Below, one piece after another: positions 1 through 64,000 of a stretch of 64,000 nt of DNA (position 1 is the stretch's first letter; the number at the start of each line of letters is the position of its first letter). The position numbers and the translations under genes were made by a program. Origin of the DNA: Fodinibius sediminis. GTDB lineage: Bacteria > Bacteroidota > Rhodothermia > Balneolales > Balneolaceae. The stretch covers positions 62,001 through 126,000 of the forward strand of contig NZ_FXTH01000003.1 of assembly GCF_900182555.1 (NCBI RefSeq), written 5' to 3'. Under the pieces are notes generated by a model. The model searched no databases. It was not told the origin of the DNA and worked only from the letters and a program-made list of their open reading frames with translations.

Positions 1-355
1 AGATAAACCGGTGGTTTTCTGCGGTGATTTTAATATTTGCCACAGGCCTATTGATATCCATAACCCCAAACGCAACAAGAATACCTCCGGTTTTCTGCCG
101 GAAGAGCGCAAGTGGGTTAGCCTGCTGTTGGATACCGGCTTTGAGGATGTCTACCGGCGCCTGCATGAGGGTGAGCCCGATCTGTACAGCTGGTGGAGTT
201 ACCGGGCTGCTTCCAAAGAACGCAACAAAGGTTGGAGAATAGACTATCACATGACCAGCCCCGAGCTGCTTGATGCCGCGGAGGAAGCAGTCATTGAAAA
301 AGACTGGGATCTCTCCGATCATGCTCCGGTTACAATCTCCTATAATCTGGGGTAA
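1..355 (+). CDS. xth: Exodeoxyribonuclease III, C-terminal part (cut by window edge)
   Basis: This is the last ~118 residues of an exodeoxyribonuclease III (AP endonuclease of base excision repair, exonuclease/endonuclease/phosphatase fold). The frame is open from base 2 to the TAA at 353-355, and the N-terminal half lies left of the window. Visible family motifs are GDFN at 23-34, WRIDY at 233-247 and the closing SDHAP at 314-328, which carries the catalytic Asp-His. The enzyme nicks DNA 5' of abasic sites using Mg2+. The gene ends cleanly and is followed by about 780 bp with no intact gene. Confidence 0.93.
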   Translation, partial: DKPVVFCGDFNICHRPIDIHNPKRNKNTSGFLPEERKWVSLLLDTGFEDVYRRLHEGEPDLYSWWSYRAASKERNKGWRIDYHMTSPELLDAAEEAVIEKDWDLSDHAPVTISYNLG

Positions 356-613
356 TCCTCCCCAGGCAACACAACCACCTGAGTTCAGGAGATTCAGATG
401 GATCGTTGAGTTTCACCTCGGACTGGTCGTTAACCGCCGGCGGAAGGTGTGATTTATACGGTTTTGGGGGTCATAGTGGCCATTTCGCTTCAGTGGAGCT
501 GGCTGATCTTCTCATCGCGGCCATGATTGCCCTTACCTCTGCCTACAGCTGCATTCATTTAGCAAATAAATTTAAGAAAGCGGTGGTCTTTCGAATACCT
601 TAGGGACATCAAT

Positions 614-1004
614 TTGACGAGAATGGACGGAAGCGAACTTACCGACGACAACCAGTATCTCCCGCAATGGTTTTTAATACGTGACAATTACAACGGAAGC
701 AAAACTCATGCTTATATCCGGTTTGTAAATTCCCATCCTCAGACCCCGGAGTTGACAGTCAAAGTATCCGACAAACTCTTTAAAAGCAGCCTGATGTACC
801 CCAGGGAAACAGACATACAAAAGGTCACGCCCGGTCTTCACTTCTTTCGTTTTTTTACGGTAAAATTTAAATGCCAAAAAAACCTTCACCGCCGATGCCC
901 TAAATATCCATACCGTCGTGGTAGATCTCACGGGCTATTCCGGTGATAGCCTGACGGTTCATCTCCTGAAGAATCCCGCTCGTACCGTCATGCCGTCAAG
1001 ATAA
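614..1004 (+). pseudogene. Frameshifted remnant resembling a DUF4397-type beta-sandwich domain
   Basis: Two overlapping frames together read like one protein. The first (614 to about 875) contains AYIRFVNSHPQTPELTVKV followed by a P-x-G-x-H-x-F strand. The second (about 879-1004, TAA at 1002) contains TFTADALNIHTVVVDLTGY and ends in PSR. The phase change lies near the A7 run at 876-882 or the T run just before it. The order 'RFVN-sP-tP.lTV' then 'pG.h.F' then 'TftA...hTVVV' resembles the DUF4397 domain of secreted Bacteroidetes proteins. No signal peptide or good start is visible. The flanks (356-613 and 1005-1133) hold no gene I can support. The family call is tentative. Confidence 0.35.
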
Positions 1005-1133
1005 GCTTCTGGAAGTGCCTCTTCTACGGCCTTTCGGTCAATGATGAAATGGCATCTGTTTTTTCAACATAATTATGATACATTGGTTAGCAGTCTTCCT
1101 ATAAAAAATTTTCCATCAAACCGTTAATCGAAA

Positions 1134-1604
1134 ATGGGTACACATTACCAGGGAAGTGAAAAAGAAGTCAAAACGCTGAACGCATTTATCAAACTTATGC
1201 GTGCATCTGAATCCATAAATAACCGCCTGAACCGTCATCTTGTTGAACAGGACCTGACGCTCAGCCAATTTGGTGTTTTGGAAGCCCTGCTTCATCTTGG
1301 ACCGCTCAATCAGAAAGCCCTCGGTGAAAAACTACTAAAAAGCGGGGGCAACATTACCCTGGTTGTTGATAACCTCGAAAAAAGCGGATGGGTTGAGCGC
1401 CATCAGAATCCGGAAGACCGGCGTTCCATGCTCATTCATTTAACCGAGGAGGGCGAAAAGTTGATCAGCTCCTACTTCCCCCAGCACGTTGAAAATATTA
1501 TGGCCGAGTTTGCCCCCCTTTCAAACGAGGAACTGGACCAACTGGCGGCTATATGCAAAAAAATAGGATTGCAAAGCCCAGACAATAATTCAGAAGATTC
1601 ATAA
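1134..1604 (+). CDS. MarR family transcriptional regulator
   Basis: This is a 156-residue winged helix-turn-helix repressor of the MarR family, the usual length. The DNA-binding core runs from about residue 41 (LTLSQFGVLEALL) through the recognition helix (LLKSGGNITLVVDNLEKSG, ~68-85) to the wing (EDRRSMLIHLTEEG, ~94-107). The DRR in the wing is the family's most conserved contact. Flanking helices form the dimer interface. It sits alone and is followed by a strong terminator shared with the convergent permease gene. The ligand and target are unknown. MarR proteins often act on their own promoters, but no clear palindrome stands out just upstream. Confidence 0.92.
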   Translation: MGTHYQGSEKEVKTLNAFIKLMRASESINNRLNRHLVEQDLTLSQFGVLEALLHLGPLNQKALGEKLLKSGGNITLVVDNLEKSGWVERHQNPEDRRSMLIHLTEEGEKLISSYFPQHVENIMAEFAPLSNEELDQLAAICKKIGLQSPDNNSEDS

Positions 1605-1665
1605 GTTATATAAGCGGGGATTGAGAGCAACATCTCAATTTGTGAGTAGCTTCATAAAACCCTCC

Positions 1666-1697
1666 GGGGATGGGCCGAACGGTCCATCCCCTTTTTT
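1666..1697. terminator. Rho-independent terminator between convergent genes
   Basis: A GGGGATGG/CCATCCCC stem, extended inward by CCG/CGG, is followed by six T on the + strand. It ends the MarR transcript and may also stop transcription arriving from the opposite strand. Confidence 0.85.
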
Positions 1698-1715
1698 GTG
1701 GGAACCCGTCCATGC

Positions 1716-2942
1716 TTAATCATATCGAATAGCTTCTGCCGGGGCCACCGAAGCAGCGCGACGAGCCGGATACCAGCTGGCCAGCAGGCACAGGATGAGG
1801 CTTCCCAGTAGGACAATGGTAACATCCATCAGCTCTATACTCACCGGATACGCATCGATGATAAAGGCCGATGAGAGTTTAATGAGTCCATATTGCATCT
1901 GAAGCCAACTCAGCAGCAGTCCAATGCCCCCTCCGATAACACAGCCAATCAGGCCGATGTATAACCCCTGTCGCATAAAAATCCCTTTTATATCCGACGG
2001 AGTAAATCCCATGGTTTGCAGCACGCCAATATCCCGGTTCTTCTGTATCACGATCATGGTCAATGATCCTATGATGTTGAGCACAGCCACGAGCACTATA
2101 ATCATGAGGATCAGATAAGAGCTCCATTTTTCAAGATACATAATATCGTAAAGCGGTCGCTGCAGGTCGTACCAGGTGGAAATTTTGAACTTATCTCCCA
2201 GCTGATCCGCCAGCGACTTTTTTATCTGTTCCGCTGATGCCGGGTTGTTGAGACGGATATCAATGCCAGAAATTTTATTACGCACTTCAAAAAGGCGCTG
2301 AGCAGCCTTCATATCAATATAAACAGCAGCCCCTTCGACAATCTGTATCTGGGAATAGCTGCCACGTACCTCAAAACGGTAATTACGGGGAAGCGAGAAC
2401 TGGGTCAGGGATTTTCGCATGCCGCTGGCACTTAACATGGATAGCTCGTCACCGGTATTCAGATTCATCTCCCCCATCATCTGTTCACTGACCAGCATCC
2501 CCAGCGTTCCATCTCTGACGGCTAAATCAGCGGATCCGGATGTTATATTTTTCTGAAGATCATTGATGCTAAAAAAAGCATCCGGTGTAATGCCCTTCAC
2601 CTGCACAACCTTATCATTATCCCGGCTTTTCACCATCAGCGCCTTGCCTTCAACATAAGCCGAAATATCCCTAAGCTCCGGAATAGCCGAAAGTGTATGC
2701 TGCAGTTCATCCGTATAGAGGAACGTATGTGCTTCAACCGATTCAATACGAATATCTGGATCGTTCTGTAGCAAAAAACCCTTGATTACATCAAAAAAAC
2801 CGTTGAAAACCGACAAAACAACGATAAGCAGGGCCGTACCAACGGTCACCCCGGCAATACTTATGAGGGTTAGAGTCGAAATGAGCGAGATATGCTTCTT
2901 GGAAAAAAGGTATCTCCGTGCTATAAATCCGGTTATGTTCAT
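1716..2942 (-). CDS. LolC/LolE-family ABC transporter permease (FtsX-type)
   Basis: This inner-membrane permease of the lipoprotein-releasing / FtsX superfamily has 408 residues from the chosen start. Architecture: an N-terminal membrane helix (LISTLTLISIAGVTVGTALLIVV), a ~220-residue periplasmic MacB-like domain, then three C-terminal helices. It ends in the ASWYPARRAASVAPAEAIRYD tail typical of the family. LolCE works with the ATPase LolD to pass lipoproteins to LolA; no lolD is adjacent. The start is set at the Met of MNITGFIARRYLF because LolC/E proteins begin with this 'iArRYL' segment. An upstream in-frame Met at 2981 would add 13 residues, and neither start has a good ribosome binding site. 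Confidence 0.88.
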   Translation of the reverse strand: MNITGFIARRYLFSKKHISLISTLTLISIAGVTVGTALLIVVLSVFNGFFDVIKGFLLQNDPDIRIESVEAHTFLYTDELQHTLSAIPELRDISAYVEGKALMVKSRDNDKVVQVKGITPDAFFSINDLQKNITSGSADLAVRDGTLGMLVSEQMMGEMNLNTGDELSMLSASGMRKSLTQFSLPRNYRFEVRGSYSQIQIVEGAAVYIDMKAAQRLFEVRNKISGIDIRLNNPASAEQIKKSLADQLGDKFKISTWYDLQRPLYDIMYLEKWSSYLILMIIVLVAVLNIIGSLTMIVIQKNRDIGVLQTMGFTPSDIKGIFMRQGLYIGLIGCVIGGGIGLLLSWLQMQYGLIKLSSAFIIDAYPVSIELMDVTIVLLGSLILCLLASWYPARRAASVAPAEAIRYD

Positions 2943-3066
2943 AGGACCAAAATAATGATAATCCGCAAGGATTACATCCAAAGATTATCCACTGTTCCTA
3001 CAGCTCCTTACGCCGAATCAGTTGAAGCAATAACCCGTTGGTTAAGTTTTTAATCGCTATACAGCA

Positions 3067-3378
3067 CTAATCCACTCTTTTAACCTCAATGTTATCAGCT
3101 ACACATCGCAACAAGGCACCCGGTTCTATCCCCTCTTCTGTAACTTCCAGCAGCGGAGTCATCACTTTTTCTCCGTCAATGTAAGCCAGCTGAATCGCCG
3201 CAAGATAGCTTTCAATCGTTTTTCGTATCTCCTCGCGGTCCATATCTATTCTATTCTTGGACAATATTTGATCGATAATATCATCAAGGTTAGCAACATT
3301 CTTGTGCAATACGACCGCCTTGTGGTTATCGGGATTCTCAGGTGTTGGATCGGGAATCAATTTATATTCAATAGCCAT
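3067..3378 (-). CDS. Short HU-HIG-type DNA-binding domain protein
   Basis: This 103-residue protein begins MAIEYKLIPDPTPENPD, the hallmark start of the Bacteroidetes HU-HIG family (HU/IHF-like fold with an N-terminal extension). The body fits the first helices and strands: LDDIIDQILSKN, IRKTIESYLAAIQLAYIDGEKVMTPLLEV. Relatives are usually 120-240 residues with a longer basic arm and often a C-terminal immunoglobulin-like domain. Here the protein stops soon after the first beta arm (DNIEVKRVD), so it may be a truncated or divergent form. A longer reading frame extends 51 codons upstream, but the start at 3378 has a purine-rich AGAGAAGAA site 5-8 bases away and matches the family start. Confidence 0.6.
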   Translation of the reverse strand: MAIEYKLIPDPTPENPDNHKAVVLHKNVANLDDIIDQILSKNRIDMDREEIRKTIESYLAAIQLAYIDGEKVMTPLLEVTEEGIEPGALLRCVADNIEVKRVD

Positions 3379-3775
3379 GGTATTCTTCTCTGAAATTGAA
3401 CTTTTTGTGTTGGAAGCAGCTATAAAAAAAGGCCGCTCACCAGTAAGACCCGAAAAAGAGTCAATCCTTACAAAAAAATTTAAAAAAATTACCTCATTAA
3501 AATACTCCATGCAGCACAAGAAGAATATCAACCAAGGACCAGGAGCAATAAAATGTACTGTGAGGAGCCCTCGCCTGACGTTATACTTATAACTAATCTA
3601 TTAGTTAGTATCATCCTTCAGAGAAATACCAACTGGTACTCCGAAGAACACCGTCCATCTTCGTTGCTTCTCCTTATCCCTTCTTCTGCTTTTTCTTTAC
3701 CTATTGAATATACCCCCTGATTGCGGTATTTTGGCCTTTCTTAATCTCTCATAAGATAAATCTTAAAAAATTATT
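3379..3775. other. Gene-free stretch upstream of adk
   Basis: About 400 bp between the divergent HU-HIG-type gene and adk. I see no coding sequence. It must carry both promoters and contains one perfect short inverted repeat at 3590-3607. Confidence 0.6.
3590..3607. promoter_or_regulatory. Inverted repeat, possible operator
   Basis: TAACTAA and TTAGTTA arms are separated by TCTA, a perfect 7-bp dyad with a 4-bp centre of the size bound by TetR/MarR-like dimers. It lies 170 bp upstream of adk. No binding protein can be assigned. Confidence 0.3.
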
Positions 3776-4348
3776 ATGCGCATCATCATCTTTGGCCCTC
3801 CGGGCGCCGGAAAAGGTACACAGGCTGCCCTTATCAGTGAAAAATTCAATATTCCTCATCTTTCAACGGGTGAAATTTTCAGGACCGCCATCAAGAATGA
3901 AACCGAGCTCGGCAAGGAAGTCAAAGCTATCCTGGATTCCGGAGAACTTGTACCCGACAAGAAGGTAGTCGGACTTGTAGAAGAAGAATTGCAAGACAGC
4001 AAATATGATGACGGATACATTCTCGATGGCTTTCCACGCACTGTGCCACAGGCCAGGGCCTTCGATACCCTTTTAGAAGAGCAGGGAACCAATCTTACCG
4101 CTTTTCTCCAGTTGAAGGTCCCTCAGGAAGAGCTTATAAAAAGAATACTGAGCCGTGGAGAAGGACGCTCCGATGATACCGAAGAAGGCGTAAAGAAGCG
4201 GTTAAAAGTCTATAAGCAGGAAACACAACCCGTACTTTCCTACTACAGGGATAAAGGCGTCGTGCAGGAAATAGACGGAACCGGATCAATTGAAGAGATC
4301 TTCAGCCGCATCAGACGTACCCTTTCCTCCCAGTCCCAAAAGGGATAA
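3776..4348 (+). CDS. adk: Adenylate kinase
   Basis: This 190-residue protein catalyses ATP + AMP to 2 ADP. The P-loop GPPGAGKGT is at residues 7-15. The AMP-binding segment LSTGEIFRTAI follows at ~30-40, and the DGFPRT signature is near residue 83. The LID is the short type without the zinc-binding insertion (RGEGRSDDTEEGVKKRL), in keeping with the length of ~190 rather than 215. The C-terminal helix is normal. It stands as a single gene in front of convergent genes on the other strand. Confidence 0.97.
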   Translation: MRIIIFGPPGAGKGTQAALISEKFNIPHLSTGEIFRTAIKNETELGKEVKAILDSGELVPDKKVVGLVEEELQDSKYDDGYILDGFPRTVPQARAFDTLLEEQGTNLTAFLQLKVPQEELIKRILSRGEGRSDDTEEGVKKRLKVYKQETQPVLSYYRDKGVVQEIDGTGSIEEIFSRIRRTLSSQSQKG

Positions 4349-4383
4349 GGATCCCGGGAGCGTCAGCATGCAATACCTACCGT

Positions 4384-5289
4384 TCAATTAGAGGACTCTG
4401 TTAAAACTTTAATAATCCCGGGCGTGACATCCGCAATGGTGGTCGCCGTTTTAAAAACGGCCGCACCCGGCCCCACACACGCCAGGGGAACCGGATTAAC
4501 AGTGTGCGTCTTTACGGATAAATCCTCCACATTTCCATGGTCACTGCTGAAGACTATGGTCGTTTCGGATGGTTTCCGTACAATCAGGCGCTTCAAGAAC
4601 CGGTCATAAATCCGAATGTAATAGCTGGCCTCTTCCATATCCTGACCATGTCCAGCCTTATCCGTCAAATAATACTCATGCAAGATCAGATCATATTCAA
4701 CCGACTGATTAATTAATCTGTCCGCCGCTTCTTCCGGCTCGATAATTGGTACATTAATCTGCAGTCGATTGCGCCAGGCTTTCTGCGTAATCCCGGCCGT
4801 AATGGCTTTGCCTTCATTGACGTCCCTGGCTGAATTAAGGGAGATGCTTGCACTCCTGCTCATCAAAGTCGTACAGCTCCAGCGATTCCTCTTTCGGGCT
4901 TTCTTAAAAAACACATCAGGATAGGCATTTATGAAATGACAGCGTTTTCCGTGTTGCTGGGCTTTCAAAAAAAGACTATGATCCTCAAGCAAATGTTTGA
5001 TTCCAGAGTGGGGATAAGGTCCAAAGTGCTTGTCGATCTCTTTTGCTGCATTTTCTCCAGAAAAGAGCGTGGCCTGGCCGGTACCGCTCTGAGGCAAGCC
5101 TTTAACGTCAAGTGTGGCATCGACAGATTTAAACAGGTGGTTAGTTTCAAGAATATCCCTTCTATCGCCTATCAGCGGAAGATCACCGGCCAGTCGTTCG
5201 AAGCCTGAAAACCGATCCCTGTAAAAAGGGTTGCTGTCCTGTCGTCGGCCCAAGCCAACTCCGTCAATAAATAAGAAAATAACGGACAT
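4384..5289 (-). CDS. Alkaline-phosphatase-superfamily metalloenzyme
   Basis: This 301-residue protein has the metal-ligand pattern of the alkaline phosphatase / cofactor-independent phosphoglycerate mutase superfamily. The N-terminal strand FLFIDGVGLGR carries the first Asp. SGTGQATLFSG holds the probable Ser/Thr nucleophile. EYYLTDKAGHGQDM and FSSDHGNVEDLS supply further Asp/His ligands, and HTVNPVPL follows. It is shorter than true phosphopentomutase or iPGM, so the substrate is unknown. It lies 43 bp downstream of dtd on the same strand, probably co-transcribed. Such proteins are usually annotated only as 'metalloenzyme'. Confidence 0.8.
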   Translation of the reverse strand: MSVIFLFIDGVGLGRRQDSNPFYRDRFSGFERLAGDLPLIGDRRDILETNHLFKSVDATLDVKGLPQSGTGQATLFSGENAAKEIDKHFGPYPHSGIKHLLEDHSLFLKAQQHGKRCHFINAYPDVFFKKARKRNRWSCTTLMSRSASISLNSARDVNEGKAITAGITQKAWRNRLQINVPIIEPEEAADRLINQSVEYDLILHEYYLTDKAGHGQDMEEASYYIRIYDRFLKRLIVRKPSETTIVFSSDHGNVEDLSVKTHTVNPVPLACVGPGAAVFKTATTIADVTPGIIKVLTESSN

Positions 5290-5332
5290 ATTATTTAAAC
5301 TTCCAACCAGTTAGTTATTATCAGAATATTAT

Positions 5333-5773
5333 TTATCGCTCCAGTACCAGCGTGACTGGACCGTCGTTATGCAGCTGTACATCCATGTAGGCCCCAAAAC
5401 GGCCCGTTTGTACTTTTAGCTCCGAGTGTTTCCTAAAATAGGACACCATCGCTTCGTACAGCGGTTCGGCCTTGCTGGGATCCGCCGCCTCAATGTAACT
5501 GGGCCTGTTCCCCTGCTCATAATCCCCGTAGAGTGTGAATTGGGGTACCACCAATATCTCCCCTTGCACATCTACAACCGATAGGTTCATTCTCCCCTTC
5601 TCATCATCAAATATACGCAGGTTCAGAATCTTTTCAGCCAGCCATTCCATATCCTCTTCCGCGTCATCTTCATGAATACCCACCAACAGCATCATTCCGT
5701 TATTAATTGCTCCCACCTGCTCATCGCGCACCATTACGGCTGCCTCAGAAACTCTTTGAAGTACAACTTTCAT
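5333..5773 (-). CDS. dtd: D-aminoacyl-tRNA deacylase
   Basis: This 146-residue protein is the standard length for Dtd, which removes D-amino acids (classically D-Tyr) and mischarged Gly from tRNA. The start MKVVLQRVSEAAVMV is typical. The catalytic motif reads PQFTLYGD where most have SQFTLYGD. The cross-subunit motif is NDGPVTLVLE, the GP-containing loop that excludes L-amino acids. It is a homodimeric cytosolic proofreading enzyme. It is transcribed away from the putative replication origin to its right and probably forms an operon with the downstream metalloenzyme gene. Confidence 0.96.
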   Translation of the reverse strand: MKVVLQRVSEAAVMVRDEQVGAINNGMMLLVGIHEDDAEEDMEWLAEKILNLRIFDDEKGRMNLSVVDVQGEILVVPQFTLYGDYEQGNRPSYIEAADPSKAEPLYEAMVSYFRKHSELKVQTGRFGAYMDVQLHNDGPVTLVLER

Positions 5774-5789
5774 ATCTATGCCTGTTAAT

Positions 5790-6151
5790 AATTATGTGGA
5801 CAACTGTGTGAATAACTCTTTCTCAGAATAAACCAATGAAAACCAACAAAAATTCTCCACAGCTTTCAACAAAAAAAATCCATTATCCACAGATTATACA
5901 GCTCAATATTCGTGCGGATAAAAAAAATAACTTGACATAGCTTTTAACAATAAATGTGGATAACTTATTTTTAATTCCCGTAAACCCTTGTTTTTATTCA
6001 TTTACTTATCCACAAAATAATCCACAATCCATTATCTAAAGATAAATATTTGTGCATCAAAAAGTTTTCCACTTATCCACAGCCCCTACTATGTACTACA
6101 AAATTTATCTATCTAATATATATTATGTTTTCCGGTGGATAATGTGGAGAA
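5790..6151. other. Putative chromosomal replication origin (oriC) with DnaA-box cluster
   Basis: The AT-rich gap between divergent dtd and purM carries five exact DnaA boxes (TTATNCACA). They are at 5883-5891, 6006-6014 and 6073-6081 on the + strand, and at 5807-5815 and 5955-5963 on the - strand. One-mismatch copies are at 5795-5803, 5853-5861, 5913-5921, 6018-6026, 6134-6142 and 6143-6151. The segment at about 6083-6130 is nearly pure A/T and could be the unwinding element. Such density and mixed orientation is characteristic of bacterial oriC. No dnaA or dnaN gene is visible nearby, which is not unusual in Bacteroidetes-related phyla. Confidence 0.75.
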
Positions 6152-6222
6152 ATAATCCTTAAAAAGGAAGCTCAATCTTTCTATATTCTTAACAGTCTAA
6201 AAAGCCAATACACTCTTACAGC

Positions 6223-7233
6223 ATGAGTTCAAAAAAAATTACCTACAAGGATTCCGGTGTCGATATAAAAGCCGGTGAGGAAATGGTTGAATCAATAAAA
6301 GGCCTGGTCCAACAGACCCACAGTGATGCCGTACTGCGTAATATTGGGGGGTTTGGAGGCTTTTTTCGTCCCAACCTTTCCAGCTACAGTGATCCTGTTT
6401 TTGTCAGCAGCGTAGATGGGGTTGGCACCAAGCTTATTGTTGCATTCAAATGCCGTAAATATAACACTGTTGGACAGGATTTGGTTAACCACTGCGTCAA
6501 TGATATTGCGGTTTGTGGAGCAGATCCTCTCTTCTTTTTAGACTATTTTTCTACGGGCAAGCTGGAGCAGAAGGTGGGTTACCAGGTAGTTAAGGGATTT
6601 GCGCAGGCCTGTAAAGAAAATGACGTTGCCCTCATTGGTGGTGAAACAGCCGAAATGCCCGATATTTACAGCGATGGAGAATTTGATCTGGCAGGAACCA
6701 TTGTTGGACTGGTTGACCGCGATCATGTGATTGACGGATCTGCCATTGAAGAAGGGGATCTCCTGCTGGGCGTTCCCAGTTCCGGGCTCCATACCAATGG
6801 ATATTCGCTGGCACGAAAGGTGCTTTTTTCAAAGTACGAGGTAAGTGATCATGTAGATCAGCTCGATACCACCGTTGGAGAGGCTATGCTGAAAGTACAC
6901 AAGTCCTATTTGCCGATTATTAAAAAATTACGTGACCTGGATGGTGTGAATGGGTTTTCACATATAACCGGTGGCGGAATCATAGGAAATACCAAACGCG
7001 TTGTACCTGATAATCTAACCATTCAGTTAGATTGGGATGCATGGAACCGACCGGCAATATTTGAAATGATCCAGGAAATTGGTAATGTGCCTGAAGATGA
7101 TATGCGGGCCACTTTTAACCTGGGTATTGGACTCATTGTCATTGTTAATCCGGATATTGCGGGGGAAGTGAGAGCCCATGCTGCGGAGATGAATGAAGAG
7201 ATAATTGAGCTCGGGAAAATAGGATCATCGTAG
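6223..7233 (+). CDS. purM: Phosphoribosylformylglycinamidine cyclo-ligase (AIR synthetase)
   Basis: This 336-residue protein catalyses the fifth step of de novo purine synthesis: FGAM + ATP to AIR. It is of the PurM/ThiL/SelD ATP-binding superfamily. Visible signatures are YKDSGVDIKAGEEMVESIK at the N-terminus, VSSVDGVGTKL (~60-70), the metal/phosphate site DLVNHCVNDIAVCGADPLFFLDY (~84-106), LIGGETAEMPD (~136-146) and SSGLHTNGYSLAR (~189-201). HITGGGIIGN lies in the C-terminal domain. Length is normal. It is transcribed away from the putative oriC. No other pur gene is adjacent. Confidence 0.96.
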   Translation: MSSKKITYKDSGVDIKAGEEMVESIKGLVQQTHSDAVLRNIGGFGGFFRPNLSSYSDPVFVSSVDGVGTKLIVAFKCRKYNTVGQDLVNHCVNDIAVCGADPLFFLDYFSTGKLEQKVGYQVVKGFAQACKENDVALIGGETAEMPDIYSDGEFDLAGTIVGLVDRDHVIDGSAIEEGDLLLGVPSSGLHTNGYSLARKVLFSKYEVSDHVDQLDTTVGEAMLKVHKSYLPIIKKLRDLDGVNGFSHITGGGIIGNTKRVVPDNLTIQLDWDAWNRPAIFEMIQEIGNVPEDDMRATFNLGIGLIVIVNPDIAGEVRAHAAEMNEEIIELGKIGSS

Positions 7234-7338
7234 AAGACCGTTTATATCGGGCTTTTGGAGGGATCACCTGGCTGTACAGATACCGACTTTAAATCCCATT
7301 ATAGGGGATTATAAATTTATATTAAAAGGGAGGATGAT

Positions 7339-8061
7339 ATGGATAAACGACCACTGCTGTTGCTTCATGGGTCGCTTGGTGATCTTACTCAGCTTGAGTC
7401 CTTGGTTCCACAGCTGGAAGAGCATGCTGAGTTGCACCGCATGGATTTTGAAGGCCATGGAGAATCTGCGGTCCCCAACAGCCCATTCCGCATTGGCTAT
7501 TTTGTAGAGAATGTTCTGGGTTATATGGATGAGCACGGACTTGATACAATAGATATTTTTGGATACAGTATGGGCGGTTATGTGGCTCTTTGCCTGGCAA
7601 AAGAGTATCCCCAGCGTATCCGGCGGGTAGCGACACTGGGGACAGTGCTGCAGTGGACTGCGGAGGTAGCCCGTCGTGAATGCCGCTATTTGCACCCAGG
7701 CAAGATCACAGAGAAGGTACCGCATTTTGCGGAGCAGCTGAAGGAGCGACATTCCGGCGACTGGGAGCGGGTTGTGAACCGCACACGGGATATGATGGAA
7801 TATCTGGGAACTCATCCCTTTATTCAGCCTGGTGACTGGCAGGGAATTAAGCAGAAAGTTCGGCTCCATATTGGTGACCGGGATACCACCGCTGGACTCG
7901 ATGATACACTTGAGGTATACAAAATGATGGATTATGCTGAACTGGCCGTATTGCCGCGCACGGGGCACCCCATTACGGAGGTCAACCATTCTATGTTGGT
8001 CTCCTCCCTGATCGATTTTTTCAGGGAAAGAAAAAAGCCCGGCGAGAATGACCGGGCTTGA
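7339..8061 (+). CDS. Alpha/beta hydrolase
   Basis: This 240-residue alpha/beta hydrolase has the oxyanion segment LLLLHGSLGD (~6-15), the nucleophile elbow GYSMGG (~75-80), the acid in HIGDRDT and the catalytic His in RTGHPITEVN near the end. It resembles the small MenH/BioH-like esterase group, but the substrate cannot be named. An AGGA-type ribosome binding site (GGGAGGATGAT) lies just upstream. The last ~10 codons overlap a terminator hairpin that serves fabF on the opposite strand, so the hairpin and the C-terminal residues (KKPGENDRA) are encoded by the same bases. Confidence 0.88.
   Translation: MDKRPLLLLHGSLGDLTQLESLVPQLEEHAELHRMDFEGHGESAVPNSPFRIGYFVENVLGYMDEHGLDTIDIFGYSMGGYVALCLAKEYPQRIRRVATLGTVLQWTAEVARRECRYLHPGKITEKVPHFAEQLKERHSGDWERVVNRTRDMMEYLGTHPFIQPGDWQGIKQKVRLHIGDRDTTAGLDDTLEVYKMMDYAELAVLPRTGHPITEVNHSMLVSSLIDFFRERKKPGENDRA
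8031..8059 (-). terminator. Rho-independent terminator of fabF inside the neighbouring ORF
   Basis: On the minus strand an AAGCCCGG/CCGGGCTT stem is followed directly by a T run, ending the fabF transcript. It is wholly inside the 3' end of the convergent alpha/beta hydrolase gene. Confidence 0.85.
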
Positions 8062-8088
8062 CTAAACTATAGTACACAGGATAAAAGA

Positions 8089-9339
8089 TCAGACCTTCCT
8101 GAATACCACAATGGCATTGTGACCGCCAAAGCCAAAGGTATTGCTCATTACGGCATTGACCTCTTTTTCGGCGGCTTCTTCCAGTACAATGTTCAGTGAA
8201 GAGGGGATCTCTTCATCTATCTGTTTCGTGTTGATGGTGGGAGGAATGATGTTATCATTGATGGCCTTGATAGAGGCAATGGCCTCTATAGCCCCGGCAG
8301 CTCCCAGAAGATGGCCCGTCATAGACTTTGTGGCACTGATAGACAGGTGGTCCGGCTCCTCACCAAAGACATTTACCGTGGCATTCATTTCACTGATATC
8401 ACCTACCGGAGTAGATGTAGCATGGGTGTTAAGGTAGTCGATATCCTCAGCATTCATCTGGCTGTCACTGAGTGCTTGCTTCATCGCCCTGGTTGCACCT
8501 TTGCCTTCCGGGTGGGTTGTTGTCATATGATAGGCATCCGCCGTCATCGCGGCTCCGGTCACCTCGGCATAGATATTGGCACCGCGTGCTTTGGCATGTT
8601 CATATTCTTCCAGGACAAGTGTGGCAGCCCCCTCTCCCATTACAAAACCGTCCCGGTCCTTGTCAAAGGGACGGGATGCATGCTCGGGATCATCATTCCG
8701 CTGCGACATGGCCCGCATGGCAGAAAAACCGCCAAAGGAGGATTCGGTAATCCCTGCTTCTGATCCTCCGGTAATGATAACTTTTGCCTTGCCCCACCGG
8801 ATGTAGTTAAGGGCATCCATGATAGCGGTATTGGAGGTTGCACAGGCTGAAACCGTCGCATAATTAATACCCATAAGTCCATACTTCATTGAAATAAGTC
8901 CCGGTGCCATATTGATAATGAGCTTGGGTACAAAGAAGGGGTTGAAGCGGGGGCTATAATCATTTTCGGCATAATTCCTTACCTCCTGTTCGAAGGTGTA
9001 CATGCCGCCCTGGCCGCTGCCCCAGATGACGCCGGTATCAAAAGGATCCATTGCATCAAAATCCAGTCCGGAATCTTTTACGGCCTCTTCGGTAGCAACC
9101 AATGCATAATGGCTGTAGGGATCGGAACGCCGGATCATATTGTGCTCCAGGTGTTCGCTGGCGTCAAAATTTCTGAGTTCACAGGCAAAATGGGTACGGA
9201 ATTGTGAAGGATCAAAATGAGTAATTCGGGACGCACCGCTGACGCCGTTTATTAAATTTTTCCAAAAATCATCGACGTTGTTGCCTAAAGGAGAAAGGGC
9301 ACCCAACCCGGTAATGACGACTCTGTTCGGCTTGCTCAT
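8089..9339 (-). CDS. fabF: 3-oxoacyl-[acyl-carrier-protein] synthase II
   Basis: This is the condensing enzyme of fatty acid elongation (KAS II), about 416 residues from the chosen start MSKPNRVVITGLGALSPLGNN. The thiolase fold shows the Cys-His-His triad. Cys is in TVSACATSNTAIMDAL, the first His in YLNTHATSTPVGD and the second His in KSMTGHLLGAAGAIEA. A C-terminal NTFGFGGHN loop is also typical. An upstream in-frame Met at 9411 would add 24 residues of non-homologous sequence and is rejected. No acpP or other fab gene is adjacent, so it is a separate transcription unit ending at the 8031-8059 terminator. Confidence 0.96.
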   Translation of the reverse strand: MSKPNRVVITGLGALSPLGNNVDDFWKNLINGVSGASRITHFDPSQFRTHFACELRNFDASEHLEHNMIRRSDPYSHYALVATEEAVKDSGLDFDAMDPFDTGVIWGSGQGGMYTFEQEVRNYAENDYSPRFNPFFVPKLIINMAPGLISMKYGLMGINYATVSACATSNTAIMDALNYIRWGKAKVIITGGSEAGITESSFGGFSAMRAMSQRNDDPEHASRPFDKDRDGFVMGEGAATLVLEEYEHAKARGANIYAEVTGAAMTADAYHMTTTHPEGKGATRAMKQALSDSQMNAEDIDYLNTHATSTPVGDISEMNATVNVFGEEPDHLSISATKSMTGHLLGAAGAIEAIASIKAINDNIIPPTINTKQIDEEIPSSLNIVLEEAAEKEVNAVMSNTFGFGGHNAIVVFRKV

Positions 9340-9579
9340 GCTACGTAAGAATATTTTAAGTATAGAAATTTTATCTGTGCCCAATATAAGAAGGATATGG
9401 GCGGACTGCATATAATATCTGAGGCTGCCGGCCGCAGACTGGATTCAGGAAAAACATCCCGTGTAGAAGAAAATATAAATAGACGGATTTCTGACGTTTT
9501 ACTAAAAAACCGGGAAAGCACATGGCTGAAGGGAGCAAGAAAACGGCCCCTTGAGCAGTGCTGTTTGTATTTGGTGATT

Positions 9580-9942
9580 CTATCCCTGCTGGGTGGCGTA
9601 AAAGCGTTCTTTCGCTATCTTGTCGCCCTCCCAGTGCTGCACAGCTACCTGTTCAAGGCTCATGCGGTTGCCATCGGTAAAGGTGACATCCATCACGCAT
9701 TCCACAGAAGTTGCTGCTTTCTCTTCGTTGGAAGTGATCGCTTTTACATCCATCCCATGGAATTCATCCACGCTCTCAAAAAAATCATTTTCCCGTTCCC
9801 GGTTGGCGGCTTTTCCTTCTACATTGGACCCGTCTTCGAGCACCATGACCACGTCCTTGGCATAATACTTTTCAAAAGCATCCATAGCTTCACCCTGGGA
9901 AATGTGATCATAGATGTCGGTAATCTTGCTTAAATAACTCAT
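9580..9942 (-). CDS. SnoaL-like / NTF2-fold protein
   Basis: This 120-residue cone-shaped NTF2-like domain protein starts with a helix (MSYLSKITDIYDHISQGEAMDAFEKYYAKDVVMV). A beta-sheet follows with the typical turn EDGSNVEGKAANRERENDFF, and it ends FYATQQG. Members of this superfamily include isomerases, hydrolases and many ligand-binding proteins of unknown role. Nothing visible here fixes the substrate. It is a single gene, downstream-facing towards fabF but about 240 bp away, so probably independent. Confidence 0.8.
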   Translation of the reverse strand: MSYLSKITDIYDHISQGEAMDAFEKYYAKDVVMVLEDGSNVEGKAANRERENDFFESVDEFHGMDVKAITSNEEKAATSVECVMDVTFTDGNRMSLEQVAVQHWEGDKIAKERFYATQQG

Positions 9943-10087
9943 AATCTGAAGTGAATTAATTTAATATTAAAGCGTTAGTGATTCTGTTGCAACGAGACTG
10001 ATCTTGAAATCGTTTGCAGCTGGCCATTTCAATTTGCACCGACCGTTCCGGCCGGCTATCTTTTATCTTCATCGGTTATTAGCACGA

Positions 10088-10450
10088 ATGTACAAGGGTA
10101 TGCAACAGGTCAAACTCATTGATATTGCCTACGGGCGCAGCGGCGACAAGGGAAACAACAGTAATGTGGGTATTATCGCCCGCCATCCGGATATCTATCC
10201 GTTCCTGAAAGAAAAACTCACGGCCGGGCTGGTCAGGGAGCATATGAAGCATGTCTGCAAAGGCACGGTGGAGCGATATGAACTGCCCAATATCGGGGCG
10301 CTCAATTTTGTTCTCCATGACAGCCTGGACGGGGGCGGCACCGTTTCCCTGAAGCTCGACGCCCAGGGCAAGACGCATGCCGCGCTCCTGCTGCGCATGG
10401 AGCTGGAGGTTCCTGAAAAGCTTCTGCAGAAGGTACAGGGAAGGAATTGA
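10088..10450 (+). CDS. Stand-alone AtuA-C-like domain protein
   Basis: This ~120-residue protein contains KLIDIAYGRSGDKGNNSNVGIIARHPD, followed by ELPNIGALNFVLHDSLDGGGTVSLKLDAQGKT. This is the ferredoxin-like domain usually found fused to the C-terminus of AtuA-type proteins (acyclic terpene utilisation, acyl-CoA metabolism). In many bacteria it also occurs as a separate short protein. No AtuA N-terminal partner is present here. The start is uncertain: ATG at 10088 or 10100. A longer frame back to 10004 adds non-homologous residues. Confidence 0.65.
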   Translation: MYKGMQQVKLIDIAYGRSGDKGNNSNVGIIARHPDIYPFLKEKLTAGLVREHMKHVCKGTVERYELPNIGALNFVLHDSLDGGGTVSLKLDAQGKTHAALLLRMELEVPEKLLQKVQGRN

Positions 10451-10945
10451 CGCTTTTTATCCCCTATCAATACGGCAACACTTTTATTATTCTGTGATCG
10501 AACGGGATACAAACCCATGACTGTATCCTGATTTACGTCATGAAGATAACAGGCAGCTTGTCCGGCTGGGAATACTTTTGGACAGTTTGATGTCAACAGC
10601 AACCCGGTGCGTTGTGCTTTCCATTTTCAGTGTTTACCGAACTGCATAGATGGCCTCACTATCTGCTAAAAGAAATAGCCGGGGGGAAGGATGTGTATAG
10701 GGTCCCGGCCGAAACTGCCAGCGAGGCTGTACCATTTCACATACATGAATGTGTATGCTGGATTAGAAGGGAAGACTGTTGTTTTGAAACGTTTTTATAG
10801 TTTCAACCATCCTGTCCTGCCTGGACACTGGCAAAAAATGCTGTGCGGCGTGGGGCCGTAGACGAACAACTGCGCTGGTATAAGTGGTGATATTATTATA
10901 AGTTCCAAGCAAACATGAGCAGATAGTATAAAATAGCAGGATCCT
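10451..10945. other. Gene-free stretch
   Basis: About 495 bp. I found no coding sequence, RNA gene or clear repeat. A 62-codon open frame at 10612-10800 has no family-like features. Confidence 0.55.
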
Positions 10946-11227
10946 ATGGTTACCGCATTAGTCTTTATCACTACCGAGCGTACCCGCATTAACGAAGTGG
11001 CCGAAAAACTGGTTGAAATTAAAGGGGTTTCCGAAGTGTACTCCATTAGCGGGCAGTACGACCTGGTGGCCATGATACGCGTCAAGGAAAATGATGAGAT
11101 GGCGGAACTGATAACCAGTCAGTTAGCCAAAGTGGAGGGAATTACAGATACGGAGACGCATATTGCTTTCCGGACCTTCTCACGGCATGACCTGGAGCAC
11201 ATGTTCTCCATCGGCTTCGAAGACTGA
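10946..11227 (+). CDS. Stand-alone Lrp/AsnC ligand-binding (RAM) domain protein
   Basis: This 93-residue protein consists only of the alpha/beta RAM domain of Lrp/AsnC regulators: MVTALVFITTERTRINEVAEKLVEIKGVSEVYSISGQYDLVAMIRV, then the ELITSQLAKVEGITDTETHIAF strand-helix-strand. The helix-turn-helix half is absent. Such SraA-type or stand-alone RAM proteins form ring-shaped oligomers and bind amino acids. A direct role in DNA binding is not expected. It is a single gene with no obvious partner. Confidence 0.85.
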   Translation: MVTALVFITTERTRINEVAEKLVEIKGVSEVYSISGQYDLVAMIRVKENDEMAELITSQLAKVEGITDTETHIAFRTFSRHDLEHMFSIGFED

Positions 11228-11484
11228 CTGCCGGCTGGGGCCGTAACAGAACAGCATCAAGAATGAAAGGAATGCGGGGTATAACAGGCCATTGACTGAA
11301 TAGCTCAGCACCAACCCAAAAGATATCACAGGGCGGGTTTGAAAAGGTAAATCCTGCAGCTGTATCTGGACAGTGCAGTAATGTGAGGGAATCCTGAGTT
11401 TGATCTCCATTTATTCCAGTGAACAGCAGAAACAGTTGTCAGCCTATCTTATCTGTGAGACAGCCCCGGGTGGACATAAGAATT

Positions 11485-12063
11485 TCAGCTTTCTGACTCC
11501 TGTTCCAGAAACCTGATGGGGATGGTAACCTCTGTTTTATCCCATTGCATGACAATCTGCGTTGTGTCGTCCACGACATCTGAAAACTGGATGGTGAAAG
11601 CTTCAGCAACTGATTCTTTTTGAATGGCTGTTGCGTCAACGCGAAGCACATCGTGGGCCTGTTGATAGTCAAAATCTCCCCAAAGTCCCAGTTCATCATT
11701 CAGGATGATAGTCCACGGTTCATCTTCGCGAGGAATAGTAAAGAGGGCATAGGTACCAGCTTTGAGCTTTTCTCCGGCCAGAAGAATATCATGAGTGGTG
11801 GTTAGTTCAGTAGCTTCGTTGGCCCCGGTGCGCCAGATATTGTCGTAGGGAACCAACTGCCCAAAAATATCACGATTTCGTTTGTAGGGCTGCCCGTAAA
11901 TAATTTTGATGTAGGTATCTGTGGGATGATGCATTACTTTGGCAATAGCAATGGGGCTCTTCCTCCGCAGCGTCTCGGTTTCTTCTGGCTTGTCCTGGGA
12001 GCAGCTGCCTGCGACAAGTATCAACAGGAGAAGAAATAAAAGCGGTATCTGTCTGGTTAACAT
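11485..12063 (-). CDS. DUF2911 lipoprotein
   Basis: This 192-residue predicted lipoprotein has the signal MLTRQIPLLFLLLLILVAGSC with the lipid-anchored Cys at ~21. The body is the DUF2911 domain: YIKIIYGQPYKRNRDIFG, then VPYDNIWRTGANEATELTT, then KLKAGTYALFTIP and WTIILND. The domain is common in Bacteroidetes secreted proteins and has no assigned function. It lies just downstream of a large secreted metallopeptidase-like gene on the same strand (51 bp gap) and is probably co-transcribed with it. Confidence 0.88.
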   Translation of the reverse strand: MLTRQIPLLFLLLLILVAGSCSQDKPEETETLRRKSPIAIAKVMHHPTDTYIKIIYGQPYKRNRDIFGQLVPYDNIWRTGANEATELTTTHDILLAGEKLKAGTYALFTIPREDEPWTIILNDELGLWGDFDYQQAHDVLRVDATAIQKESVAEAFTIQFSDVVDDTTQIVMQWDKTEVTIPIRFLEQESES

Positions 12064-12113
12064 AATAATAGGTCTGTGACTTGTTGGCTACGACATAATA
12101 ACAAATAATGTAC

Positions 12114-14999
12114 TTAAAAGTTTCCCATGAATACCTGGTGCTGATTACGTGTGGGTTCGTATCCATATCCGATACCCAGATCAAATGACAGGTTGGATAC
12201 TCGGAATGTTGTTCGCAGGCCTAATCCAAAAACAGAGCGCGACTGCTCGTACCAGTCGGAAGCAGAGGGATCCGCTACAGTATTGGAGAAGGCAACCAGG
12301 TAAATCTTGGCCAAATACAGGGGCAGCAAAAAGCCCCCTTCATCAGCATGAATGAGAGGAATGGTATAGCGGCTGCTTATACTCAGCAAATTATCGGCAT
12401 TGACAAGCACGGGTTCTGAGAAGGCATCTGAAACGAGCGACTGGTTGTTGAACACCAGGCCCGACTGGCTGAGTCCCTCTATGGCCAGTCGCATTGACTG
12501 GTTCCATCGTCGTAAAGGAGAAAGGTACGTCAACAGGCCCGCCTTGAGGGCTGTCGGCTGCTGGAACTGAAGTCTTATATTGTTCTGCTGGAGGGGAATG
12601 CTGAGATCGTAGGAATTCCAGTAATGTTCCAGCTCGGAATAGAGGACGATACCCGAATTAGGCTGAATATCCCGGATATTCTGCTGGAGTCGTAAATTAA
12701 GCTGGCTGTATAGATTGGCAGCAGTTATATTCGAAAAATCGGATGAACGGTGATCCCTGGAGAGACCATAAAAACGAAGCTGGGAATACCGGATTTTGGG
12801 TTCGATAAACAGTGAGGTAGAAAAAATATTATCGCGCAACTGAATATCCAGGGGGATGCTGAGGTCCAGAGATCGGTTTTGCCGGAGTAAGGTGGTTGTA
12901 AATTGATCCCGCTGAAAATTGATGTAGGAAGGCTCACTGTAGAACTGCAGCCTGAATCCGGGATAAAACTGCTTGTTTTCGTACGACAAATCATACCACA
13001 GCCGCTCCTCCAGGTAACTCATCTCGATGTCATAGGCCTGGCTTTGCAGTACATCGTTGCTGTGTAGGGAGAGGCCAAACTGGTAGTGGCCGCTGTTGGA
13101 AACCTCCTCCCCAAAAGGCAGTACGGCACGGGGTTTTAGCCAGCTAATATCGGAGGTATAGGCTTCCGGTTCCCAGCTTTTGGATGCCTTTCTGATGGAA
13201 TCAGATACCATATACTCTCGCATGGTATTGCTTTGTTTGGTCACAGGCTGCCACAGCGAGTCGGGGAGGATGCGGCCGGTGCCATCGGTACGGCGGGCAA
13301 TAACCGGCAATCGCTTGTTGCCAACCTGGCGGATATATGCCACACGGCTGCCGTTCGGGCTGTAGGATCCCTCAAAAGCATTAAAAGCAGATTGGGTAAA
13401 CTGGCTAACCGTCTCGCTGGGCAGGTCATATTCGTAAAGCTGGTGCGTACCCGAAAAATCACTACTGAACAGGAGTTTTTGTCCTGAAGGATGCCAATAG
13501 GGATCAAAAACTGAGCCATCTTCAAAAGCGATGTCCGGGTGCTTCGGCAGGGTTACACCCGCCCGGCTGATGTCGGTAATCCAGAGTGCCTGCTGTCCTT
13601 TTTTGTTGGCGACGACGACTAAACGATTTTCATCCGGGGCGACTGAAACAGCTGTAATTTCATCTTCGCCGAGGGATAGCAGCTCAGCTGGGTTATGGTT
13701 TTCTGCCGGAGAATCACCGGGGATGGAAACAAGGGCGGAGGAGGCCGGTCGGCTTTGCAGGGCCAGCAGTTGTTTGCCGGCATACTGCGGTGCGTAGACC
13801 CGAGCATCGTCAGTAAGCGTTAGAAGGCGATTTTCAGAAAAGTTATAGCTGGCTAATACTGCCTTGTAGGTGCGGTTGTATAGCGGGTCAGCCCTGTAAT
13901 AACTGAATACCATCTTTGATCGGTCTGGAGACAAGTCATAGCGGTAGTCTTGGATGGAGTTGGTCGTGAGAAAGCGTTTCATGCTGCCAGAGGCCAGATC
14001 ATAACGATAAAATCCGGGGCGGGCATTATAAAACGAACCGTGGAAGACCAAGGTAGAGTCGGACAGCCACAATGGACGGCGAATTTCCGGACCCTGAAAA
14101 GGCACGTTCAGAGGGGGCGGGCCGGCGGCTGAAGTTGAATCCTGGAATCGATCGTATGCTTTTTCAAAGCGGCTGTAAAGTTGTCCGGGCCAATACCCAG
14201 TTACATGTCGGAGAGCCAACCCGTAGCCCAGAAAAGGATAATTCATGTAAAAGGACAGGGCATTGCGGGTTGCAGTGTCGCCGAATTCACGCTGCAGCCA
14301 CGAGCTGAACATATAGCCCCCGATGTAGTGTCGATTGAAGGGTCGGGTATTGGATGAAATCTGCACCATCTGTCCCATGGACCAGCGCCGGTCGCTGTTG
14401 AATACCGCATCAAACTGACTGGTGAACATCGGGAAGTTACCCCGGCCCCCGCCGGGGGCAACCTGTTCGGTTTCATACTGGACTGCGATACCTTCAGTGA
14501 TGCCTGCTGGGATGGCCCCGTGAAAAGATCGGGCCAGATCGGGAGAGAGCAGGCTGATCAACCGCGGGATATTATTTTGGCCCAAATTATTGTATTGCAG
14601 GGCGTGAACCAGTTCATGGGGACCAACATTAGTGAGCCAGTTTCCGGTCTGTGGGTTGAGTGATTTTCCCTTGAGGGGCGGCAGTTCAATCTCTGAGCGA
14701 AAATGAAGGGGGGTAACAAAGCCGTTGGAGCGGTCGTTGTAGCTGTTAAGAATAACGGGAAAGTTGCGAAGCTCCCCACCCACCAGCTGTTGAACCCGGG
14801 GATAGTGATCCTCCAGAATACGTGCCAGCCGGAGGGCGGTTGTGTCGTTGTCGCGGCTGTAGAGCAGGTTGAAATGAGGTGTTTTCAATTGTTGCCAATC
14901 CTGGTCGGGGGGACGATGCTGGGTGGGATAAAGCTGGGCAGAGGCGGTGGGATGAAGAACTAATGCAAAGAAAAAAAAAGAGAATAGTTTTTGACACAT
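12114..14999 (-). CDS. Secreted HExxH peptidase-like protein with beta-propeller and beta-barrel-like C-terminus
   Basis: This 961-residue exported protein has a signal peptide ending ASAQL. An N-terminal peptidase-MA-like region carries HELVHALQYNN, a classical HExxH zinc motif at ~130. TolB/PD40-type propeller repeats follow, of the form 'SPDRSKMVFSYYR', 'APDENRLVVVANK', 'HPSGQKLLFSSDFSGTHQLYEYDL' and 'SPNGSRVAYIRQ'. The last ~300 residues alternate short amphipathic strands and close with GNF, like an outer-membrane barrel (aromatic final residue). Similar proteins are found in Bacteroidetes and Rhodothermota without known substrate. I infer an outer-membrane or surface location. The DUF2911 lipoprotein gene follows. 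Confidence 0.78.
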   Translation of the reverse strand: MCQKLFSFFFFALVLHPTASAQLYPTQHRPPDQDWQQLKTPHFNLLYSRDNDTTALRLARILEDHYPRVQQLVGGELRNFPVILNSYNDRSNGFVTPLHFRSEIELPPLKGKSLNPQTGNWLTNVGPHELVHALQYNNLGQNNIPRLISLLSPDLARSFHGAIPAGITEGIAVQYETEQVAPGGGRGNFPMFTSQFDAVFNSDRRWSMGQMVQISSNTRPFNRHYIGGYMFSSWLQREFGDTATRNALSFYMNYPFLGYGLALRHVTGYWPGQLYSRFEKAYDRFQDSTSAAGPPPLNVPFQGPEIRRPLWLSDSTLVFHGSFYNARPGFYRYDLASGSMKRFLTTNSIQDYRYDLSPDRSKMVFSYYRADPLYNRTYKAVLASYNFSENRLLTLTDDARVYAPQYAGKQLLALQSRPASSALVSIPGDSPAENHNPAELLSLGEDEITAVSVAPDENRLVVVANKKGQQALWITDISRAGVTLPKHPDIAFEDGSVFDPYWHPSGQKLLFSSDFSGTHQLYEYDLPSETVSQFTQSAFNAFEGSYSPNGSRVAYIRQVGNKRLPVIARRTDGTGRILPDSLWQPVTKQSNTMREYMVSDSIRKASKSWEPEAYTSDISWLKPRAVLPFGEEVSNSGHYQFGLSLHSNDVLQSQAYDIEMSYLEERLWYDLSYENKQFYPGFRLQFYSEPSYINFQRDQFTTTLLRQNRSLDLSIPLDIQLRDNIFSTSLFIEPKIRYSQLRFYGLSRDHRSSDFSNITAANLYSQLNLRLQQNIRDIQPNSGIVLYSELEHYWNSYDLSIPLQQNNIRLQFQQPTALKAGLLTYLSPLRRWNQSMRLAIEGLSQSGLVFNNQSLVSDAFSEPVLVNADNLLSISSRYTIPLIHADEGGFLLPLYLAKIYLVAFSNTVADPSASDWYEQSRSVFGLGLRTTFRVSNLSFDLGIGYGYEPTRNQHQVFMGNF

Positions 15000-15062
15000 G
15001 ATGCGGCTTTCAAAGAGGGTTAAACGAACCTTAAACAGACCGACAGGAACATTCAGAAAGCA

Positions 15063-15740
15063 TTATCCTGCATAGCCCGGCAGGTAATAGTAGATAGCCC
15101 AAAAATGAGAAAAGGTGCCGGCCATTACAAAAAGGTGCCATATCTCATGAAATCCAAACCAGTTTGGGATAGGATTGGGCTTTTTGATCCCATAAATAAC
15201 AGCGCCAATGGAATAAGCCAGTCCTCCAATGACAATCCATATGATAAAGGCAAGGGGCAGTTTTTCTACAAGGGTGGGAAAAAGGAGTACCGCCATCCAT
15301 CCCATCCCGAGATAGAAGGCAGTGGAAAGCCAGCGAGGGGCTCCCATCCACAGAAATTTCTTGATAATGCCGATGACTGCCAGGCCCCAGACGGTGGTAA
15401 ATAGCCCCCACTTCCAGCTGCCGTCGAGCACCAGCAGGCAGATGGGGGTGTAAGTGCCGGCGATGAGCACGTAAATCATGCTGTGATCAAGCTTCTGAAG
15501 GAATTTCAGAGTCTTTTCTTTAACCTGCAGGGCGTGATAGAGCGAGCTTGAGGTATAAAGAAGGACCATGCTGAGGCCGAACATTGAGAAGGCGATGGTC
15601 TGGCTCAAGGACCCTCCGGATGCGGCCTCGAAGAGCAGCAGAATAAAGGCAACCAGTGCTGCTATTGCTCCCACTCCATGGGTTATGCTGTTCACTGGTT
15701 CTCGTAAATGATCGCGTAAGGAGTTCATGCGTAATTTCAT
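15063..15740 (-). CDS. Hemolysin III family (TrhA/PAQR-like) membrane protein
   Basis: This seven-helix integral membrane protein of ~225 residues has PVNSITHGVGAIAALVAF, the conserved SSSLYHAL, KLDHSMIYVLIAGTYTPICL and a C-terminal FHEIWHLFVMAGTFSHFWAIYYY. The Ser/His/Asp residues of these motifs form the putative metal-dependent hydrolase-like centre of the CREST superfamily shared with PAQR receptors. The name 'hemolysin III' is historical; bacterial TrhA has been linked to membrane homeostasis. Starts at 15758, 15740 and 15728 are all possible; the second is used here. Confidence 0.88.
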   Translation of the reverse strand: MKLRMNSLRDHLREPVNSITHGVGAIAALVAFILLLFEAASGGSLSQTIAFSMFGLSMVLLYTSSSLYHALQVKEKTLKFLQKLDHSMIYVLIAGTYTPICLLVLDGSWKWGLFTTVWGLAVIGIIKKFLWMGAPRWLSTAFYLGMGWMAVLLFPTLVEKLPLAFIIWIVIGGLAYSIGAVIYGIKKPNPIPNWFGFHEIWHLFVMAGTFSHFWAIYYYLPGYAG

Positions 15741-15896
15741 GGTGATCGAAAGATACAAATAGTAGCAACGAGAGGGAACTGCAAATAGTTTAAAAGGAAA
15801 TATTTTTGAAGAATAGATGACTTCTCTGCTTCATTTGTGGGAATCTTTCTGTAGATTGGTATACAATAATCACGGGAATAAAAAAGGGAGAGCATC

Positions 15897-16802
15897 ATGA
15901 GATCTATAAGTTTAGTATTGGCAGCCGTGTTGGCTGTCCTCACATTCAGCAACAGTGCAGAAGCCCAGCTTTTAAATAGGCTCAAGAAAAAGGCCAAAGC
16001 GGCGGCTGAACAAAAGGCGGAAGAGAAACTGAGTGAACAGGTAGAACTGGCGGCGCGTCAAGCAGTGGAAAAATCCTGGAATACCGTATTTGGGGAGGTT
16101 TCTGCTGATAGTAGCTTCGGTCCCCTGCCCTTTTCCATGAATAGCAATGTTGAAACGGAGGATGTCTACAATTTCGATACCGCCACTACAATGGAAATTA
16201 CTACCGTCAGGAGTGATGGGCAGGCGGAACCCCCTGCTATCATGGAAATGTATTTTAACGAAGAAGAATTATATACGGGGACTCGCTTTTCCAGTGAGGA
16301 AATGAAGCAGGACGAGGGGGATCTATTTATTATTTATGACCTAAAACACTCTGCCATGGTCATGTTGATGGAGAATAAGAACGATAAATTTTCTTTTGCC
16401 TATGATTGGGAGCAGTCCCTGGAGAACCCGTTGTCGGAGGAGGAAGAGATAAACTGGGAAGAAGTAGAAGAATGGCAGGGATACACAAAAATCGGGACTA
16501 AAAATATTCAGGGGTTTGAATGTGACGGTTACCGGTCGGAGAACAGTGAAGGGGTTGTTGAAGTGTGGGTAAGTCGGGATGACTTTTTTGGCAGCCACCA
16601 CCTGTTTAAGGCCAATGCCAATACCCGAAAGATGAGAGGAACCCTCCCGGAAAACTACCCCTATGGTACGATGATGGAAATGATCTCTGAGGATCGGGCC
16701 AGTGGAGACAAGACAATTATGAAGGTAATCGATGTGCGCAAAAATGTGGACACAAGGTATGCGATGGCCGACTATCCGATCATGAGCATGGGCGGCCATT
16801 AG
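15897..16802 (+). CDS. Secreted DUF4412-type protein
   Basis: This 301-residue exported protein has a signal peptide (MRSISLVLAAVLAVLTFSNSAEAQ), a basic/acidic helical linker (LLNRLKKKAKAAAEQKAEEKLSEQ), then a DUF4412-like beta domain. The domain runs from NVETEDVYNFDTATTMEITTV through YDLKHSAMVMLMENKNDKF to IGTKNIQGFECDGYRSENSEGVVEVWVS. The conserved 'I-x-G-(F/Y)-x-C-x-(G/K)-Y' turn is present. The family is common in Bacteroidetes periplasm and has no known activity. It has a good AGGGAGAG ribosome binding site. Confidence 0.82.
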   Translation: MRSISLVLAAVLAVLTFSNSAEAQLLNRLKKKAKAAAEQKAEEKLSEQVELAARQAVEKSWNTVFGEVSADSSFGPLPFSMNSNVETEDVYNFDTATTMEITTVRSDGQAEPPAIMEMYFNEEELYTGTRFSSEEMKQDEGDLFIIYDLKHSAMVMLMENKNDKFSFAYDWEQSLENPLSEEEEINWEEVEEWQGYTKIGTKNIQGFECDGYRSENSEGVVEVWVSRDDFFGSHHLFKANANTRKMRGTLPENYPYGTMMEMISEDRASGDKTIMKVIDVRKNVDTRYAMADYPIMSMGGH

Positions 16803-16849
16803 ACGGATCCTGGCTCATTACTGTTGGCATGGAAAACAGTCAAACGATT

Positions 16850-17335
16850 TTATGGTTCGGCGTCGACTTTTATAATGGTTGGTTCCACATGGACAACCGT
16901 GCGAACCGAGTGGGCAATGAAGCAGTTGTCATGGGCTTTTTCATGAAGTTCGGTATCTTCCCGGGCTTCGGGAGCGGCACTGTTCAAATACGAGACCTCG
17001 GGACGAAGGGTCACTTCCGTTATGGCTGTTCGTCCTGATTCATCTTCGTCCAGAACTCCCTCGGCCGTATCGCGGTAATCTTCAACTACAAAGCCATGCG
17101 ATGCAGCGATGGATAGGAACCAGAGCATATGGCAGCTGGAGAGCGAAGCTACAAAAGCTTCTTCGGGATCCACGGCCGCGGCATTTGAAAGGGGAACAGG
17201 AACCACTTCCGGGGATGCGGAGGCAGGAACTTTTACCCCGCCGTCAAAGTACCAGTGATGTGACCTGCTGTATCGGTGGTCGGTAAATGCTGCACCATTG
17301 CGAACCCAGGCAATGGTTGCGCGATAATGATCCAT
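16850..17335 (-). CDS. OsmC family peroxiredoxin-like protein
   Basis: This 161-residue OsmC/Ohr-type protein has two active-site Cys, one in FVASLSSCHMLWFLSIAA (helix 2) and one in HEKAHDNCFIAHSVRT. The DPEEAFVAS context is standard. OsmC proteins reduce organic hydroperoxides. The YRATIAWVRNG start is like the YfcB/YhfA-type subgroup. It is convergent with the DUF4412 gene and divergent from the ThuA gene. A role in thiol-dependent peroxide defence is likely. Confidence 0.9.
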   Translation of the reverse strand: MDHYRATIAWVRNGAAFTDHRYSRSHHWYFDGGVKVPASASPEVVPVPLSNAAAVDPEEAFVASLSSCHMLWFLSIAASHGFVVEDYRDTAEGVLDEDESGRTAITEVTLRPEVSYLNSAAPEAREDTELHEKAHDNCFIAHSVRTVVHVEPTIIKVDAEP

Positions 17336-17505
17336 TGGCTATATCTAATTTATCTTAATTTTGGAGACTGCGCTTTTTACCGATTTATCGTGGACAAATT
17401 CAGAGAAAAGCTATTAATTTATGGTCTGCTGAGATCGAAAATAATCGGTTTGAAGCAAGGTATATGTTTTTAGTATAAGAAATAAAAAGAGACTTGTAAT
17501 AGACT

Positions 17506-18258
17506 ATGACCCATCGTTTTTTTTCATTATTGATACTGCTGGTAACGGTGATTATTGTACCGGTTGCAAATGGACAGAATGCCCCTATTGAGGCACTGCT
17601 GATCACGGGCGGTGGCTGGCATGACTTCGAGACGCAGAAAAAACTGCTAACAGAGGGAATTTCTGAACGGCTGGATCACAAAATAGAATGGACTATTGTA
17701 CATGAAGATGAAGGAGATCCTGGGCACCAGGTATCGGTGCTGAAGGAGCCCCACTGGGCCGACAATTATGACGTAGTGGTACATAATACCGGTTTTGCCC
17801 GCGTACGGGATCCGAATTTTGTTGATCAGCTTGTGAAGTATCACAAAGGGACACCGGCAGTGCTTATCCATGCTGCAATACAGAGCTACCGCTTTGCTGA
17901 ACCGTCTGATGGCTGGTTTAAATTCATGGGTTACCAGTCCATGGCTTCGGAGGAAAGCCGAACACTTGAAATTGAGAACATCGCTCCCAAAAATTCGATT
18001 ATGAAAGGGTTTCCAGCGACCTGGACCACCTCCAAAGAAGAAATTTTTATCATGGAGAAAGAATGGGGCGAAATAACGACGCTGGCCCGCGCCTTCGGGG
18101 AAGAGATGCAGGAATTTCAACCGGTAACCTGGACGCATGAGGGCGACAGTACCCGGGTGTTTGCCACTACGCTGGGCCACAGCAATGAAATTTATCAGAA
18201 AAAAGAGTTTCTTGAGATGGTGGCAAATGGACTCCTCTGGGCAGTGGGAGAGTTATAA
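17506..18258 (+). CDS. Secreted ThuA-domain protein
   Basis: This 250-residue exported protein has a signal peptide (FFSLLILLVTVIIVPVANGQ) followed by a ThuA (trehalose-utilisation-like) domain, a class I glutamine-amidotransferase-like fold. Motifs are ALLITGGGWHDFETQKK, YDVVVHNTGFARV, PAVLIHAAIQSYR and WTHEGDSTRVFATTLGHSNE. In Bacteroidetes such proteins are often attached to sugar-related secreted enzymes, but the reaction is not established. The reading frame continues in phase for 60 more sense codons after the TAA, to 18441, with protein-like composition. That extension is noted separately. Confidence 0.85.
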   Translation: MTHRFFSLLILLVTVIIVPVANGQNAPIEALLITGGGWHDFETQKKLLTEGISERLDHKIEWTIVHEDEGDPGHQVSVLKEPHWADNYDVVVHNTGFARVRDPNFVDQLVKYHKGTPAVLIHAAIQSYRFAEPSDGWFKFMGYQSMASEESRTLEIENIAPKNSIMKGFPATWTTSKEEIFIMEKEWGEITTLARAFGEEMQEFQPVTWTHEGDSTRVFATTLGHSNEIYQKKEFLEMVANGLLWAVGEL

Positions 18259-18547
18259 GAGCACCCCGCTCCTCTCCAGAATGCCGGAATCATAAAGCAG
18301 GGGGATGGTTTTCCCGTTGAAGCACCCGGGAATCGGGAATTACCGAATATTTCGCCTGATGACACTTTTGCGTTTATGCCCTTTGATGAAAACCTTTCGT
18401 TCATTGGCTTCAAGGAAAAGGAGGAAAAGGCCCGGCTATGATCGCCAGGGCATACGATTCTGGCAGCTATTGACAGTGGCTCTACAGTCGAACAATGGTG
18501 TCAGCGCCGTTGCCGGTACCTTCCTGAAATGAACAAAGCGGCGACCT

Positions 18548-19054
18548 TCAGGATTTATCATATAAATAAAAAACATAGTCTGTTGGTACTCCCGGATGTC
18601 CCTGCTGTCGCAGCATGGCTGTTATATTTCCCCGGTGATAGGTTCCGTGATTAACTACATGCTGTACCAGTTCGGCTATGGAACATTCCAGCTTGCCATA
18701 TTTTGGATGCTCTATAGACAGGATCACATCGAGGTCCTCCTGTGACCTAAAGAAGGATTCGTATTTGTTAGACATTGCAGTGTATAACGTTTCCATCCCG
18801 CCAAGATCCTGTCCTTCCACCTCCTGTTCGTGCTGCTTGATAAGCACCATTGTCTCTTCTAACGGATCTCCTGTCATAACACTCAACCACATCCCATCGG
18901 TGCGATAGATGTGAGTGATCACCTCTGCGACGGTAGCAAAGACACTGTTGACCTGCTTGCTGTATACTTCTCCCGGCAAATGGTGCAGGTGCTTTAGCAG
19001 GCGATTGTTTGCCCAGTGATGATAATCGTACTGCTGCTTGGCTTTATGTTTCAT
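18548..19054 (-). CDS. DinB family protein
   Basis: This 168-residue four-helix bundle is of the DinB/YfiT superfamily. Metal-binding His residues are visible in AEVITHIYRTDGMW and in QHVVNHGTYHRGNITAMLRQQG, the canonical H...HxxxH arrangement. DinB-fold proteins include thiol transferases (bacillithiol, mycothiol) and damage-inducible proteins. The substrate here is unknown. It is one of three DinB-type genes in the accessory region (others at 27.1 and 38.1 kb). Confidence 0.88.
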   Translation of the reverse strand: MKHKAKQQYDYHHWANNRLLKHLHHLPGEVYSKQVNSVFATVAEVITHIYRTDGMWLSVMTGDPLEETMVLIKQHEQEVEGQDLGGMETLYTAMSNKYESFFRSQEDLDVILSIEHPKYGKLECSIAELVQHVVNHGTYHRGNITAMLRQQGHPGVPTDYVFYLYDKS

Positions 19055-19204
19055 AATGAGATTTATTTTATTTGTTTTTCAATGGAAAAGCATTATAAGA
19101 GGCTATACTGACAACCCTTTGTCAATAAAAGCCAAATAAAATGATCCGGTTAATTCTTCAACTGCGTATATCACTGTAGATAGAATTTACAATAACAAAA
19201 AATA

Positions 19205-19669
19205 ATGACGATGAGATTCAGAAAATATAGGTGTCCTTCTTCCGGGCTCGTCAAGTGGACATGGTTTAACAGGGCCTGCATGCTGCTTTTGGCCGGCATT
19301 ATGATCACCGGGTGCAAGGATTCGGTCACGGACGGGAATGGAGCTGACAAAGATACCCAAACATTTGACCTTGTGCTCGTTGCCGGTGGAAGTAAAGTGG
19401 GTACCGTCTCCACGGCGCGTATAACTCCTGATGATGATGCATACATCGATGAGGGTTTCTTCGTTACGGTGAAAGTGACAGACGAACGTTTTAATGCTCC
19501 CTTTGACATCTATATTAATAACAACAACGGCTACTGCGGCACCTTCGATGTTCGACCCGATGAAAAGGCCGAGATGCCTTGTGACTATGATGATTTTTTA
19601 TCCAACCCCACCGAGTTAACCGTTACCGATGAAAACGGGGATGGGGAAAGTGCCCGGCCGGCCTCCTAG
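19205..19669 (+). CDS. Small lipoprotein of unknown function
   Basis: This 154-residue protein has a lipobox near residue 37 (LLLAGIMITGCKDS). The mature part is acidic: VTDGNGADKDTQTFDLVLVAGG, a beta-strand-rich stretch (GFFVTVKVTDERFNAPFDIYINNNNGYCGTFDV) and two further Cys (C in GYCGTF and MPCDYDD) that could form a disulfide. I do not recognise the family. It stands alone, with about 790 bp of gene-free DNA after it. Confidence 0.65.
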   Translation: MTMRFRKYRCPSSGLVKWTWFNRACMLLLAGIMITGCKDSVTDGNGADKDTQTFDLVLVAGGSKVGTVSTARITPDDDAYIDEGFFVTVKVTDERFNAPFDIYINNNNGYCGTFDVRPDEKAEMPCDYDDFLSNPTELTVTDENGDGESARPAS

Positions 19670-20461
19670 AAGTATAACCCGGTCGTCAGCATGGCCATCC
19701 CAGCTGGATAATTTTCTCTGGCAGCTCAGGAGAGGTCTCTCCGGCCTATAGGCACCAGTAAATAGCACAGCATTTCAGTTGATGAGTACGGTATTGCATC
19801 CCATACTTCTTCCTTCCCGGTGATCCTGGCCGGTCCGGTGTTCTGCCGCTCTCATTTCTTTTATAGCCAAGATCGCCCTTCTCTTCCTCTCAGGAGCTAT
19901 TTAAGGTAGGATAGTTATTTTTTTGGCAGTCATGGCAAAAAAATGTATCAACGCTTTCTTTTCTGCACAAAAAAATTAAAAAAAGCGACTTTTTGCTAAG
20001 ATTATTTAAACAGATTTCATTATAATAGTTAAGATTTCGTTTACCAAGTGACTACCCGGAAAATGATTGCGGGCAGAGAAGAAGCTTGGGGATATTAAAT
20101 TAGGTATTTAGCAAGAGGGTAACCTGCTCTCAGATTCATATTTATGGGGGCTAATTTATTTCCCGGCGGGTTGCCCAGGGTACGCATATTAGCTGTATAA
20201 ACGTCAGGTCAGTAATTCTTACGCCCAAACCGGATGGACAACGGTTCAAGTTGGCAAAAAGCAACGTGATAGAAAGCGAGGGTAAGCCAGATATTTTATT
20301 AATGGCATAAGAAAGCTGTAGCAAAGAGTCGTTGCATTCCAGAACGCAGTGCAAAAAATATTTTGTGAAAGAGGGAACAAAAAAGGCACTGTGGTCTTAA
20401 AGCAACGACTATTTAAATAATAAAATATAATTCAAGCAATTCTATTTGCATTCTTAATTCT
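19670..20461. other. Gene-free stretch
   Basis: About 790 bp, AT-rich in the middle (19,915-20,040). I see no convincing gene, RNA or repeat. The 67-codon minus-strand frame at 20151-20354 lacks coding character. The right end must hold the promoter of the AraC-type gene. Confidence 0.5.
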
Positions 20462-21355
20462 ATGGCACTTTATTTACTGTATGGGGATGGAGCACATAAT
20501 ATTACGACAATTAACTCACGAACCGTTACTGCCATGCCTGAGCCCAGCAGGGGAAAATCCAAGGAGCTGCTCAATACCCATGACGGGGGGGAGAAGTATG
20601 ATTACTCCAAATGCATGCCTTCTGAAGATCTTCAGTATTTTATTGAGTACTACTGGTTCATGGACTGGAACCTGGAGGGCGATTCGTATAAGCAGGAAAT
20701 CAAGTCATACCCCTCGGTGCACCTTGTCCTTGAGAAGGGAAACAGCTGGATCTGGGGAGTTGTAACAAGCAATTTCAGGCGTACTATCAAAGGAGAAGGA
20801 AGTGCGGTAGGGATCAAATTTCGGCCCGGAGGCTTCTACCCTTTCTATGAGTCGCCGGTCTCGGCTATCTCCGACGGGGTGCTTGATCCCGGAAAGGTAT
20901 TTGATACGGATATAACAAAACTTGAGGAAGACATTATTTCCCCTGACAGCAGGGATAAGGCGGTCAAACGGACTGAGCATTTTCTGCGCGAGCATTTGCC
21001 CGAACGGGATGAGCGGATTGATAGAGTGAATAATCTTATCGAGGCGGTGAAGAATGATGAGCGCCTCATCAACGTCGATCAGCTGGTAGACCGTATGGCC
21101 ATTAGCAAGCGCTCGCTCAAAAAACTGTTCAAGTGGTACGTCGGCGTCTCGCCCCAGTGGATTATTAAGCGGTTCCGAATACACGAGGTCGCAAAAAAAA
21201 TTGCGGACAAGGAAAATCCGGCCGACTGGATCGAACTGGCGCTCGGGCTGGGTTACTATGACCAGGCGCATTTCATTAAAGATTTTAAGACGTTTATGGG
21301 AAAGACTCCCACAGAATACGCCCGTAGCATACGACCGGGCGATCATCGCTGGTAG
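20462..21355 (+). CDS. AraC family regulator with DUF6597-type N-terminus
   Basis: This protein of up to 297 residues has the 'PSEDLQYFIEYYWFMDWNL' opening and 'HLVLEKGNSWIWGVVTSNFRRTIKGEGSAVGIKFRPGGFYPF' of the DUF6597 sensory domain. Two helix-turn-helix motifs follow, typical of AraC/XylS: VDQLVDRMAISKRSLKKLFKWYVGVSPQWIIKRFR and PADWIELALGLGYYDQAHFIKDFKTFMGKTPTEY. The first ~24 residues do not look conserved, so ATG at 20534 is an alternative start. No target is obvious. The next gene on the same strand encodes a Dabb-type lipoprotein. Confidence 0.85.
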   Translation: MALYLLYGDGAHNITTINSRTVTAMPEPSRGKSKELLNTHDGGEKYDYSKCMPSEDLQYFIEYYWFMDWNLEGDSYKQEIKSYPSVHLVLEKGNSWIWGVVTSNFRRTIKGEGSAVGIKFRPGGFYPFYESPVSAISDGVLDPGKVFDTDITKLEEDIISPDSRDKAVKRTEHFLREHLPERDERIDRVNNLIEAVKNDERLINVDQLVDRMAISKRSLKKLFKWYVGVSPQWIIKRFRIHEVAKKIADKENPADWIELALGLGYYDQAHFIKDFKTFMGKTPTEYARSIRPGDHRW

Positions 21356-21583
21356 GGTTCCTGCCTATGGTTGCTGGAAAAAGGGATTGTATTTTAGCAG
21401 TTCGTTGAAATGCAGGGAAGCATTGTCTTATCCAGTTTTCATTATCAGGGCTGATACTGAAAATAGCTGGCAATGGCTGTTTCCCCCTCCGGACATGGAT
21501 CCCCACCCCCTCTGTAAAAAGTGCTGTTTAACCTTGCAAAAGAGGCTACAAGATGTATCTTGTTAGCTGTGAAAAATAATCAA

Positions 21584-22048
21584 ATGTCCAGTAAATTTTA
21601 TACGAGCAAGCCGATGAATGTATTCCCTTTGCCATCACATATTTTTATTGTAAGCCTAATTTTAGCAGGTTTGGCAGCCTGCCAGCCAACTGTTGAGCAA
21701 ACAGAAACTCAAACCCCAGAAACGACGACCAATATGCTGCAGCATACTGTATATTTTTATTTGAATGACGATGTGACTCCGGAGGAGCAAGAACAGTTTG
21801 AGTCGGGATTAAAGAAACTTCTTGCCATAGATGAGATTCATAAAGCAGAACTCGGGGTGCCTGCCCAGACACCGGAACGGGACGTCACCGACCATTCTTT
21901 TGGCTATTCTATTTTCGCCTGGTTTGAAACCATGGAAGATTATGAGATTTATGCTGAACACCCGGTGCATATGGAATTTATCGAGAAATACAGCGATCTC
22001 TGGTCTGAAGTTCGAGTCTATGATTCTGATCTCATAGAAGTGCGCTAA
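21584..22048 (+). CDS. Dabb-domain (stress-responsive A/B barrel) lipoprotein
   Basis: This is a lipoprotein of about 154 residues. The signal and lipobox LILAGLAAC put the lipidated Cys near residue 33, and a Thr/Glu/Pro-rich linker follows. The Dabb domain runs MLQHTVYFYLNDDVTPEEQEQFESGLKKLL, then FGYSIFAWFETMEDYEIYAEHPVHMEFIEKY. The C-terminal 'Y..HP.H..F' and 'V.D(Y/S)' pattern is diagnostic. The domain is a dimeric alpha+beta barrel seen in stress and polyketide-type proteins. Start codons at 21521, 21584 and 21614 are in frame; the middle one gives a normal signal peptide. Confidence 0.75.
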   Translation: MSSKFYTSKPMNVFPLPSHIFIVSLILAGLAACQPTVEQTETQTPETTTNMLQHTVYFYLNDDVTPEEQEQFESGLKKLLAIDEIHKAELGVPAQTPERDVTDHSFGYSIFAWFETMEDYEIYAEHPVHMEFIEKYSDLWSEVRVYDSDLIEVR

Positions 22049-22139
22049 CAACAGGCAGTCACCGTTTGAAGGCCATCACCCCTGTTATGTCAGCTGTTTC
22101 AAATGAGCCTGGATAATGGGGTTGGGTGGCTGAGTCGCG

Positions 22140-22667
22140 TTATGACAGACCTGGTCCTGTATTGATTGGGATCCATATCTGGATATCTCCTTTACCGCGC
22201 CGGGGGTCAAATTCCCTGCCATACCGTTCGAAAAAGAAATCGATATCCTCCGGGCTGGTGGTATATTCTGTCTGTGGAATCCATTCCTTGTAAATAGCGT
22301 CACAGGTGGTCCGAATGTCGGTAACACTCCCCCTGTGTTCGAATATGGCGTAGGCGTGAGAGGCAAGCTGTTTTATGGAAATATGATTTGGCAGTGAAGG
22401 GAGATCCCAGTTGCCCGAGATCTCCACCCCGCAAGTATATTCGAGACCGCCTTCAGCACCCGGATCAGAGCATAATCCGTAGGTTATATCCTTGTTGGGT
22501 ATGGGCAACCGGAGCAGCAGCCTGTTGAATTCGTCCCACAGGCTGGTAACTTCAAAAGGTCCACAGGAAGGATACTCCCTACTCAGTCCGGCAATGAGCA
22601 TCGGCTTGTAATTATCGATTATTTGAACAGGGGTTACAGTGATATGATCTGCAGTTTTGTTATCCAT
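22140..22667 (-). CDS. GyrI-like / AraC effector-binding domain protein
   Basis: This 175-residue protein is of the SOUL/GyrI-like fold that senses small ligands. It begins VTPVQIIDNYKPMLIAGLSREY. YGLCSDPGAEGGLEYTCGVEI and LASHAYAIFEHRGSVTDIRTTCDAIYKEWIP follow, then FERYGREFDPRRGKGDIQIWIPI. The closing '(E)IWIPI' with a preceding Glu/Asp-rich loop is diagnostic. No DNA-binding domain is present, so it is a stand-alone effector-binding protein. It is the last member of a nine-gene minus-strand run. Confidence 0.85.
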   Translation of the reverse strand: MDNKTADHITVTPVQIIDNYKPMLIAGLSREYPSCGPFEVTSLWDEFNRLLLRLPIPNKDITYGLCSDPGAEGGLEYTCGVEISGNWDLPSLPNHISIKQLASHAYAIFEHRGSVTDIRTTCDAIYKEWIPQTEYTTSPEDIDFFFERYGREFDPRRGKGDIQIWIPINTGPGLS

Positions 22668-22704
22668 ACTGTTCTAATTATGACTTTGGCATTGTGCAGT
22701 ATCT

Positions 22705-22953
22705 TCAGGGAAGAACTTCCATGTCATAGCCGAAACGGTTTACTATTTCTCGGATCGTTGATTCATGGAGTCTGGAAGTCGGATGCTCAACACGCAAAAC
22801 GCTGTCACAATCCTCAAGGTCGATGCTTGGATCGCTGCCGGGGACCGTTTCGCGTATGACGCTTAGAATGGACTTTGCCTCCGATCTCTTGTCTATATTT
22901 GTTTTATAAACTTCGATCATATTCATATCGTCGTAAAAAGCAAGCTGTTTCAT
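22705..22953 (-). CDS. Small ferredoxin-fold-like (HMA-related) protein, paralogue of the 33.2 kb gene
   Basis: This protein of up to 82 residues has IEVYKTNIDKRSEAKSILSVI, then SIDLEDCDSVLRVE, then IREIVNRFGYDMEVL. The beta-alpha-beta-beta-alpha-beta layout and the 'V.KTNI' / 'LRVE' strands recall heavy-metal-associated domains. The CxxC metal motif is missing. It aligns along its whole length with the protein at 33226-33450, with identical KTNI, SIDL, D and LRVE blocks. In-frame ATGs at 22926 and 22920 fit that paralogue's start better than 22953. It lies 37 bp upstream of the GyrI-like gene. The function is unknown. Confidence 0.7.
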   Translation of the reverse strand: MKQLAFYDDMNMIEVYKTNIDKRSEAKSILSVIRETVPGSDPSIDLEDCDSVLRVEHPTSRLHESTIREIVNRFGYDMEVLP

Positions 22954-23171
22954 TCCTGTTGTTCCAGGTTAAGCTGTTGGCACTTGGGGATTCTTATTTA
23001 GATACCCGTGAGGATGTTGTTGTAACTAATATTAATGTGGCCACCTTTTGCGGGACGGCCCTGATCGGGGAGGCCCTGCTTCTGAGGCGTATGGCTCGCG
23101 GTGAAGGTATAAGCCCGACCAGTGAGAGTGCGACATCAAAAAATATGATCGTAATATGTTTTTATTATGAC

Positions 23172-24101
23172 TTAGGCCGACCGGTACGCCTCACGCAGCT
23201 TGTCAAGGTCAAACTTTTTCATCTGCAGGAAAGCTTTTGTTACTTGTTTTACCTTTTCAGGGTTGGGATCGTTCAGCATTTCCGAAAGCTGAACCGGCGA
23301 GACCTGCCATGACACTCCGAACTTGTCTTTCAGCCAGCCGCACTGTTCGGCCTCTGGTACGGTAGAGAGACTCCAAAAATGATCTATTTCTTCCTGTGTT
23401 TTGCACTGAATCATCAGCGAAATGGCTTCGCTGAAAGTAAAGTCAGCATAGTCGGGAGAACTGTCCATGGCCATAAATACTTCCCCGTTGTTGAGGCAAA
23501 ACTGGGAATGCATGACCGTTCCTTCCGGCTGATTTTCGCCTGCACCATATCGAAGAATCCCGGTGATATCCGAATCATCAAATAGAGAAGTATACAGGTT
23601 TATGGCTTCTTCGGCCTGCCCTTCGTTGCTGACAAACATCAGTGAAGGGGTAATTTTTTGCCCGTGTACATCCTCAAGCCGGCCCAAAGAAATTTGCCAG
23701 CTCAACCCATACTTATCTTTGGTCCAGCCATATTTTTCGCTCCAGCCATATTCTTTCAGGGGCATCAGGGGAGTTCCCCCTTCAGATAACTGCTGCCACA
23801 GGCTATCAACTTCGGTTTCCGACTCGCAGGTAACAAAGAATGAGATGGCCGGTGTGAAACTGAAATGCGGCCCTCCATTCAGAGCGATTAATTTTAGCCC
23901 GGCCAGTTCAAAATCCACGGTCATGACGGTACCGGCTTCCTGTCCATGTATTTCGTATCCTTCTTCTGTATACCGGCTTGTATTCGCAATCTTCGAGTCG
24001 TCAAAGATGGAGGTATAAAATGTAGCCGCTTCCTCGGCCTGGTCATCAAACCAGAGGTGCGGGATTATTTTCTGGATTCTGTTATTGTCTGTAGATGTCA
24101 T
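23172..24101 (-). CDS. Two-domain PhnB-like VOC protein
   Basis: This 309-residue protein has two tandem 3-demethylubiquinone-methyltransferase-like (PhnB/VOC) domains. The first starts KIIPHLWFDDQAEEAATFYTSIFDDS and the second TPSLMFVSNEGQAEEAINLYTSLFDDS. Each ends with the 'G W..DK(Y/F)G(L/V)SWQ(I/V)' strand. Despite the old family name these are not methyltransferases. The VOC fold binds a metal or small ligand in enzymes and in resistance proteins. The C-terminal tail (DPNPEKVKQVTKAFLQMKKFDLDKL) is the usual one for this double-domain type. It is part of the minus-strand cluster. Confidence 0.9.
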   Translation of the reverse strand: MTSTDNNRIQKIIPHLWFDDQAEEAATFYTSIFDDSKIANTSRYTEEGYEIHGQEAGTVMTVDFELAGLKLIALNGGPHFSFTPAISFFVTCESETEVDSLWQQLSEGGTPLMPLKEYGWSEKYGWTKDKYGLSWQISLGRLEDVHGQKITPSLMFVSNEGQAEEAINLYTSLFDDSDITGILRYGAGENQPEGTVMHSQFCLNNGEVFMAMDSSPDYADFTFSEAISLMIQCKTQEEIDHFWSLSTVPEAEQCGWLKDKFGVSWQVSPVQLSEMLNDPNPEKVKQVTKAFLQMKKFDLDKLREAYRSA

Positions 24102-24237
24102 GATTCAACCTCTTGGTTTCTTGTGATAATGTTGATTTAGGTCGGCGTTAGCCTATCCAGCGAAGAGTTTTATTTGCAGGCTAAGCCTTTTCTCATATTC
24201 TTCTAATCTTTTCCGGTATTACTCTTCAGGATCGCAT

Positions 24238-24993
24238 TCACAGAGGGGAGGCGGAATTTTGAACTGCCGCCCTCCTCTCAAAAGCGGACGCCCGTCCCCG
24301 GGGTTCTTCCCACTCTTCCTGTCGGCCCAGGGCTGTGAGGTCAAGGAAGTAGCAGGCGCCCCCCACTTGTTCAACCCCCCGGGCATAGGTGGAATAGGTA
24401 TGGTACACGGTGTCTTCGATTCGCAGGAAACAGCTGATCCCCGGCCGTTCACCCTCTGTGGGGTAACCGAGGTGCTTCAGCGTGGCCTGGTCTCGGTAGT
24501 TATAGGAAACCGGCCTGACGGATTCATCCAGTGTAATATGAAAATCGTAGTTGAAGCCTGAGCCATAAGATGAATACCAGGGCAGGGTCCAGCCCATCCT
24601 TTTTTTGAAGGAAATTATTTTTGAAATGGGAGCCCGCGAAACCAGCACAAGTGTGGTCGTCCGCTTGTGCAGATGGTTAAGATGTCCCCGTGCAACATGG
24701 TCAGCCCAGGCGGAACAGCTGGAGCACCCCTCCGCCCAGTCCGGATGAAACATAAAGTGATAAACTATGAGCTGCCGGCGGCCTTTGAACAGGTCGAGCA
24801 GACGGACTTTTCCGCCGGGTGCTTCGAGGGTATAATCATTCTTTATCTCCACCATGGGAAGGTTGCGGCGGTCAGCATTGAGACGATCGCGGCTCCGGGT
24901 TAGTGCTTTTTCCCTGACAAGCAGCTCTTTGCGCGCCTTTAGCCATTCTTCTCGTGAGACAATTTCCGGAAGCAGAGTGTTGGTGTTTTTCAT
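24238..24993 (-). CDS. DUF899 family thioredoxin-like protein (first copy)
   Basis: This 251-residue protein is of the DUF899 family, a thioredoxin-fold relative. It has VSREEWLKARKELLVREKALTRSRDRLNADRRNLPMVEI, then LLDLFKGRRQLIVYHFMF and EGCSSCSAWADHV. The CxxC pair (CSSC) is in the peroxiredoxin-like position. The end has YHTYSTYARGVEQV and YFLDLTALGRQEEWEEPRG. Function is unproven; an antioxidant or dithiol role is often guessed. A paralogue with a CKGC pair lies at 25418-26089, separated only by a VOC gene. Confidence 0.88.
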   Translation of the reverse strand: MKNTNTLLPEIVSREEWLKARKELLVREKALTRSRDRLNADRRNLPMVEIKNDYTLEAPGGKVRLLDLFKGRRQLIVYHFMFHPDWAEGCSSCSAWADHVARGHLNHLHKRTTTLVLVSRAPISKIISFKKRMGWTLPWYSSYGSGFNYDFHITLDESVRPVSYNYRDQATLKHLGYPTEGERPGISCFLRIEDTVYHTYSTYARGVEQVGGACYFLDLTALGRQEEWEEPRGRASAFERRAAVQNSASPL

Positions 24994-25008
24994 GGTGATC
25001 GTTTAGTA

Positions 25009-25431
25009 TTAGTGTTCCATGGGTTGGAAGAGATCGAACTTGTTGCCGTATAGATCGATGAATCCTGCTCCTTTTCCGCCGGGTACCTCTTGAGGTTCAT
25101 TTAAAAAGGAGACGCCCCGGGCCTTCATTGCTTTGTAATCCCGTTCAATGTCATCGGTCTCAAACATCACCAGGGCCATTACAGGTGATTTCCCGATGCG
25201 GGACTGCTTACCGGGATCATCGACGTGATGCAGTTCAAGTACCGTTTCACATTCTTTGCTTGGGGCTACGGTCAGGTAGCGCCATCCCGGCGAAAAATTA
25301 ATGTCTGCCCGGATGGCAAACCCCAGCGTCTGGGTATAAAATTCCCGGGCTTCATCCAGCTCTTTTACCGGAATGCTTAGTTGTCTTGATTTGATAATCA
25401 TGGGGGTTGTTCTTTCATTATTCATACTCAT
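25009..25431 (-). CDS. VOC family (glyoxalase-like) protein
   Basis: This protein of up to 140 residues has a single VOC domain: SRQLSIPVKELDEAREFYTQTLGFAIRADINF, then WRYLTVAPS, VLELHH, and DIERDYKAMKARGVSFLNEPQEVPGGKGAGFIDLYGNKFDLFQP. His/Glu metal ligands of the glyoxalase type are plausible (LELHH; GNKFDLFQ). Its start overlaps the end of the upstream DUF899 gene by 14 bases (ATGAGTATGAATAATG), an arrangement that suggests translational coupling. A second Met at 25401 fits the family start better. Confidence 0.87.
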   Translation of the reverse strand: MSMNNERTTPMIIKSRQLSIPVKELDEAREFYTQTLGFAIRADINFSPGWRYLTVAPSKECETVLELHHVDDPGKQSRIGKSPVMALVMFETDDIERDYKAMKARGVSFLNEPQEVPGGKGAGFIDLYGNKFDLFQPMEH

Positions 25432-26089
25432 CGTGCATCCTCCACCACTGGTAGGGCGGTGTCTGCGGCCAGCCTTCCGGAGAGTCCTCCCAGCTTTCCT
25501 GTCGTCCGTAGGGAGTCAGGTCAAGCAGTTTGAAATTAGTATCAAACAGCTCTGCCCCGCGTGCGGTGGTGTAGTATGTGCGGTATATGTTATTTGCATC
25601 GTCACGGATAAAGACATTAACGGCGAAACCCTTGCCTGCATCAAAAGTGTCGGCAAATCGACGGGCCGGATCAGTGTACCACGGTGCATTCCAGTTCATT
25701 CGCTGCTGTAATGCCAGAATTTCTTCCTGGGGTGCGGGCGAGGTAAACACAAAGGAGGTATCTCGGGCGGCTACATGTGCCAGGTTATGACCAATATTAT
25801 CCATGACCATAGAACACCCCTTGCAGGGGGCTGCCCCGGGTTCGAGCATGGCACTGTAGACGATAAGCTGCCGTCGGCCGTGAAACAGGTCGATTAGTGA
25901 GATCTGCCCCTCGGGGCCTGCAAAGTGATAGGTACTTTGAACGGCAACCATGGGTAATCGCCGGCGCTCCGCATTGAGCTTGTCGTGCTGGCGGGTCAGC
26001 TCTTTTTCTTTCTCCAGCAGTTTTCTGCGGGCTTTCTGCCATTCCTGCTGTGATACCACATTGGGGAGTGAGTATTGTACGCTATCCAT
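25418..26089 (-). CDS. DUF899 family thioredoxin-like protein (second copy)
   Basis: This 223-residue DUF899 protein is homologous to the 24238-24993 product over its length. Shared blocks are 'Q(E)EW.KAR..LL..EK.LTR..D.LNAERR.LPMV', 'LIDLFHGRRQLIVYSAML' and the end block 'LLDLTPYGRQESWEDSP'. Its Cys pair is CKGC (APCKGCSMVMDNIGH). The middle and C-terminus are shorter than in the first copy. The stop overlaps the next VOC gene start. The two DUF899 genes flanking a VOC gene suggest local duplication followed by divergence. Confidence 0.87.
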   Translation of the reverse strand: MDSVQYSLPNVVSQQEWQKARRKLLEKEKELTRQHDKLNAERRRLPMVAVQSTYHFAGPEGQISLIDLFHGRRQLIVYSAMLEPGAAPCKGCSMVMDNIGHNLAHVAARDTSFVFTSPAPQEEILALQQRMNWNAPWYTDPARRFADTFDAGKGFAVNVFIRDDANNIYRTYYTTARGAELFDTNFKLLDLTPYGRQESWEDSPEGWPQTPPYQWWRMHDEYE

Positions 26090-26187
26090 ATGACGACCTT
26101 TTTAATTATTTAATCCATGTGTTAATTGTCCAGAGGTGGCTGGCTGTTAACGAAATTCTTCCGCTATCCGGCAGCCCCCATCCAGTT

Positions 26188-26610
26188 CTAACCGGTGTAA
26201 TAGAGCATCCAGCCAATCCCAAATTTGTCTCTGAGCATCCCGAACTTTTTGGCCCAGCCGGTTTGCTCCAGCGGCATCTGGACTTCTCCTTCGGCTGACA
26301 GCCGATCAAACAGCCGCCTGGTTTCTTTTTCCGTGTCTGTTTCCAGGTTGATATAAAAGTTAGTTCCCTTTGTCAGATTCTGGTCGGTGGAATCCAGGAT
26401 ATCCGACCCGAACAGGGTCGTTCCGGCACCAAGGGAAAGAGCAGCGTTTGCGACCAGGTTCAGATCATCGCCCACAGCGCCCATATTGTCATCGAGATCG
26501 CTGTACCGGTCGATTTGAAGGTCACCTCCGAATACTGATTGATAAAAATTGAATGCTTTTTCCGTTCTGCCCTTGAAGGTGAGGTATGGATTTATCGATT
26601 TCATAATCAT
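26188..26610 (-). CDS. PhnB-like VOC protein
   Basis: This 140-residue single VOC domain of the PhnB type begins MKSINPYLTFKGRTEKAFNFYQSVFGGDLQIDRYSD. It has ALSLGAGTTLFGSDILD and FYINLETDTEKETRRLFDRLSAEGEVQMPLEQTGWAKKFGMLRDKFGIGWML. The final 'FG.L.DKFGI.WM' is diagnostic. ATG at 26604 is an equally good start. The ligand is unknown. A decayed relative lies at 35.4-35.8 kb. It belongs to the minus-strand cluster (52 bp from the upstream VOC gene). Confidence 0.88.
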   Translation of the reverse strand: MIMKSINPYLTFKGRTEKAFNFYQSVFGGDLQIDRYSDLDDNMGAVGDDLNLVANAALSLGAGTTLFGSDILDSTDQNLTKGTNFYINLETDTEKETRRLFDRLSAEGEVQMPLEQTGWAKKFGMLRDKFGIGWMLYYTG

Positions 26611-26662
26611 TTATTGTGTCTGTAATTAAACTAATAAACCTGCTGTGAAACCAACTATCAGG

Positions 26663-27070
26663 CTAATTGCCCGATGCCTGATCCATATCCATATACATAA
26701 CTTCCCACAGGTGCCCGTCGAGGTCCTGGAAGCCCCAGCCGTACATAAATCCCTGGTCCTGTTTCTTATTGGGCGTTGTTCCACCGGCCTCAACGGCTTT
26801 GCTTACCACTTCATCCACTTCTTCCCTGCTGTCGGCGGAAAGTGCGACGATGGCTTCGGTACTCTGGGTGGCATCGGCAATGGGATTGGGCGTAAAGGTC
26901 TTGAAAAAATCTTCGACCAGCAGCATGACGTAAATATTGTCGTCTATGATCATACAGGTGGCATTCTCGTCGGTAAACTGTGGGTCAAATTCAAAGCCCA
27001 GGCTGCTGAAGAATGCAACGGATCGATCAAGATCCTGTACGGGCAGGTTGACGTAAATTTGTTTGGCCAT
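26663..27070 (-). CDS. VOC family (lactoylglutathione-lyase-like) protein
   Basis: This 135-residue protein is counted from MAKQIYVNLPVQDLDRSVAFFSSLGFEFDPQFTDENATCMII. The VOC fold continues with NIYVMLLVEDFFKTF, SREEVDEVVSKAVEAGGTT and DQGFMYGWGFQDLDGHLWEVMYMD. The 'D.DGH.WEv' end is typical of glyoxalase-like proteins. The open frame reaches 27223, but the first 51 residues overlap the neighbouring DinB gene and are not family-like. Gene order and spacing (28 bp) suggest co-transcription with DinB. Confidence 0.88.
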   Translation of the reverse strand: MAKQIYVNLPVQDLDRSVAFFSSLGFEFDPQFTDENATCMIIDDNIYVMLLVEDFFKTFTPNPIADATQSTEAIVALSADSREEVDEVVSKAVEAGGTTPNKKQDQGFMYGWGFQDLDGHLWEVMYMDMDQASGN

Positions 27071-27098
27071 AATAGCAAATATTGGGTTGAAGGTTGAT

Positions 27099-27587
27099 TT
27101 AGGTGTATTGCATGGACTCTTTGCCAAATCCCCGCCGGAGAATTCCGATCTGTCCAATATGATAGGCCACGTGGTGATTGATGAAGGCCCATAGTTCGCC
27201 CGTTGATCGGGCGACTTGATCAAATGGTTTCGGCGGGGTACTGTTAAGCTCCTGGGGGGCTATGCTGCTCAATCCCTGCCTGACGGGTTTATACAGGCTG
27301 TTCCATTCGGTTTTAATGTCTTCCAACTCAGGGTAGGGGGCATCGTCTCTGGCCTCCGACTGTCCCCGCCCGGCAAACAGCTCCTGCCATCTGGGCGTAA
27401 CATCAACCCCTGCAATCAGGGCGAGCCCATATTGGGAGTCCAGCAGATGGCCCGCCAGGTATTTTACGTGGTTCATCTGCCGGTTCCCGTGAAGGCGACG
27501 GTTGCTTTCGGCATCGGAGAACCCATCCAGCACGTTGTTATATAATTGCTGATGAAGGTCAAACTGGGTCAGCATGGCGTTTTTCAT
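27099..27587 (-). CDS. DinB family protein
   Basis: This 162-residue DinB-fold helical bundle has MLTQFDLHQQLYNNVLDGFSDAESNRRLHGN, then MNHVKYLAGHLLDSQYGLALIAG and LWAFINHHVAYHIGQIGILRR. His residues in AGHLL and NHHVAYHIGQI make the usual metal triad. It is the promoter-proximal gene of a nine-gene minus-strand run of VOC, DUF899 and related genes. A GlxA-type AraC regulator is transcribed divergently 205 bp away, which makes that regulator a reasonable candidate controller of the run. Confidence 0.87.
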   Translation of the reverse strand: MKNAMLTQFDLHQQLYNNVLDGFSDAESNRRLHGNRQMNHVKYLAGHLLDSQYGLALIAGVDVTPRWQELFAGRGQSEARDDAPYPELEDIKTEWNSLYKPVRQGLSSIAPQELNSTPPKPFDQVARSTGELWAFINHHVAYHIGQIGILRRGFGKESMQYT

Positions 27588-27792
27588 AATCCCAATCCCT
27601 TGTTCGCAGTTTTACGTTGTTTGTTCTACAAATAAGTATAATGGCAAGGTTGATATGATGCGTGGTGCAAATACGTCATTTTCACGGGTTGATTGCGACA
27701 AATCAGTTGCGTAAAATTCTGTAAGTAATTATTCCGTATCCGACGGTAAGCAGGATTGAGGGAACGGACGTATCAAATAAGGGGAACAGGTT

Positions 27793-28776
27793 ATGAAACA
27801 TGTGTCAATACTTATACCACGCGGCCATACCAGCCTGGTGAATATTGCCGGGACGCATCAAATTTTTAACATGGTCAACGAGCTCCTGGAAAAAAAACAG
27901 CGGCCACCCGCCTTTGAGGTGCATATGGTTGGCCTGGATAAGGAGGTTGAGCAGTCAACGGGTCTTTTTTCTGCAGCCCCGGACTGCCTGATGGCCGAGG
28001 TTCAGCAGACCGACCTTATTGTCATTCCCGCCATTCACGATGATCCCGGTACGGCCCGCGACCGGAACCAGGCCTTTATCCCGTGGATAGTCGGGCAGTA
28101 TGAAAAGGGTGCAGAAGTTGCAAGCCTTTGTGTGGGAGCATTTTTCCTGGCGGCCACAGGTCTGCTTAATGGCAAACAGTGTGCCACACACTGGATGCAT
28201 GTTGATGCCCTTCGGAAGATGTACCCCGAGGTCCATGTAGTGGATGAGAAAATTTTGACAGAGGAGGATGGCATCTATACCAGCGGTGGAGCGTATGCTT
28301 TTCTGAATCTGCTGCTGTATTTGATTGAGAAGTATGCCGGGCGGGAGATCGCTATCCTGATTTCGAAAGCCTTTTCTATCGATATCGACCGGGAGAGCCA
28401 GTCGCCGTTCATCATTTTTGAAGGGCAGAAGGATCATGAGGATCAGAAGATAATTGAGGCCCAGCATTATATTGAAGATCATTACCAGGATGAAATCCGG
28501 GTGAGCCAGCTGGCCAGGGAGCTGGCGCTCAGCCGCCGAACCCTCGAACGCCGGTTCAAGAAGGCCACCCATAACACGGTAACCGAATACAAGCAGCGCG
28601 TCAAGGTAGAGGCCGCCAAGAAGGATCTGGAGACGACCCGCAAGAATGTAACAGAAGTGATGTATGATGTCGGTTATTCCGACAGCAAATCGTTCCGCAA
28701 CCTCTTTCGCCGAATTACGGGACTGACCCCGGTTGAGTACCGGGACAAGTATAATAAGGAGGCCGTTGCGCTATAA
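27793..28776 (+). CDS. GlxA-type transcriptional regulator (DJ-1/PfpI domain + AraC HTH)
   Basis: This 327-residue regulator has an N-terminal class I amidotransferase-like (DJ-1/PfpI) domain with the elbow VASLCVGAFFLAATGLLNGKQCATHW. The C-terminal AraC DNA-binding domain contains EIRVSQLARELALSRRTLERRFKKATHNTVTEYKQR and NVTEVMYDVGYSDSKSFRNLFRRITGLTPVEYR. The nucleophile-position Cys of the elbow is present (SLCVG), as in several sensory GlxA proteins. It faces the nine-gene VOC/DUF899/DinB run, suggesting local control. It has a GGGGAACAGG ribosome binding site close to the ATG. Confidence 0.92.
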   Translation: MKHVSILIPRGHTSLVNIAGTHQIFNMVNELLEKKQRPPAFEVHMVGLDKEVEQSTGLFSAAPDCLMAEVQQTDLIVIPAIHDDPGTARDRNQAFIPWIVGQYEKGAEVASLCVGAFFLAATGLLNGKQCATHWMHVDALRKMYPEVHVVDEKILTEEDGIYTSGGAYAFLNLLLYLIEKYAGREIAILISKAFSIDIDRESQSPFIIFEGQKDHEDQKIIEAQHYIEDHYQDEIRVSQLARELALSRRTLERRFKKATHNTVTEYKQRVKVEAAKKDLETTRKNVTEVMYDVGYSDSKSFRNLFRRITGLTPVEYRDKYNKEAVAL

Positions 28777-28846
28777 AGGCTATACGGAAATTGAGGGATT
28801 ATAAATATATTTGGGGAGCCGTTAACTCAAATACAGTTATTGAATC

Positions 28847-29737
28847 ATGAAATTTGGCAGCGTCGATCAACCGGGGCAGGTGGATTTTTCTTTGCCGGCT
28901 GACCACCCGGGAACTGCAGCCACCCTTGCTGAATCAAAGCGTATCGGTTCGCTCAATGTGTATGTGGGCTGTGCCAAGTGGAACAGCAGGGAGCTGAAGA
29001 ATTTTTATCCCAAGGGGACCAAAGACGAACTTGAATACTATGGATCGCAGTTTAATGCGGTGGAGCTTAATGCCACGTTTTACAATACCTTTGATGCCGA
29101 TCAGATGGCAACCTGGCGTGGCAAGGTGCAGGAGGGTTTCCGGTTCTTTCCCAAGGTGAACCGCTATATCAGCCACCGCAAGTGGCTGTCGGGTATTAAA
29201 GAGGCAACGGATGATTTCTATAACCATATCGTGCACTTTGGGGAAAAGCTGGGCACCACCTTCCTTCAGCTTAGAGGTAAATTTGCGCCCAAGTATTTTG
29301 ACCGTGTTCAGCAGTTCGTTGAATACTGGCCCGAGGGGGTGCCGCTGGCCATCGAGTTCAGGCATTCCGACTGGTTTAATGATCCGGCTGTGGCGGATAA
29401 GTTGTATGCCTTGCTGGAAGAGCACGATGTGGCCAATGTAATAACCGATACAGCCGGCCGGCGCGACCTGCTGCATATGCGACTGACCAATAACGAGGTG
29501 TTTATCCGCTATGTCGGGGCTAACCATCCCACCGACTATACGCGCCTGGATGACTGGGTGCAGCGGCTGGACAAATGGACCGGGCAGGGACTGGAGAACA
29601 TCCACTTCTTCGTACACCAGAACAAGGAGCAAAAATCACCGGAGCTGGCCGCTCATTTTATCAGCCGACTCAATGAAAGCCTGGGGCTCAACCTGGATAT
29701 CCCGAAATCAAGAGGCGGGCAGTCCGAGCTTTTCTAA
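28847..29737 (+). CDS. DUF72 family (YecE-like) protein
   Basis: This 296-residue DUF72 TIM-barrel protein has YVGCAKWNSRELKNFYPKGTKDELEYYGSQFNAVELNATFYNTF, then FRFFPKVNRYISHRKWL, LGTTFLQLRGKFAPKYFDRV, PLAIEFRHSDWFN and VFIRYVGANHPTDY. 'VE.N.TFY' and 'EFRH..W' are the defining blocks. The family is widespread and its activity is not established. It is downstream of the GlxA-type regulator on the same strand (70 bp), possibly in one unit. Confidence 0.9.
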   Translation: MKFGSVDQPGQVDFSLPADHPGTAATLAESKRIGSLNVYVGCAKWNSRELKNFYPKGTKDELEYYGSQFNAVELNATFYNTFDADQMATWRGKVQEGFRFFPKVNRYISHRKWLSGIKEATDDFYNHIVHFGEKLGTTFLQLRGKFAPKYFDRVQQFVEYWPEGVPLAIEFRHSDWFNDPAVADKLYALLEEHDVANVITDTAGRRDLLHMRLTNNEVFIRYVGANHPTDYTRLDDWVQRLDKWTGQGLENIHFFVHQNKEQKSPELAAHFISRLNESLGLNLDIPKSRGGQSELF

Positions 29738-30519
29738 ACGATCAGTGGCGAGTCCACACTGAGATGTTAACGGTGATCAGGGCAGCTTAAAGAACAGGTA
29801 TCTAACCAGTTAGTTTAATTCGGTTGGCATGGGAGGAGCCGTATTCGGGCTTTATGGGGCTGAGAAGATGCGACTGTATCCTGGGACTGAAATAGTAAAG
29901 CGACTGCTGCAGCTTGTTTTATTACCGTTCAGCATCAGGGTATCCAACAGGCCGGGCGGCAGACCGCCGGCTTTGATATTATGTTCGCGCGGTTCCCGAT
30001 GAAGTCGCCCGTCATCCAAAATGATAAGCCGAAGATTTCCCGGTCCCGCAAAAATCTGTTTTTCTATCAGTCTTTCATGTAGCTGCAAATTACCGGGTTT
30101 GAATCTTTTAGATCAATAGATGCTGAAATCGGCTTCAGATCGTAACTCCCAGTCGGATAACACAAATAGCTATATCTGATACTTACGCATTAAACAGAAG
30201 TGTGTAAAGAAAATAGGCAGATGTAGAGAATTTATCGCCAGCTGATCATCGCGGGTAATTAATCCAGCGTGTTCACCACGTAAACAGGATTCCAGTTTCC
30301 GTGTCTGGGGTGGCGGTTTGTCCAGTTAAGACAAGGGGTGCAGTCTATTAGTTTCCAATACCTCCTTCTTACTTACGCAAAGAAGATTGGGCATATTGCT
30401 GGAATATCAAGGGAAGGCAAACCGAACCGGGGGTCCTGAAACCCTCCAGTACCAGAACACGGTTCGCGTACTTTCCATTGATTTTGAGGTTGATGTAAAG
30501 GGAATATTATTTCCCCTGT
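29738..30519. other. Gene-poor stretch with a possible remnant
   Basis: About 780 bp with no intact gene. On the minus strand an open stretch from 30088 (only a TTG, no ATG) down to 29852 reads IFAGPGNLRLIILDDGRLHRE and KAGGLPPGLLDTLMLNG. This has coding-like composition but no start, and I cannot assign a family. The 9-mer ACTTACGCA occurs twice (about 30180 and 30371). Nothing else stands out. Confidence 0.4.
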
Positions 30520-31359
30520 TTAACTCCTTCCCCTCCGGTCGTTTTGGGCTGCCTCCCACCCGATGATGGCTTTTTTTCGGGTACTGCCCCATCGGTATTC
30601 CCCCACTTTACCCACTTTTTTGATCACTCGGTGGCAGGGGATCAGGTAGGCAATGGGGTTTTGCCCGATGGCACTGCCCACGGCGCGGGCTGCTTTTGGC
30701 TTTTCCACCCGTCCTGCGATTGCTGAGTATGTGGTCAGATGGCCGGAGGGAATGCGCAGCAGGGCCTCCCATACCTTGAGCTGAAAATCTGTGCCCCGGA
30801 TATGGAGTTTTATGTCATCCAGATCCTCCGAGTCATGAGCAAATAGTTTTTCCACCTTTTCAATGTGATGATCCATGGAGTTTGAGAAATCAGCATTGGG
30901 CCAGATTTTCTCCAGGAGCCGAACGCCCTCCTGCGCATGATCTGTAAATTGCAGATTGCAAATGCCCTTGCCCGTTGATGCCACCAGGATCCTGCCAAAG
31001 GGACTTTCTGTAAACGTATACTTAATGTGTAGCATTTTCCCGCCCTTTTTGTATTCACCCGGGGTCATCCCTTCTATATTGACAAACAGGTCGTGCAGGC
31101 GGCTGCTGCTGGAAAGCCCGGTATGGAATGTTGCTTCTTCTATGGTTTGGTTAGCCTGCAGCAGGCTTTTGGCATGGCTTAAACTGAGGTATTGCAGGAA
31201 CGCTTTGGGCGTAATTCCAGCCCATTTCCTGAACATGCGGTGGAAGTGATGGGGGCTCAGGTGCACGGCTTCTGCAATTTCATCCAGACTCGGCTGCTCC
31301 GTGGCGTGGTCATCGATGTATTTGATAGCTTTGGCTACACGGTTGTAATCGATTTTCAT
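30520..31359 (-). CDS. Ada-type protein: AraC HTH + methylated-DNA-[protein]-cysteine methyltransferase
   Basis: This ~279-residue fusion lacks the Ada metal-binding N-terminal domain. It has an AraC-type helix-turn-helix (residues ~10-105: PSLDEIAEAVHLSPHHFHRMFRKWAGITPKAFLQY and TIEEATFHTGLSSSSRLHDLF). The methyltransferase domain holds the acceptor motif PCHRVI with Cys at ~242. It repairs O6-alkylguanine by suicidal transfer and may regulate alkylation-repair genes. The start at 31359 (MKIDYNRVAKAIKYID) suits the domain; the upstream 25 codons are not conserved. An AlkA-type glycosylase gene lies 5 kb away. Confidence 0.92.
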   Translation of the reverse strand: MKIDYNRVAKAIKYIDDHATEQPSLDEIAEAVHLSPHHFHRMFRKWAGITPKAFLQYLSLSHAKSLLQANQTIEEATFHTGLSSSSRLHDLFVNIEGMTPGEYKKGGKMLHIKYTFTESPFGRILVASTGKGICNLQFTDHAQEGVRLLEKIWPNADFSNSMDHHIEKVEKLFAHDSEDLDDIKLHIRGTDFQLKVWEALLRIPSGHLTTYSAIAGRVEKPKAARAVGSAIGQNPIAYLIPCHRVIKKVGKVGEYRWGSTRKKAIIGWEAAQNDRRGRS

Positions 31360-31518
31360 GACTGCTCTGTGGGTTTTTAGTTCAAGGTAACAGCGAACGG
31401 GCCCGCATGAAACCCGATTCTTGCTTTTTATCACCTCCTGACCCGGGATCCTGTAAATCTTAGTGGCGGCTATGCATAAAGATATATTAATACAGTCACA
31501 GTTTTTTTAAACATGTAT

Positions 31519-31545
31519 TGTCACACATTTCACCTTACATTTGTC
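31519..31545 (+). promoter_or_regulatory. ECF41-type promoter of the sigma gene (TGTCACA-n16-TGTC)
   Basis: TGTCACA is at 31519-31525 and TGTC at 31542-31545, separated by exactly 16 bases, 38 bp before the sigma gene ATG. The known ECF41 consensus is TGTCACA-n16/17-CGTC, so the -10 has one mismatch. It suggests autoregulation. Confidence 0.65.
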
Positions 31546-31583
31546 ATAATGGTATAACCCTCAACCAGAAAAAAAGGCAGACC

Positions 31584-32442
31584 ATGAATGCTACCGAACG
31601 TTTTGAACGGGAGCGGCCCAGGCTGCTGAAAATAGCCTATTCGATGCTGGGCCGACTTTCAGAGGCTACAGGAGGCGTACCTGAAATGGAATGGTGTTGA
31701 CCATTCGGCTGTCCGATCTCCCGGAGCCTATCTTACCACCGTCGTGAGCCGGCTCTGCCTCGACCAGTTGAAATCGGCCCGCTCCCAAAGGGAACAGTAC
31801 CAGGGCCCCTGGCTGCCCGAACCCGTAGTAACTTCCGGCTGGGAGGTCCCCGACAGCCATACAGAGCTGACCGACAGCCTGACCATTGCCTTCCTGCACC
31901 TGATGGAACAATTGAATCCTGTGCAGCGCGCTGTATTTCTCCTGCATGATATTTTTGGCTATACCTTCAAAGAGATAGCTGAAATTATTGATCGAAAACC
32001 GGACACCTGCCGTAAAATTGTCCAGCGTTCCCGCCCCTATATTCAGGAACAGCGTCCCATGCCGCGGGTTACCGAAATCCGGGACGCCCGTAAAGCTGAA
32101 GAGTTTATCCTGGCACTGCAAACTGGTGAAATTCAAGAAATTGAGAGACTGTTGGCTAACGATGCCATACTGTATTCTGATGGCGGGGGAGAAGTTACTG
32201 CCGCGCCCAAACTGATCGTTGGCTCTCACAAAATCGGCCGTTTTCTTCGTCACCTTTCCAGTAAAAAAACCAAAGAAATGGAATTGCAACCGGCTCAGGT
32301 TAACCGGCGCCCCGGCATCCTTATATTAGGCGGCAATAGAATATCGGGAGTGTTAGCTTTAGACATACAGGACAACCTCATAGCAGGCATTTATGTCATT
32401 CGAAATCCCCACAAAATACAGCACCTGGGCTTCCCCGATTAA
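31584..32442 (+). pseudogene. ECF41 (SigJ-type) sigma factor with an apparent 11-nt deletion
   Basis: The first frame reads MNATERFERERPRLLKIAYSM LGRLSEA and then runs out of homology to a TGA at 31698-31700. From 31669 the +1 frame continues QEAYLKWNGVDHSAVRSPGAY to the TAA at 32440-32442. ECF41 proteins read '..SEAEDAVQEAYL..' here, so 11 bases encoding E-D-A-V seem lost at 31667/31668, in sigma region 2. The rest is intact: WLPEP linker, region 4 (NPVQRAVFLLHDIFGYTFKEIAEI) and the C-terminal SnoaL-like domain with DGGGE and NPHKI, matching the ECF41 marks WLPEP, DGGGR and NPDKL. It is either a recent lesion or a sequence error. Confidence 0.85.
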
Positions 32443-32481
32443 TCTTTTGGTTCTTCTTTTTAGCATCCAGTACGTAATTGT

Positions 32482-32508
32482 TGTCACATTTTCCTCTTCT
32501 TTCTCGTC
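32482..32508 (+). promoter_or_regulatory. ECF41-type promoter of the AhpD-like gene (TGTCACA-n16-CGTC)
   Basis: TGTCACA is at 32482-32488 and CGTC at 32505-32508, with a 16-base spacer, a perfect match to the ECF41 consensus. It lies 42 bp before the ATG at 32551. Confidence 0.8.
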
Positions 32509-32550
32509 ATACCATTGAACAAAATCCCATACCAAAGGAACCCACCTGTT

Positions 32551-33003
32551 ATGACAGAAAGAATTTCTCTGAATAATCTGAAACCGGAAATGATGAACCC
32601 CCTGCTCCAGATGGTAAGCTACCTGAAGTCATCCGGACTGGACCCGAAACTCCTGGAATTGGTTAATTACCGCGTCTCCCAAATCAATGGCTGTGCCTAC
32701 TGTCTGGAGATGCATTACAAAGAAGCTTTAGCCAACGATGAGGACGCTCTGCGCCTGCATTCGCTGCCTGCCTTCAGGGAATGTCCATTTTATACGGATA
32801 AAGAAAAAGTCGTTCTGGAGTACGCAGAGATCTTGACAAAAGTGGCGTCGCATGAAGTGAAAGACTCGCTTGTCGATCGGTTGAAGTCGTTCTATTCAGA
32901 CTCTGAAATTGGCGATCTCACGCTTGCCATTACCCTCATTAATTCCTTTAACCGCATTAATATTGCTTTCCTGCCCACACTTGGGCAATATGAAGCGGGA
33001 TAA
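32551..33003 (+). CDS. AhpD-like carboxymuconolactone decarboxylase family protein
   Basis: This ~150-residue all-helical protein has LELVNYRVSQINGCAYCLEMHYKEA, where the CxxC plus downstream His is the redox/proton relay of AhpD-type peroxidases. FYTDKEKVVLEYAEILT and LTLAITLINSFNRINIAF follow. It is the classical 'COE' target gene beside ECF41 sigma factors. The start at 32551 is preferred because AGGA lies ~10 bases upstream and the ECF41 promoter ends at 32508. The longer frame from TTG at 32515 would begin too close to the -10 element. Peroxide or thiol-related reduction is likely but unproven. Confidence 0.9.
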   Translation: MTERISLNNLKPEMMNPLLQMVSYLKSSGLDPKLLELVNYRVSQINGCAYCLEMHYKEALANDEDALRLHSLPAFRECPFYTDKEKVVLEYAEILTKVASHEVKDSLVDRLKSFYSDSEIGDLTLAITLINSFNRINIAFLPTLGQYEAG

Positions 33004-33156
33004 TTTGATAAAATCCTGGATCTGCCCGGGAGTAACAAGTGGTTGGCGATGGTGTGATGCATCCCCATGGATAGAGGATCCCTGCTGTTCCACAAACGAA
33101 ACGGTTCCCCTTGGCCCGACATTTTGTACAGCAGGCTCAAGGGGACCTCTCAGAGA

Positions 33157-33183
33157 TGTCACATTTCTGCTTTGCATCTCGTC
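33157..33183 (+). promoter_or_regulatory. ECF41-type promoter of the small HMA-like gene (TGTCACA-n16-CGTC)
   Basis: TGTCACA is at 33157-33163 and CGTC at 33180-33183, with a 16-base spacer, again a perfect consensus. It lies 42 bp before the ATG at 33226, the same geometry as the AhpD-like gene. Confidence 0.78.
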
Positions 33184-33225
33184 GTCAAGGTGAATGAATT
33201 CATAAACGAAATGGGAGTTATTCTA

Positions 33226-33450
33226 ATGGGAAACCGAGTATTGGTTTTTAAAACAAATATTGAGGGCACTGATCAGGCATCAAAACTGGAAATCCTGAGG
33301 CTCAGGGAGAACATCTATGATTGGAGCATTGACCTGGATGACCATGATAATATACTGCGTGTGGAAGGGTACAACCTTCGTACAAGAATGATTGTGAAAT
33401 TAATAAATGAACTTGGGTTCGCCTGCCAGCTCATTGCTCGGGGTCATTAA
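33226..33450 (+). CDS. Small ferredoxin-fold-like (HMA-related) protein under an ECF41-type promoter
   Basis: This is a protein of about 74 residues: MGNRVLVFKTNIEGTDQASKL, then YDWSIDLDDHDNILRVEGYNL, then MIVKLINELGFACQLIA. A beta-alpha-beta-beta-alpha-beta pattern like heavy-metal-associated domains is visible, but there is no CxxC. It is homologous to the 22705-22953 product (shared KTNI, SIDL, D.D, LRVE and LIN/IVN-ElGF blocks). The start is set at 33226 by GGGAG 8 bases upstream and by the promoter ending at 33183; the frame open since 33067 overlaps the promoter. It follows the AhpD-like gene. The function is unknown; the promoter ties it to the ECF41 unit. Confidence 0.72.
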   Translation: MGNRVLVFKTNIEGTDQASKLEILRLRENIYDWSIDLDDHDNILRVEGYNLRTRMIVKLINELGFACQLIARGH

Positions 33451-33572
33451 ATTCGTTGGATTCGGGATTCCCCGGGGCATTGATCATTATTCGATATGGA
33501 TGGCCTCGGAGTTCCAAAAATGATGTCCGGTGAAAAGAACCTGCAGCCGCGGCCGCGGAACTTCACTATTAA

Positions 33573-33998
33573 CTATTTTTGTACGCCCGAATGAATTGAG
33601 GGATCCCCTTTATTCCAGTAGATTTCCTGCTTGATAGAACAAATCCGCCAGCTGTGCGTCTTTTTTTGAAGCTCAAACGTATACTGTGCATGCGTGTTGA
33701 ACTCTTTGCCCTGTGCTTTCCTCCAGATGATGGCAGAGGCAGTGCAGCTGGCTTTACCGCCTGTAACAGTTATTTCATAATTAGATATCAGGTGATGAGT
33801 GTGGATATTATCCAGCGCCTCCATCCGCTTTGCTACATAGACATCACCGCCGACGGTATCTTTAACGCCGCCGCGCAGATCGGAATAATCACAGAGGACC
33901 TCATCCGACAACGTTGATCTCATTCTTTCCCATTCTTTTGTGTCAAAGGAATGGGCGAATTTGCTTATTACATGTTGGATTTCATTCATCTCATTCAT
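33573..33998 (-). CDS. SnoaL-like domain protein
   Basis: This 141-residue NTF2-fold protein has IQHVISKFAHSFDTKEWERMRSTLSDEVLCDYSDLRGGVKDTVGG, then THHLISNYEITVTGGKASCTASAIIWRK and YTFELQKKTHSWRICSIKQEIYWNKGDP. 'D..DW..L...' and '(I)H..SN' features match the SnoaL_4 subgroup (dehydratases, aromatic-ring enzymes and many unknowns). It converges on the ECF41 unit from the other strand. No TGTCACA-n16-CGTC promoter is seen upstream. Confidence 0.85.
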   Translation of the reverse strand: MNEMNEIQHVISKFAHSFDTKEWERMRSTLSDEVLCDYSDLRGGVKDTVGGDVYVAKRMEALDNIHTHHLISNYEITVTGGKASCTASAIIWRKAQGKEFNTHAQYTFELQKKTHSWRICSIKQEIYWNKGDPSIHSGVQK

Positions 33999-34158
33999 AA
34001 ATCATTTGCAAGTTGACTTGAACAAACAGTATTTCTTTGAGAAACAACAGAAAACGACGGCTCCAGTGACATCCCGCTGTTTTAAAAAACCGCCAACTGG
34101 TGGAGCGAGAAGGAGGCCTTTTGCGCTTGATGTGAAGCCTCCTGTGGCAAGGTGCTTT

Positions 34159-34509
34159 TTATAGATGACTTAAAATATTAACAATTTTTCCATTGGGATC
34201 TTTAACAAAAAACCGGCGCACACCCCAGGGCTCATTAGCAGGGGGATAAACAATCTCCAGTTGCTGCTCTTTTGCTTTTGTAAATATTTGGTCAACATCC
34301 TCTACTTCAATACTGATGTCCGGATGCGGTACTTCCGGTTTATCATTGCGGATGAGATTTACCTGCGAAGATGGGTTGCTTTCTGAAATAAAAGTAATGA
34401 TCCAATCCATATCCATCGCAACATTCAATCCCAGGAATCCTTGGTAAAATTCAATGCTCTTTGCCGGATTTCCTGATTCTATATTTGGCACTATTCTCCT
34501 AATTGGCAT
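34159..34509 (-). CDS. VOC family (glyoxalase-like) protein
   Basis: This 116-residue VOC domain has MPIRRIVPNIESGNPAKSIEFYQGFLGLNVAMDMDWIITF, then DISIEVEDVDQIFTKAKEQQLEIVYPPANEPWGVRRFFVKDPNGKIVNIL. The closing 'W(G)VRRFFv.DPnG.ivNi' block is typical of bleomycin-resistance/glyoxalase-like proteins. It is a single gene beside a long gene-poor gap. The ligand is unknown. Confidence 0.88.
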   Translation of the reverse strand: MPIRRIVPNIESGNPAKSIEFYQGFLGLNVAMDMDWIITFISESNPSSQVNLIRNDKPEVPHPDISIEVEDVDQIFTKAKEQQLEIVYPPANEPWGVRRFFVKDPNGKIVNILSHL

Positions 34510-35408
34510 GTTGTTTAACTTTGGTTGTAAATTTTATTTTGCAATCAAACGACCTTGAATCTATAGGGCTAAATTATCGTCAGCTGTATGGAAGCTAACA
34601 GCGGGGACAATACAGTACCAGCTATACCATTGGTTGAGTATTTACCACTTGTGGGACAGCCCGGTAGCGGTTATTTGGTGACTGCAACCGGCGCGTTGGC
34701 TTCCGATGACCTTGTTATTCCTCCTGTAGACCGGTCCTTTCATTTGAGCAGAGTTAATATCCTCAAATATCATTCTTTCTTCCACCGTTATGACTTTTAA
34801 TTTTGTGGTTTGAATGTGTCTTTAATACATATGATACATAGCCCAAAACGTGACACCTACCGTATCTAAATCGATATTCCCGGGTATGGACTGTGCTGGG
34901 TTCGATAGAGGTATTCGTTTTTTGGGATGGGGACAGGAAGCAGGGATCGCTGTAAGTTCTGCGTGTTGATTTAGTAGAATAGTTAATGAATTTGTACTGC
35001 ATTAATGCAGAAAATCCCGGATGACGGTGGCATTATTGGGAGAAAATAGGCCAAGGATTTGAGAGAATATTCGTATGAGATCAGGTGCAGCCTCTGAATT
35101 ACTGCGATAAGCCGATGAGGACTCCTGAAATTTATCATCTGTATTTCCTGCTGATGGTCTATTTTCCTCTTACTGTCAGCTGATCTGCTGAGGCTATTTC
35201 AGCCCGGGAATGGCACCATGATAATGCAGTTCAATTCTTGCAGCTGGACCAGTTAGGTTAAGGGGCCCGTCATATTTTCGGCCTGCAATGGATACAACAT
35301 TCGCGGCTGCTATAGAGAGTGCAGTCGGCTATGCAAATGATAGTAATGCAGCAGTACGTATTAATATTATGAGTAGAAGATTCCCCTTCAAGATCTTCCT
35401 ACACTCGC
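34510..35408. other. Gene-free stretch
   Basis: About 900 bp. Short open frames at 34588-34800 (+) and 34763-35002 (-) show no family-like features. I found no RNA gene, repeat or insertion-sequence end here. Confidence 0.45.
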
Positions 35409-35830
35409 TTATCCCGCTTCCATGCTGATCATCCAGCGGTCGGTCAGGTTTCCGAGCCAGTCGCCCCAGAACTGTTTTCAAAAGGGAATTGCACCTCACC
35501 GTCTTCGGCAAAGGCATCATATATTTCGCATGCTTTATCGGTATCATCCGGAAAAACCGTCAGGGCTATATCGCCGCTGTTTTTGTGGGCGGATTAACCG
35601 GGAAATACATCATTTGCCATAATCATGTTTCCGGTGCATTGATAGCGGGCATGAAGCACCTTGTCGGTATATTCGTCCGGCACTTCCATATTGGGATTAT
35701 CATGACGGTCCCGGATATGCACTTTGCCACCCAAGATCTGCTGATGGTAGGCAGGGGCTTTGTTGTTGATTCTCGGCCTTGGATGTGATATTCGATCTGC
35801 TGTGATTGCGCCAGGTACCAAATAAAGAAG
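35409..35830 (-). pseudogene. Decayed PhnB-like VOC gene
   Basis: On the minus strand, 35797 to ~35600 reads AYHQQILGGKVHIRDRHDNPNM followed by EVPDEYTDKVLHARYQCTGNMIMANDVFPG. A TAA then interrupts. The same frame continues KNSGDIALTVFPDDTDKACEIYDAFAEDGEVQFPFENS. A frameshift leads into FWGDWLGNLTDRWMISMEAG and a stop at 35409-35411. This is the normal order of a PhnB domain ('DKVLHA', 'MASD', 'FPDDTEKA', 'FWG..FG.L.DRFG..WMI'). At least one nonsense change, one frameshift and a small deletion (DR-FGVS-WMI) are present, and the N-terminal strand is lost. The gene is not functional. Confidence 0.75.
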
Positions 35831-36292
35831 TTATGCTGGCATGGTTAAATAGCTGGCAGGACTTTAAAATCGACTTGAGGAGCACTGCCGGTAAAGACCA
35901 GACAAAGTGGTTGAATTGATAGAAGAAAATCTTTGTAAGCAGGGGGAACTATGGCAGTAAGTTTTAGAATAGCGAACAGGATCGCGGCGTTATTGTCATA
36001 GAAAGTGCCGAATCTTCTCTCAATCCCTGTCTTTGTTGGGACGAGTTATGCAGGCTGTAAAACCGGACATGAGAACACCAGGGTCGTTGTAACCGCTCTC
36101 ACCTCTTTATTTACAAGAGAGGCTTTGTGGTTTTCCCTGTATGATATGGGTGAAAACTATTGGCTTGCGCTGCTAAAGGCGGCAAATTTTTGAATCTTTT
36201 AGACCACCTAAAGGCAAGATGCCTTAGCATGATAACCGTAAAAGCATATTACGGATTGTATTTTAAGCGTGGATGGTTGTTATTATGAGGTT
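35831..36292. other. Gene-free stretch before the alkA-type gene
   Basis: About 460 bp between the decayed VOC gene and the glycosylase gene. No gene, RNA or clear repeat is seen. It should contain the promoter for the downstream gene. Confidence 0.45.
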
Positions 36293-37198
36293 ATGCCTGA
36301 AACTGAACAAACCATATACCTCAAAAAACCAGACCTATTTTCGTTCCCGGAATGCCTGCACTTCCTCGATCGGGGATATGACGATTGCCTGTACCATATC
36401 GATATCAATAGAAAAAGTGTGTATAAGGCTCTGAAGATTGGAGCCGATCGCTACCTGACTCGGGTGAGCGATCATGAAGACGAATTAAAAATTGAAATAC
36501 TTCTGGGTGATACCTCCGAAGAATACGAGCAAGGGATCAAAAATTATATTATTGACTGGTTTGACCTAAAAAGAGATTTAAAGCCCTTTTATTGTAAACT
36601 TAATAATTATGAAAACCTCTCATGGATGACCAACCGTTACCACGGGCTTCGTTTAATGGGCATCCCCGACCTCTTTGAGGCCCTGTGCTGGTGTGTGACC
36701 GGACAACAGATTAATCTTTCTTTTGCCTACCGGTTGAAACGAAGGCTTGTAGAGGCCTATGGCCGCTCCGTCACTTATGATGGAAAAACATTTTACTATT
36801 TCCCGGAGCCGGAAGTGCTGTTCCGTCTGGAAATCAGTGCGTTCAGAAAACTCCAATTCTCCAGACGTAAAGCCGAGTACATCATAGGAATATCACAGCA
36901 ATTTGCTGAAGGGGAAATGACGAAAAAGCAGTTGGGCAGCTGTGAAAACCGGACGGAGATGTTGAAGCGACTGTTAAAAATTAGGGGCGTCGGTGAATGG
37001 ACGGCCAATTATGTCCTGATGAAATCGATGGGCAGAACCGATTGCGTGACCTATGGCGATACCGGCCTGCAGAGCTCGGTATCATCCCTGCTTGAATTGA
37101 ACCGCAAGCCCACGCGAAAGGAAATTGAGAGAGTCTTTGCCCCTTTTAAAGGCTGGGAGTCGTACCTCAATATCTACCTGTGGAGGAGCTTGGGCTAA
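36293..37198 (+). CDS. DNA-3-methyladenine glycosylase II (AlkA-type)
   Basis: This ~301-residue helix-hairpin-helix GPD glycosylase removes alkylated bases from DNA. The N-terminal AlkA beta domain is followed by DLFEALCWCVTGQQINLSFAYRLKRRLVEAYG. The HhH-GPD signature is LLKIRGVGEWTANYVLMKSMGRTDCVTYGDTGLQ, where the Asp of YGDTGL is in the catalytic position. The start is at the second Met (MPETEQTIYL), as the first 8 codons from 36269 are unconserved. Together with the Ada-type gene 5 kb to the left it suggests a local alkylation-repair set, though they are not in one operon. Confidence 0.9.
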   Translation: MPETEQTIYLKKPDLFSFPECLHFLDRGYDDCLYHIDINRKSVYKALKIGADRYLTRVSDHEDELKIEILLGDTSEEYEQGIKNYIIDWFDLKRDLKPFYCKLNNYENLSWMTNRYHGLRLMGIPDLFEALCWCVTGQQINLSFAYRLKRRLVEAYGRSVTYDGKTFYYFPEPEVLFRLEISAFRKLQFSRRKAEYIIGISQQFAEGEMTKKQLGSCENRTEMLKRLLKIRGVGEWTANYVLMKSMGRTDCVTYGDTGLQSSVSSLLELNRKPTRKEIERVFAPFKGWESYLNIYLWRSLG

Positions 37199-38105
37199 GG
37201 ATATGGAGTGTTTTCAGGCGATCGGTTGATGCGTATTTAAATGAGGAGTGGTCACTTAGTCTGATATGAAAATCAATGAACAAAGAATCTTTTTATACGT
37301 GTTCTGCTACTTGGGCAGTGATGAATGGCCTGCTCATAGTAATTATCGGATAGGATAGTTATTTGGCTTTTGCCACTTTAATGCCAGAGATGGGCAGAAT
37401 GAAAAAAAGCTGGGAGTGAATACTAATGTGGGTTAAGGCGGCCGCTAAACTACTATGGTCAACCGCCATCTCCGGATAGCCCGTCGTCTCCCCCCCTCTA
37501 AAGGATTTAATCTTACTTCCTTTCATTTTTGTCTGCTGGCTTTATGGCTGGTCCGCCACTCACCGTTACCAATAATTCTCAAAAAGAAGCTGTATGGGTT
37601 CCACTCCCTAACGAAAGACAAAAACTCCTGCCTACGCAGCTTCGGAAATCAGCGCAGATCCATATCCCGGAAAGCCTGGTATCATGTGTCGTTACTCGTC
37701 GGTTGTTATTAATCAGAAAGTTGATAGCATAACTCAAATGAAAAGTGAATCGCTCGTACATAATGGAAGAACAGCTCTATTCCTTTTATAAACGATATTG
37801 ATGGCGATATTGGGATTACAAGCCCGGATTAAAGTTTTTTGGCTTAATTATAGAGGTGATTAATTAGTTAGTTATCACTGCAGGCTATATAGGCTTATGA
37901 ACGGTCGGAGAATTATTAAAAGGCAGTCCCAATTGGCAGGGGGAAGCCCAAGGTATTGTAGTTCATAATGATGAATTAATATTGTTGGTCTGGTTGAAAA
38001 AAATCCATCCGGAGCCCCCTGTCACAGTCAGGTTCACGGTTATTCTTTCGTCTGATCCCTGCAGAAGCGGCGGGAGACGGTTAGGCAGGGAATAAACTTT
38101 TAAAC
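37199..38105. other. Gene-free stretch
   Basis: About 900 bp. Short frames at 37455-37732 look non-coding to me. No RNA gene or repeat is seen. A TGTCACA at 38020-38026 lacks a CGTC at the right spacing and has no gene after it. Confidence 0.45.
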
Positions 38106-38669
38106 TCATTTTAGCAGTGAGAGGTTTTCGAAGGGAAATACCCGGTAACTGTAGGTTAAGAGGCCGGGGACTGGCTTACGATCTTTCTCTGGAGTAAGGA
38201 TCTTCTGAATATAGGCAATCTGGCCGAAATGGTAGAGGTCATGTTGAATAATTCCTGTCAGCAGGTAGCGGTAGGAGTAGGGTTTGCCGTGCACCCGCTG
38301 ATCCAGTATGGTGTCATCGTATTGCCGCAGCAGGGCCAGGAGACTGCGCTGGTTGGATCTGAGTTCGTCAAGCATAACCGGCCAGACCTTTTGGGCATCG
38401 GTGCAAAACCGTGACCAGTCAAAGGTCTCTTCCTGTTCCGGCAGTTCCCCTGTCTGTCCGCGCAGCTGCTGTTCAGCGAATCGCCGCCAGGCCAGTATAT
38501 GGGCCAGGAGCTCAGCAATAGAATGCACGCCGGCGGCCGGCGTTTTAAACAGGAATCGGGTATCAAGTGAGGTGAGTATGGAGCGCATGGATGGGCCATA
38601 CCAGGGATCCCCTTCAAAGACGAGGGCCAGTTGTTTTTCAATTTGTTGCAGGGACAGGTCGGGATGCAT
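38106..38669 (-). CDS. DinB family protein
   Basis: This 187-residue DinB/DUF1572-like helical bundle runs from MHPDLSLQQIEKQLALVFEGDPWYGPSMRSIL. It has IAELLAHILAWRRFAEQQLRG and LLTGIIQHDLYHFGQIAYIQKIL. The metal-binding His set is H in AELLAHILAWR plus HDLYH. The frame is open to 38786, but residues before 38669 are not family-like and overlap the shared promoter region with the divergent CGNR-type gene. The substrate is unknown. Confidence 0.86.
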   Translation of the reverse strand: MHPDLSLQQIEKQLALVFEGDPWYGPSMRSILTSLDTRFLFKTPAAGVHSIAELLAHILAWRRFAEQQLRGQTGELPEQEETFDWSRFCTDAQKVWPVMLDELRSNQRSLLALLRQYDDTILDQRVHGKPYSYRYLLTGIIQHDLYHFGQIAYIQKILTPEKDRKPVPGLLTYSYRVFPFENLSLLK

Positions 38670-38795
38670 AATATTTACTTTACTGTCTAAAGTAGTTTCA
38701 ATAGTAAAAATATATACAGCTAAATTATCACCTCCAAAGTTTATTTTAGTAGTAAAACGGGGTATATTGCAGAAACTTGAATCCACAGCTTGACT

Positions 38796-39416
38796 ATGAA
38801 AGAACGTTCCATAGAAACACTTCCCCTGGACGGAGGGGTTTTATGCCTGAACTTTATAAATACGGTCCACGACTATTTGAAACCAGATCCCTATGATTAC
38901 CTGGAGGATTACAGTGATCTGCTGGAATGGTCGGAGAAGGCGGGCCTTATGAGTTCTGAAGAGAGGGAAACTCTTAGTTTGCTTGCGCAATCAAATATAG
39001 AAGGGGCTGCCAGAGTCCATCGGGAGGCCATTGAGCTGCGTGGGCTATTCTACGAGCTGTTCCGGTGTATTGCAAACGGACAAATGCCGGACAGGCATAC
39101 CCAGGATACCTTCAATGCACGACTGCAGCAGGCCATGAGATTTCTGAAATTAACGATAGATAAAGAAATGCAGGTAGAGCAGCTATGGGATAGCCCGAAG
39201 GACCTTGCATATCCCATGCGTCCTGTATTGAAATCTGCATACGAGCTGCTCACCTCCGGGAAGCTGGAGCGGGTGAAAGCGTGTGGTGCCTGCGGCTGGC
39301 TCTTTTTTGACAAGAGCAAAAACAGGAGCCGCAAATGGTGCAGCATGGAAAGCTGCGGAAGCAACGAAAAAGCAAAGCGGTACTATCATCGAACCAAAAA
39401 CAAAAAAGAGGACTGA
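38796..39416 (+). CDS. ABATE/CGNR zinc-finger putative transcriptional regulator
   Basis: This ~206-residue protein has the ABATE domain (LPLDGGVLCLNFINTVHDY, then DLLEWSEKAGLMSSEE) and ends with a CGNR-type zinc ribbon. The ribbon reads VKACGACGWLFFDKSKNRSRKWCSMESCGSNEKAKRYYHRTK, with paired Cys in CGACGWLF and CSMESCG. Such proteins are regarded as stress-linked transcription regulators. It is divergent from a DinB gene with a 126-bp AT-rich gap. ATG at 38796 is used; a TTG at 38790 is in frame. The zinc finger has CGSN where most have CGNR. Confidence 0.88.
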   Translation: MKERSIETLPLDGGVLCLNFINTVHDYLKPDPYDYLEDYSDLLEWSEKAGLMSSEERETLSLLAQSNIEGAARVHREAIELRGLFYELFRCIANGQMPDRHTQDTFNARLQQAMRFLKLTIDKEMQVEQLWDSPKDLAYPMRPVLKSAYELLTSGKLERVKACGACGWLFFDKSKNRSRKWCSMESCGSNEKAKRYYHRTKNKKED

Positions 39417-40266
39417 GGTTCCATCGCCCGTATTTGGTGGGTCCTCAGCGGGGTTTTTAGGTTCTAAGTGTTAAAGAAATAAATTACCACTGATAGGAGG
39501 CCAAACAGGCGTCAGGCTTATGCTAAGGTGATTGAAATCAGAATCTTTGGTTTTGAATAGGGTTTGACCCTGGAATACCTCCCCCCTCCTTCCCTTAGAG
39601 CTTGTGGCTGTCGGCCGGTAAAGGAAGATTATGCTTATGGGATTCATGATCATGTCCGGCCAATCCCAGACGTCATGAAAATGTTCTTTTGCTGCCGGTG
39701 AAGGACAAGGAACCCATCAGGCATATGCATCAGGCATATGGTAGACAAGGCCGACCATACTGCTACACTGGGCAGTAGGATCATCAATAATCTGCAGGAT
39801 GATTTCATGTTTCCACCGATGCAGTTCTGAAAATACTTGCAATATATTTTAATTCAATTAAAAAACCGATCATTTAGATCAATTGCTGGAACTTGTCGGG
39901 GATATTTTTGGCATTTCATAGGGTGTTGCATTTCATTCATTGGCCAGTTCAATGATCCCTGGTCTTTGGCTGGTGGCCTTGCAGCATTTAAAACCTGTAA
40001 TGTCATGGAATGCAATTTTTTTACATAGTATTCGCGGGAGATATAAAAAATGTTTGCGCCGGAGTTGGTAAGCAGGCTTCGGAAGATAATAAGAATACAG
40101 AATCCGGAAAATAACCCTTATCTTTGCCCGCCTTAAAAGGACCTCCAGGTTGTGTGTCAGAAGAACTTAGGAACAACTGAAACTAACCGATGGTGTCGCA
40201 GGGGATCGCCTGTATCCAGACAACAGCCCCCATAACATATAATGATAGTTTAATTGGCAATAACGA
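39417..40266. other. Gene-free stretch
   Basis: About 850 bp. It contains a 13-bp tandem duplication at 39715-39740 and otherwise no gene, RNA or repeat I can support. A 63-codon frame at 39837-40028 is not convincing. The right end must hold the promoter of the SulP gene. Confidence 0.45.
39715..39740. repeat. 13-bp perfect tandem duplication
   Basis: CATCAGGCATATG occurs twice head to tail with no spacer. It looks like a simple slippage duplication in non-coding DNA. Confidence 0.8.
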
Positions 40267-41805
40267 ATGGTATTTCTCGAACAGCTCAAGAACTACGAAT
40301 ATAACCTGAAAAACGAAGTGTTATCCGGGCTTACGGTGGCGTTGGCCCTGGTGCCCGAGGCGGTTGCCTTCTCACTGATAGCGGAAGTAAGTCCCCTGGT
40401 CGGATTGTACTCAGCCTTTATCATCGGACTCATTACGGCCCTGCTGGGCGGCCGTCCGGGAATGATTTCGGGTGCTACGGGGGCTATTGCCGTGGTCGTG
40501 GTGAGCCTGGTTGCGCGACACGGTGTTGAATATCTGTTTGCAGCGGTGGTCCTGATGGGAGTTATCCAGATTCTCATCGGGGCCCTGCGGCTGGGCAAAT
40601 TTATACGTCTGGTTCCTCATGCCGTCATGTACGGCTTTGTCAACGGGCTGGCAATTGTCATCTTCATGGCCCAGTTCAAACAGTTCCAATACGAGGGGGC
40701 CGGCGGAGCCATGCACTGGATTACAGGTACTCCCCTGATCATAATGCTCGGCTTTGTACTGCTGACGATGGCAATCATTCATTTTCTGCCCAAGTTGACC
40801 AAGGCTATACCGGCATCGCTGGCAGCTATCTTGGTGGTCTCGGGAATCATCATTTCGCTGGGCATACCCACAAAAACAGTGGGCGATATTGCGTCTATTT
40901 CGGGCGGGCTTCCCTCCTTTCATATTCCGGATGTCCCCTTTAATCTTGAAACCCTGATGATTGTATTTCCCTACTCGCTGATTATGGCGCTGGTAGGCTT
41001 GATAGAAAGCCTGCTGACGCTGGCCGTTGTTGATGAGATGACAGAGACCCGGGGACGCGGCAACAAGGAAAGTGTGGCACAGGGCATCGCCAACACGGTA
41101 TGCGGTGTGTTTGGCGGGATGGGCGGCTGTGCCATGATTGGTCAGAGTATCATCAACGTTAGCTCAGGCGGGCGGAACCGAATATCGGGTGTTGTGGCGG
41201 CTGTTGCGCTGCTACTGTTTGTACTCATGGGTTCTTCGCTGATTGAGCAGGTACCCATGGCAGCGCTTGTGGGACTGATGTTCATGGTGGCGATAGGAAC
41301 CTTTGAATGGGCCAGTCTGCGCATGTTCAAAAATGTGCCTCACACCGATTTCATAGTGATGATAACGGTGGCCCTGGTGACGGTCATCTTCCACAACCTG
41401 GCCGTGGCTGTGCTGATCGGGGTAATTATTTCTGCACTGAAATTTGCCTGGGAGAATGCCCTGCGGATCCGTGCCCGCAAGCGCATTGACGAGGAAGGCA
41501 TCAAGCACTATGAAATCTACGGTCCGCTCTTTTTCGGATCGGTGGGACTCTTCCAGGAGAAATTCAAGGTGGATGAGGATCCCGAGGAAGTAATTATCGA
41601 CTTTGAAGAATCGCGCGTGGTGGATCACTCGGCTATTGAAGCGCTGAATAAAGTCACCGAGCGCTATGCCAAAGTGGGCAAGACGGTTCATCTCAAGCAC
41701 CTCAGTTCAGACTGCCGGGATATGCTCGACAATGCTTCGGCCATCATCGATGTGAATTACTGGGAGGATCCCCGGTACAAGCTGGTTTCCGATGAGTTGG
41801 CATAA
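40267..41805 (+). CDS. SulP family anion transporter with STAS domain
   Basis: This 512-residue membrane transporter of the SLC26/SulP family opens NEVLSGLTVALALVPEAVAFSLIAEVSPLVGLYSAF. It has GGRPGMISGATGAIAVVVVSLV, the GLIESLLTLAVVDEMTETRGRGNKESVAQGIAN loop and about ten further hydrophobic helices. A C-terminal cytoplasmic STAS domain follows (HYEIYGPLFFGSVGLFQEKF, then VIIDFEESRVVDHSAIEALN). Members move sulfate, bicarbonate or other anions. The 'GA(T)GAIAVVVVSLV' helix resembles bicarbonate/chloride-type members, but the substrate cannot be fixed from sequence. Confidence 0.93.
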   Translation: MVFLEQLKNYEYNLKNEVLSGLTVALALVPEAVAFSLIAEVSPLVGLYSAFIIGLITALLGGRPGMISGATGAIAVVVVSLVARHGVEYLFAAVVLMGVIQILIGALRLGKFIRLVPHAVMYGFVNGLAIVIFMAQFKQFQYEGAGGAMHWITGTPLIIMLGFVLLTMAIIHFLPKLTKAIPASLAAILVVSGIIISLGIPTKTVGDIASISGGLPSFHIPDVPFNLETLMIVFPYSLIMALVGLIESLLTLAVVDEMTETRGRGNKESVAQGIANTVCGVFGGMGGCAMIGQSIINVSSGGRNRISGVVAAVALLLFVLMGSSLIEQVPMAALVGLMFMVAIGTFEWASLRMFKNVPHTDFIVMITVALVTVIFHNLAVAVLIGVIISALKFAWENALRIRARKRIDEEGIKHYEIYGPLFFGSVGLFQEKFKVDEDPEEVIIDFEESRVVDHSAIEALNKVTERYAKVGKTVHLKHLSSDCRDMLDNASAIIDVNYWEDPRYKLVSDELA

Positions 41806-42169
41806 TAACATTTACCGGCCCGCAGAGAATGGGCAAACGGCTGCTCCCCTCTTGCGACCTGTGACAACCTAAAGGCGCTGTTCCTAAAAGGTTTGATCAT
41901 CAGCACTGGGCCCGTATGAACTTGAAATAGGATGTCTGGTAAAGCCCAGCATATCGGTGGTGAGTGCCGTTTCCACCCAGTACGGGATCTCATGAAAGGC
42001 AAACCGATAGTTCCTGCATAGCCATACTTTTTTCATGGGTAATTGCCCTGAAGGCACGTATTTCAAAGATTGCTGCGTCTTCCTGGCTTCATGTTCCCGT
42101 TCGTGAGGAAATAGCGGCATAGGTTCCACGGTAGTTCCAGTGTTATATCCTGGGTTGCCAGTTAAGGAT
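41806..42169. other. Gene-free stretch
   Basis: About 360 bp. An 81-codon minus-strand frame at 41884-42129 has no recognisable motif and may be decayed DNA continuing from the WYL remnant to its right. Confidence 0.4.
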
Positions 42170-42540
42170 CAAAGTCATTCCGGCTCCCCGGATAAGCAGC
42201 CAGCGGTAAAAGTATTCATGAGAGGAGATCTGGAAAGTCATCTTCAGCCCGCCACCTCTTTTTCTGAAGACCACTCGTGGTAGTACTTCTTATAACGGAT
42301 GTAGCAAATCATATTCTGATCAAAACGCACCACCATTTTTCGAAGGTCCGTTTCTTTTTGCAGGCTCCGTACCAAAAACGCTTTCAGCATATGTTCGTGG
42401 TATCCGTGAGTCGATCGCCGGGGACGGTACTTTTGGATGCGATCCATGCGGAACATGCGGTAGTTTGTTCGCAGCAGTCCCAGCGGTTCCACCTTGTGCT
42501 CGTACAGCTTCCCGATTGTTGTTCGCGACCTCCCCTACAG
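42170..42540 (-). pseudogene. Decayed WYL/YafY-type regulator, C-terminal part
   Basis: Minus-strand reading gives LYEHKVEPLGLLRTNYRMFRMDRIQKYRP and then LKAFLVRSLQKETDLRKMVVRFDQNMICYIRYKKYYHEW to a stop at 42244. In another frame it continues GGLKMTFQISSHEYFYRWLLIRGAG. This is the end of a WYL domain ('VEPLGL...yR.FRLDRI') followed by a WCX domain ('v.vrFd', 'MTF.iSS.EyF..WlL'). An in-frame TAG interrupts just upstream, the HTH half is absent and a frameshift lies near 42250. It is a remnant of a YafY-type ligand-sensing regulator. Confidence 0.6.
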
Positions 42541-42597
42541 CTAAATAATCAGGGAGATTAATCAGTCTATGCGGTTCATAATTGCTGATTACGTATT

Positions 42598-43128
42598 TTA
42601 GGCCAGTGCCAGCAGTTTTCTTATCGTATGCAGGTTTCGATTTGTGGAGGGGATATTCAGGCGTTGCTGTATGAAATTGCTGGAAAAAAGGGGTTTTTCA
42701 GCAGCCTGTTTGTTCACATGGACATAGACCACCCGCGGGCCCATGCAGAAGGTTTCAATTTCAGTAGAGAGGGCTTCTAATTCTTCTTGCTTTTTGCTGC
42801 TGGGTTGATCAGACAGAAAGGTGATATATCCCCTCCATCCCTCTTTCTCTTCAAAAGGGTAGCGCTCAACGGTCCTTTCGAAGTCAGCCTTGGTCCGGAT
42901 GATAACAGGCACCCTGTAGCCGAAGGTATCCGCAATCTCATGTTGTATTGCAGCGGCAAGGCCGGCTTCGTGCCGATCCGGGGACTTGAAAATCACATTG
43001 CCGCTCTGGATATAGGTCTGTACATCCGCAAGGCCCATCCCGCTGAACATTTCTCTCAGCTCGGCCATCCTGATTTTGCGATGTCCTCCAACATTAATTC
43101 CGCGAAGCAGTGCTATATAGGTTTTCAT
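42598..43128 (-). CDS. DUF1697 family protein
   Basis: This ~176-residue protein has MKTYIALLRGINVGGHRKIRMAELREMFSGMGLADVQTYIQSGNVIF, the full DUF1697 signature. IIRTKADFERTVERYPF, VYVHVNKQAAEKPLFSSNFIQQRL and the end TNRNLHTIRKLLAL follow. The family is common and of unknown function. The start at 43128 gives the conserved 'YIALLRGINVGG' opening, with 11 extra codons possible upstream. It is a neighbour of the Nramp-like gene on the same strand, 90 bp downstream of it. Confidence 0.92.
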   Translation of the reverse strand: MKTYIALLRGINVGGHRKIRMAELREMFSGMGLADVQTYIQSGNVIFKSPDRHEAGLAAAIQHEIADTFGYRVPVIIRTKADFERTVERYPFEEKEGWRGYITFLSDQPSSKKQEELEALSTEIETFCMGPRVVYVHVNKQAAEKPLFSSNFIQQRLNIPSTNRNLHTIRKLLALA

Positions 43129-43251
43129 ATCGTTCGGGCTAAGTGCGTGCACTAACATCACTGTTTTTACGGCCGGGATCGGGCCGATAGAGCGGCATTG
43201 GATACCGCCCTGTAGCGGTGAATAACATAAAGGTAATTAATAAAAGGCGGG

Positions 43252-44535
43252 CTAGCCAAATTGAATGATCCAGTAGAGATACAGCAGGGCAAAAGCGGAC
43301 AAAAACAGGATGCCGCCCCAGCTGAGTGTTTTAAGCCATGGTTGGGGACGGCATTCCGGAGGCACATGGTCGGCTGTAACCAATCGGTAGTTGATATAGG
43401 CCAGCACCGGTGCGGTCAAGAAAGAAAGCGTGGCGGCAAAGTCAATGAGCAAGGTAAACGTATCGCCCATGAAATAAAGCACGCTCATGGAGAACAGGGG
43501 AATGATAACCAGCAGAATGCGGTAGTAGCGGCGGGCATTTGTTTTATCGAAAGTCTCAGGCATCAGCACCTCCAGGAAACGGCTGATTACCCGTGGATAG
43601 GCGTCAGCTACCGTCAGGGTTGTACTGAACATGGTCGTAAAGGCACAGATGATGATGACGGTATAGGCCCAATTTCCGAGGCTGCCGGTGTAAAGACTGA
43701 TCAGCTGGCCGGCAAAGACGGTGCCGCTGCTGGCAAAGGCCTCGCCGCTTCCGTACATCACCAGGGCGCCCAGTCCAAGAAAGCCGAGGGCTAGCAGGGC
43801 GGCCCCGATATAGCCGATATTGAAATCCAGGAGGCTTTCGCGGAGGTTCGGCCTGTACTTTGTTTGTTTCTGGCGCTCCAGCGACCACAGCGAATGCCAG
43901 GCGGCGGCGTCAATAGGAATGGGCATCCACCCCATCAGGGCGATGAGGAAGGAAACGCCGGCCACATCCCAGATATCGGGGTAGAACGTGGCCGCCTCAT
44001 GCTGGTTCCCCTGCAGCAGGGCAGCCCCAAGAGCGATAACCGTCGATACGGCCAGTACCCCCATAATCAGTTTGATGGCCCCGTCAAGAGCAGAGTACTG
44101 TCCCGATAAGAGTAGAAAGATACAGATGATCAGCAGCAGCACACTCCACAGCAGCGGGGAGAGGGCGAGGCCCGTGAGTTCCGCTGCCAGATTTGCGCTG
44201 ACGATGGTGACGGCCGCCTGTATGACAAAGACCGTACCAAGGGTAAAAATGATATAGATACCGATGGCCCAGCGGCCCAGCCGCTTGTAGCCCTCGATCA
44301 TGCTTTCCCCGGTGGCAATGGCATAACGGGGGCCATACTCCAGGAAGGGGTATTTAAAAATATTGGCCAGCACCACGGCCCAGACCATGGCCAGTCCATA
44401 GGTGGCACCGGCACGCGTAGATTGAACAAGGTGGGATACCCCTATGGCGGCTGCGGCCATCAGCAGGCCCGGACCGAGGCTTTTTTTTATGCCATCCCAG
44501 TTGAATGTATTCGCCTTATTCCCTTCGTCGGTCAT
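43252..44535 (-). CDS. Nramp-related membrane transporter lacking canonical metal-binding motifs
   Basis: This 427-residue, ~11-helix protein of the Nramp (SLC11) fold begins SLGPGLLMAAAAIGVSHLVQSTRAGATYGLAMVW. It has EYGPRYAIATGESMIEGY and TMFSTTLTVADAYPRV. In true Nramp Mn/Fe transporters helix 1 carries DPGN and helix 6 MPH. Here the aligned positions read GVSH (residues ~32-35) and MPI (GWMPIPID). The metal ligands Asp and His are therefore missing or moved. It is probably a distinct subgroup with a different substrate. It is usually auto-annotated as a divalent metal transporter, which these residues do not support. Confidence 0.82.
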   Translation of the reverse strand: MTDEGNKANTFNWDGIKKSLGPGLLMAAAAIGVSHLVQSTRAGATYGLAMVWAVVLANIFKYPFLEYGPRYAIATGESMIEGYKRLGRWAIGIYIIFTLGTVFVIQAAVTIVSANLAAELTGLALSPLLWSVLLLIICIFLLLSGQYSALDGAIKLIMGVLAVSTVIALGAALLQGNQHEAATFYPDIWDVAGVSFLIALMGWMPIPIDAAAWHSLWSLERQKQTKYRPNLRESLLDFNIGYIGAALLALGFLGLGALVMYGSGEAFASSGTVFAGQLISLYTGSLGNWAYTVIIICAFTTMFSTTLTVADAYPRVISRFLEVLMPETFDKTNARRYYRILLVIIPLFSMSVLYFMGDTFTLLIDFAATLSFLTAPVLAYINYRLVTADHVPPECRPQPWLKTLSWGGILFLSAFALLYLYWIIQFG

Positions 44536-44719
44536 TCAAAAAAAAGTTCATTTTAATTTTGAGGGTATATACCAATTTTGGACATTAAATGACAAACCTA
44601 AACAAGGAAGGGAACTCATGAGACGTTGCATCAATAAAAAAGATCTATTTGAATCTTGTCTTATCAGTTACTGTTTGTTAATTACTATACAGCGTTAATA
44701 TTAATAAGTGGAGGTTTAT

Positions 44720-45856
44720 ATGATTACGCGTGATAATATTCTTAACCTTGCCAAGCAACAACATGATGTTGGTATCTCAATCTATCTTCCCACCCACAAG
44801 ACGGGCGAGCAGGTTCAGCAAGATTCTATCCGGCTAAAAAATTTGTTGAATGAGGCCCAGACACAGCTTGATGAAAGAGAGTTGTCAGACAAGCGCATCG
44901 AAAAGCTGTTGGAGGAGCCTCGAAAGTTGTTGGACCAGCCCCTGTTCTGGCAGCACAATGACAGGGGACTGGCATTGTTTATTAGTGAAGAAAGCTTTGA
45001 TTATTATCGGGTGCCCCTTCGGTTCAAGGAGCAGGTGATGGTCAGTGATCACTTCTTGATTACTCCTATCATTCCGATGATTACCCTTGAGGGAACGTTC
45101 TGCACGCTGGTACTGAGCCAAAAGAATATTCGACTGCTTAAATGCACGCGCAATTCAGCCGAACCCATCACGTTGAAGGATGTACCGACCAGCCTCGATG
45201 AGTTTCTGAAATATGATGTCAACGAGCCGCACCTGCAGCATCACTCCGGGCAGGGAAAGGGGCGTGCCATATTCCACGGTCAGGGAGGGGCGCGGGATAC
45301 AAACACGCAGGAAATCATTAATTATCTGAAGACGGTAGAAAATGAAGTGACCTCGATTCTGCAAAAACGCAACGATCCGCTGATCCTGGCCGGGGTTGAG
45401 CAGGCTGTTGCGGAATATAGGAAGGTCAATCATTACAGCCGGCTCATCGATGAGGCAATTGCGGAGAATCCGGATCCGCTGAGTGATGAAGAGGTGGGTC
45501 AGCGCAGCTGGAATATCGTGAAATCCCATTTCCTTGAAGATATGTACAGGGACATGGACCGGTTTGCAGATCTCTCCGGATCGGACAAACAATCGGATAA
45601 CTTAACGCAGATTGTAGAGGCTGCGTATTATGGTAAGGTCGATTCGCTGTTTGTGCCCATTGGCGAACACAGCTGGGGCTGGTTCGACCAGGAGCGCGAT
45701 GTGGTGCACCACAGTACCGGTCCCAAGAATGGAGAACACGACCTGATCAATATGGCGGCTATCAAGACCCTCGTACAGAGCGGTAATGTATATGCGCTGG
45801 ATAAAAATGACATGCCGAACTCAGCAGCCATAGCGGCCATCTTCCGATATGCCTGA
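44720..45856 (+). CDS. baeRF (bacterial archaeo-eukaryotic release-factor-like) family protein
   Basis: This 378-residue protein has SIYLPTHKTGEQVQQDSIRLKNLLNEAQTQL, then FWQHNDRGLALFISEESFDYYRVP. A central domain reads FCTLVLSQKNIRLLKC and the end KVDSLFVPIGEHSWGWFDQ, followed by INMAAIKTLVQSGNVYAL. This order of an N-terminal PIN/RF-like domain, middle domain and L7Ae-like C-terminal domain matches bacterial aeRF1-related 'host factor/ribosome hibernation-like' families (baeRF3/7 group). The role is presumed to be in ribosome or stress biology. ATG at 44720 has a perfect GGAGG 6 bases upstream; the GTG at 44708 is therefore not used. Confidence 0.78.
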   Translation: MITRDNILNLAKQQHDVGISIYLPTHKTGEQVQQDSIRLKNLLNEAQTQLDERELSDKRIEKLLEEPRKLLDQPLFWQHNDRGLALFISEESFDYYRVPLRFKEQVMVSDHFLITPIIPMITLEGTFCTLVLSQKNIRLLKCTRNSAEPITLKDVPTSLDEFLKYDVNEPHLQHHSGQGKGRAIFHGQGGARDTNTQEIINYLKTVENEVTSILQKRNDPLILAGVEQAVAEYRKVNHYSRLIDEAIAENPDPLSDEEVGQRSWNIVKSHFLEDMYRDMDRFADLSGSDKQSDNLTQIVEAAYYGKVDSLFVPIGEHSWGWFDQERDVVHHSTGPKNGEHDLINMAAIKTLVQSGNVYALDKNDMPNSAAIAAIFRYA

Positions 45857-45885
45857 ACCGGCCCTTGGCATCCGGAAGTAATTAG

Positions 45886-45919
45886 AATCCCCGGGAGCAG
45901 ATGCTTCCGGGGATTTTTT
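45886..45919 (+). terminator. Rho-independent terminator after the baeRF-type gene
   Basis: An AATCCCCGG/CCGGGGATT stem is followed by a T run. It lies 30 bp past the stop codon. Confidence 0.85.
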
Positions 45920-46011
45920 CGTTTGTGGGCTTGCAGATCCTGTTTTTTTGATATTTCTTGTTCCATAACATACAGCTCGCATACGGGCAAAAATCCAGAT
46001 CCCTACTATAT

Positions 46012-48624
46012 ATGATGAGATTCTCTACGCTCCTTGCCGCGCTTTCTTTTTTCCTGCTTTCTTCCGGAGTCCGGGCCCAGAATCCGGCTGATGCCGAAGC
46101 TTCCATGGAATATTACCTGCCCGCGGAAGCGAGCTACGACTCCTCAATTCCCACGCCTGAAGAGGTGTTGGGCACGGTCCCCGGCCAGTGGCACGTGCGC
46201 CACGACCAGCTGGTACAGTATATGCAAGCGGTGGCTGAAGCGTCGGACCGGGTTACGCTTCATGAGTATGGGAAAACCTATGAGGACCGTCCCCTGCTGT
46301 ACCTGACCATAACCTCGCCTGAAAACCATGGCAATATTGACCGGATTCGGCAAGAGCACCTGGCGCTGACGGACCCGGACCGGTCGGGAGAACTGGATAC
46401 CGGGAATATGCCGATCGTGCTCTATATGGGGTACAGCATCCACGGAGATGAACCGAGCGGTGCCAATGCCTCTCTGCTCGTTGCATATCATTTGGCTGCG
46501 GCACAGGGAGGGGAGGTCGAGCAGCAGCTTGCAAACAGCATTGTTTTACTGGATCCCAGCCTGAATCCGGATGGGCTGAACCGTTTTGCCAGCTGGGCCA
46601 ATACGCATAAAAGTAAAAACGTGGTTTCCGATCCAAACAGCATGGAACTTAACCAGCGCTGGCCCAGCGGACGAACCAACCACTACTGGTTTGATTTAAA
46701 CAGAGACTGGATGCTGGTCCAGCACCCCGAAAGCCAGGGGCGCATCGAGAATTTTCACCGCTGGATGCCCAACATTTTGACAGACCATCACGAGATGGGT
46801 ACCAATGCCACGTTCTTTTTTCAGCCGGGTATTCAGTCCAGGACGCATCCCATCACTTCGCCTGAAAATCAGGAGCTTACCAAAGCGATTGCCGGCTACC
46901 ATGCCGATAAGCTGGATAAGGAGCAGCACCTTTACTATTCCGAGGAAAGCTACGACGATTTTTACTACGGCAAGGGTTCGACCTACCCGGATGTGAATGG
47001 CGGAATCGGCATCCTGTTTGAGCAGGCCAGCTCGCGGGGGCATGCCCAGGAGAGTATTCACGGAGTGCTGACATTCCCCTTCACCATCAAAAATCAATTT
47101 CTCACCTCTCTTTCCACCCTCGAGGCCGCCCAGGACCTGCGTGTGGATATCCTTAACTACCAACGCGATTTTTTTAAAAAATCCAGGCAGGCCGGCGATG
47201 AGGCTTCTACTGCGGCGTATGTCTTTGGAACACCTTATGACCGGGCGCGAACCCATCATTTTGTGGAGATGTTGAAACGGCACCGGATCGAGCTGTATGA
47301 ACTGGCCGAGGATATTGACGTGGATGGCGAATCGTTTGAAGCGGGTTCGGCTTACGTAGTGCCATCCGACCAGAAGAAATACAAGTTTATAAAAGCCCTG
47401 TTTGAACGGCGCACCACCTTTAGCGACAGTCTTTTTTATGATGTGTCAACATGGACAATGCCCTATGCCTTCAACCTGCCTTTTGTTGAAGTGGAGCGCG
47501 GGGTTGCAAGGGGAGACAAAGTCGAAGGCCTCCCCTCCTTCCCGGAGGGCGAAGTGGTGGGCGGCAGAAGCAGCTATGCCTATCTTTTCGAATGGGATGA
47601 ATATTATGCTCCCCGTGCTCTGTACCGATTGCTGGATCAGGGGGTGCGGGCAAAGGTCGCCACCAAGCCGTTTACGATGAATCTTGACGACGGGGAAGTC
47701 AAGACATTTGATTACGGCACCGTCATGGTCCCCCTGGGTCCACAGCGTACGGACCGAGAAAAGATTCACCAGCTGATTGAACAGGCGGCGGAACAGGATG
47801 GGGTAACGGTTTATGGCATGGGCACCGGTCTTACCTCTGCTGGGATCGATTTGGGAAGCGGAAGCTTTGAGATATTGGAAAAGCCTTCCGTTGCCATCGT
47901 GTCCGGCGAGGGAGCCAGCAGCTATGAAGTGGGTGAAGTTTGGCATCTGCTGGATCAGCGGTATGAAATGCAGGCTACCCTATTGCCCGGCAACCGTATA
48001 GCAAGAGCCGATCTCAGCCGGTATAATGTCATGGTTATGGTAAATGGCCGTTATGACGGCCTGGCCAATGAGTCTGTAGAGGAGCTCCGGAGGTGGGTTC
48101 AAAACGGCGGGACACTTATCACCACCAAGTATGCCAATAATTGGGCCCGGGAGCAGGGGTTGGCTCACATTAAATTTGTGGAATCAGAAGCTGATACCCT
48201 GGAGGGGAGCAAAGAAGTGAAGCCCAAAGCCTATGCCGATATGAACAAGAGCCGCGGCGCCCAGTATATCGGGGGATCTATCTTTCATGCCATCCTTGAT
48301 CTCACGCACCCGTTGGGCTACGGTTACAATGATAATGACTTGACGGTGTTTAGAAACAGCACGCTTTTTATGAAAAAAGCGGAGAATCCCTATGCCACTC
48401 CTCTTTACTATACCGATGAGCCGCTTGCCAGCGGCTATATTTCCGATGACAACCTGAAACAGCTGTCCGGAACCGCAGCCATTGTCGTTAGTGATACCGG
48501 GAGTGGCCGGGTGATATCAATGACAGATAACCCCAACTTCCGGGCGTTCTGGTATGGTACCAACAAGCTGTTTCTGAACGCGGTGTTCTTCGGTCAAACC
48601 ATTGCCGGCAGTTCGGGTAACTAA
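46012..48624 (+). CDS. Secreted M14 family zinc carboxypeptidase
   Basis: This exported peptidase of about 870 residues has a signal peptide (MMRFSTLLAALSFFLLSSGVRAQ). The M14 zinc site is HGDE (His and Glu at 46441-46452) plus the His of LTDHHEMG. The catalytic Glu is in GGIGILFEQASSRGHAQES. The catalytic domain ends near residue 380. The remaining ~450 residues include a glutamine-amidotransferase-like region (VAIVSGEGASSYEVGEVWHLLDQRY, then YNVMVMVNGRYDGL). The same layout is known in Bacteroidetes secreted peptidases. It probably degrades extracellular peptides for nutrition. The ATG at 45958 would put unrelated residues before the signal. Confidence 0.92.
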   Translation: MMRFSTLLAALSFFLLSSGVRAQNPADAEASMEYYLPAEASYDSSIPTPEEVLGTVPGQWHVRHDQLVQYMQAVAEASDRVTLHEYGKTYEDRPLLYLTITSPENHGNIDRIRQEHLALTDPDRSGELDTGNMPIVLYMGYSIHGDEPSGANASLLVAYHLAAAQGGEVEQQLANSIVLLDPSLNPDGLNRFASWANTHKSKNVVSDPNSMELNQRWPSGRTNHYWFDLNRDWMLVQHPESQGRIENFHRWMPNILTDHHEMGTNATFFFQPGIQSRTHPITSPENQELTKAIAGYHADKLDKEQHLYYSEESYDDFYYGKGSTYPDVNGGIGILFEQASSRGHAQESIHGVLTFPFTIKNQFLTSLSTLEAAQDLRVDILNYQRDFFKKSRQAGDEASTAAYVFGTPYDRARTHHFVEMLKRHRIELYELAEDIDVDGESFEAGSAYVVPSDQKKYKFIKALFERRTTFSDSLFYDVSTWTMPYAFNLPFVEVERGVARGDKVEGLPSFPEGEVVGGRSSYAYLFEWDEYYAPRALYRLLDQGVRAKVATKPFTMNLDDGEVKTFDYGTVMVPLGPQRTDREKIHQLIEQAAEQDGVTVYGMGTGLTSAGIDLGSGSFEILEKPSVAIVSGEGASSYEVGEVWHLLDQRYEMQATLLPGNRIARADLSRYNVMVMVNGRYDGLANESVEELRRWVQNGGTLITTKYANNWAREQGLAHIKFVESEADTLEGSKEVKPKAYADMNKSRGAQYIGGSIFHAILDLTHPLGYGYNDNDLTVFRNSTLFMKKAENPYATPLYYTDEPLASGYISDDNLKQLSGTAAIVVSDTGSGRVISMTDNPNFRAFWYGTNKLFLNAVFFGQTIAGSSGN

Positions 48625-48632
48625 TAAATAAA

Positions 48633-48663
48633 AAAATGGAGCTTCATAATGAAGCTCCATTTT
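48633..48663. terminator. Bidirectional rho-independent terminator
   Basis: A 13-bp stem (AAAATGGAGCTTC/GAAGCTCCATTTT) with a 5-base loop and A/T runs on both sides. It serves both the M14 peptidase gene (+) and metK (-). Confidence 0.9.
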
Positions 48664-48704
48664 AGAAGTGGTACCCCGAAATTCATGAATAACACAGCCC
48701 TGCG

Positions 48705-49853
48705 CTACAGCGCATTGGCAATTTTGTCGGTATGATCTAATTTTTCCCAGGGAAACTCATCCCGGCCGAAGTGTCCGTAGGCAGCCGTTTTCCGGTAAAT
48801 GGGGCGTTGCAGGTCAAAACGGCTGATGATGCCGGCCGGCGTTAAATCAAAAGTGGTTTCGATGGCATTGGCGAGTGCCATATCGCTGACTTTGCCGGTG
48901 CCATAGGTATTCACATTGATAGAGACAGGGTCAGAAAGCCCGATAGCATAGGCAATCTGAACCAGGCACTGTTCGGCAAGGTCGGCGGCTACAATGTTTT
49001 TGGCAATATGGCGGGCGGCATAAGCGGCACTTCGATCGACCTTTGATGGATCTTTACCGGAAAAAGCTCCGCCGCCATGTGCGCCATACCCGCCGTAGGT
49101 ATCAACAATGATTTTCCGTCCGGTCAGCCCGGTATCGCCATGGGGACCGCCGATAACGAATTTACCCGTGGGATTGACATGAAAGATGGTTTCCTCATCA
49201 ATGAGCTTTTCATCAATAACTTTTGCGATCAATTGTTCTTTCAGGTCGCGCTTGATTTGTTCCTGGCTCACCCCCTCATCATGCTGGGTCGAGAGTACAA
49301 TAGTGTGAATGCGTGCTGGGTGTCCGTCATCGCCGTATTCAACAGTGACCTGGCTCTTGCTGTCGGGCGCCAGGTAAGGCAGCAGCTCCGTTTTTTTTCG
49401 TATGCGGGCCAGTTCCCTGAGCAAGTCATGAGAATACTGCAGCGACATCGGCATATAGGTATCGGTTTCGTCAGTGGCATAGCCGAACATCATGCCCTGG
49501 TCGCCTGCCCCCATTTTTTTGTCATTTCCTTCGTCGACGCCCTGTGCAATATCGGGGCTCTGCTGGTGGATGGTTGTAAGTACACCACAGGAGTCGGCAT
49601 CAAAGCGATACGAATTTTTAGTATAGCCGATATCCCGGATGACCTGTCGAACAAGTTCCTGCACGTCAACGTAGGCTTCGGTGGTTACCTCCCCGGATAT
49701 CAGGGCCAGGCCGGTTGTTACCAGCGTTTCAACAGCAACTCTGGACTCTGGATCCTGTTCAAGCATGGCATCTAAAATAGAGTCTGAAATTTGATCGGCA
49801 ATTTTATCCGGATGTCCCTCAGATACGGATTCGGAGGTGAAGAGATTTTTCAT
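48705..49853 (-). CDS. metK: S-adenosylmethionine synthetase
   Basis: This 382-residue enzyme makes SAM from Met and ATP. All three signature regions are present: [21 protein letters not shown] at the start, [16 protein letters not shown] (~115-130) and [22 protein letters not shown] (~262-283). The methionine-binding and P-loop-like [12 protein letters not shown] segment lies between them. Length is normal. The upstream region (49854-50034) has no SAM riboswitch I can recognise. It converges with the M14 peptidase gene onto a shared terminator. Confidence 0.97.
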
Positions 49854-49955
49854 CTGTACTAAAAATTCGTGATCATGATTGAATATTATGAAGCCTTGAA
49901 GCTACAAAAAAAAGGCTAATAATGCAGGGTCGAAAGTGAGGGATTTGTACCATGA

Positions 49956-49979
49956 AGCGGCACGGGGTAGCGTGCCGCT
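49956..49979 (-). terminator. Hairpin after the FAS1 lipoprotein gene, possible terminator
   Basis: A perfect 9-bp stem AGCGGCACG/CGTGCCGCT with a 6-base loop lies 55 bp past the stop of the minus-strand FAS1 gene. It lacks a T run, so it may only stabilise the mRNA end. Confidence 0.5.
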
Positions 49980-50034
49980 CAATGATACATTTTTGGAGTT
50001 AAGGTGGGTTGGAATGGAATGTAAGGTCCGGAGC

Positions 50035-50973
50035 TTATTCTGCAGGCAGCAAGACCCCATCAATAATATGAACTACACCATTCGTGCCCTGCAGGTCCAC
50101 AGTGGTCACTGAAGAGGTATTGCCCGCCTGGTCGGTAAGCGTAACACCACCATTGCTGTCTACCTGTATATCGATCGTGGCTCCGTTGACGGTTTCAACA
50201 GTGCCGGACTGAACGTCAGCGGAAAGCACTTCCTGCGGGAGAACATGATAGGTCAAAATGGCCTTGAGCTCTTCCTGGGAGAGACCAGACAGATCTACGT
50301 TTTCGAAGGCGGCATCAGAGGGGGCGAAGACTGTAAAGGGACCATCCCCTGAAAGCGTACCGGCGAGTTCTGCCTGTACCACTGCGTTCTCCAGTGCCTG
50401 CAGTCCATAACGCTTTGCTATGATGCCGACAACAGTCTGGTAGCTGTCGGGCAGCAATACCGTGTCGATTGCGTGGATGATTCCATTGGATGCTTCGACA
50501 TCAGCGGTTATGACACTGGCCGCGTCATTAACAGTCACCCCGCCGTTTGCGGTTACAAACAGCTCACCGCCTGCCAGGGCCTCGACTGTTTGTTCAGACT
50601 GCAAATCGCCGGATGCGATCTCTGCACCTACAACATGGTAGCTCAGAATTTCTACCAGCTGTTCATTGGAAAGGCTCGCAAGCAAGCCGTCCGGGAGTTT
50701 GGCAAAAGCATCATTGGTAGGAGCAAAGACGGTGAAGGGGCCGTCCCCTTCTAATGTGGCTACCAGACCGGCATCTGTGAGCGCTGAAACCAGCGTACTG
50801 AAGTTGTCATCAGAGCTGGCGACTTCGGCAATATTACCGGTGGTATCCGGGGGATTGGTGGGGCCGTCATCGTCATCACAGGCTTGCAGCATAACAAGTG
50901 CAAGAAGGGCGATGAGTCCGTTTCGCCAAAAAGCGATCGATTTTTTCGAGGGATTGTATATGAGTGTATCCAT
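50035..50973 (-). CDS. Lipoprotein with two fasciclin (FAS1) domains
   Basis: This ~312-residue lipoprotein has the lipobox LVMLQAC with the acylated Cys at ~32, followed by an acidic DDDDG linker. Two FAS1 domains follow. The first runs from EVASSDDNFSTLVSALTDAGL with GPFTVFAPTNDAFAKLP and HVVGAEIASGDL to NGIIHAIDTVLLP. The second runs from GIIAKRYGLQALENAVVQAEL with GPFTVFAPSDAAFEN to NGVVHIIDGVLLP. The H1 (GPFTVFAP) and H2 (NGvvHiID.vLlP) boxes are complete in both. FAS1 domains mediate adhesion. The start at 50973 (MDTLIYNPSK) gives a normal lipoprotein signal. Confidence 0.92.
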   Translation of the reverse strand: MDTLIYNPSKKSIAFWRNGLIALLALVMLQACDDDDGPTNPPDTTGNIAEVASSDDNFSTLVSALTDAGLVATLEGDGPFTVFAPTNDAFAKLPDGLLASLSNEQLVEILSYHVVGAEIASGDLQSEQTVEALAGGELFVTANGGVTVNDAASVITADVEASNGIIHAIDTVLLPDSYQTVVGIIAKRYGLQALENAVVQAELAGTLSGDGPFTVFAPSDAAFENVDLSGLSQEELKAILTYHVLPQEVLSADVQSGTVETVNGATIDIQVDSNGGVTLTDQAGNTSSVTTVDLQGTNGVVHIIDGVLLPAE

Positions 50974-51140
50974 GGCATTATGTGATTTATTTAAGGGTAA
51001 GATATGGGCTATAATCACATAATGGTCATCAAAAGTTCCCTAAATTTATAAGTTAAATATTTTTTATGTATTAATAAATGAATGGAACGAATATATTGAA
51101 TATATAGTTTTAGGTACTATTTTTTTAATACGTAACTTTA

Positions 51141-52142
51141 TTAGAAATGGTCTGTCGGAGGGGCCGTACCCAGATATTGAAAGGCTTTGCGGGTGGCAAT
51201 CCGACCTTTGGGAGTACGCTGCAGGAATCCTTCCTTGATGAGATACGGTTCATAGACTTCTTCAATTGTACCCTTGTCTTCTCCGACCGCCACACCCAGG
51301 GTGCCCAGTCCCACCGGGCCGCCCTCATAGTTTTCAATGATAGCAGTTAAAATACGGATGTCCATTTCATCAAACCCATTTTGGTCTACGTCCAGGGCAT
51401 TCAGGGCAATATCTGCAATTTCATCGGTGATGGTATCCATATTTTTGACTTGTGCAAAATCGCGGGTCCGCCGGAGCAACTTGTTGACTATGCGGGGGGT
51501 TCCCCGGCTTCGGCGGGCAATTTCGTGAGCTCCCTTGTCGGTAATGCCCATATTTAGAATGGATGCGGTTCGGAGAGCAATGCGCTGCAGCAGTTCCACG
51601 TCGTAATAATCCAGCCGCATGTCGATCCCAAAACGGGCACGGAGTGGCGCGGTGAGCAGGCCCTTGCGAGTAGTGGCACCGACCAGGGTGAAGTGGTTGA
51701 GTTCGATTTGGATACTGCGGGCATTGGGTCCCGAGTCAATGACAATGTCCAGCTGGTAATCCTCCATGGCGGAATAGAGATACTCTTCCACCACCGGGTT
51801 CAGACGGTGAATCTCATCAATGAAGAGGACATCTCCGTCCTCAAGATTGGTGAGCATGCCGGCCAGGTCTCCGGGCTTCTCCAGCACTGGGCCGGTACTC
51901 GGTTTGATCTGTACCCCCATTTCATTGGCAATGATATGGGCCAGGGTGGTCTTTCCCAATCCCGGGGGTCCTGAAAGGATGACGTGATCGAGGGCTTCCT
52001 GGCGCTGTTGGGCGGCCTTGATGAACACAGACAGGTTTTGCAGGACTTTTTTCTGTCCTATAAATTCGCTGATGCGGTCAGGCCGGAGCGATTGTTCATA
52101 AGCCTCGTCATTATCTTGGGCATCTAAAAGAGGGTTTTGCAA
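51141..52142 (-). CDS. ruvB: Holliday junction branch migration ATPase RuvB
   Basis: This 333-residue AAA+ motor of the RuvAB complex opens [20 protein letters not shown]. Walker A is GPPGLGKTT (~58-66), Walker [11 protein letters not shown], then the presensor hairpin [17 protein letters not shown], sensor 1 [20 protein letters not shown] and [15 protein letters not shown]. The C-terminal winged helix contains [19 protein letters not shown]. The only start codon open to this frame is TTG at 52140-52142, because TAA lies 7 codons upstream. No ruvA or ruvC is adjacent. Confidence 0.96.
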
Positions 52143-52291
52143 AATAGTGGCATTAATCGGTTAGCAGATCAAGGTCTGAACAAATGATAAAATTAACGCA
52201 TTATTTGCAAATATTCGAAGGGGAAGCGACAAAAATTGATTTTCACCGGAAATGGGAAACAGAAGAGCCGATGGATACGCTCCTGTTATTC

Positions 52292-53071
52292 TCACTCCGG
52301 TCGATTCAGCTGGTTATCCAGTTCTTTAAGGAGATCGCCCGCCGGATTTCGGTAAATGCCTTTCATCGAATATACTTCAGATATTGCCGTACGGGCCTGT
52401 TCCAGGCTGTCCGTCTTGATGTAGGTGTTGCCCATGTACCAGTATGCTTTTTCACGAGTGAAAGAATGCTCCTCTGCGCGGTCGATCGCTTCGTTGAAAG
52501 AGGCAATTGCAACCTTGTAATCCTGCTGGTTGAAACGGATGATTCCTTTGTTGAGGTAGGCCTGAACGGCCGCCGGCTGCTGCGGGTATTCCCGGATGAT
52601 GGTGTTATAATATGCTACAGCTTCCGAGAGGTTGCCGGACAGGGCGGCTTTAAATCCGAGGTTAAGCAGCGAATCACCGGGAGTAAGCTGATGCTGCTGC
52701 GATCGTATGGTTGGCGCGGAGGCAAGATTTTCAGATAAGATGATTTCATTCAGCGCTAATTCTCTGAGACTTGGTTCTTCATGGAAGGAGAAGTAGTTGA
52801 AAGCAATGGCCACAACGACTGCAGCGGCAACCGCCGCCACCCATTTCCATGAGTTTTGCAGGGAATGTATCAACGCGTGGTGATCTTTCTGCTCGGGGGA
52901 GGTATTTGCAGGGTCTGCTATAAGCGATTGGACCCCAAGTTCAGTATTTAAAAGCTCGAGGTATTCCGGATGCTGCAGCAGCTTTTCCCACAGTTCCTGG
53001 GCCTGGTCTTCATTTAAATGCCCCTTGATATAGGCATCAATCTGTTTTTCCAGTTCTATGTCTCGTGACAT
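52292..53071 (-). CDS. Membrane-anchored TPR protein, possible anti-sigma factor
   Basis: This 259-residue protein has a helical N-terminus (MSRDIELEKQIDAYIKGHLNEDQAQELWEKLL), one membrane helix at about residues 73-95 (WKWVAAVAAAVVVAIAFNYFSF) and then TPR-like repeats (SLLNLGFKAALSGNLSEAVAYYNTIIREYP, AYLNKGIIRFNQQDYKVAIASFNEAID, AYWYMGNTYIKTDSLEQARTAI). The layout of a short cytosolic segment, membrane helix and periplasmic repeats is that of many Bacteroidetes anti-sigma factors. It lies 102 bp downstream of an ECF sigma gene on the same strand. No zinc HxxxCxxC motif is present, so the anti-sigma role is inferred from context. Confidence 0.7.
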   Translation of the reverse strand: MSRDIELEKQIDAYIKGHLNEDQAQELWEKLLQHPEYLELLNTELGVQSLIADPANTSPEQKDHHALIHSLQNSWKWVAAVAAAVVVAIAFNYFSFHEEPSLRELALNEIILSENLASAPTIRSQQHQLTPGDSLLNLGFKAALSGNLSEAVAYYNTIIREYPQQPAAVQAYLNKGIIRFNQQDYKVAIASFNEAIDRAEEHSFTREKAYWYMGNTYIKTDSLEQARTAISEVYSMKGIYRNPAGDLLKELDNQLNRPE

Positions 53072-53173
53072 ATTGTGTCGGTTTAATTTACTATAACGGC
53101 TAAAGCAGCCTATACAGGTGCTTTGAAAGATGTTCCTTTATAGGTAAGATCGTTTTCCCAGCCAATCCTTACA

Positions 53174-53719
53174 CTATAAATTAATTTTTTTCTGATAACA
53201 GTCGTTAAGCTTTTTTATCACGCGGTGTTTACGGGTCCAGGCGTTATTGACAGTGATATTAAACCGGTCGGCTACTTTTTGGGTGTGAGCATCCGGGTGG
53301 TCAAACCAATACTGTATAAATTGGCGGTGCTTTTCCGCCAGCTGATCCAGGCACCATTGCAGAAGGCGCATCTGCTCTTTATTGAGTAATGACTGCAGCT
53401 GTCTGGGGGCTTGGTGGTGCTGGTCGGTGAGTTCATTCAGTGAGGTGGTTTGTTTCTGCTGTTTTAATTTCAGGTATGAATTGCGGCAGATTGATAAGAT
53501 ATAGGATACTACGTAATCCGGGTTTTTGAGCTTATCCCTTTTTATTGATTCGAGAGCTCGAATCAACGCCTCCTGAGACGCATCTTTAGCATCATCTTCA
53601 CTGGCATTCATATGAATTCTCAGGAAGGCCATAAGCCGGGAACGCAATGCCGATATCAGCTTGTTTATTTTTTTTGGGTCGTCCTCATTGAGGGCGGCCA
53701 CCAACTCTGAATAATCCAT
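53174..53719 (-). CDS. ECF-type RNA polymerase sigma factor
   Basis: This 181-residue sigma-70 family protein has region 2 in LRSRLMAFLRIHMNASEDDAKDASQEALIRALESI. Region 4 is QMRLLQWCLDQLAEKHRQFIQYWFDHPDAHTQKVADRFNITVNNAWTRKHRVIKKLND, with a helix-turn-helix. The linker is short, as in ECF factors. The membrane TPR gene downstream is the likely partner, and a secreted TPR-CHAT gene lies 4 kb away. A concentric palindrome centred at 53765 sits 30 bp before the ATG and may control this unit. Confidence 0.85.
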   Translation of the reverse strand: MDYSELVAALNEDDPKKINKLISALRSRLMAFLRIHMNASEDDAKDASQEALIRALESIKRDKLKNPDYVVSYILSICRNSYLKLKQQKQTTSLNELTDQHHQAPRQLQSLLNKEQMRLLQWCLDQLAEKHRQFIQYWFDHPDAHTQKVADRFNITVNNAWTRKHRVIKKLNDCYQKKINL

Positions 53720-53749
53720 GACAAATAACTGACCCTATCACCCTAATAA

Positions 53750-53781
53750 ATCCCATTAATATTACGTAATAAAAATGGGAT
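53750..53781. promoter_or_regulatory. Concentric palindrome in the scpA / ECF sigma divergent promoter region
   Basis: Outer arms ATCCCATT (53750-53757) and AATGGGAT (53774-53781) share one exact centre with the inner palindrome ATTACGTAAT (53761-53770). Such a 32-bp nested dyad is a plausible operator for a dimeric or tetrameric regulator. Confidence 0.5.
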
Positions 53782-53881
53782 AGCCCAATTTTACAAATTT
53801 TGGTAGTAAAAACGGCAAAAATTTCCTTTTTTGCACTGATAAGAAGTTAAAAAGCAGCATGAGACTATTTAGAACGGCATA

Positions 53882-54625
53882 ATGTATCGAGTACGATTAA
53901 AAAACTTTGAGGGCCCTCTGGATTTACTCCTCTTTTTCATAAAGAGAGACGAACTCGATATCTATGATATTCCGATTTCCTACATCACCAACCAGTTCCT
54001 GGAGTATATCAGCTTTATGGAGGAGCTCGATCTGGATGTGGCCAGCGAATTTATCCTGATGGCCAGCATGCTCATGTCAATCAAGGCCAAAATGATGCTC
54101 CCGCAGGAAGAATCGAATGATGAGCTCGATGAGCACGACCCGCGCTATGAGCTCGTACAACGGCTGCTGGAATACAAGCGCTATAAAGAAATGGCTGAGA
54201 AAATGGAGTCCATTGAAGAAGAGGCTCAGAAAAAACACTTCCGAGGGTATCATGACGCCGACGAAGTGGAAAAGCAGGCCAGCGGGGAAGCCCTGAAAAA
54301 TGTGACCATGTTTGACTTGATGTCGGCATTTAAGAAAGTACTAACGGATATTAAAAAACAGCAGACCGTTCATCATGTGGAGAAGATTCAGCATACCATT
54401 GAAGAGCAAACCGAATATGTGCTGGATTGGCTTCAGGAACAGGGCCGTACGGCCTTCCGGACATTCTGCCACGAGCTGAAAAGCCGTACCAAGATTGTCG
54501 TTACCTTCCTCGCTATTCTGGAGATGCTCAAAGAGCGTCAAATTAATCTGTATGTCGAGGATGATGATCCGACGGATTTTTTTCTGGACTTGAAACCGGT
54601 AGACGAGATTATCAGTACTTCCTAA
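53882..54625 (+). CDS. scpA: Segregation and condensation protein A
   Basis: This 247-residue kleisin subunit of the SMC-ScpAB condensin organises the chromosome. The opening YRVRLKNFEGPLDLLLFFIKRDELDIYDIPISYITNQFLEYI is the classical ScpA N-terminus that binds the SMC neck. It is followed by FILMASMLMSIKAKMMLP and a C-terminal winged helix (FCHELKSRTKIVVTFLAILEMLKERQINL). scpB is not adjacent. A peptidase gene follows after 27 bp and is probably co-transcribed. Confidence 0.93.
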   Translation: MYRVRLKNFEGPLDLLLFFIKRDELDIYDIPISYITNQFLEYISFMEELDLDVASEFILMASMLMSIKAKMMLPQEESNDELDEHDPRYELVQRLLEYKRYKEMAEKMESIEEEAQKKHFRGYHDADEVEKQASGEALKNVTMFDLMSAFKKVLTDIKKQQTVHHVEKIQHTIEEQTEYVLDWLQEQGRTAFRTFCHELKSRTKIVVTFLAILEMLKERQINLYVEDDDPTDFFLDLKPVDEIISTS

Positions 54626-54652
54626 ATTTAATATTGAAAACATCACAGAGTT

Positions 54653-56359
54653 ATGAGACGCCCCCTGCTAGCTGCTTTTACGGGTCTGGTACTAATTTTC
54701 GCAGGCTGTCGAGGTACCCAGCAGTCAGCGCAGCAGACCTCCCCCCCTGTAACCGATACCGATGCACTCTTAAAGTACCAGGATGAGATCACAGAAGACT
54801 TTTTAAGGGAGCATCTGACCATCTTTGCCGCTGATTCAATGGAGGGGCGCGAAACGGCGATGCCCGGCCAGAAAAAAGCGGCGCGTTACCTGGTTGACCA
54901 GTACCGGCAGATGGAGCTGCAGCCTGCTGGGGAGGGGGACGATTATTATCAAAAGTTTATGCTGGAAGCGATCCAAAGCGACAGTGTGGTTTTCGAAACA
55001 TTTGATCTGAAGGATGATCAAAAGCTGAGGATAAGCCGCTCGGTAGCCAGTAACAACAGAACTGCCGACTATATCCGGGCGTTTGGAGGAACCGATTCCC
55101 TGCAGGGCGAGATCGTATTTGCCGGTTTTGGCGTACAGGATCCTTCACAAGGCATCAACCAGCTGGAGGGGCTTGACCTGCAGGGAAAATGGGTGATGGT
55201 CTTCCAGGAGATCCCTCATGTGGTCGATGGCGACACCCTGGTGGATCCATCCATAGATGCCCGTGCCCGTTTCAGTGCCGTTTTCAATCAGGGAGCCGAG
55301 GGACTGCTGCTGATTTCAGACATGAGCAGCAAGGAATTCCGGGCATCGGCGGTCGGCATGCAAACTGGTTTTGACAAGCCTTCCGCCATGCGGCTGGCGT
55401 ACCTGGAGGAGGAAGAAGGTTCCGGCGGATTTGATAAGGGATACAGCCTGGTAAGCCCGGAGATGGCAAAAAGGCTGCTCGGCCTGGAAGCGGAGGAAAC
55501 ACTGGCCGGCTATCGTCAGAAGCTGGTGAGCAATATAGCCGAATTCAAACCCCGTCCCCTGGAGTTTCTACTTTCCCAGATTCCCTATCAGACCAGGCTG
55601 TCCCTGGAAACAGAAAACGTTCTGGCCCTGGTCGAGGGAGCGGACCCCCAACTGAAAGATGAGGTTGTGGTGGTAACCTCACATTACGACCACGTGGGCA
55701 TCGGACAGCCCGATTCCACAGGCGACCGTATTTATAACGGCGCCGATGATGATGGAAGCGGCACCATCGGTACACTGGCCCTGGCTAACGCATTTCGGAC
55801 CGCGGCCGAAGACGGTGTACGTCCCAAACGGAGCATCATGTTTCTGAATGTTACCGGTGAAGAGAAAGGGCTCCTGGGATCTCGTTATTATTCGGACCAT
55901 CCAACCTGGCCGATAGAGAAAACTGTGGCGAATCTAAATACCGACATGATTGGACGAATTGACGCGGAGCATGAAGCCGAAGGGGTTGAAGACTATGTCT
56001 ATATCATCGGCGGTGAGCTCATCTCTTCCGGTCTGGACAGCCTTATTGAGGCAGCCAACCGGCAGTCAGGGCAAATTATACTTGACAAAAAATATAATGA
56101 CTTGAATGATCCCAACCAGTTTTACCGCCGGAGTGATCACTGGAATTTCGGTCGACTCGGGGTCCCGTTTGCATTTTTCTTTACAGGGGTGCATGAAGAT
56201 TACCATCGTCCTTCGGATGAAGTTCACAAAATTCGGTTCGAAAAGATGGCAAAGATTGTGCGGACGATGTATGCCTCTGCCGTTTTGATTGCCAATGCCG
56301 CGGAGGCACCAGCCGTGGACAACCAGGCTTTTATTGAAAAGACAAGCGCGGACTTATAG
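54653..56359 (+). CDS. M28 family metallopeptidase, lipoprotein
   Basis: This 568-residue lipoprotein has the lipobox LIFAGC with Cys at 19. It is an M28-type zinc aminopeptidase with a PA-domain-like insert. Metal-ligand and catalytic motifs are in order: TSHYDHVGIG, NGADDDGSGTIG, VTGEEKGLLGSRYY, LNTDMIGRID and the late His in HEDYHRPSDE. These are the five ligands plus the general-base Glu of the family. It is anchored in the envelope and likely releases amino acids from peptides. The only link to scpA upstream is spacing. Confidence 0.92.
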   Translation: MRRPLLAAFTGLVLIFAGCRGTQQSAQQTSPPVTDTDALLKYQDEITEDFLREHLTIFAADSMEGRETAMPGQKKAARYLVDQYRQMELQPAGEGDDYYQKFMLEAIQSDSVVFETFDLKDDQKLRISRSVASNNRTADYIRAFGGTDSLQGEIVFAGFGVQDPSQGINQLEGLDLQGKWVMVFQEIPHVVDGDTLVDPSIDARARFSAVFNQGAEGLLLISDMSSKEFRASAVGMQTGFDKPSAMRLAYLEEEEGSGGFDKGYSLVSPEMAKRLLGLEAEETLAGYRQKLVSNIAEFKPRPLEFLLSQIPYQTRLSLETENVLALVEGADPQLKDEVVVVTSHYDHVGIGQPDSTGDRIYNGADDDGSGTIGTLALANAFRTAAEDGVRPKRSIMFLNVTGEEKGLLGSRYYSDHPTWPIEKTVANLNTDMIGRIDAEHEAEGVEDYVYIIGGELISSGLDSLIEAANRQSGQIILDKKYNDLNDPNQFYRRSDHWNFGRLGVPFAFFFTGVHEDYHRPSDEVHKIRFEKMAKIVRTMYASAVLIANAAEAPAVDNQAFIEKTSADL

Positions 56360-56493
56360 TATGGTCGCGGCTAACGCGGGAAGTTCCGCAGATGAGAAGA
56401 GCAAGGGCTGTACTGAAATAAAAATAGCGTGCATCCTTTAGCAAGTTTGCGGAATGCTGTGATGGCATTGGCCCTGAAGGAGGGAGGAACGTG

Positions 56494-57666
56494 TTACTGC
56501 TTCGAGGGCTCTTGCCTGGTCAGTTCCCTGTGGAGGGTCTGAAGCAGGATTTGTTCGGGATCATAACTGTGATGCCAGTACATGACGCCTCCCAGGCCTT
56601 TATCCCGGATATAGGCGGCTTTGTGTTTCAGGGATTCGGGATCTTCATAGGCAACCATGATTTTCTTTTTAATATTCCACAGGTAGGGCGCTTTGGCTCC
56701 GTCGTCCCAGTAGCGTTTGAATCCGTATTCATTGATAAAATCGGATTTCAGCCGGGCATAGGGGATGAATTCATAGAATTCCTCGAACGGCTGGTAAAGC
56801 CCCTTGTTCTCTGGATTAACACCGGACCAGCTGCGACCGTAAAAAGCAGCACCCAGTACAATTTTGCGGGCTGGAATGCCTGCATCGAGATGCCGTCTGA
56901 CAGCCGCTGCCGCAGTGCGCGCAGGGGCACCGGGCGAAGACTGATACAGTCCGGTATGATGGCCCGTCGTCTCTGAGCCAACCGTAAACATGTCGTAGGT
57001 CATGACATTGATGAAATCAAGGTAAGGATGAAGTTGGTCCATCTGGGTGTGATCAAAAAAGGACTGATCGTCATTGCTGGCAATGGTCAGAAGAAAGCGG
57101 TCATCTCCGGTAAGCCCGCGTTCATCGCTGAGGCTGTCAAGATGTGTTCGCAGTGATTTCAGCATGAGGGTAAAGTTTCCCTTGTCTTCAGGCCGGTATT
57201 TGATGCCGGGCCCCGGCTGGCCGGGAAACTCCCAGTCAATGTCAATGCCGTCGAGCCCGTAGGTCTTGATGAGTTTAACGGCGCTTGATGAAAAGATATC
57301 GCGGGATTCAGCAGTGAGAGCCGCATCCGAGAAGCCGTCGGCACCCCATCCGCCCACAGAAACAAGTAACTTGAGTGCAGGATTCTTAGCCTTGAGTTTC
57401 TGCAGCCGGGCAAGTCGCCGGGCCGCTTTAATCTCGTCCCGGAAATGGATTTCCCCCTTATCATTCACATGGGCAAAAGAATAGTTAATGTGAGTTAGTT
57501 TTCCGGCATCCATTTTCCAGCTGTCTACTCCCCCGTCTGCGTAGGCAATGATCCGGAAAGGAGAGGTGCTCTTTTGCTGGGCGGCACCATCCGGAGCAAA
57601 GACCACCCAGATAAGCAGGGATAAGAAAGCTGTTTGCAGGAGTTGTCTCGAGTTGGAATAAATCAT
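56494..57666 (-). CDS. Secreted glycoside hydrolase family 18 protein (chitinase-like)
   Basis: This 390-residue exported GH18 protein has a signal peptide (AFLSLLIWVVFAPDGAAQ), HINYSFAHVNDKGEI and LLVSVGGWGADGFSD. The catalytic DxxDxDxE motif is DGIDIDWE with Glu at ~146. INVMTYDMFT and the barrel-closing GVMYWHHSYD follow. A TIM barrel with the chitinase insertion (GAAFYGRSW, ENKGLYQPF) is visible. The likely substrate is chitin or a related N-acetylglucosamine polymer. It is a single-domain enzyme with no carbohydrate-binding module. The genes around it suggest a scavenger of extracellular polymers (M14 and M28 peptidases nearby). Confidence 0.93.
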   Translation of the reverse strand: MIYSNSRQLLQTAFLSLLIWVVFAPDGAAQQKSTSPFRIIAYADGGVDSWKMDAGKLTHINYSFAHVNDKGEIHFRDEIKAARRLARLQKLKAKNPALKLLVSVGGWGADGFSDAALTAESRDIFSSSAVKLIKTYGLDGIDIDWEFPGQPGPGIKYRPEDKGNFTLMLKSLRTHLDSLSDERGLTGDDRFLLTIASNDDQSFFDHTQMDQLHPYLDFINVMTYDMFTVGSETTGHHTGLYQSSPGAPARTAAAAVRRHLDAGIPARKIVLGAAFYGRSWSGVNPENKGLYQPFEEFYEFIPYARLKSDFINEYGFKRYWDDGAKAPYLWNIKKKIMVAYEDPESLKHKAAYIRDKGLGGVMYWHHSYDPEQILLQTLHRELTRQEPSKQ

Positions 57667-57816
57667 AGTTGGTTTTGTACATTGGGATCGATTATTGCCT
57701 GCGGGTGTAAGTTTACAGGTTTCAGAGCTAATTTGCAGGGTACACAGCCCAAAAGGGTATTCTCCAACAGGGTCTTCGATTCTGGTAGGATGCAGTAAGG
57801 CTGTTATGGGGGTGTT

Positions 57817-60744
57817 TTACCTGCCCACGACGATAAAGGGGGCCCAGTAAACGGGATGATTATACAGTGGATGGTTTATCATTCTCATTTTGGCTTTTCG
57901 CATGGCATTGGCTTTTTTGCCGAAGGGGAGGGAAATATCCCAGCCAATCCAGCGCAGGAAGCGGTCGGACCAGCTCTCAGCGGCTTCGTCAGCCATAAGC
58001 GCTTTGTAAAAAAGGTTCATCAGGGAGGAGGTGGACCGGTCGTATACATTCCACAGGCTTACTACAACGGTGGAGGCTCCGGCATAAAAAAAGGAACGCT
58101 GCATGCCCAGCATGCCTTCTCCCTCAACGACCTTTCCGAGTCCAGTGTTGCAAGCACTCAGAACCACCATGTCGGAATCTATGTTCAGCCCAAAAATTTC
58201 AGAACTGCGCAGCAGTCCGTCCTCTTCAGAGGATGCGGTAATGTAGTTTCCAGACGAAAGAGCCAGTCCGCTCCTGTGGGGTCGTTTCTCATCGATAATG
58301 CCGTGAGTTGCCAGGTGTACATATTGATAGCTGTTATTTGCGAGCAGGCTCTTGACTGCTTGTTCCGAAACCTGCTCTTCTTTGAGTGTTTTCACCTGCT
58401 CAAAGTGGGAGACAATGGAGTCTACTTCAAGAGTAGTTGAAGGAAGGCTTGAAAGTCGGCTGGTATTAGAGGGACGTTCCTTGGCATTTTTTGCAAACTG
58501 GGATCCGGCAACCGCCAGCATTTTTTTCTGATCCACGGATTCACCGGGGGGATTCAATAGCGTGAGACTGGTGATTGAGGGTTCATATTTGATTCGGAAT
58601 TTTTCAATCAGGTACCGGTTTCCCTGCATGAGTGCTTCAAAGGGAAGGTGGGCTAACACACCATCCGGTACAATAATCAGATTTGAATAGCCGGCCAGCA
58701 GCTGTTCAAAAGGTTCTATTAGAATTGCATAAAGCTTGTCGGAGGATTTCTTCAGCTGACTCCGGCTGGCGTTGGATAAAATACCATCTCTGAAAGCAGC
58801 GATTTGCGTGTTCAGCTGCTTGTCTACCGCTGTTTTTTCTGCCAGTGAATACTGCTTAACGTGTACTTTGTCCCGGCTAATAAGAAAAGCAATCAGTTCA
58901 TCCTCAGTGATGGCATATTCCAGGACAGCGGTTTCTGTCCCTGTGATCGCTTGTGCTTTTTCTAAACTTATTGGCTCCGGCTGGTTCATATTTTTTAGTC
59001 TGGGGAACTGTGTTCTCAGGCTGTTTTCATAGGCTGCGTAGTCAAGCTCTGCTGTACGAAGGGCAGACTTTAGCTGTTCCTGTTCCTCCTTGCCCGAAAC
59101 CACTTCCAACTGGTTGTAAAGGCTGTCTATTGCCACTTGTTTCTTTTTGCGATTTTCTTGGATCTCTACAGGCAGGTTTTGTTGAATGCTCCGGGAAGCG
59201 TTGGCCAGCTCATCACGCAGCGAGCGTGCTTTGGCCTGCTCAACCAGTCGGAAGGCCCGCGAAGTGTCCTGCTCGTACTCCAGCACCCATGAAGCCAATT
59301 GGGTGTAAAAGCCGGAATATTTTTTGAAATATCCCCTCTTGAGCGTAGAGCTGGCTCCTGCGTTGGACCGATAACGTTCAATGATATCGACTGCTTGCTG
59401 CCCATAGACCACGGCACTGTCAGAGTTCATCTTATCATGCTGTTTTGCCAGGTTGTGGAGGGCAGTGAAACGGTTCTCTTCCGGGGAATGCCTGCTGTGA
59501 TTATAGGCCTTTTGAAAGTATTCCAGGGCCTCCCGGTCCTCTTCTTCTGCCGCATGGATCCTTCCGAAATAACTGGCAGCGTTTTCCAAAATCGAATGGT
59601 TGTTGATAGAGTCTCCTATAGTACGTAGCCGGCGGGCATACATCCGGGCCCGGCCATAATCTTTCTTGTATAGTTCCAGTTCGATCATCGTGTTGAGAGA
59701 AAATGACATTTTGTAGCTGTTCCCAACCTTTTTTCTCAATTTGTATGATTTGAGATAATAATCAGCAGCTTCTTCTTTCCTGTCGAGCTCCCAGAGTGCC
59801 TTGCCAATATTCATTGTGGTTGTGGCGATACTCTGAAGTTGCTCTCTCTTTTTACTTATCTCCAGGCTCTGACGATAAAATGCAATGGCCTTCTCATATT
59901 CCCCGAGGTTCTTGTACAGGAGGCCAAGGTCATTCAGGATTGTCTGAACTCGTTTGGGTCTGCCCGATTTGCGGGCGTAGTCCAGGCTTTTATGGTACGC
60001 AATCAGTGACTGGTCAAAATTTCCAAGTTGTTCCTGGATGCCTGCAATTTGACTGTAGACTATTGCCAGACGGTCTACATTGCCCAGTGGTTTTGCGAGT
60101 TCAAGACTGCGGTTGTAATAGTCAAGCGCTTTGGAGTAGAGCATGAGAACCTCATAAAGATCCCCGATATTGCTGAGACCAATGCTGAGGGGTAGTTTAT
60201 TATCCAGCTTTTGGAGGTGCGGGAGTGCGCGTTCCCTGTAGGAGAGTGCCTTGCTAAAGTTGCCCTTGCGCCTGTAGGCACTTCCAATGTTATCCAAAAC
60301 TACGCCGATTAACTCAGCATCTCCGGATTTCTGGGCCAGGGGCAGGGATTTTTCATAGTAATTTAGTGCTAAATCTGATTTTCCCAGCCGGTTGGAGGCC
60401 CATCCCATGCTGTTATACAAATCGCCCCGGTTGTAGGTATCATTATCGGGGTGGTTAATCTCCAGGAGATATTGGTACAGTTTCATGGCTCGTTCGTACT
60501 TCAACTGTGTGACCATGGCACTGGCGTATTCCTTGCCCGCTTCGAGCCAGCCGGTGGTATCCTGGCCGTTTCGATATAGATTATATGCCTGTCTGTAATA
60601 AAATTCGGCCTGTACCATCCGGCCGCTGTCATCAAATTGTCGGCCCTTCTGGAAAAGGGAATCTGCCGGTTCCAGGTTTTGGGCATGCCCGGTTACCGGC
60701 AGACACCATCCTGCAAGAATAATGATAAGCCAACATTTGTACAT
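57817..60744 (-). CDS. Secreted TPR-CHAT protein (caspase-like peptidase domain)
   Basis: This 975-residue protein has a signal peptide (MYKCWLIIILAGWCLPVTGHAQ). About ten tetratricopeptide repeats fill residues ~30-440, for example SMGWASNRLGKSDLALNYYEKSL and NDLGLLYKNLGEYEKAIAFYRQSL. A coiled-coil stretch (~510-590) precedes the CHAT domain. The CHAT Cys-His dyad of the caspase clan is seen as HLATHG (His ~814) and LSACNTGLG (Cys ~865), with the usual GEGMLGMQRSFFYAGASTVVVSLW and a 'HPVYWAPF' end. It is predicted periplasmic or surface-exposed. No CRISPR or gRAMP partner is present. The target protein is unknown. Confidence 0.9.
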   Translation of the reverse strand: MYKCWLIIILAGWCLPVTGHAQNLEPADSLFQKGRQFDDSGRMVQAEFYYRQAYNLYRNGQDTTGWLEAGKEYASAMVTQLKYERAMKLYQYLLEINHPDNDTYNRGDLYNSMGWASNRLGKSDLALNYYEKSLPLAQKSGDAELIGVVLDNIGSAYRRKGNFSKALSYRERALPHLQKLDNKLPLSIGLSNIGDLYEVLMLYSKALDYYNRSLELAKPLGNVDRLAIVYSQIAGIQEQLGNFDQSLIAYHKSLDYARKSGRPKRVQTILNDLGLLYKNLGEYEKAIAFYRQSLEISKKREQLQSIATTTMNIGKALWELDRKEEAADYYLKSYKLRKKVGNSYKMSFSLNTMIELELYKKDYGRARMYARRLRTIGDSINNHSILENAASYFGRIHAAEEEDREALEYFQKAYNHSRHSPEENRFTALHNLAKQHDKMNSDSAVVYGQQAVDIIERYRSNAGASSTLKRGYFKKYSGFYTQLASWVLEYEQDTSRAFRLVEQAKARSLRDELANASRSIQQNLPVEIQENRKKKQVAIDSLYNQLEVVSGKEEQEQLKSALRTAELDYAAYENSLRTQFPRLKNMNQPEPISLEKAQAITGTETAVLEYAITEDELIAFLISRDKVHVKQYSLAEKTAVDKQLNTQIAAFRDGILSNASRSQLKKSSDKLYAILIEPFEQLLAGYSNLIIVPDGVLAHLPFEALMQGNRYLIEKFRIKYEPSITSLTLLNPPGESVDQKKMLAVAGSQFAKNAKERPSNTSRLSSLPSTTLEVDSIVSHFEQVKTLKEEQVSEQAVKSLLANNSYQYVHLATHGIIDEKRPHRSGLALSSGNYITASSEEDGLLRSSEIFGLNIDSDMVVLSACNTGLGKVVEGEGMLGMQRSFFYAGASTVVVSLWNVYDRSTSSLMNLFYKALMADEAAESWSDRFLRWIGWDISLPFGKKANAMRKAKMRMINHPLYNHPVYWAPFIVVGR

Positions 60745-61075
60745 TGCTGTTACCCCGTTCTATCCCGCCAACTGTTTTGTGATTACCATCAAACCTAAAA
60801 AGAAAAGGCCCCATTGCCCTTAAAATAGTGGCATTTTACAAAATTAAAAACAATGGAAATTGTGCTAAAATAATGGCACTTTTAGAGATACGGAACTGCT
60901 AAAAATCTGAATACTGTCCCATGATGCTTATCCCCATAGACGGTTTATGTTGGGTGGTCTTGTCATCCAGGCCGGATCAAGAAGAGACTAAACCCGATAG
61001 AGACGATGGTGATTCGGTCTCTGAATAACACCATACCAGCATTCGGCTGGCATATTGCAGGCACTTTGACGGCTG
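60745..61075. other. Gene-free stretch with a repeated GTGGCATT-type motif
   Basis: About 330 bp between ftsY and the TPR-CHAT gene. It contains two near-identical blocks, AAAATAGTGGCATTTT (60822-60837) and AAAATAATGGCACTTTT (60867-60883). The first 14 bases of the former also occur directly before ruvB (52141-52154). No gene is seen. Confidence 0.5.
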
Positions 61076-62029
61076 TTACTCCTTGAACATTGCGTTGACA
61101 AAAAGCTCACGGTCAAAGACCTGAAGATCTTCGATATCCTCGCCTACACCGATATATTTTACAGGAACATCCAGCTCGTTGGACACGCCAATCACAATAC
61201 CGCCCTTGGCCGTTCCATCGAGCTTGGTTAGAACCAGCCCGGTGATGTCGACAAATTCGGTAAAAGCCTTGGCCTGCTGCATTGCATTTTGACCGGTTGA
61301 GGCATCGAGCACCAGCAGAACCTCGTGCGGGGCATGGTCGACCACCTTCCCCATGACGCGTTTAATTTTAGCCAGTTCTTGCATCAGGGACTTCTTATTG
61401 TGAAGTCGTCCGGCGGTATCGATCAGGGCGATATCGGCGCTGCGTGCCTTGGCGGCAGCTACGGTGTCGTAGGCTACTGCCGCAGGATCTGCATTCTGGC
61501 CCTGCTGAATAATCGGAACATCCGCCCGTTCGCTCCATATTTGCAGCTGATCAACAGCTGCGGCCCGGAAGGTGTCGGCGGCCCCTAGCATGACGTTTTT
61601 ACCGGCTTTTTTGTACAGGTGGGCCAGCTTGCCTATGGTGGTGGTTTTGCCAACCCCGTTAACGCCGACAATCATGACGATGTGAGGTTTTTGTGGAAAT
61701 TCAGCGTCAAACTCGGCCGGCTTGTCAGGGGTGTGATCTTTAAGCAGGGCGATGATTTCTTCACGTAGAATTTTCTGCAGTTCACTGCTGTTCAGGTATT
61801 TGTCGCGGGCCACCCGTGCCTCAATGCGGTCGATAATCTCAAGGGTGGTTTTGACGCCTACATCCGAGGTTATCAGTATTTCTTCAAGATCGTCGAGTAC
61901 CGCCGCGTCCACGGTCTTTTTACCGGCAATGGCTTTGCCGAGCTTTTTCATGATGCCGGAGCGGCTCTTCTCAACACCTTTTTCAACCTTTTCTTTCTTC
62001 TTAAGACCTATTTTTTCTAAAAAACCCAT
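61076..62029 (-). CDS. ftsY: Signal recognition particle receptor FtsY
   Basis: This 317-residue SRP GTPase lacks a long acidic A domain; the N-terminus is a short Lys/Glu-rich segment (MGFLEKIGLKKKEKVEKGVEKS). The NG domain follows with G1 VGVNGVGKTT (~121-130), DTFRAAAVDQL, G3 IDTAGRLHNK (~202-211), LVLDASTGQNA and G4 TKLDGTAKGG. The end VGEDIEDLQVFD is diagnostic. It brings ribosome-SRP complexes to the membrane. It lies 69 bp downstream of the phosphatidyltransferase gene on the same strand, likely one operon. Confidence 0.96.
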   Translation of the reverse strand: MGFLEKIGLKKKEKVEKGVEKSRSGIMKKLGKAIAGKKTVDAAVLDDLEEILITSDVGVKTTLEIIDRIEARVARDKYLNSSELQKILREEIIALLKDHTPDKPAEFDAEFPQKPHIVMIVGVNGVGKTTTIGKLAHLYKKAGKNVMLGAADTFRAAAVDQLQIWSERADVPIIQQGQNADPAAVAYDTVAAAKARSADIALIDTAGRLHNKKSLMQELAKIKRVMGKVVDHAPHEVLLVLDASTGQNAMQQAKAFTEFVDITGLVLTKLDGTAKGGIVIGVSNELDVPVKYIGVGEDIEDLQVFDRELFVNAMFKE

Positions 62030-62098
62030 GCTCTTGTTCGGTTATGAGACTGTGTAATATCCGGACCAATAGCGGAGATTACAGCAGTATGTAATGAT

Positions 62099-62689
62099 TC
62101 AGTTAAAGTAGACGCCTTTACGTATCTGGTTAAAACGATGAAGATAATCAAAGAAGGAGAAAAACATAAGCGCTAAAGAATTGCCCATCAGAACCAGGTG
62201 AACGGCCTCGGCCCCGGGGTAAAAAAATACCGACAGCCAGTAGAGGCCCAGGGCATTTACGCTGACTTTGCCCGACATTCCAGCCATGGCCACTTTACCG
62301 CGCATTTTTTGAATGTATAATGACCCCCCCATGATAACGATGTCACGGATAATTTCGATGAGAAAAAACCAGAGAGGTATAAGATCGATATATACGGCAT
62401 ACAAAAAGAGAATGAACGCACAGAATTTGTCTGCTACCGGGTCGAGAATCTTGCCCCACTCCGAAACCTGGTTGGTCCACCGGGCCACAAATCCATCGAG
62501 GTAGTCCGAGATAATGCCATAGAAAACCAGCGCAGCAATAACCCAGGTAATGCGCTGTCCATTGGTATAGTGCAGGTAAACGATGGGAACAGCTACCAGG
62601 ATGCGTGTGAAGGAGATCAGGTTCGACCAGGTAAACAGTATCTGCCTGACCTCAACCTTTTGCCGTTCTATATTGTGCAATTCAGTCAA
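62099..62689 (-). CDS. CDP-alcohol phosphatidyltransferase (PgsA-type)
   Basis: This 196-residue membrane enzyme has several helices and the complete CDP-alcohol signature DYLDGFVARWTNQVSEWGK followed by ILDPVADK (D-x2-D-G-x2-A-R-x8-G-x3-D-x3-D). The most common member of this size is phosphatidylglycerophosphate synthase, using CDP-diacylglycerol and glycerol-3-phosphate. Cardiolipin-type or related activities cannot be excluded. It is upstream of ftsY, and the NUDIX gene diverges after 62 bp. Confidence 0.88.
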   Translation of the reverse strand: MTELHNIERQKVEVRQILFTWSNLISFTRILVAVPIVYLHYTNGQRITWVIAALVFYGIISDYLDGFVARWTNQVSEWGKILDPVADKFCAFILFLYAVYIDLIPLWFFLIEIIRDIVIMGGSLYIQKMRGKVAMAGMSGKVSVNALGLYWLSVFFYPGAEAVHLVLMGNSLALMFFSFFDYLHRFNQIRKGVYFN

Positions 62690-62751
62690 CGGGAACCTAA
62701 TTGTTTCTTATACTTGATCTTTAATTACCAAAGATACATAAAATTCTTGCT

Positions 62752-63318
62752 ATGAACGATTCCCATGAACTTGTGGAGCGTACCATTTCTTCGAAGGAGG
62801 TGTTCAGCGGACGCCTGCTCCACGTATTTTTTGATGAAGTAAGTCTTCCTGATGGATCGAGGTCAACGCGTGAATGGATTAAACATCCGGGGGCGGCGGC
62901 TGTGCTGCCGGTATTTGAGAATGGGGATATCATGATGGTACGGCAGTTCCGATATCCCATGGGCCAAATTTTTTTGGAAGTGCCTGCTGGAAAAATCGAT
63001 CCATGCGAAGAGGCCGGGTCAACGGCCCGCCGGGAACTGAAGGAAGAGGCGGGGCTGACCTGCGAACACTACCAGTATCTCGGCCGGTTCTATCCCGGTA
63101 TTGGCTATTCCGATGAAATTATTCATCTTTATATTGCCTGGGACATCACATCTTATGAGCAGCAGGTTGATGAGGATGAGTTTCTGTTAAAAAAGCGCCT
63201 GTCCTTCCGCAAGGCCGTGGAGATGGTCCATTCCGGGGAGATCGCCGATGGCAAGAGCATGGTCACCCTCCTTCGCGGCTGGCACTGGTGGCAGGAACAT
63301 CAGCCGTTCAGTATATGA
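62752..63318 (+). CDS. NUDIX hydrolase (ADP-ribose pyrophosphatase-type)
   Basis: This 188-residue protein has the NUDIX box GKIDPCEEAGSTARRELKEEAGL (Gx5Ex7REUxEExGU) written as GKIDPCEEAG then STARRELKEEAGL. It is preceded by VRQFRYPMGQIFLEVPAGKID and followed by YLGRFYPGIGYSDEIIHLYIA, both typical of ADP-ribose pyrophosphatases (NudF-type). It hydrolyses nucleoside diphosphate sugars such as ADP-ribose. It is a single gene, divergent from the phosphatidyltransferase. Confidence 0.93.
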   Translation: MNDSHELVERTISSKEVFSGRLLHVFFDEVSLPDGSRSTREWIKHPGAAAVLPVFENGDIMMVRQFRYPMGQIFLEVPAGKIDPCEEAGSTARRELKEEAGLTCEHYQYLGRFYPGIGYSDEIIHLYIAWDITSYEQQVDEDEFLLKKRLSFRKAVEMVHSGEIADGKSMVTLLRGWHWWQEHQPFSI

Positions 63319-63359
63319 CAAACCGGGAGGGGCGTCACAAATGTGAGCCGGGTGCCTGT

Positions 63360-63647
63360 TTACTGAATGATATCCTGCTCCACCGCCAGCTCGTAAATGG
63401 AGGCATGGAGGTCGGCATCTGTGATCGCCCCGCGCTTGATCAATTCTTCGATCTCGTCTCCGCGAAGCAGCAGGATGCATCCCATCTCATTGAGCACTTC
63501 ATCAAACTTTCGGGGGTCCGCCGCCGAAAGTTTTTCCAGATCAATGCCATCGGGACTTTTCTTGATGTTGACCAGGCAATAGAAATTGTCGTCCGTATTA
63601 TCGCCAAACCCAAAAATCTCGAGCTTGGTGTCATCTTTTTTTAACAT
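63360..63647 (-). CDS. Small conserved-looking protein of unknown function
   Basis: This 95-residue acidic, cytosolic protein has no signal or membrane helix: LEIFGFGDNTDDNFYCLVNIKK, then EKLSAADPRKFDEVLNEMGCIL. I do not recognise the family. Coding character is good and it ends 42 bp from the convergent NUDIX gene. It lies about 100 bp downstream of another small minus-strand gene at the window edge, with which it may be co-transcribed. Confidence 0.65.
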   Translation of the reverse strand: MLKKDDTKLEIFGFGDNTDDNFYCLVNIKKSPDGIDLEKLSAADPRKFDEVLNEMGCILLLRGDEIEELIKRGAITDADLHASIYELAVEQDIIQ

Positions 63648-63750
63648 GCCCTAAATAATCTATTGTTATGGTTGGCCTGTAATGTAAAATTATAGAAGGA
63701 TCGCTTCGTAAAGAAGCACGGCATTGGGAAGACGGGGCTTCCCGGTCGGT

Positions 63751-64000
63751 TTAGGCCGGCTGGTGCCGTTCCAAAAAATCGCGGGCTTTAACAAGTTCTT
63801 CAATTTCATCGTTGCTGCGATCAATTACCGCGACCTGAAAAAGACTGATAATGGCCTGGTTGTTAATACAGGCAATAGCTTCTTCAATCGTATCGCATTC
63901 TTCCTGTTCGCTAACCAGATCGTTGATGCCTTTAACAACATAGCGATAATTTTTGGATTTTTTGGCCTCTGTCGGAACTCCTTCGGGAGGAATAGAAAAA
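63751..64000 (-). CDS. Hypothetical protein, C-terminal part (cut by window edge)
   Basis: An open minus-strand frame runs from the window edge to TAA at 63751-63753, giving at least 82 residues: VPTEAKKSKNYRYVVKGINDL, then CDTIEEAIACINNQAIISLFQ and NDEIEELVKARDFLERHQPA. It is not obviously related to the neighbouring small gene. The start lies beyond 64000. The composition is convincing as coding sequence; I cannot name the function. Confidence 0.6.
   Translation of the reverse strand, partial: FSIPPEGVPTEAKKSKNYRYVVKGINDLVSEQEECDTIEEAIACINNQAIISLFQVAVIDRSNDEIEELVKARDFLERHQPA

Follow-up and report, generated by a model that had tools for sequence, protein, structure and literature searches.

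We identified the intergenic region between dtd and purM as the probable chromosomal replication origin (oriC) of a Fodinibius-like bacterium of the order Balneolales, an assignment made from the sequence to which we give a probability of about 95%. The window, meaning the whole stretch of 64,000 nucleotides that was analysed, is contig C3:62001-126000 of a draft genome of 4.43 Mb in 50 contigs, and all positions refer to it unless stated otherwise. An oriC at this place, away from dnaA, had already been proposed in the initial annotation of this DNA and is supported by the GC skew, the DnaA boxes and the conservation of the site. The gap between these two housekeeping genes, whose identities are firm, has a length of 449 bp and 29.6% GC; dtd (minus strand) and purM (plus strand) are divergent, as annotated before, and flank the box cluster on either side. 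The features are listed below, where "shared" marks a position shared within the genus.

5333..5773, minus strand: dtd, D-aminoacyl-tRNA deacylase (TIGR00256 188 bits, PF02580 203 bits)
5774..6222, no strand: proposed oriC, the entire dtd-purM intergenic region (11 DnaA boxes, skew minimum 6246, layout conserved across Balneolales)
5795..5803, minus strand: DnaA box TTGTCCACA, 1 mismatch, shared
5807..5815, minus strand: DnaA box TTATTCACA, 1 mismatch, shared
5853..5861, plus strand: DnaA box TTCTCCACA, 1 mismatch, shared
5883..5891, plus strand: DnaA box, exact, shared
5913..5921, minus strand: DnaA box TTATCCGCA, 1 mismatch, shared
5955..5963, minus strand: DnaA box, exact, shared
6006..6014, plus strand: DnaA box, exact, shared
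6018..6026, plus strand: DnaA box TAATCCACA, 1 mismatch, shared
6065..6073, plus strand: first box of the overlapping pair, TTTTCCACT, 2 mismatches (TTATCCACT in most relatives)
6073..6081, plus strand: DnaA box, exact, second of the overlapping pair, anchoring the putative unwinding core
6082..6101, plus strand: 4-bp spacer GCCC, then trio-like CTACTA-TGTACTACAA
6096..6126, no strand: A/T-rich segment, proposed unwinding element, low duplex stability
6134..6142, minus strand: DnaA box TTATCCACC, 1 mismatch, shared
6143..6151, minus strand: DnaA box TTCTCCACA, 1 mismatch, shared
6223..7233, plus strand: purM, phosphoribosylformylglycinamidine cyclo-ligase (TIGR00878 370 bits)

DnaA boxes in the dtd-purM gap

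Eleven DnaA boxes are present at 5795-6151, all of them inside the gap and in a cluster that spans 360 bp. Four are exact (TTATCCACA, at 5883+, 5955-, 6006+ and 6073+) and seven carry one mismatch. The initial annotation had counted five exact and at least six one-mismatch boxes in both orientations, so that the number of exact boxes had to be corrected to four, while the one-mismatch boxes, the two orientations and the total of eleven were found as described. The A/T-only segment reported beside the boxes was also recovered, in the form of two 13-bp segments at 6114-6126 and 5918-5930.

That the boxes occur far above chance, as had been claimed, is borne out by simulation: with a first-order Markov model of the same composition 0.18 boxes are expected for the gap and never more than 3 were obtained in 2000 trials, which corresponds to an observed density of about 60 times chance, and a chance cluster was rejected. 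Box density was read in 377 kb of the own genome, the remaining data being loci of relatives, and the runner-up 360-bp stretch in these 377 kb, with 5 boxes, is located upstream of dnaA. The gap contains no GATC sites, and an Rfam search of the window found no RNA family.

GC skew and the region upstream of dnaA

The GC skew of the own genome was followed on two contigs of the draft assembly, over 200 kb on C3 and 178 kb on C6. The cumulative minimum of C3:1-200000 lies at window position 6246, beside the cluster and not elsewhere, with a mean skew of -0.053 in the 60 kb leftward and +0.061 in the 60 kb rightward of it, and 5-kb bins of C3 are negative nearly throughout left of contig position 68,000 and positive nearly throughout right of it. 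On a 1.64-Mb contig from the same genus (G001) the local 80-kb skew minimum at 920,097 is about 345 bp upstream of dtd (start at 920,442) and within its box cluster. For the closed genome G055, which belongs to another family of the order and whose record starts at dnaA, the skew declines from dnaA (0 kb) to a minimum at 268 kb, as measured in a 400-kb stretch that contains both dnaA and dtd; dtd at 269.3 kb is 1.3 kb from this minimum and the box cluster less than 2 kb away. The closed genome G043 shows a broad trough reaching the cluster, with its lowest point at 283 kb; the skew dips again at 320 kb, next to dtd at 320.5 kb. The opposite sign change on the terminus side, as read from sampled stretches, is near the point that faces dtd in both closed genomes and lies between 2.22 and 2.50 Mb in G043 (point facing dtd at 2.19 Mb) and, from noisy data, between 2.2 and 2.4 Mb in G055 (facing point at 2.42 Mb).

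Origins adjacent to dnaA occur in Bacillus and many other bacteria. The single dnaA gene of the own genome is on contig C6, a different contig from dtd-purM, and is preceded by 3 exact and 2 one-mismatch boxes. The three main boxes upstream of it (C6:239507-239776; the dnaA loci compared were L009 and L069-L097) are mostly exact, share one orientation and lie about 163 and 98 bp apart, distances that are kept in the genus and in other families of the order. These boxes, and a spacing apparently fixed across the order, would suit an origin beside dnaA, with the dtd-purM boxes titrating DnaA or serving in regulation (in the manner of datA or DARS), but the skew on C6 is positive on both sides of dnaA and shows no sign change, as expected inside one replication arm. 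The same holds for G001, where the dnaA region is 615 kb from dtd and has a steadily negative skew (-0.107 in a 20-kb stretch), and for G043, where no skew change is seen at dnaA at 3.62 Mb (-0.055 in a 20-kb stretch), whereas in G055 the skew falls onward from dnaA to dtd. Moreover, only 5 boxes are found near dnaA compared to 11 in the dtd-purM gap, and the core formed by a box plus CTACTA described below was not found upstream of dnaA in the own genome. An origin at dnaA is thus largely refuted by the skew and we regard it as very improbable. The proposed origin is not adjacent to dnaA, and in relatives with both genes on one contig dtd and dnaA are separated by 47 to about 830 kb.

In the simplest reading, the array upstream of dnaA probably serves dnaA autoregulation. 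A two-part control may be added to the assignment of oriC to the dtd-purM gap, to which it is no alternative: the high-affinity array at dnaA would sense or titrate DnaA and repress dnaA, and both sites would jointly set initiation. In favor of this, the boxes at dnaA are mostly exact and conserved in their spacing order-wide, whereas those of the origin are mostly imperfect, but the large separation of dtd and dnaA makes physical bipartite looping unlikely and autoregulation alone would account for the array as well; we consider such a coupling rather doubtful. One genome (G141) has about 16 additional short matches to the Bac_DnaA family, several of them equal-scoring, in frames some 170-290 aa long; these probably represent IstB-like transposon ATPases and not DnaA.

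The site in Balneolales and in other orders of the class

The comparison of the box cluster with relatives, which the initial annotation had suggested, was strongly positive across the order. A flank of at least 380 bp upstream of dtd was available for 63 Balneolales genomes; five or more boxes stand beside the gene in 57 of them and three or more in 61. In the two box-less genomes purM was not found beside dtd. In one of these two, G073, dtd has been relocated, yet boxes persist upstream of purM. Twelve genomes of the genus, and likewise Fodinibius halophilus (L060), have their boxes at equal distances from the dtd start, mostly to the base, and a register of 13-, 25-, 177-, 240+, 288+ and 359- is common to the family, with close equivalents in other families of the order. 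Within the genus, identity amounts to 0.943 in the boxes and 90% in the trio-like stretch compared to 0.697 at other intergenic positions, and at third codon positions of dtd it is 0.484, far below the boxes. Two pairs of loci are identical in their first 400 bp, namely L059 (uncultured Aliifodinibius) with that of G008, and L060 with that of G003; as G008 and G003 are members of the genus, the window belongs in Fodinibius or beside it.

In most family members (L041-L049 and other loci) a gene for a YfiT-like bacillithiol transferase (NF009807, DinB superfamily) separates the cluster from purM, and since it intervenes in many relatives, dtd is the more constant neighbour; the own window has no such gene between cluster and purM. 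In some members of the genus the gap measures about 980 bp and, in the form in which it was cut, contains no long frame. These arrangements also bear on the idea that the boxes chiefly regulate the transcription of purM or dtd via DnaA and have no origin function. A TATATT element directly upstream of purM (window about 6182-6187 in the alignment) and the divergent promoters expected in such a gap agree with it, but neither the co-located sign change of the skew in several genomes nor the stay of the cluster by dtd, with the bacillithiol-transferase-like gene before purM, would be explained. On both grounds we rejected pure transcription control, which we find hardly credible.

Other orders of the class were represented by 30 genomes, in none of which dtd is accompanied by purM or by a box cluster, and the dtd-purM site therefore characterizes the Balneolales within the genomes sampled. 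Two of these 30 genomes have clusters elsewhere. In G204 (L295:18900-19700) a 470-bp stretch next to an SDR/FabG-like frame contains about ten exact DnaA boxes; this cluster coincides with a skew sign change at a distance of 13 kb from dnaA and is likely the origin of that lineage. In G129 (L285, about 7114-7842, corresponding to C1:913,114-913,842) four DnaA boxes in 400 bp adjoin the local skew minimum at 913,842, 28 kb from dnaA, and here a further lineage within the class is likely to have its origin. Because of these distances of 13 and 28 kb we do not claim that the Balneolales origin has left an ancestral dnaA-linked site. In the Rhodothermales-type outgroups G148 and G164 the skew around dnaA is too weak for placing an origin.

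Putative unwinding core and comparison with known origins

Conservation in the family alignment is highest in GTTWTCCACTTWTCCACA, which holds two boxes of the same orientation (6065-6073 and 6073-6081) that overlap by one base. The pair is followed by the four-base spacer, by CTACTA and then by A/T-rich DNA. Of all 30-step stretches of duplex in the 64-kb window, only one is less stable than that at about 6096-6126. The pattern TTATCCACA-N1-8-CTACTA occurs a single time in the genome, at the dtd-purM gap, and within the genus, as also among Gracilimonas-type relatives, the box-plus-CTACTA pattern was found nowhere but beside dtd. A scan of viral contigs for a pair of boxes overlapping in this way yielded 46 scattered matches. 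In the own genome and most of its genus two in-register CTA trios precede the almost invariant TGTACTACAA; several relatives have three to five trios, with five in-register CTA/TTA in the Gracilimonas-type genomes G041 and G014.

This order is that of a basal unwinding system (BUS), which consists of a box pair, a short spacer and DnaA-trios with the consensus 3'-GAT-5' (PMC8287927). In a BUS the trios are no more than 16 bp away from a box or a tandem of boxes, and here the spacer is 4 bp; it also has at least three consecutive trios (PMC8287927), and with only two in-register CTA in the own genome we did not file the core as a strict BUS. Judged by its elements, the core would work like a BUS without being a strict member of this class.

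The box array, the skew minimum, the low stability of the duplex and the conservation are seen in the sequence itself. From established oriC biology we infer that the gap would bind DnaA, melt and fire in the following way. DnaA made from the distant gene would bind the array of mostly imperfect boxes, and a DnaA filament would be seeded at the overlapping boxes 6065-6081 and extend rightwards onto the CTACTA-type trio strand (6086-6101). Melting of the A/T-rich stretch (about 6096-6126) by the filament could then provide the site at which the helicase would be loaded and from which two forks would depart. In a wider model, the Balneolales would share one fixed dnaA-unlinked origin by dtd/purM, having as its core the one-base-overlapping box pair and a genus-specific shortened trio element, and the supply of DnaA would be set by another conserved array, made of exact boxes and located at dnaA, giving two separated, co-conserved arrays across the order; for this model as a whole we see the chances as evenly balanced.

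The assignment would fix the position of the origin for an order (NCBI phylum Balneolota). Records that begin at dnaA, for example the closed genome G055, misplace the origin, in this case by 270 kb, and its correct position is needed for coverage-based estimates of replication rate, for studies of strand bias and for shuttle plasmids in these halophiles. The overlapping pair together with the variable trio run also offers a natural series for testing the minimal number of trios of an unwinding core. A published origin for Balneolaceae, Gracilimonas, Fodinibius or Balneola was not found in the literature searched, which excluded subscription papers and DoriC entries. As dnaA-unlinked origins are well known (PMC10225481), the kind of origin is not new, but the dtd/purM context and the variable trio run are.

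Like the oriC of E. coli, which is located between gidA/mnmG and mioC, the dtd-purM site combines an intergenic box cluster, an A/T-rich segment and a skew minimum with a distant dnaA, but its neighbours are dtd and purM or the YfiT-like gene, its box layout differs and GATC is absent. With the BUS of Bacillus subtilis (PMC8287927) it has in common two boxes of the same orientation and, behind a spacer of 4 bp (12 bp as counted from the first box), CTA trios followed by A/T-rich DNA. It differs from this BUS in the one-base overlap of the boxes, in the location of the core far from dnaA, and in the two CTA with the almost invariant stretch behind them that are found in its own genus.
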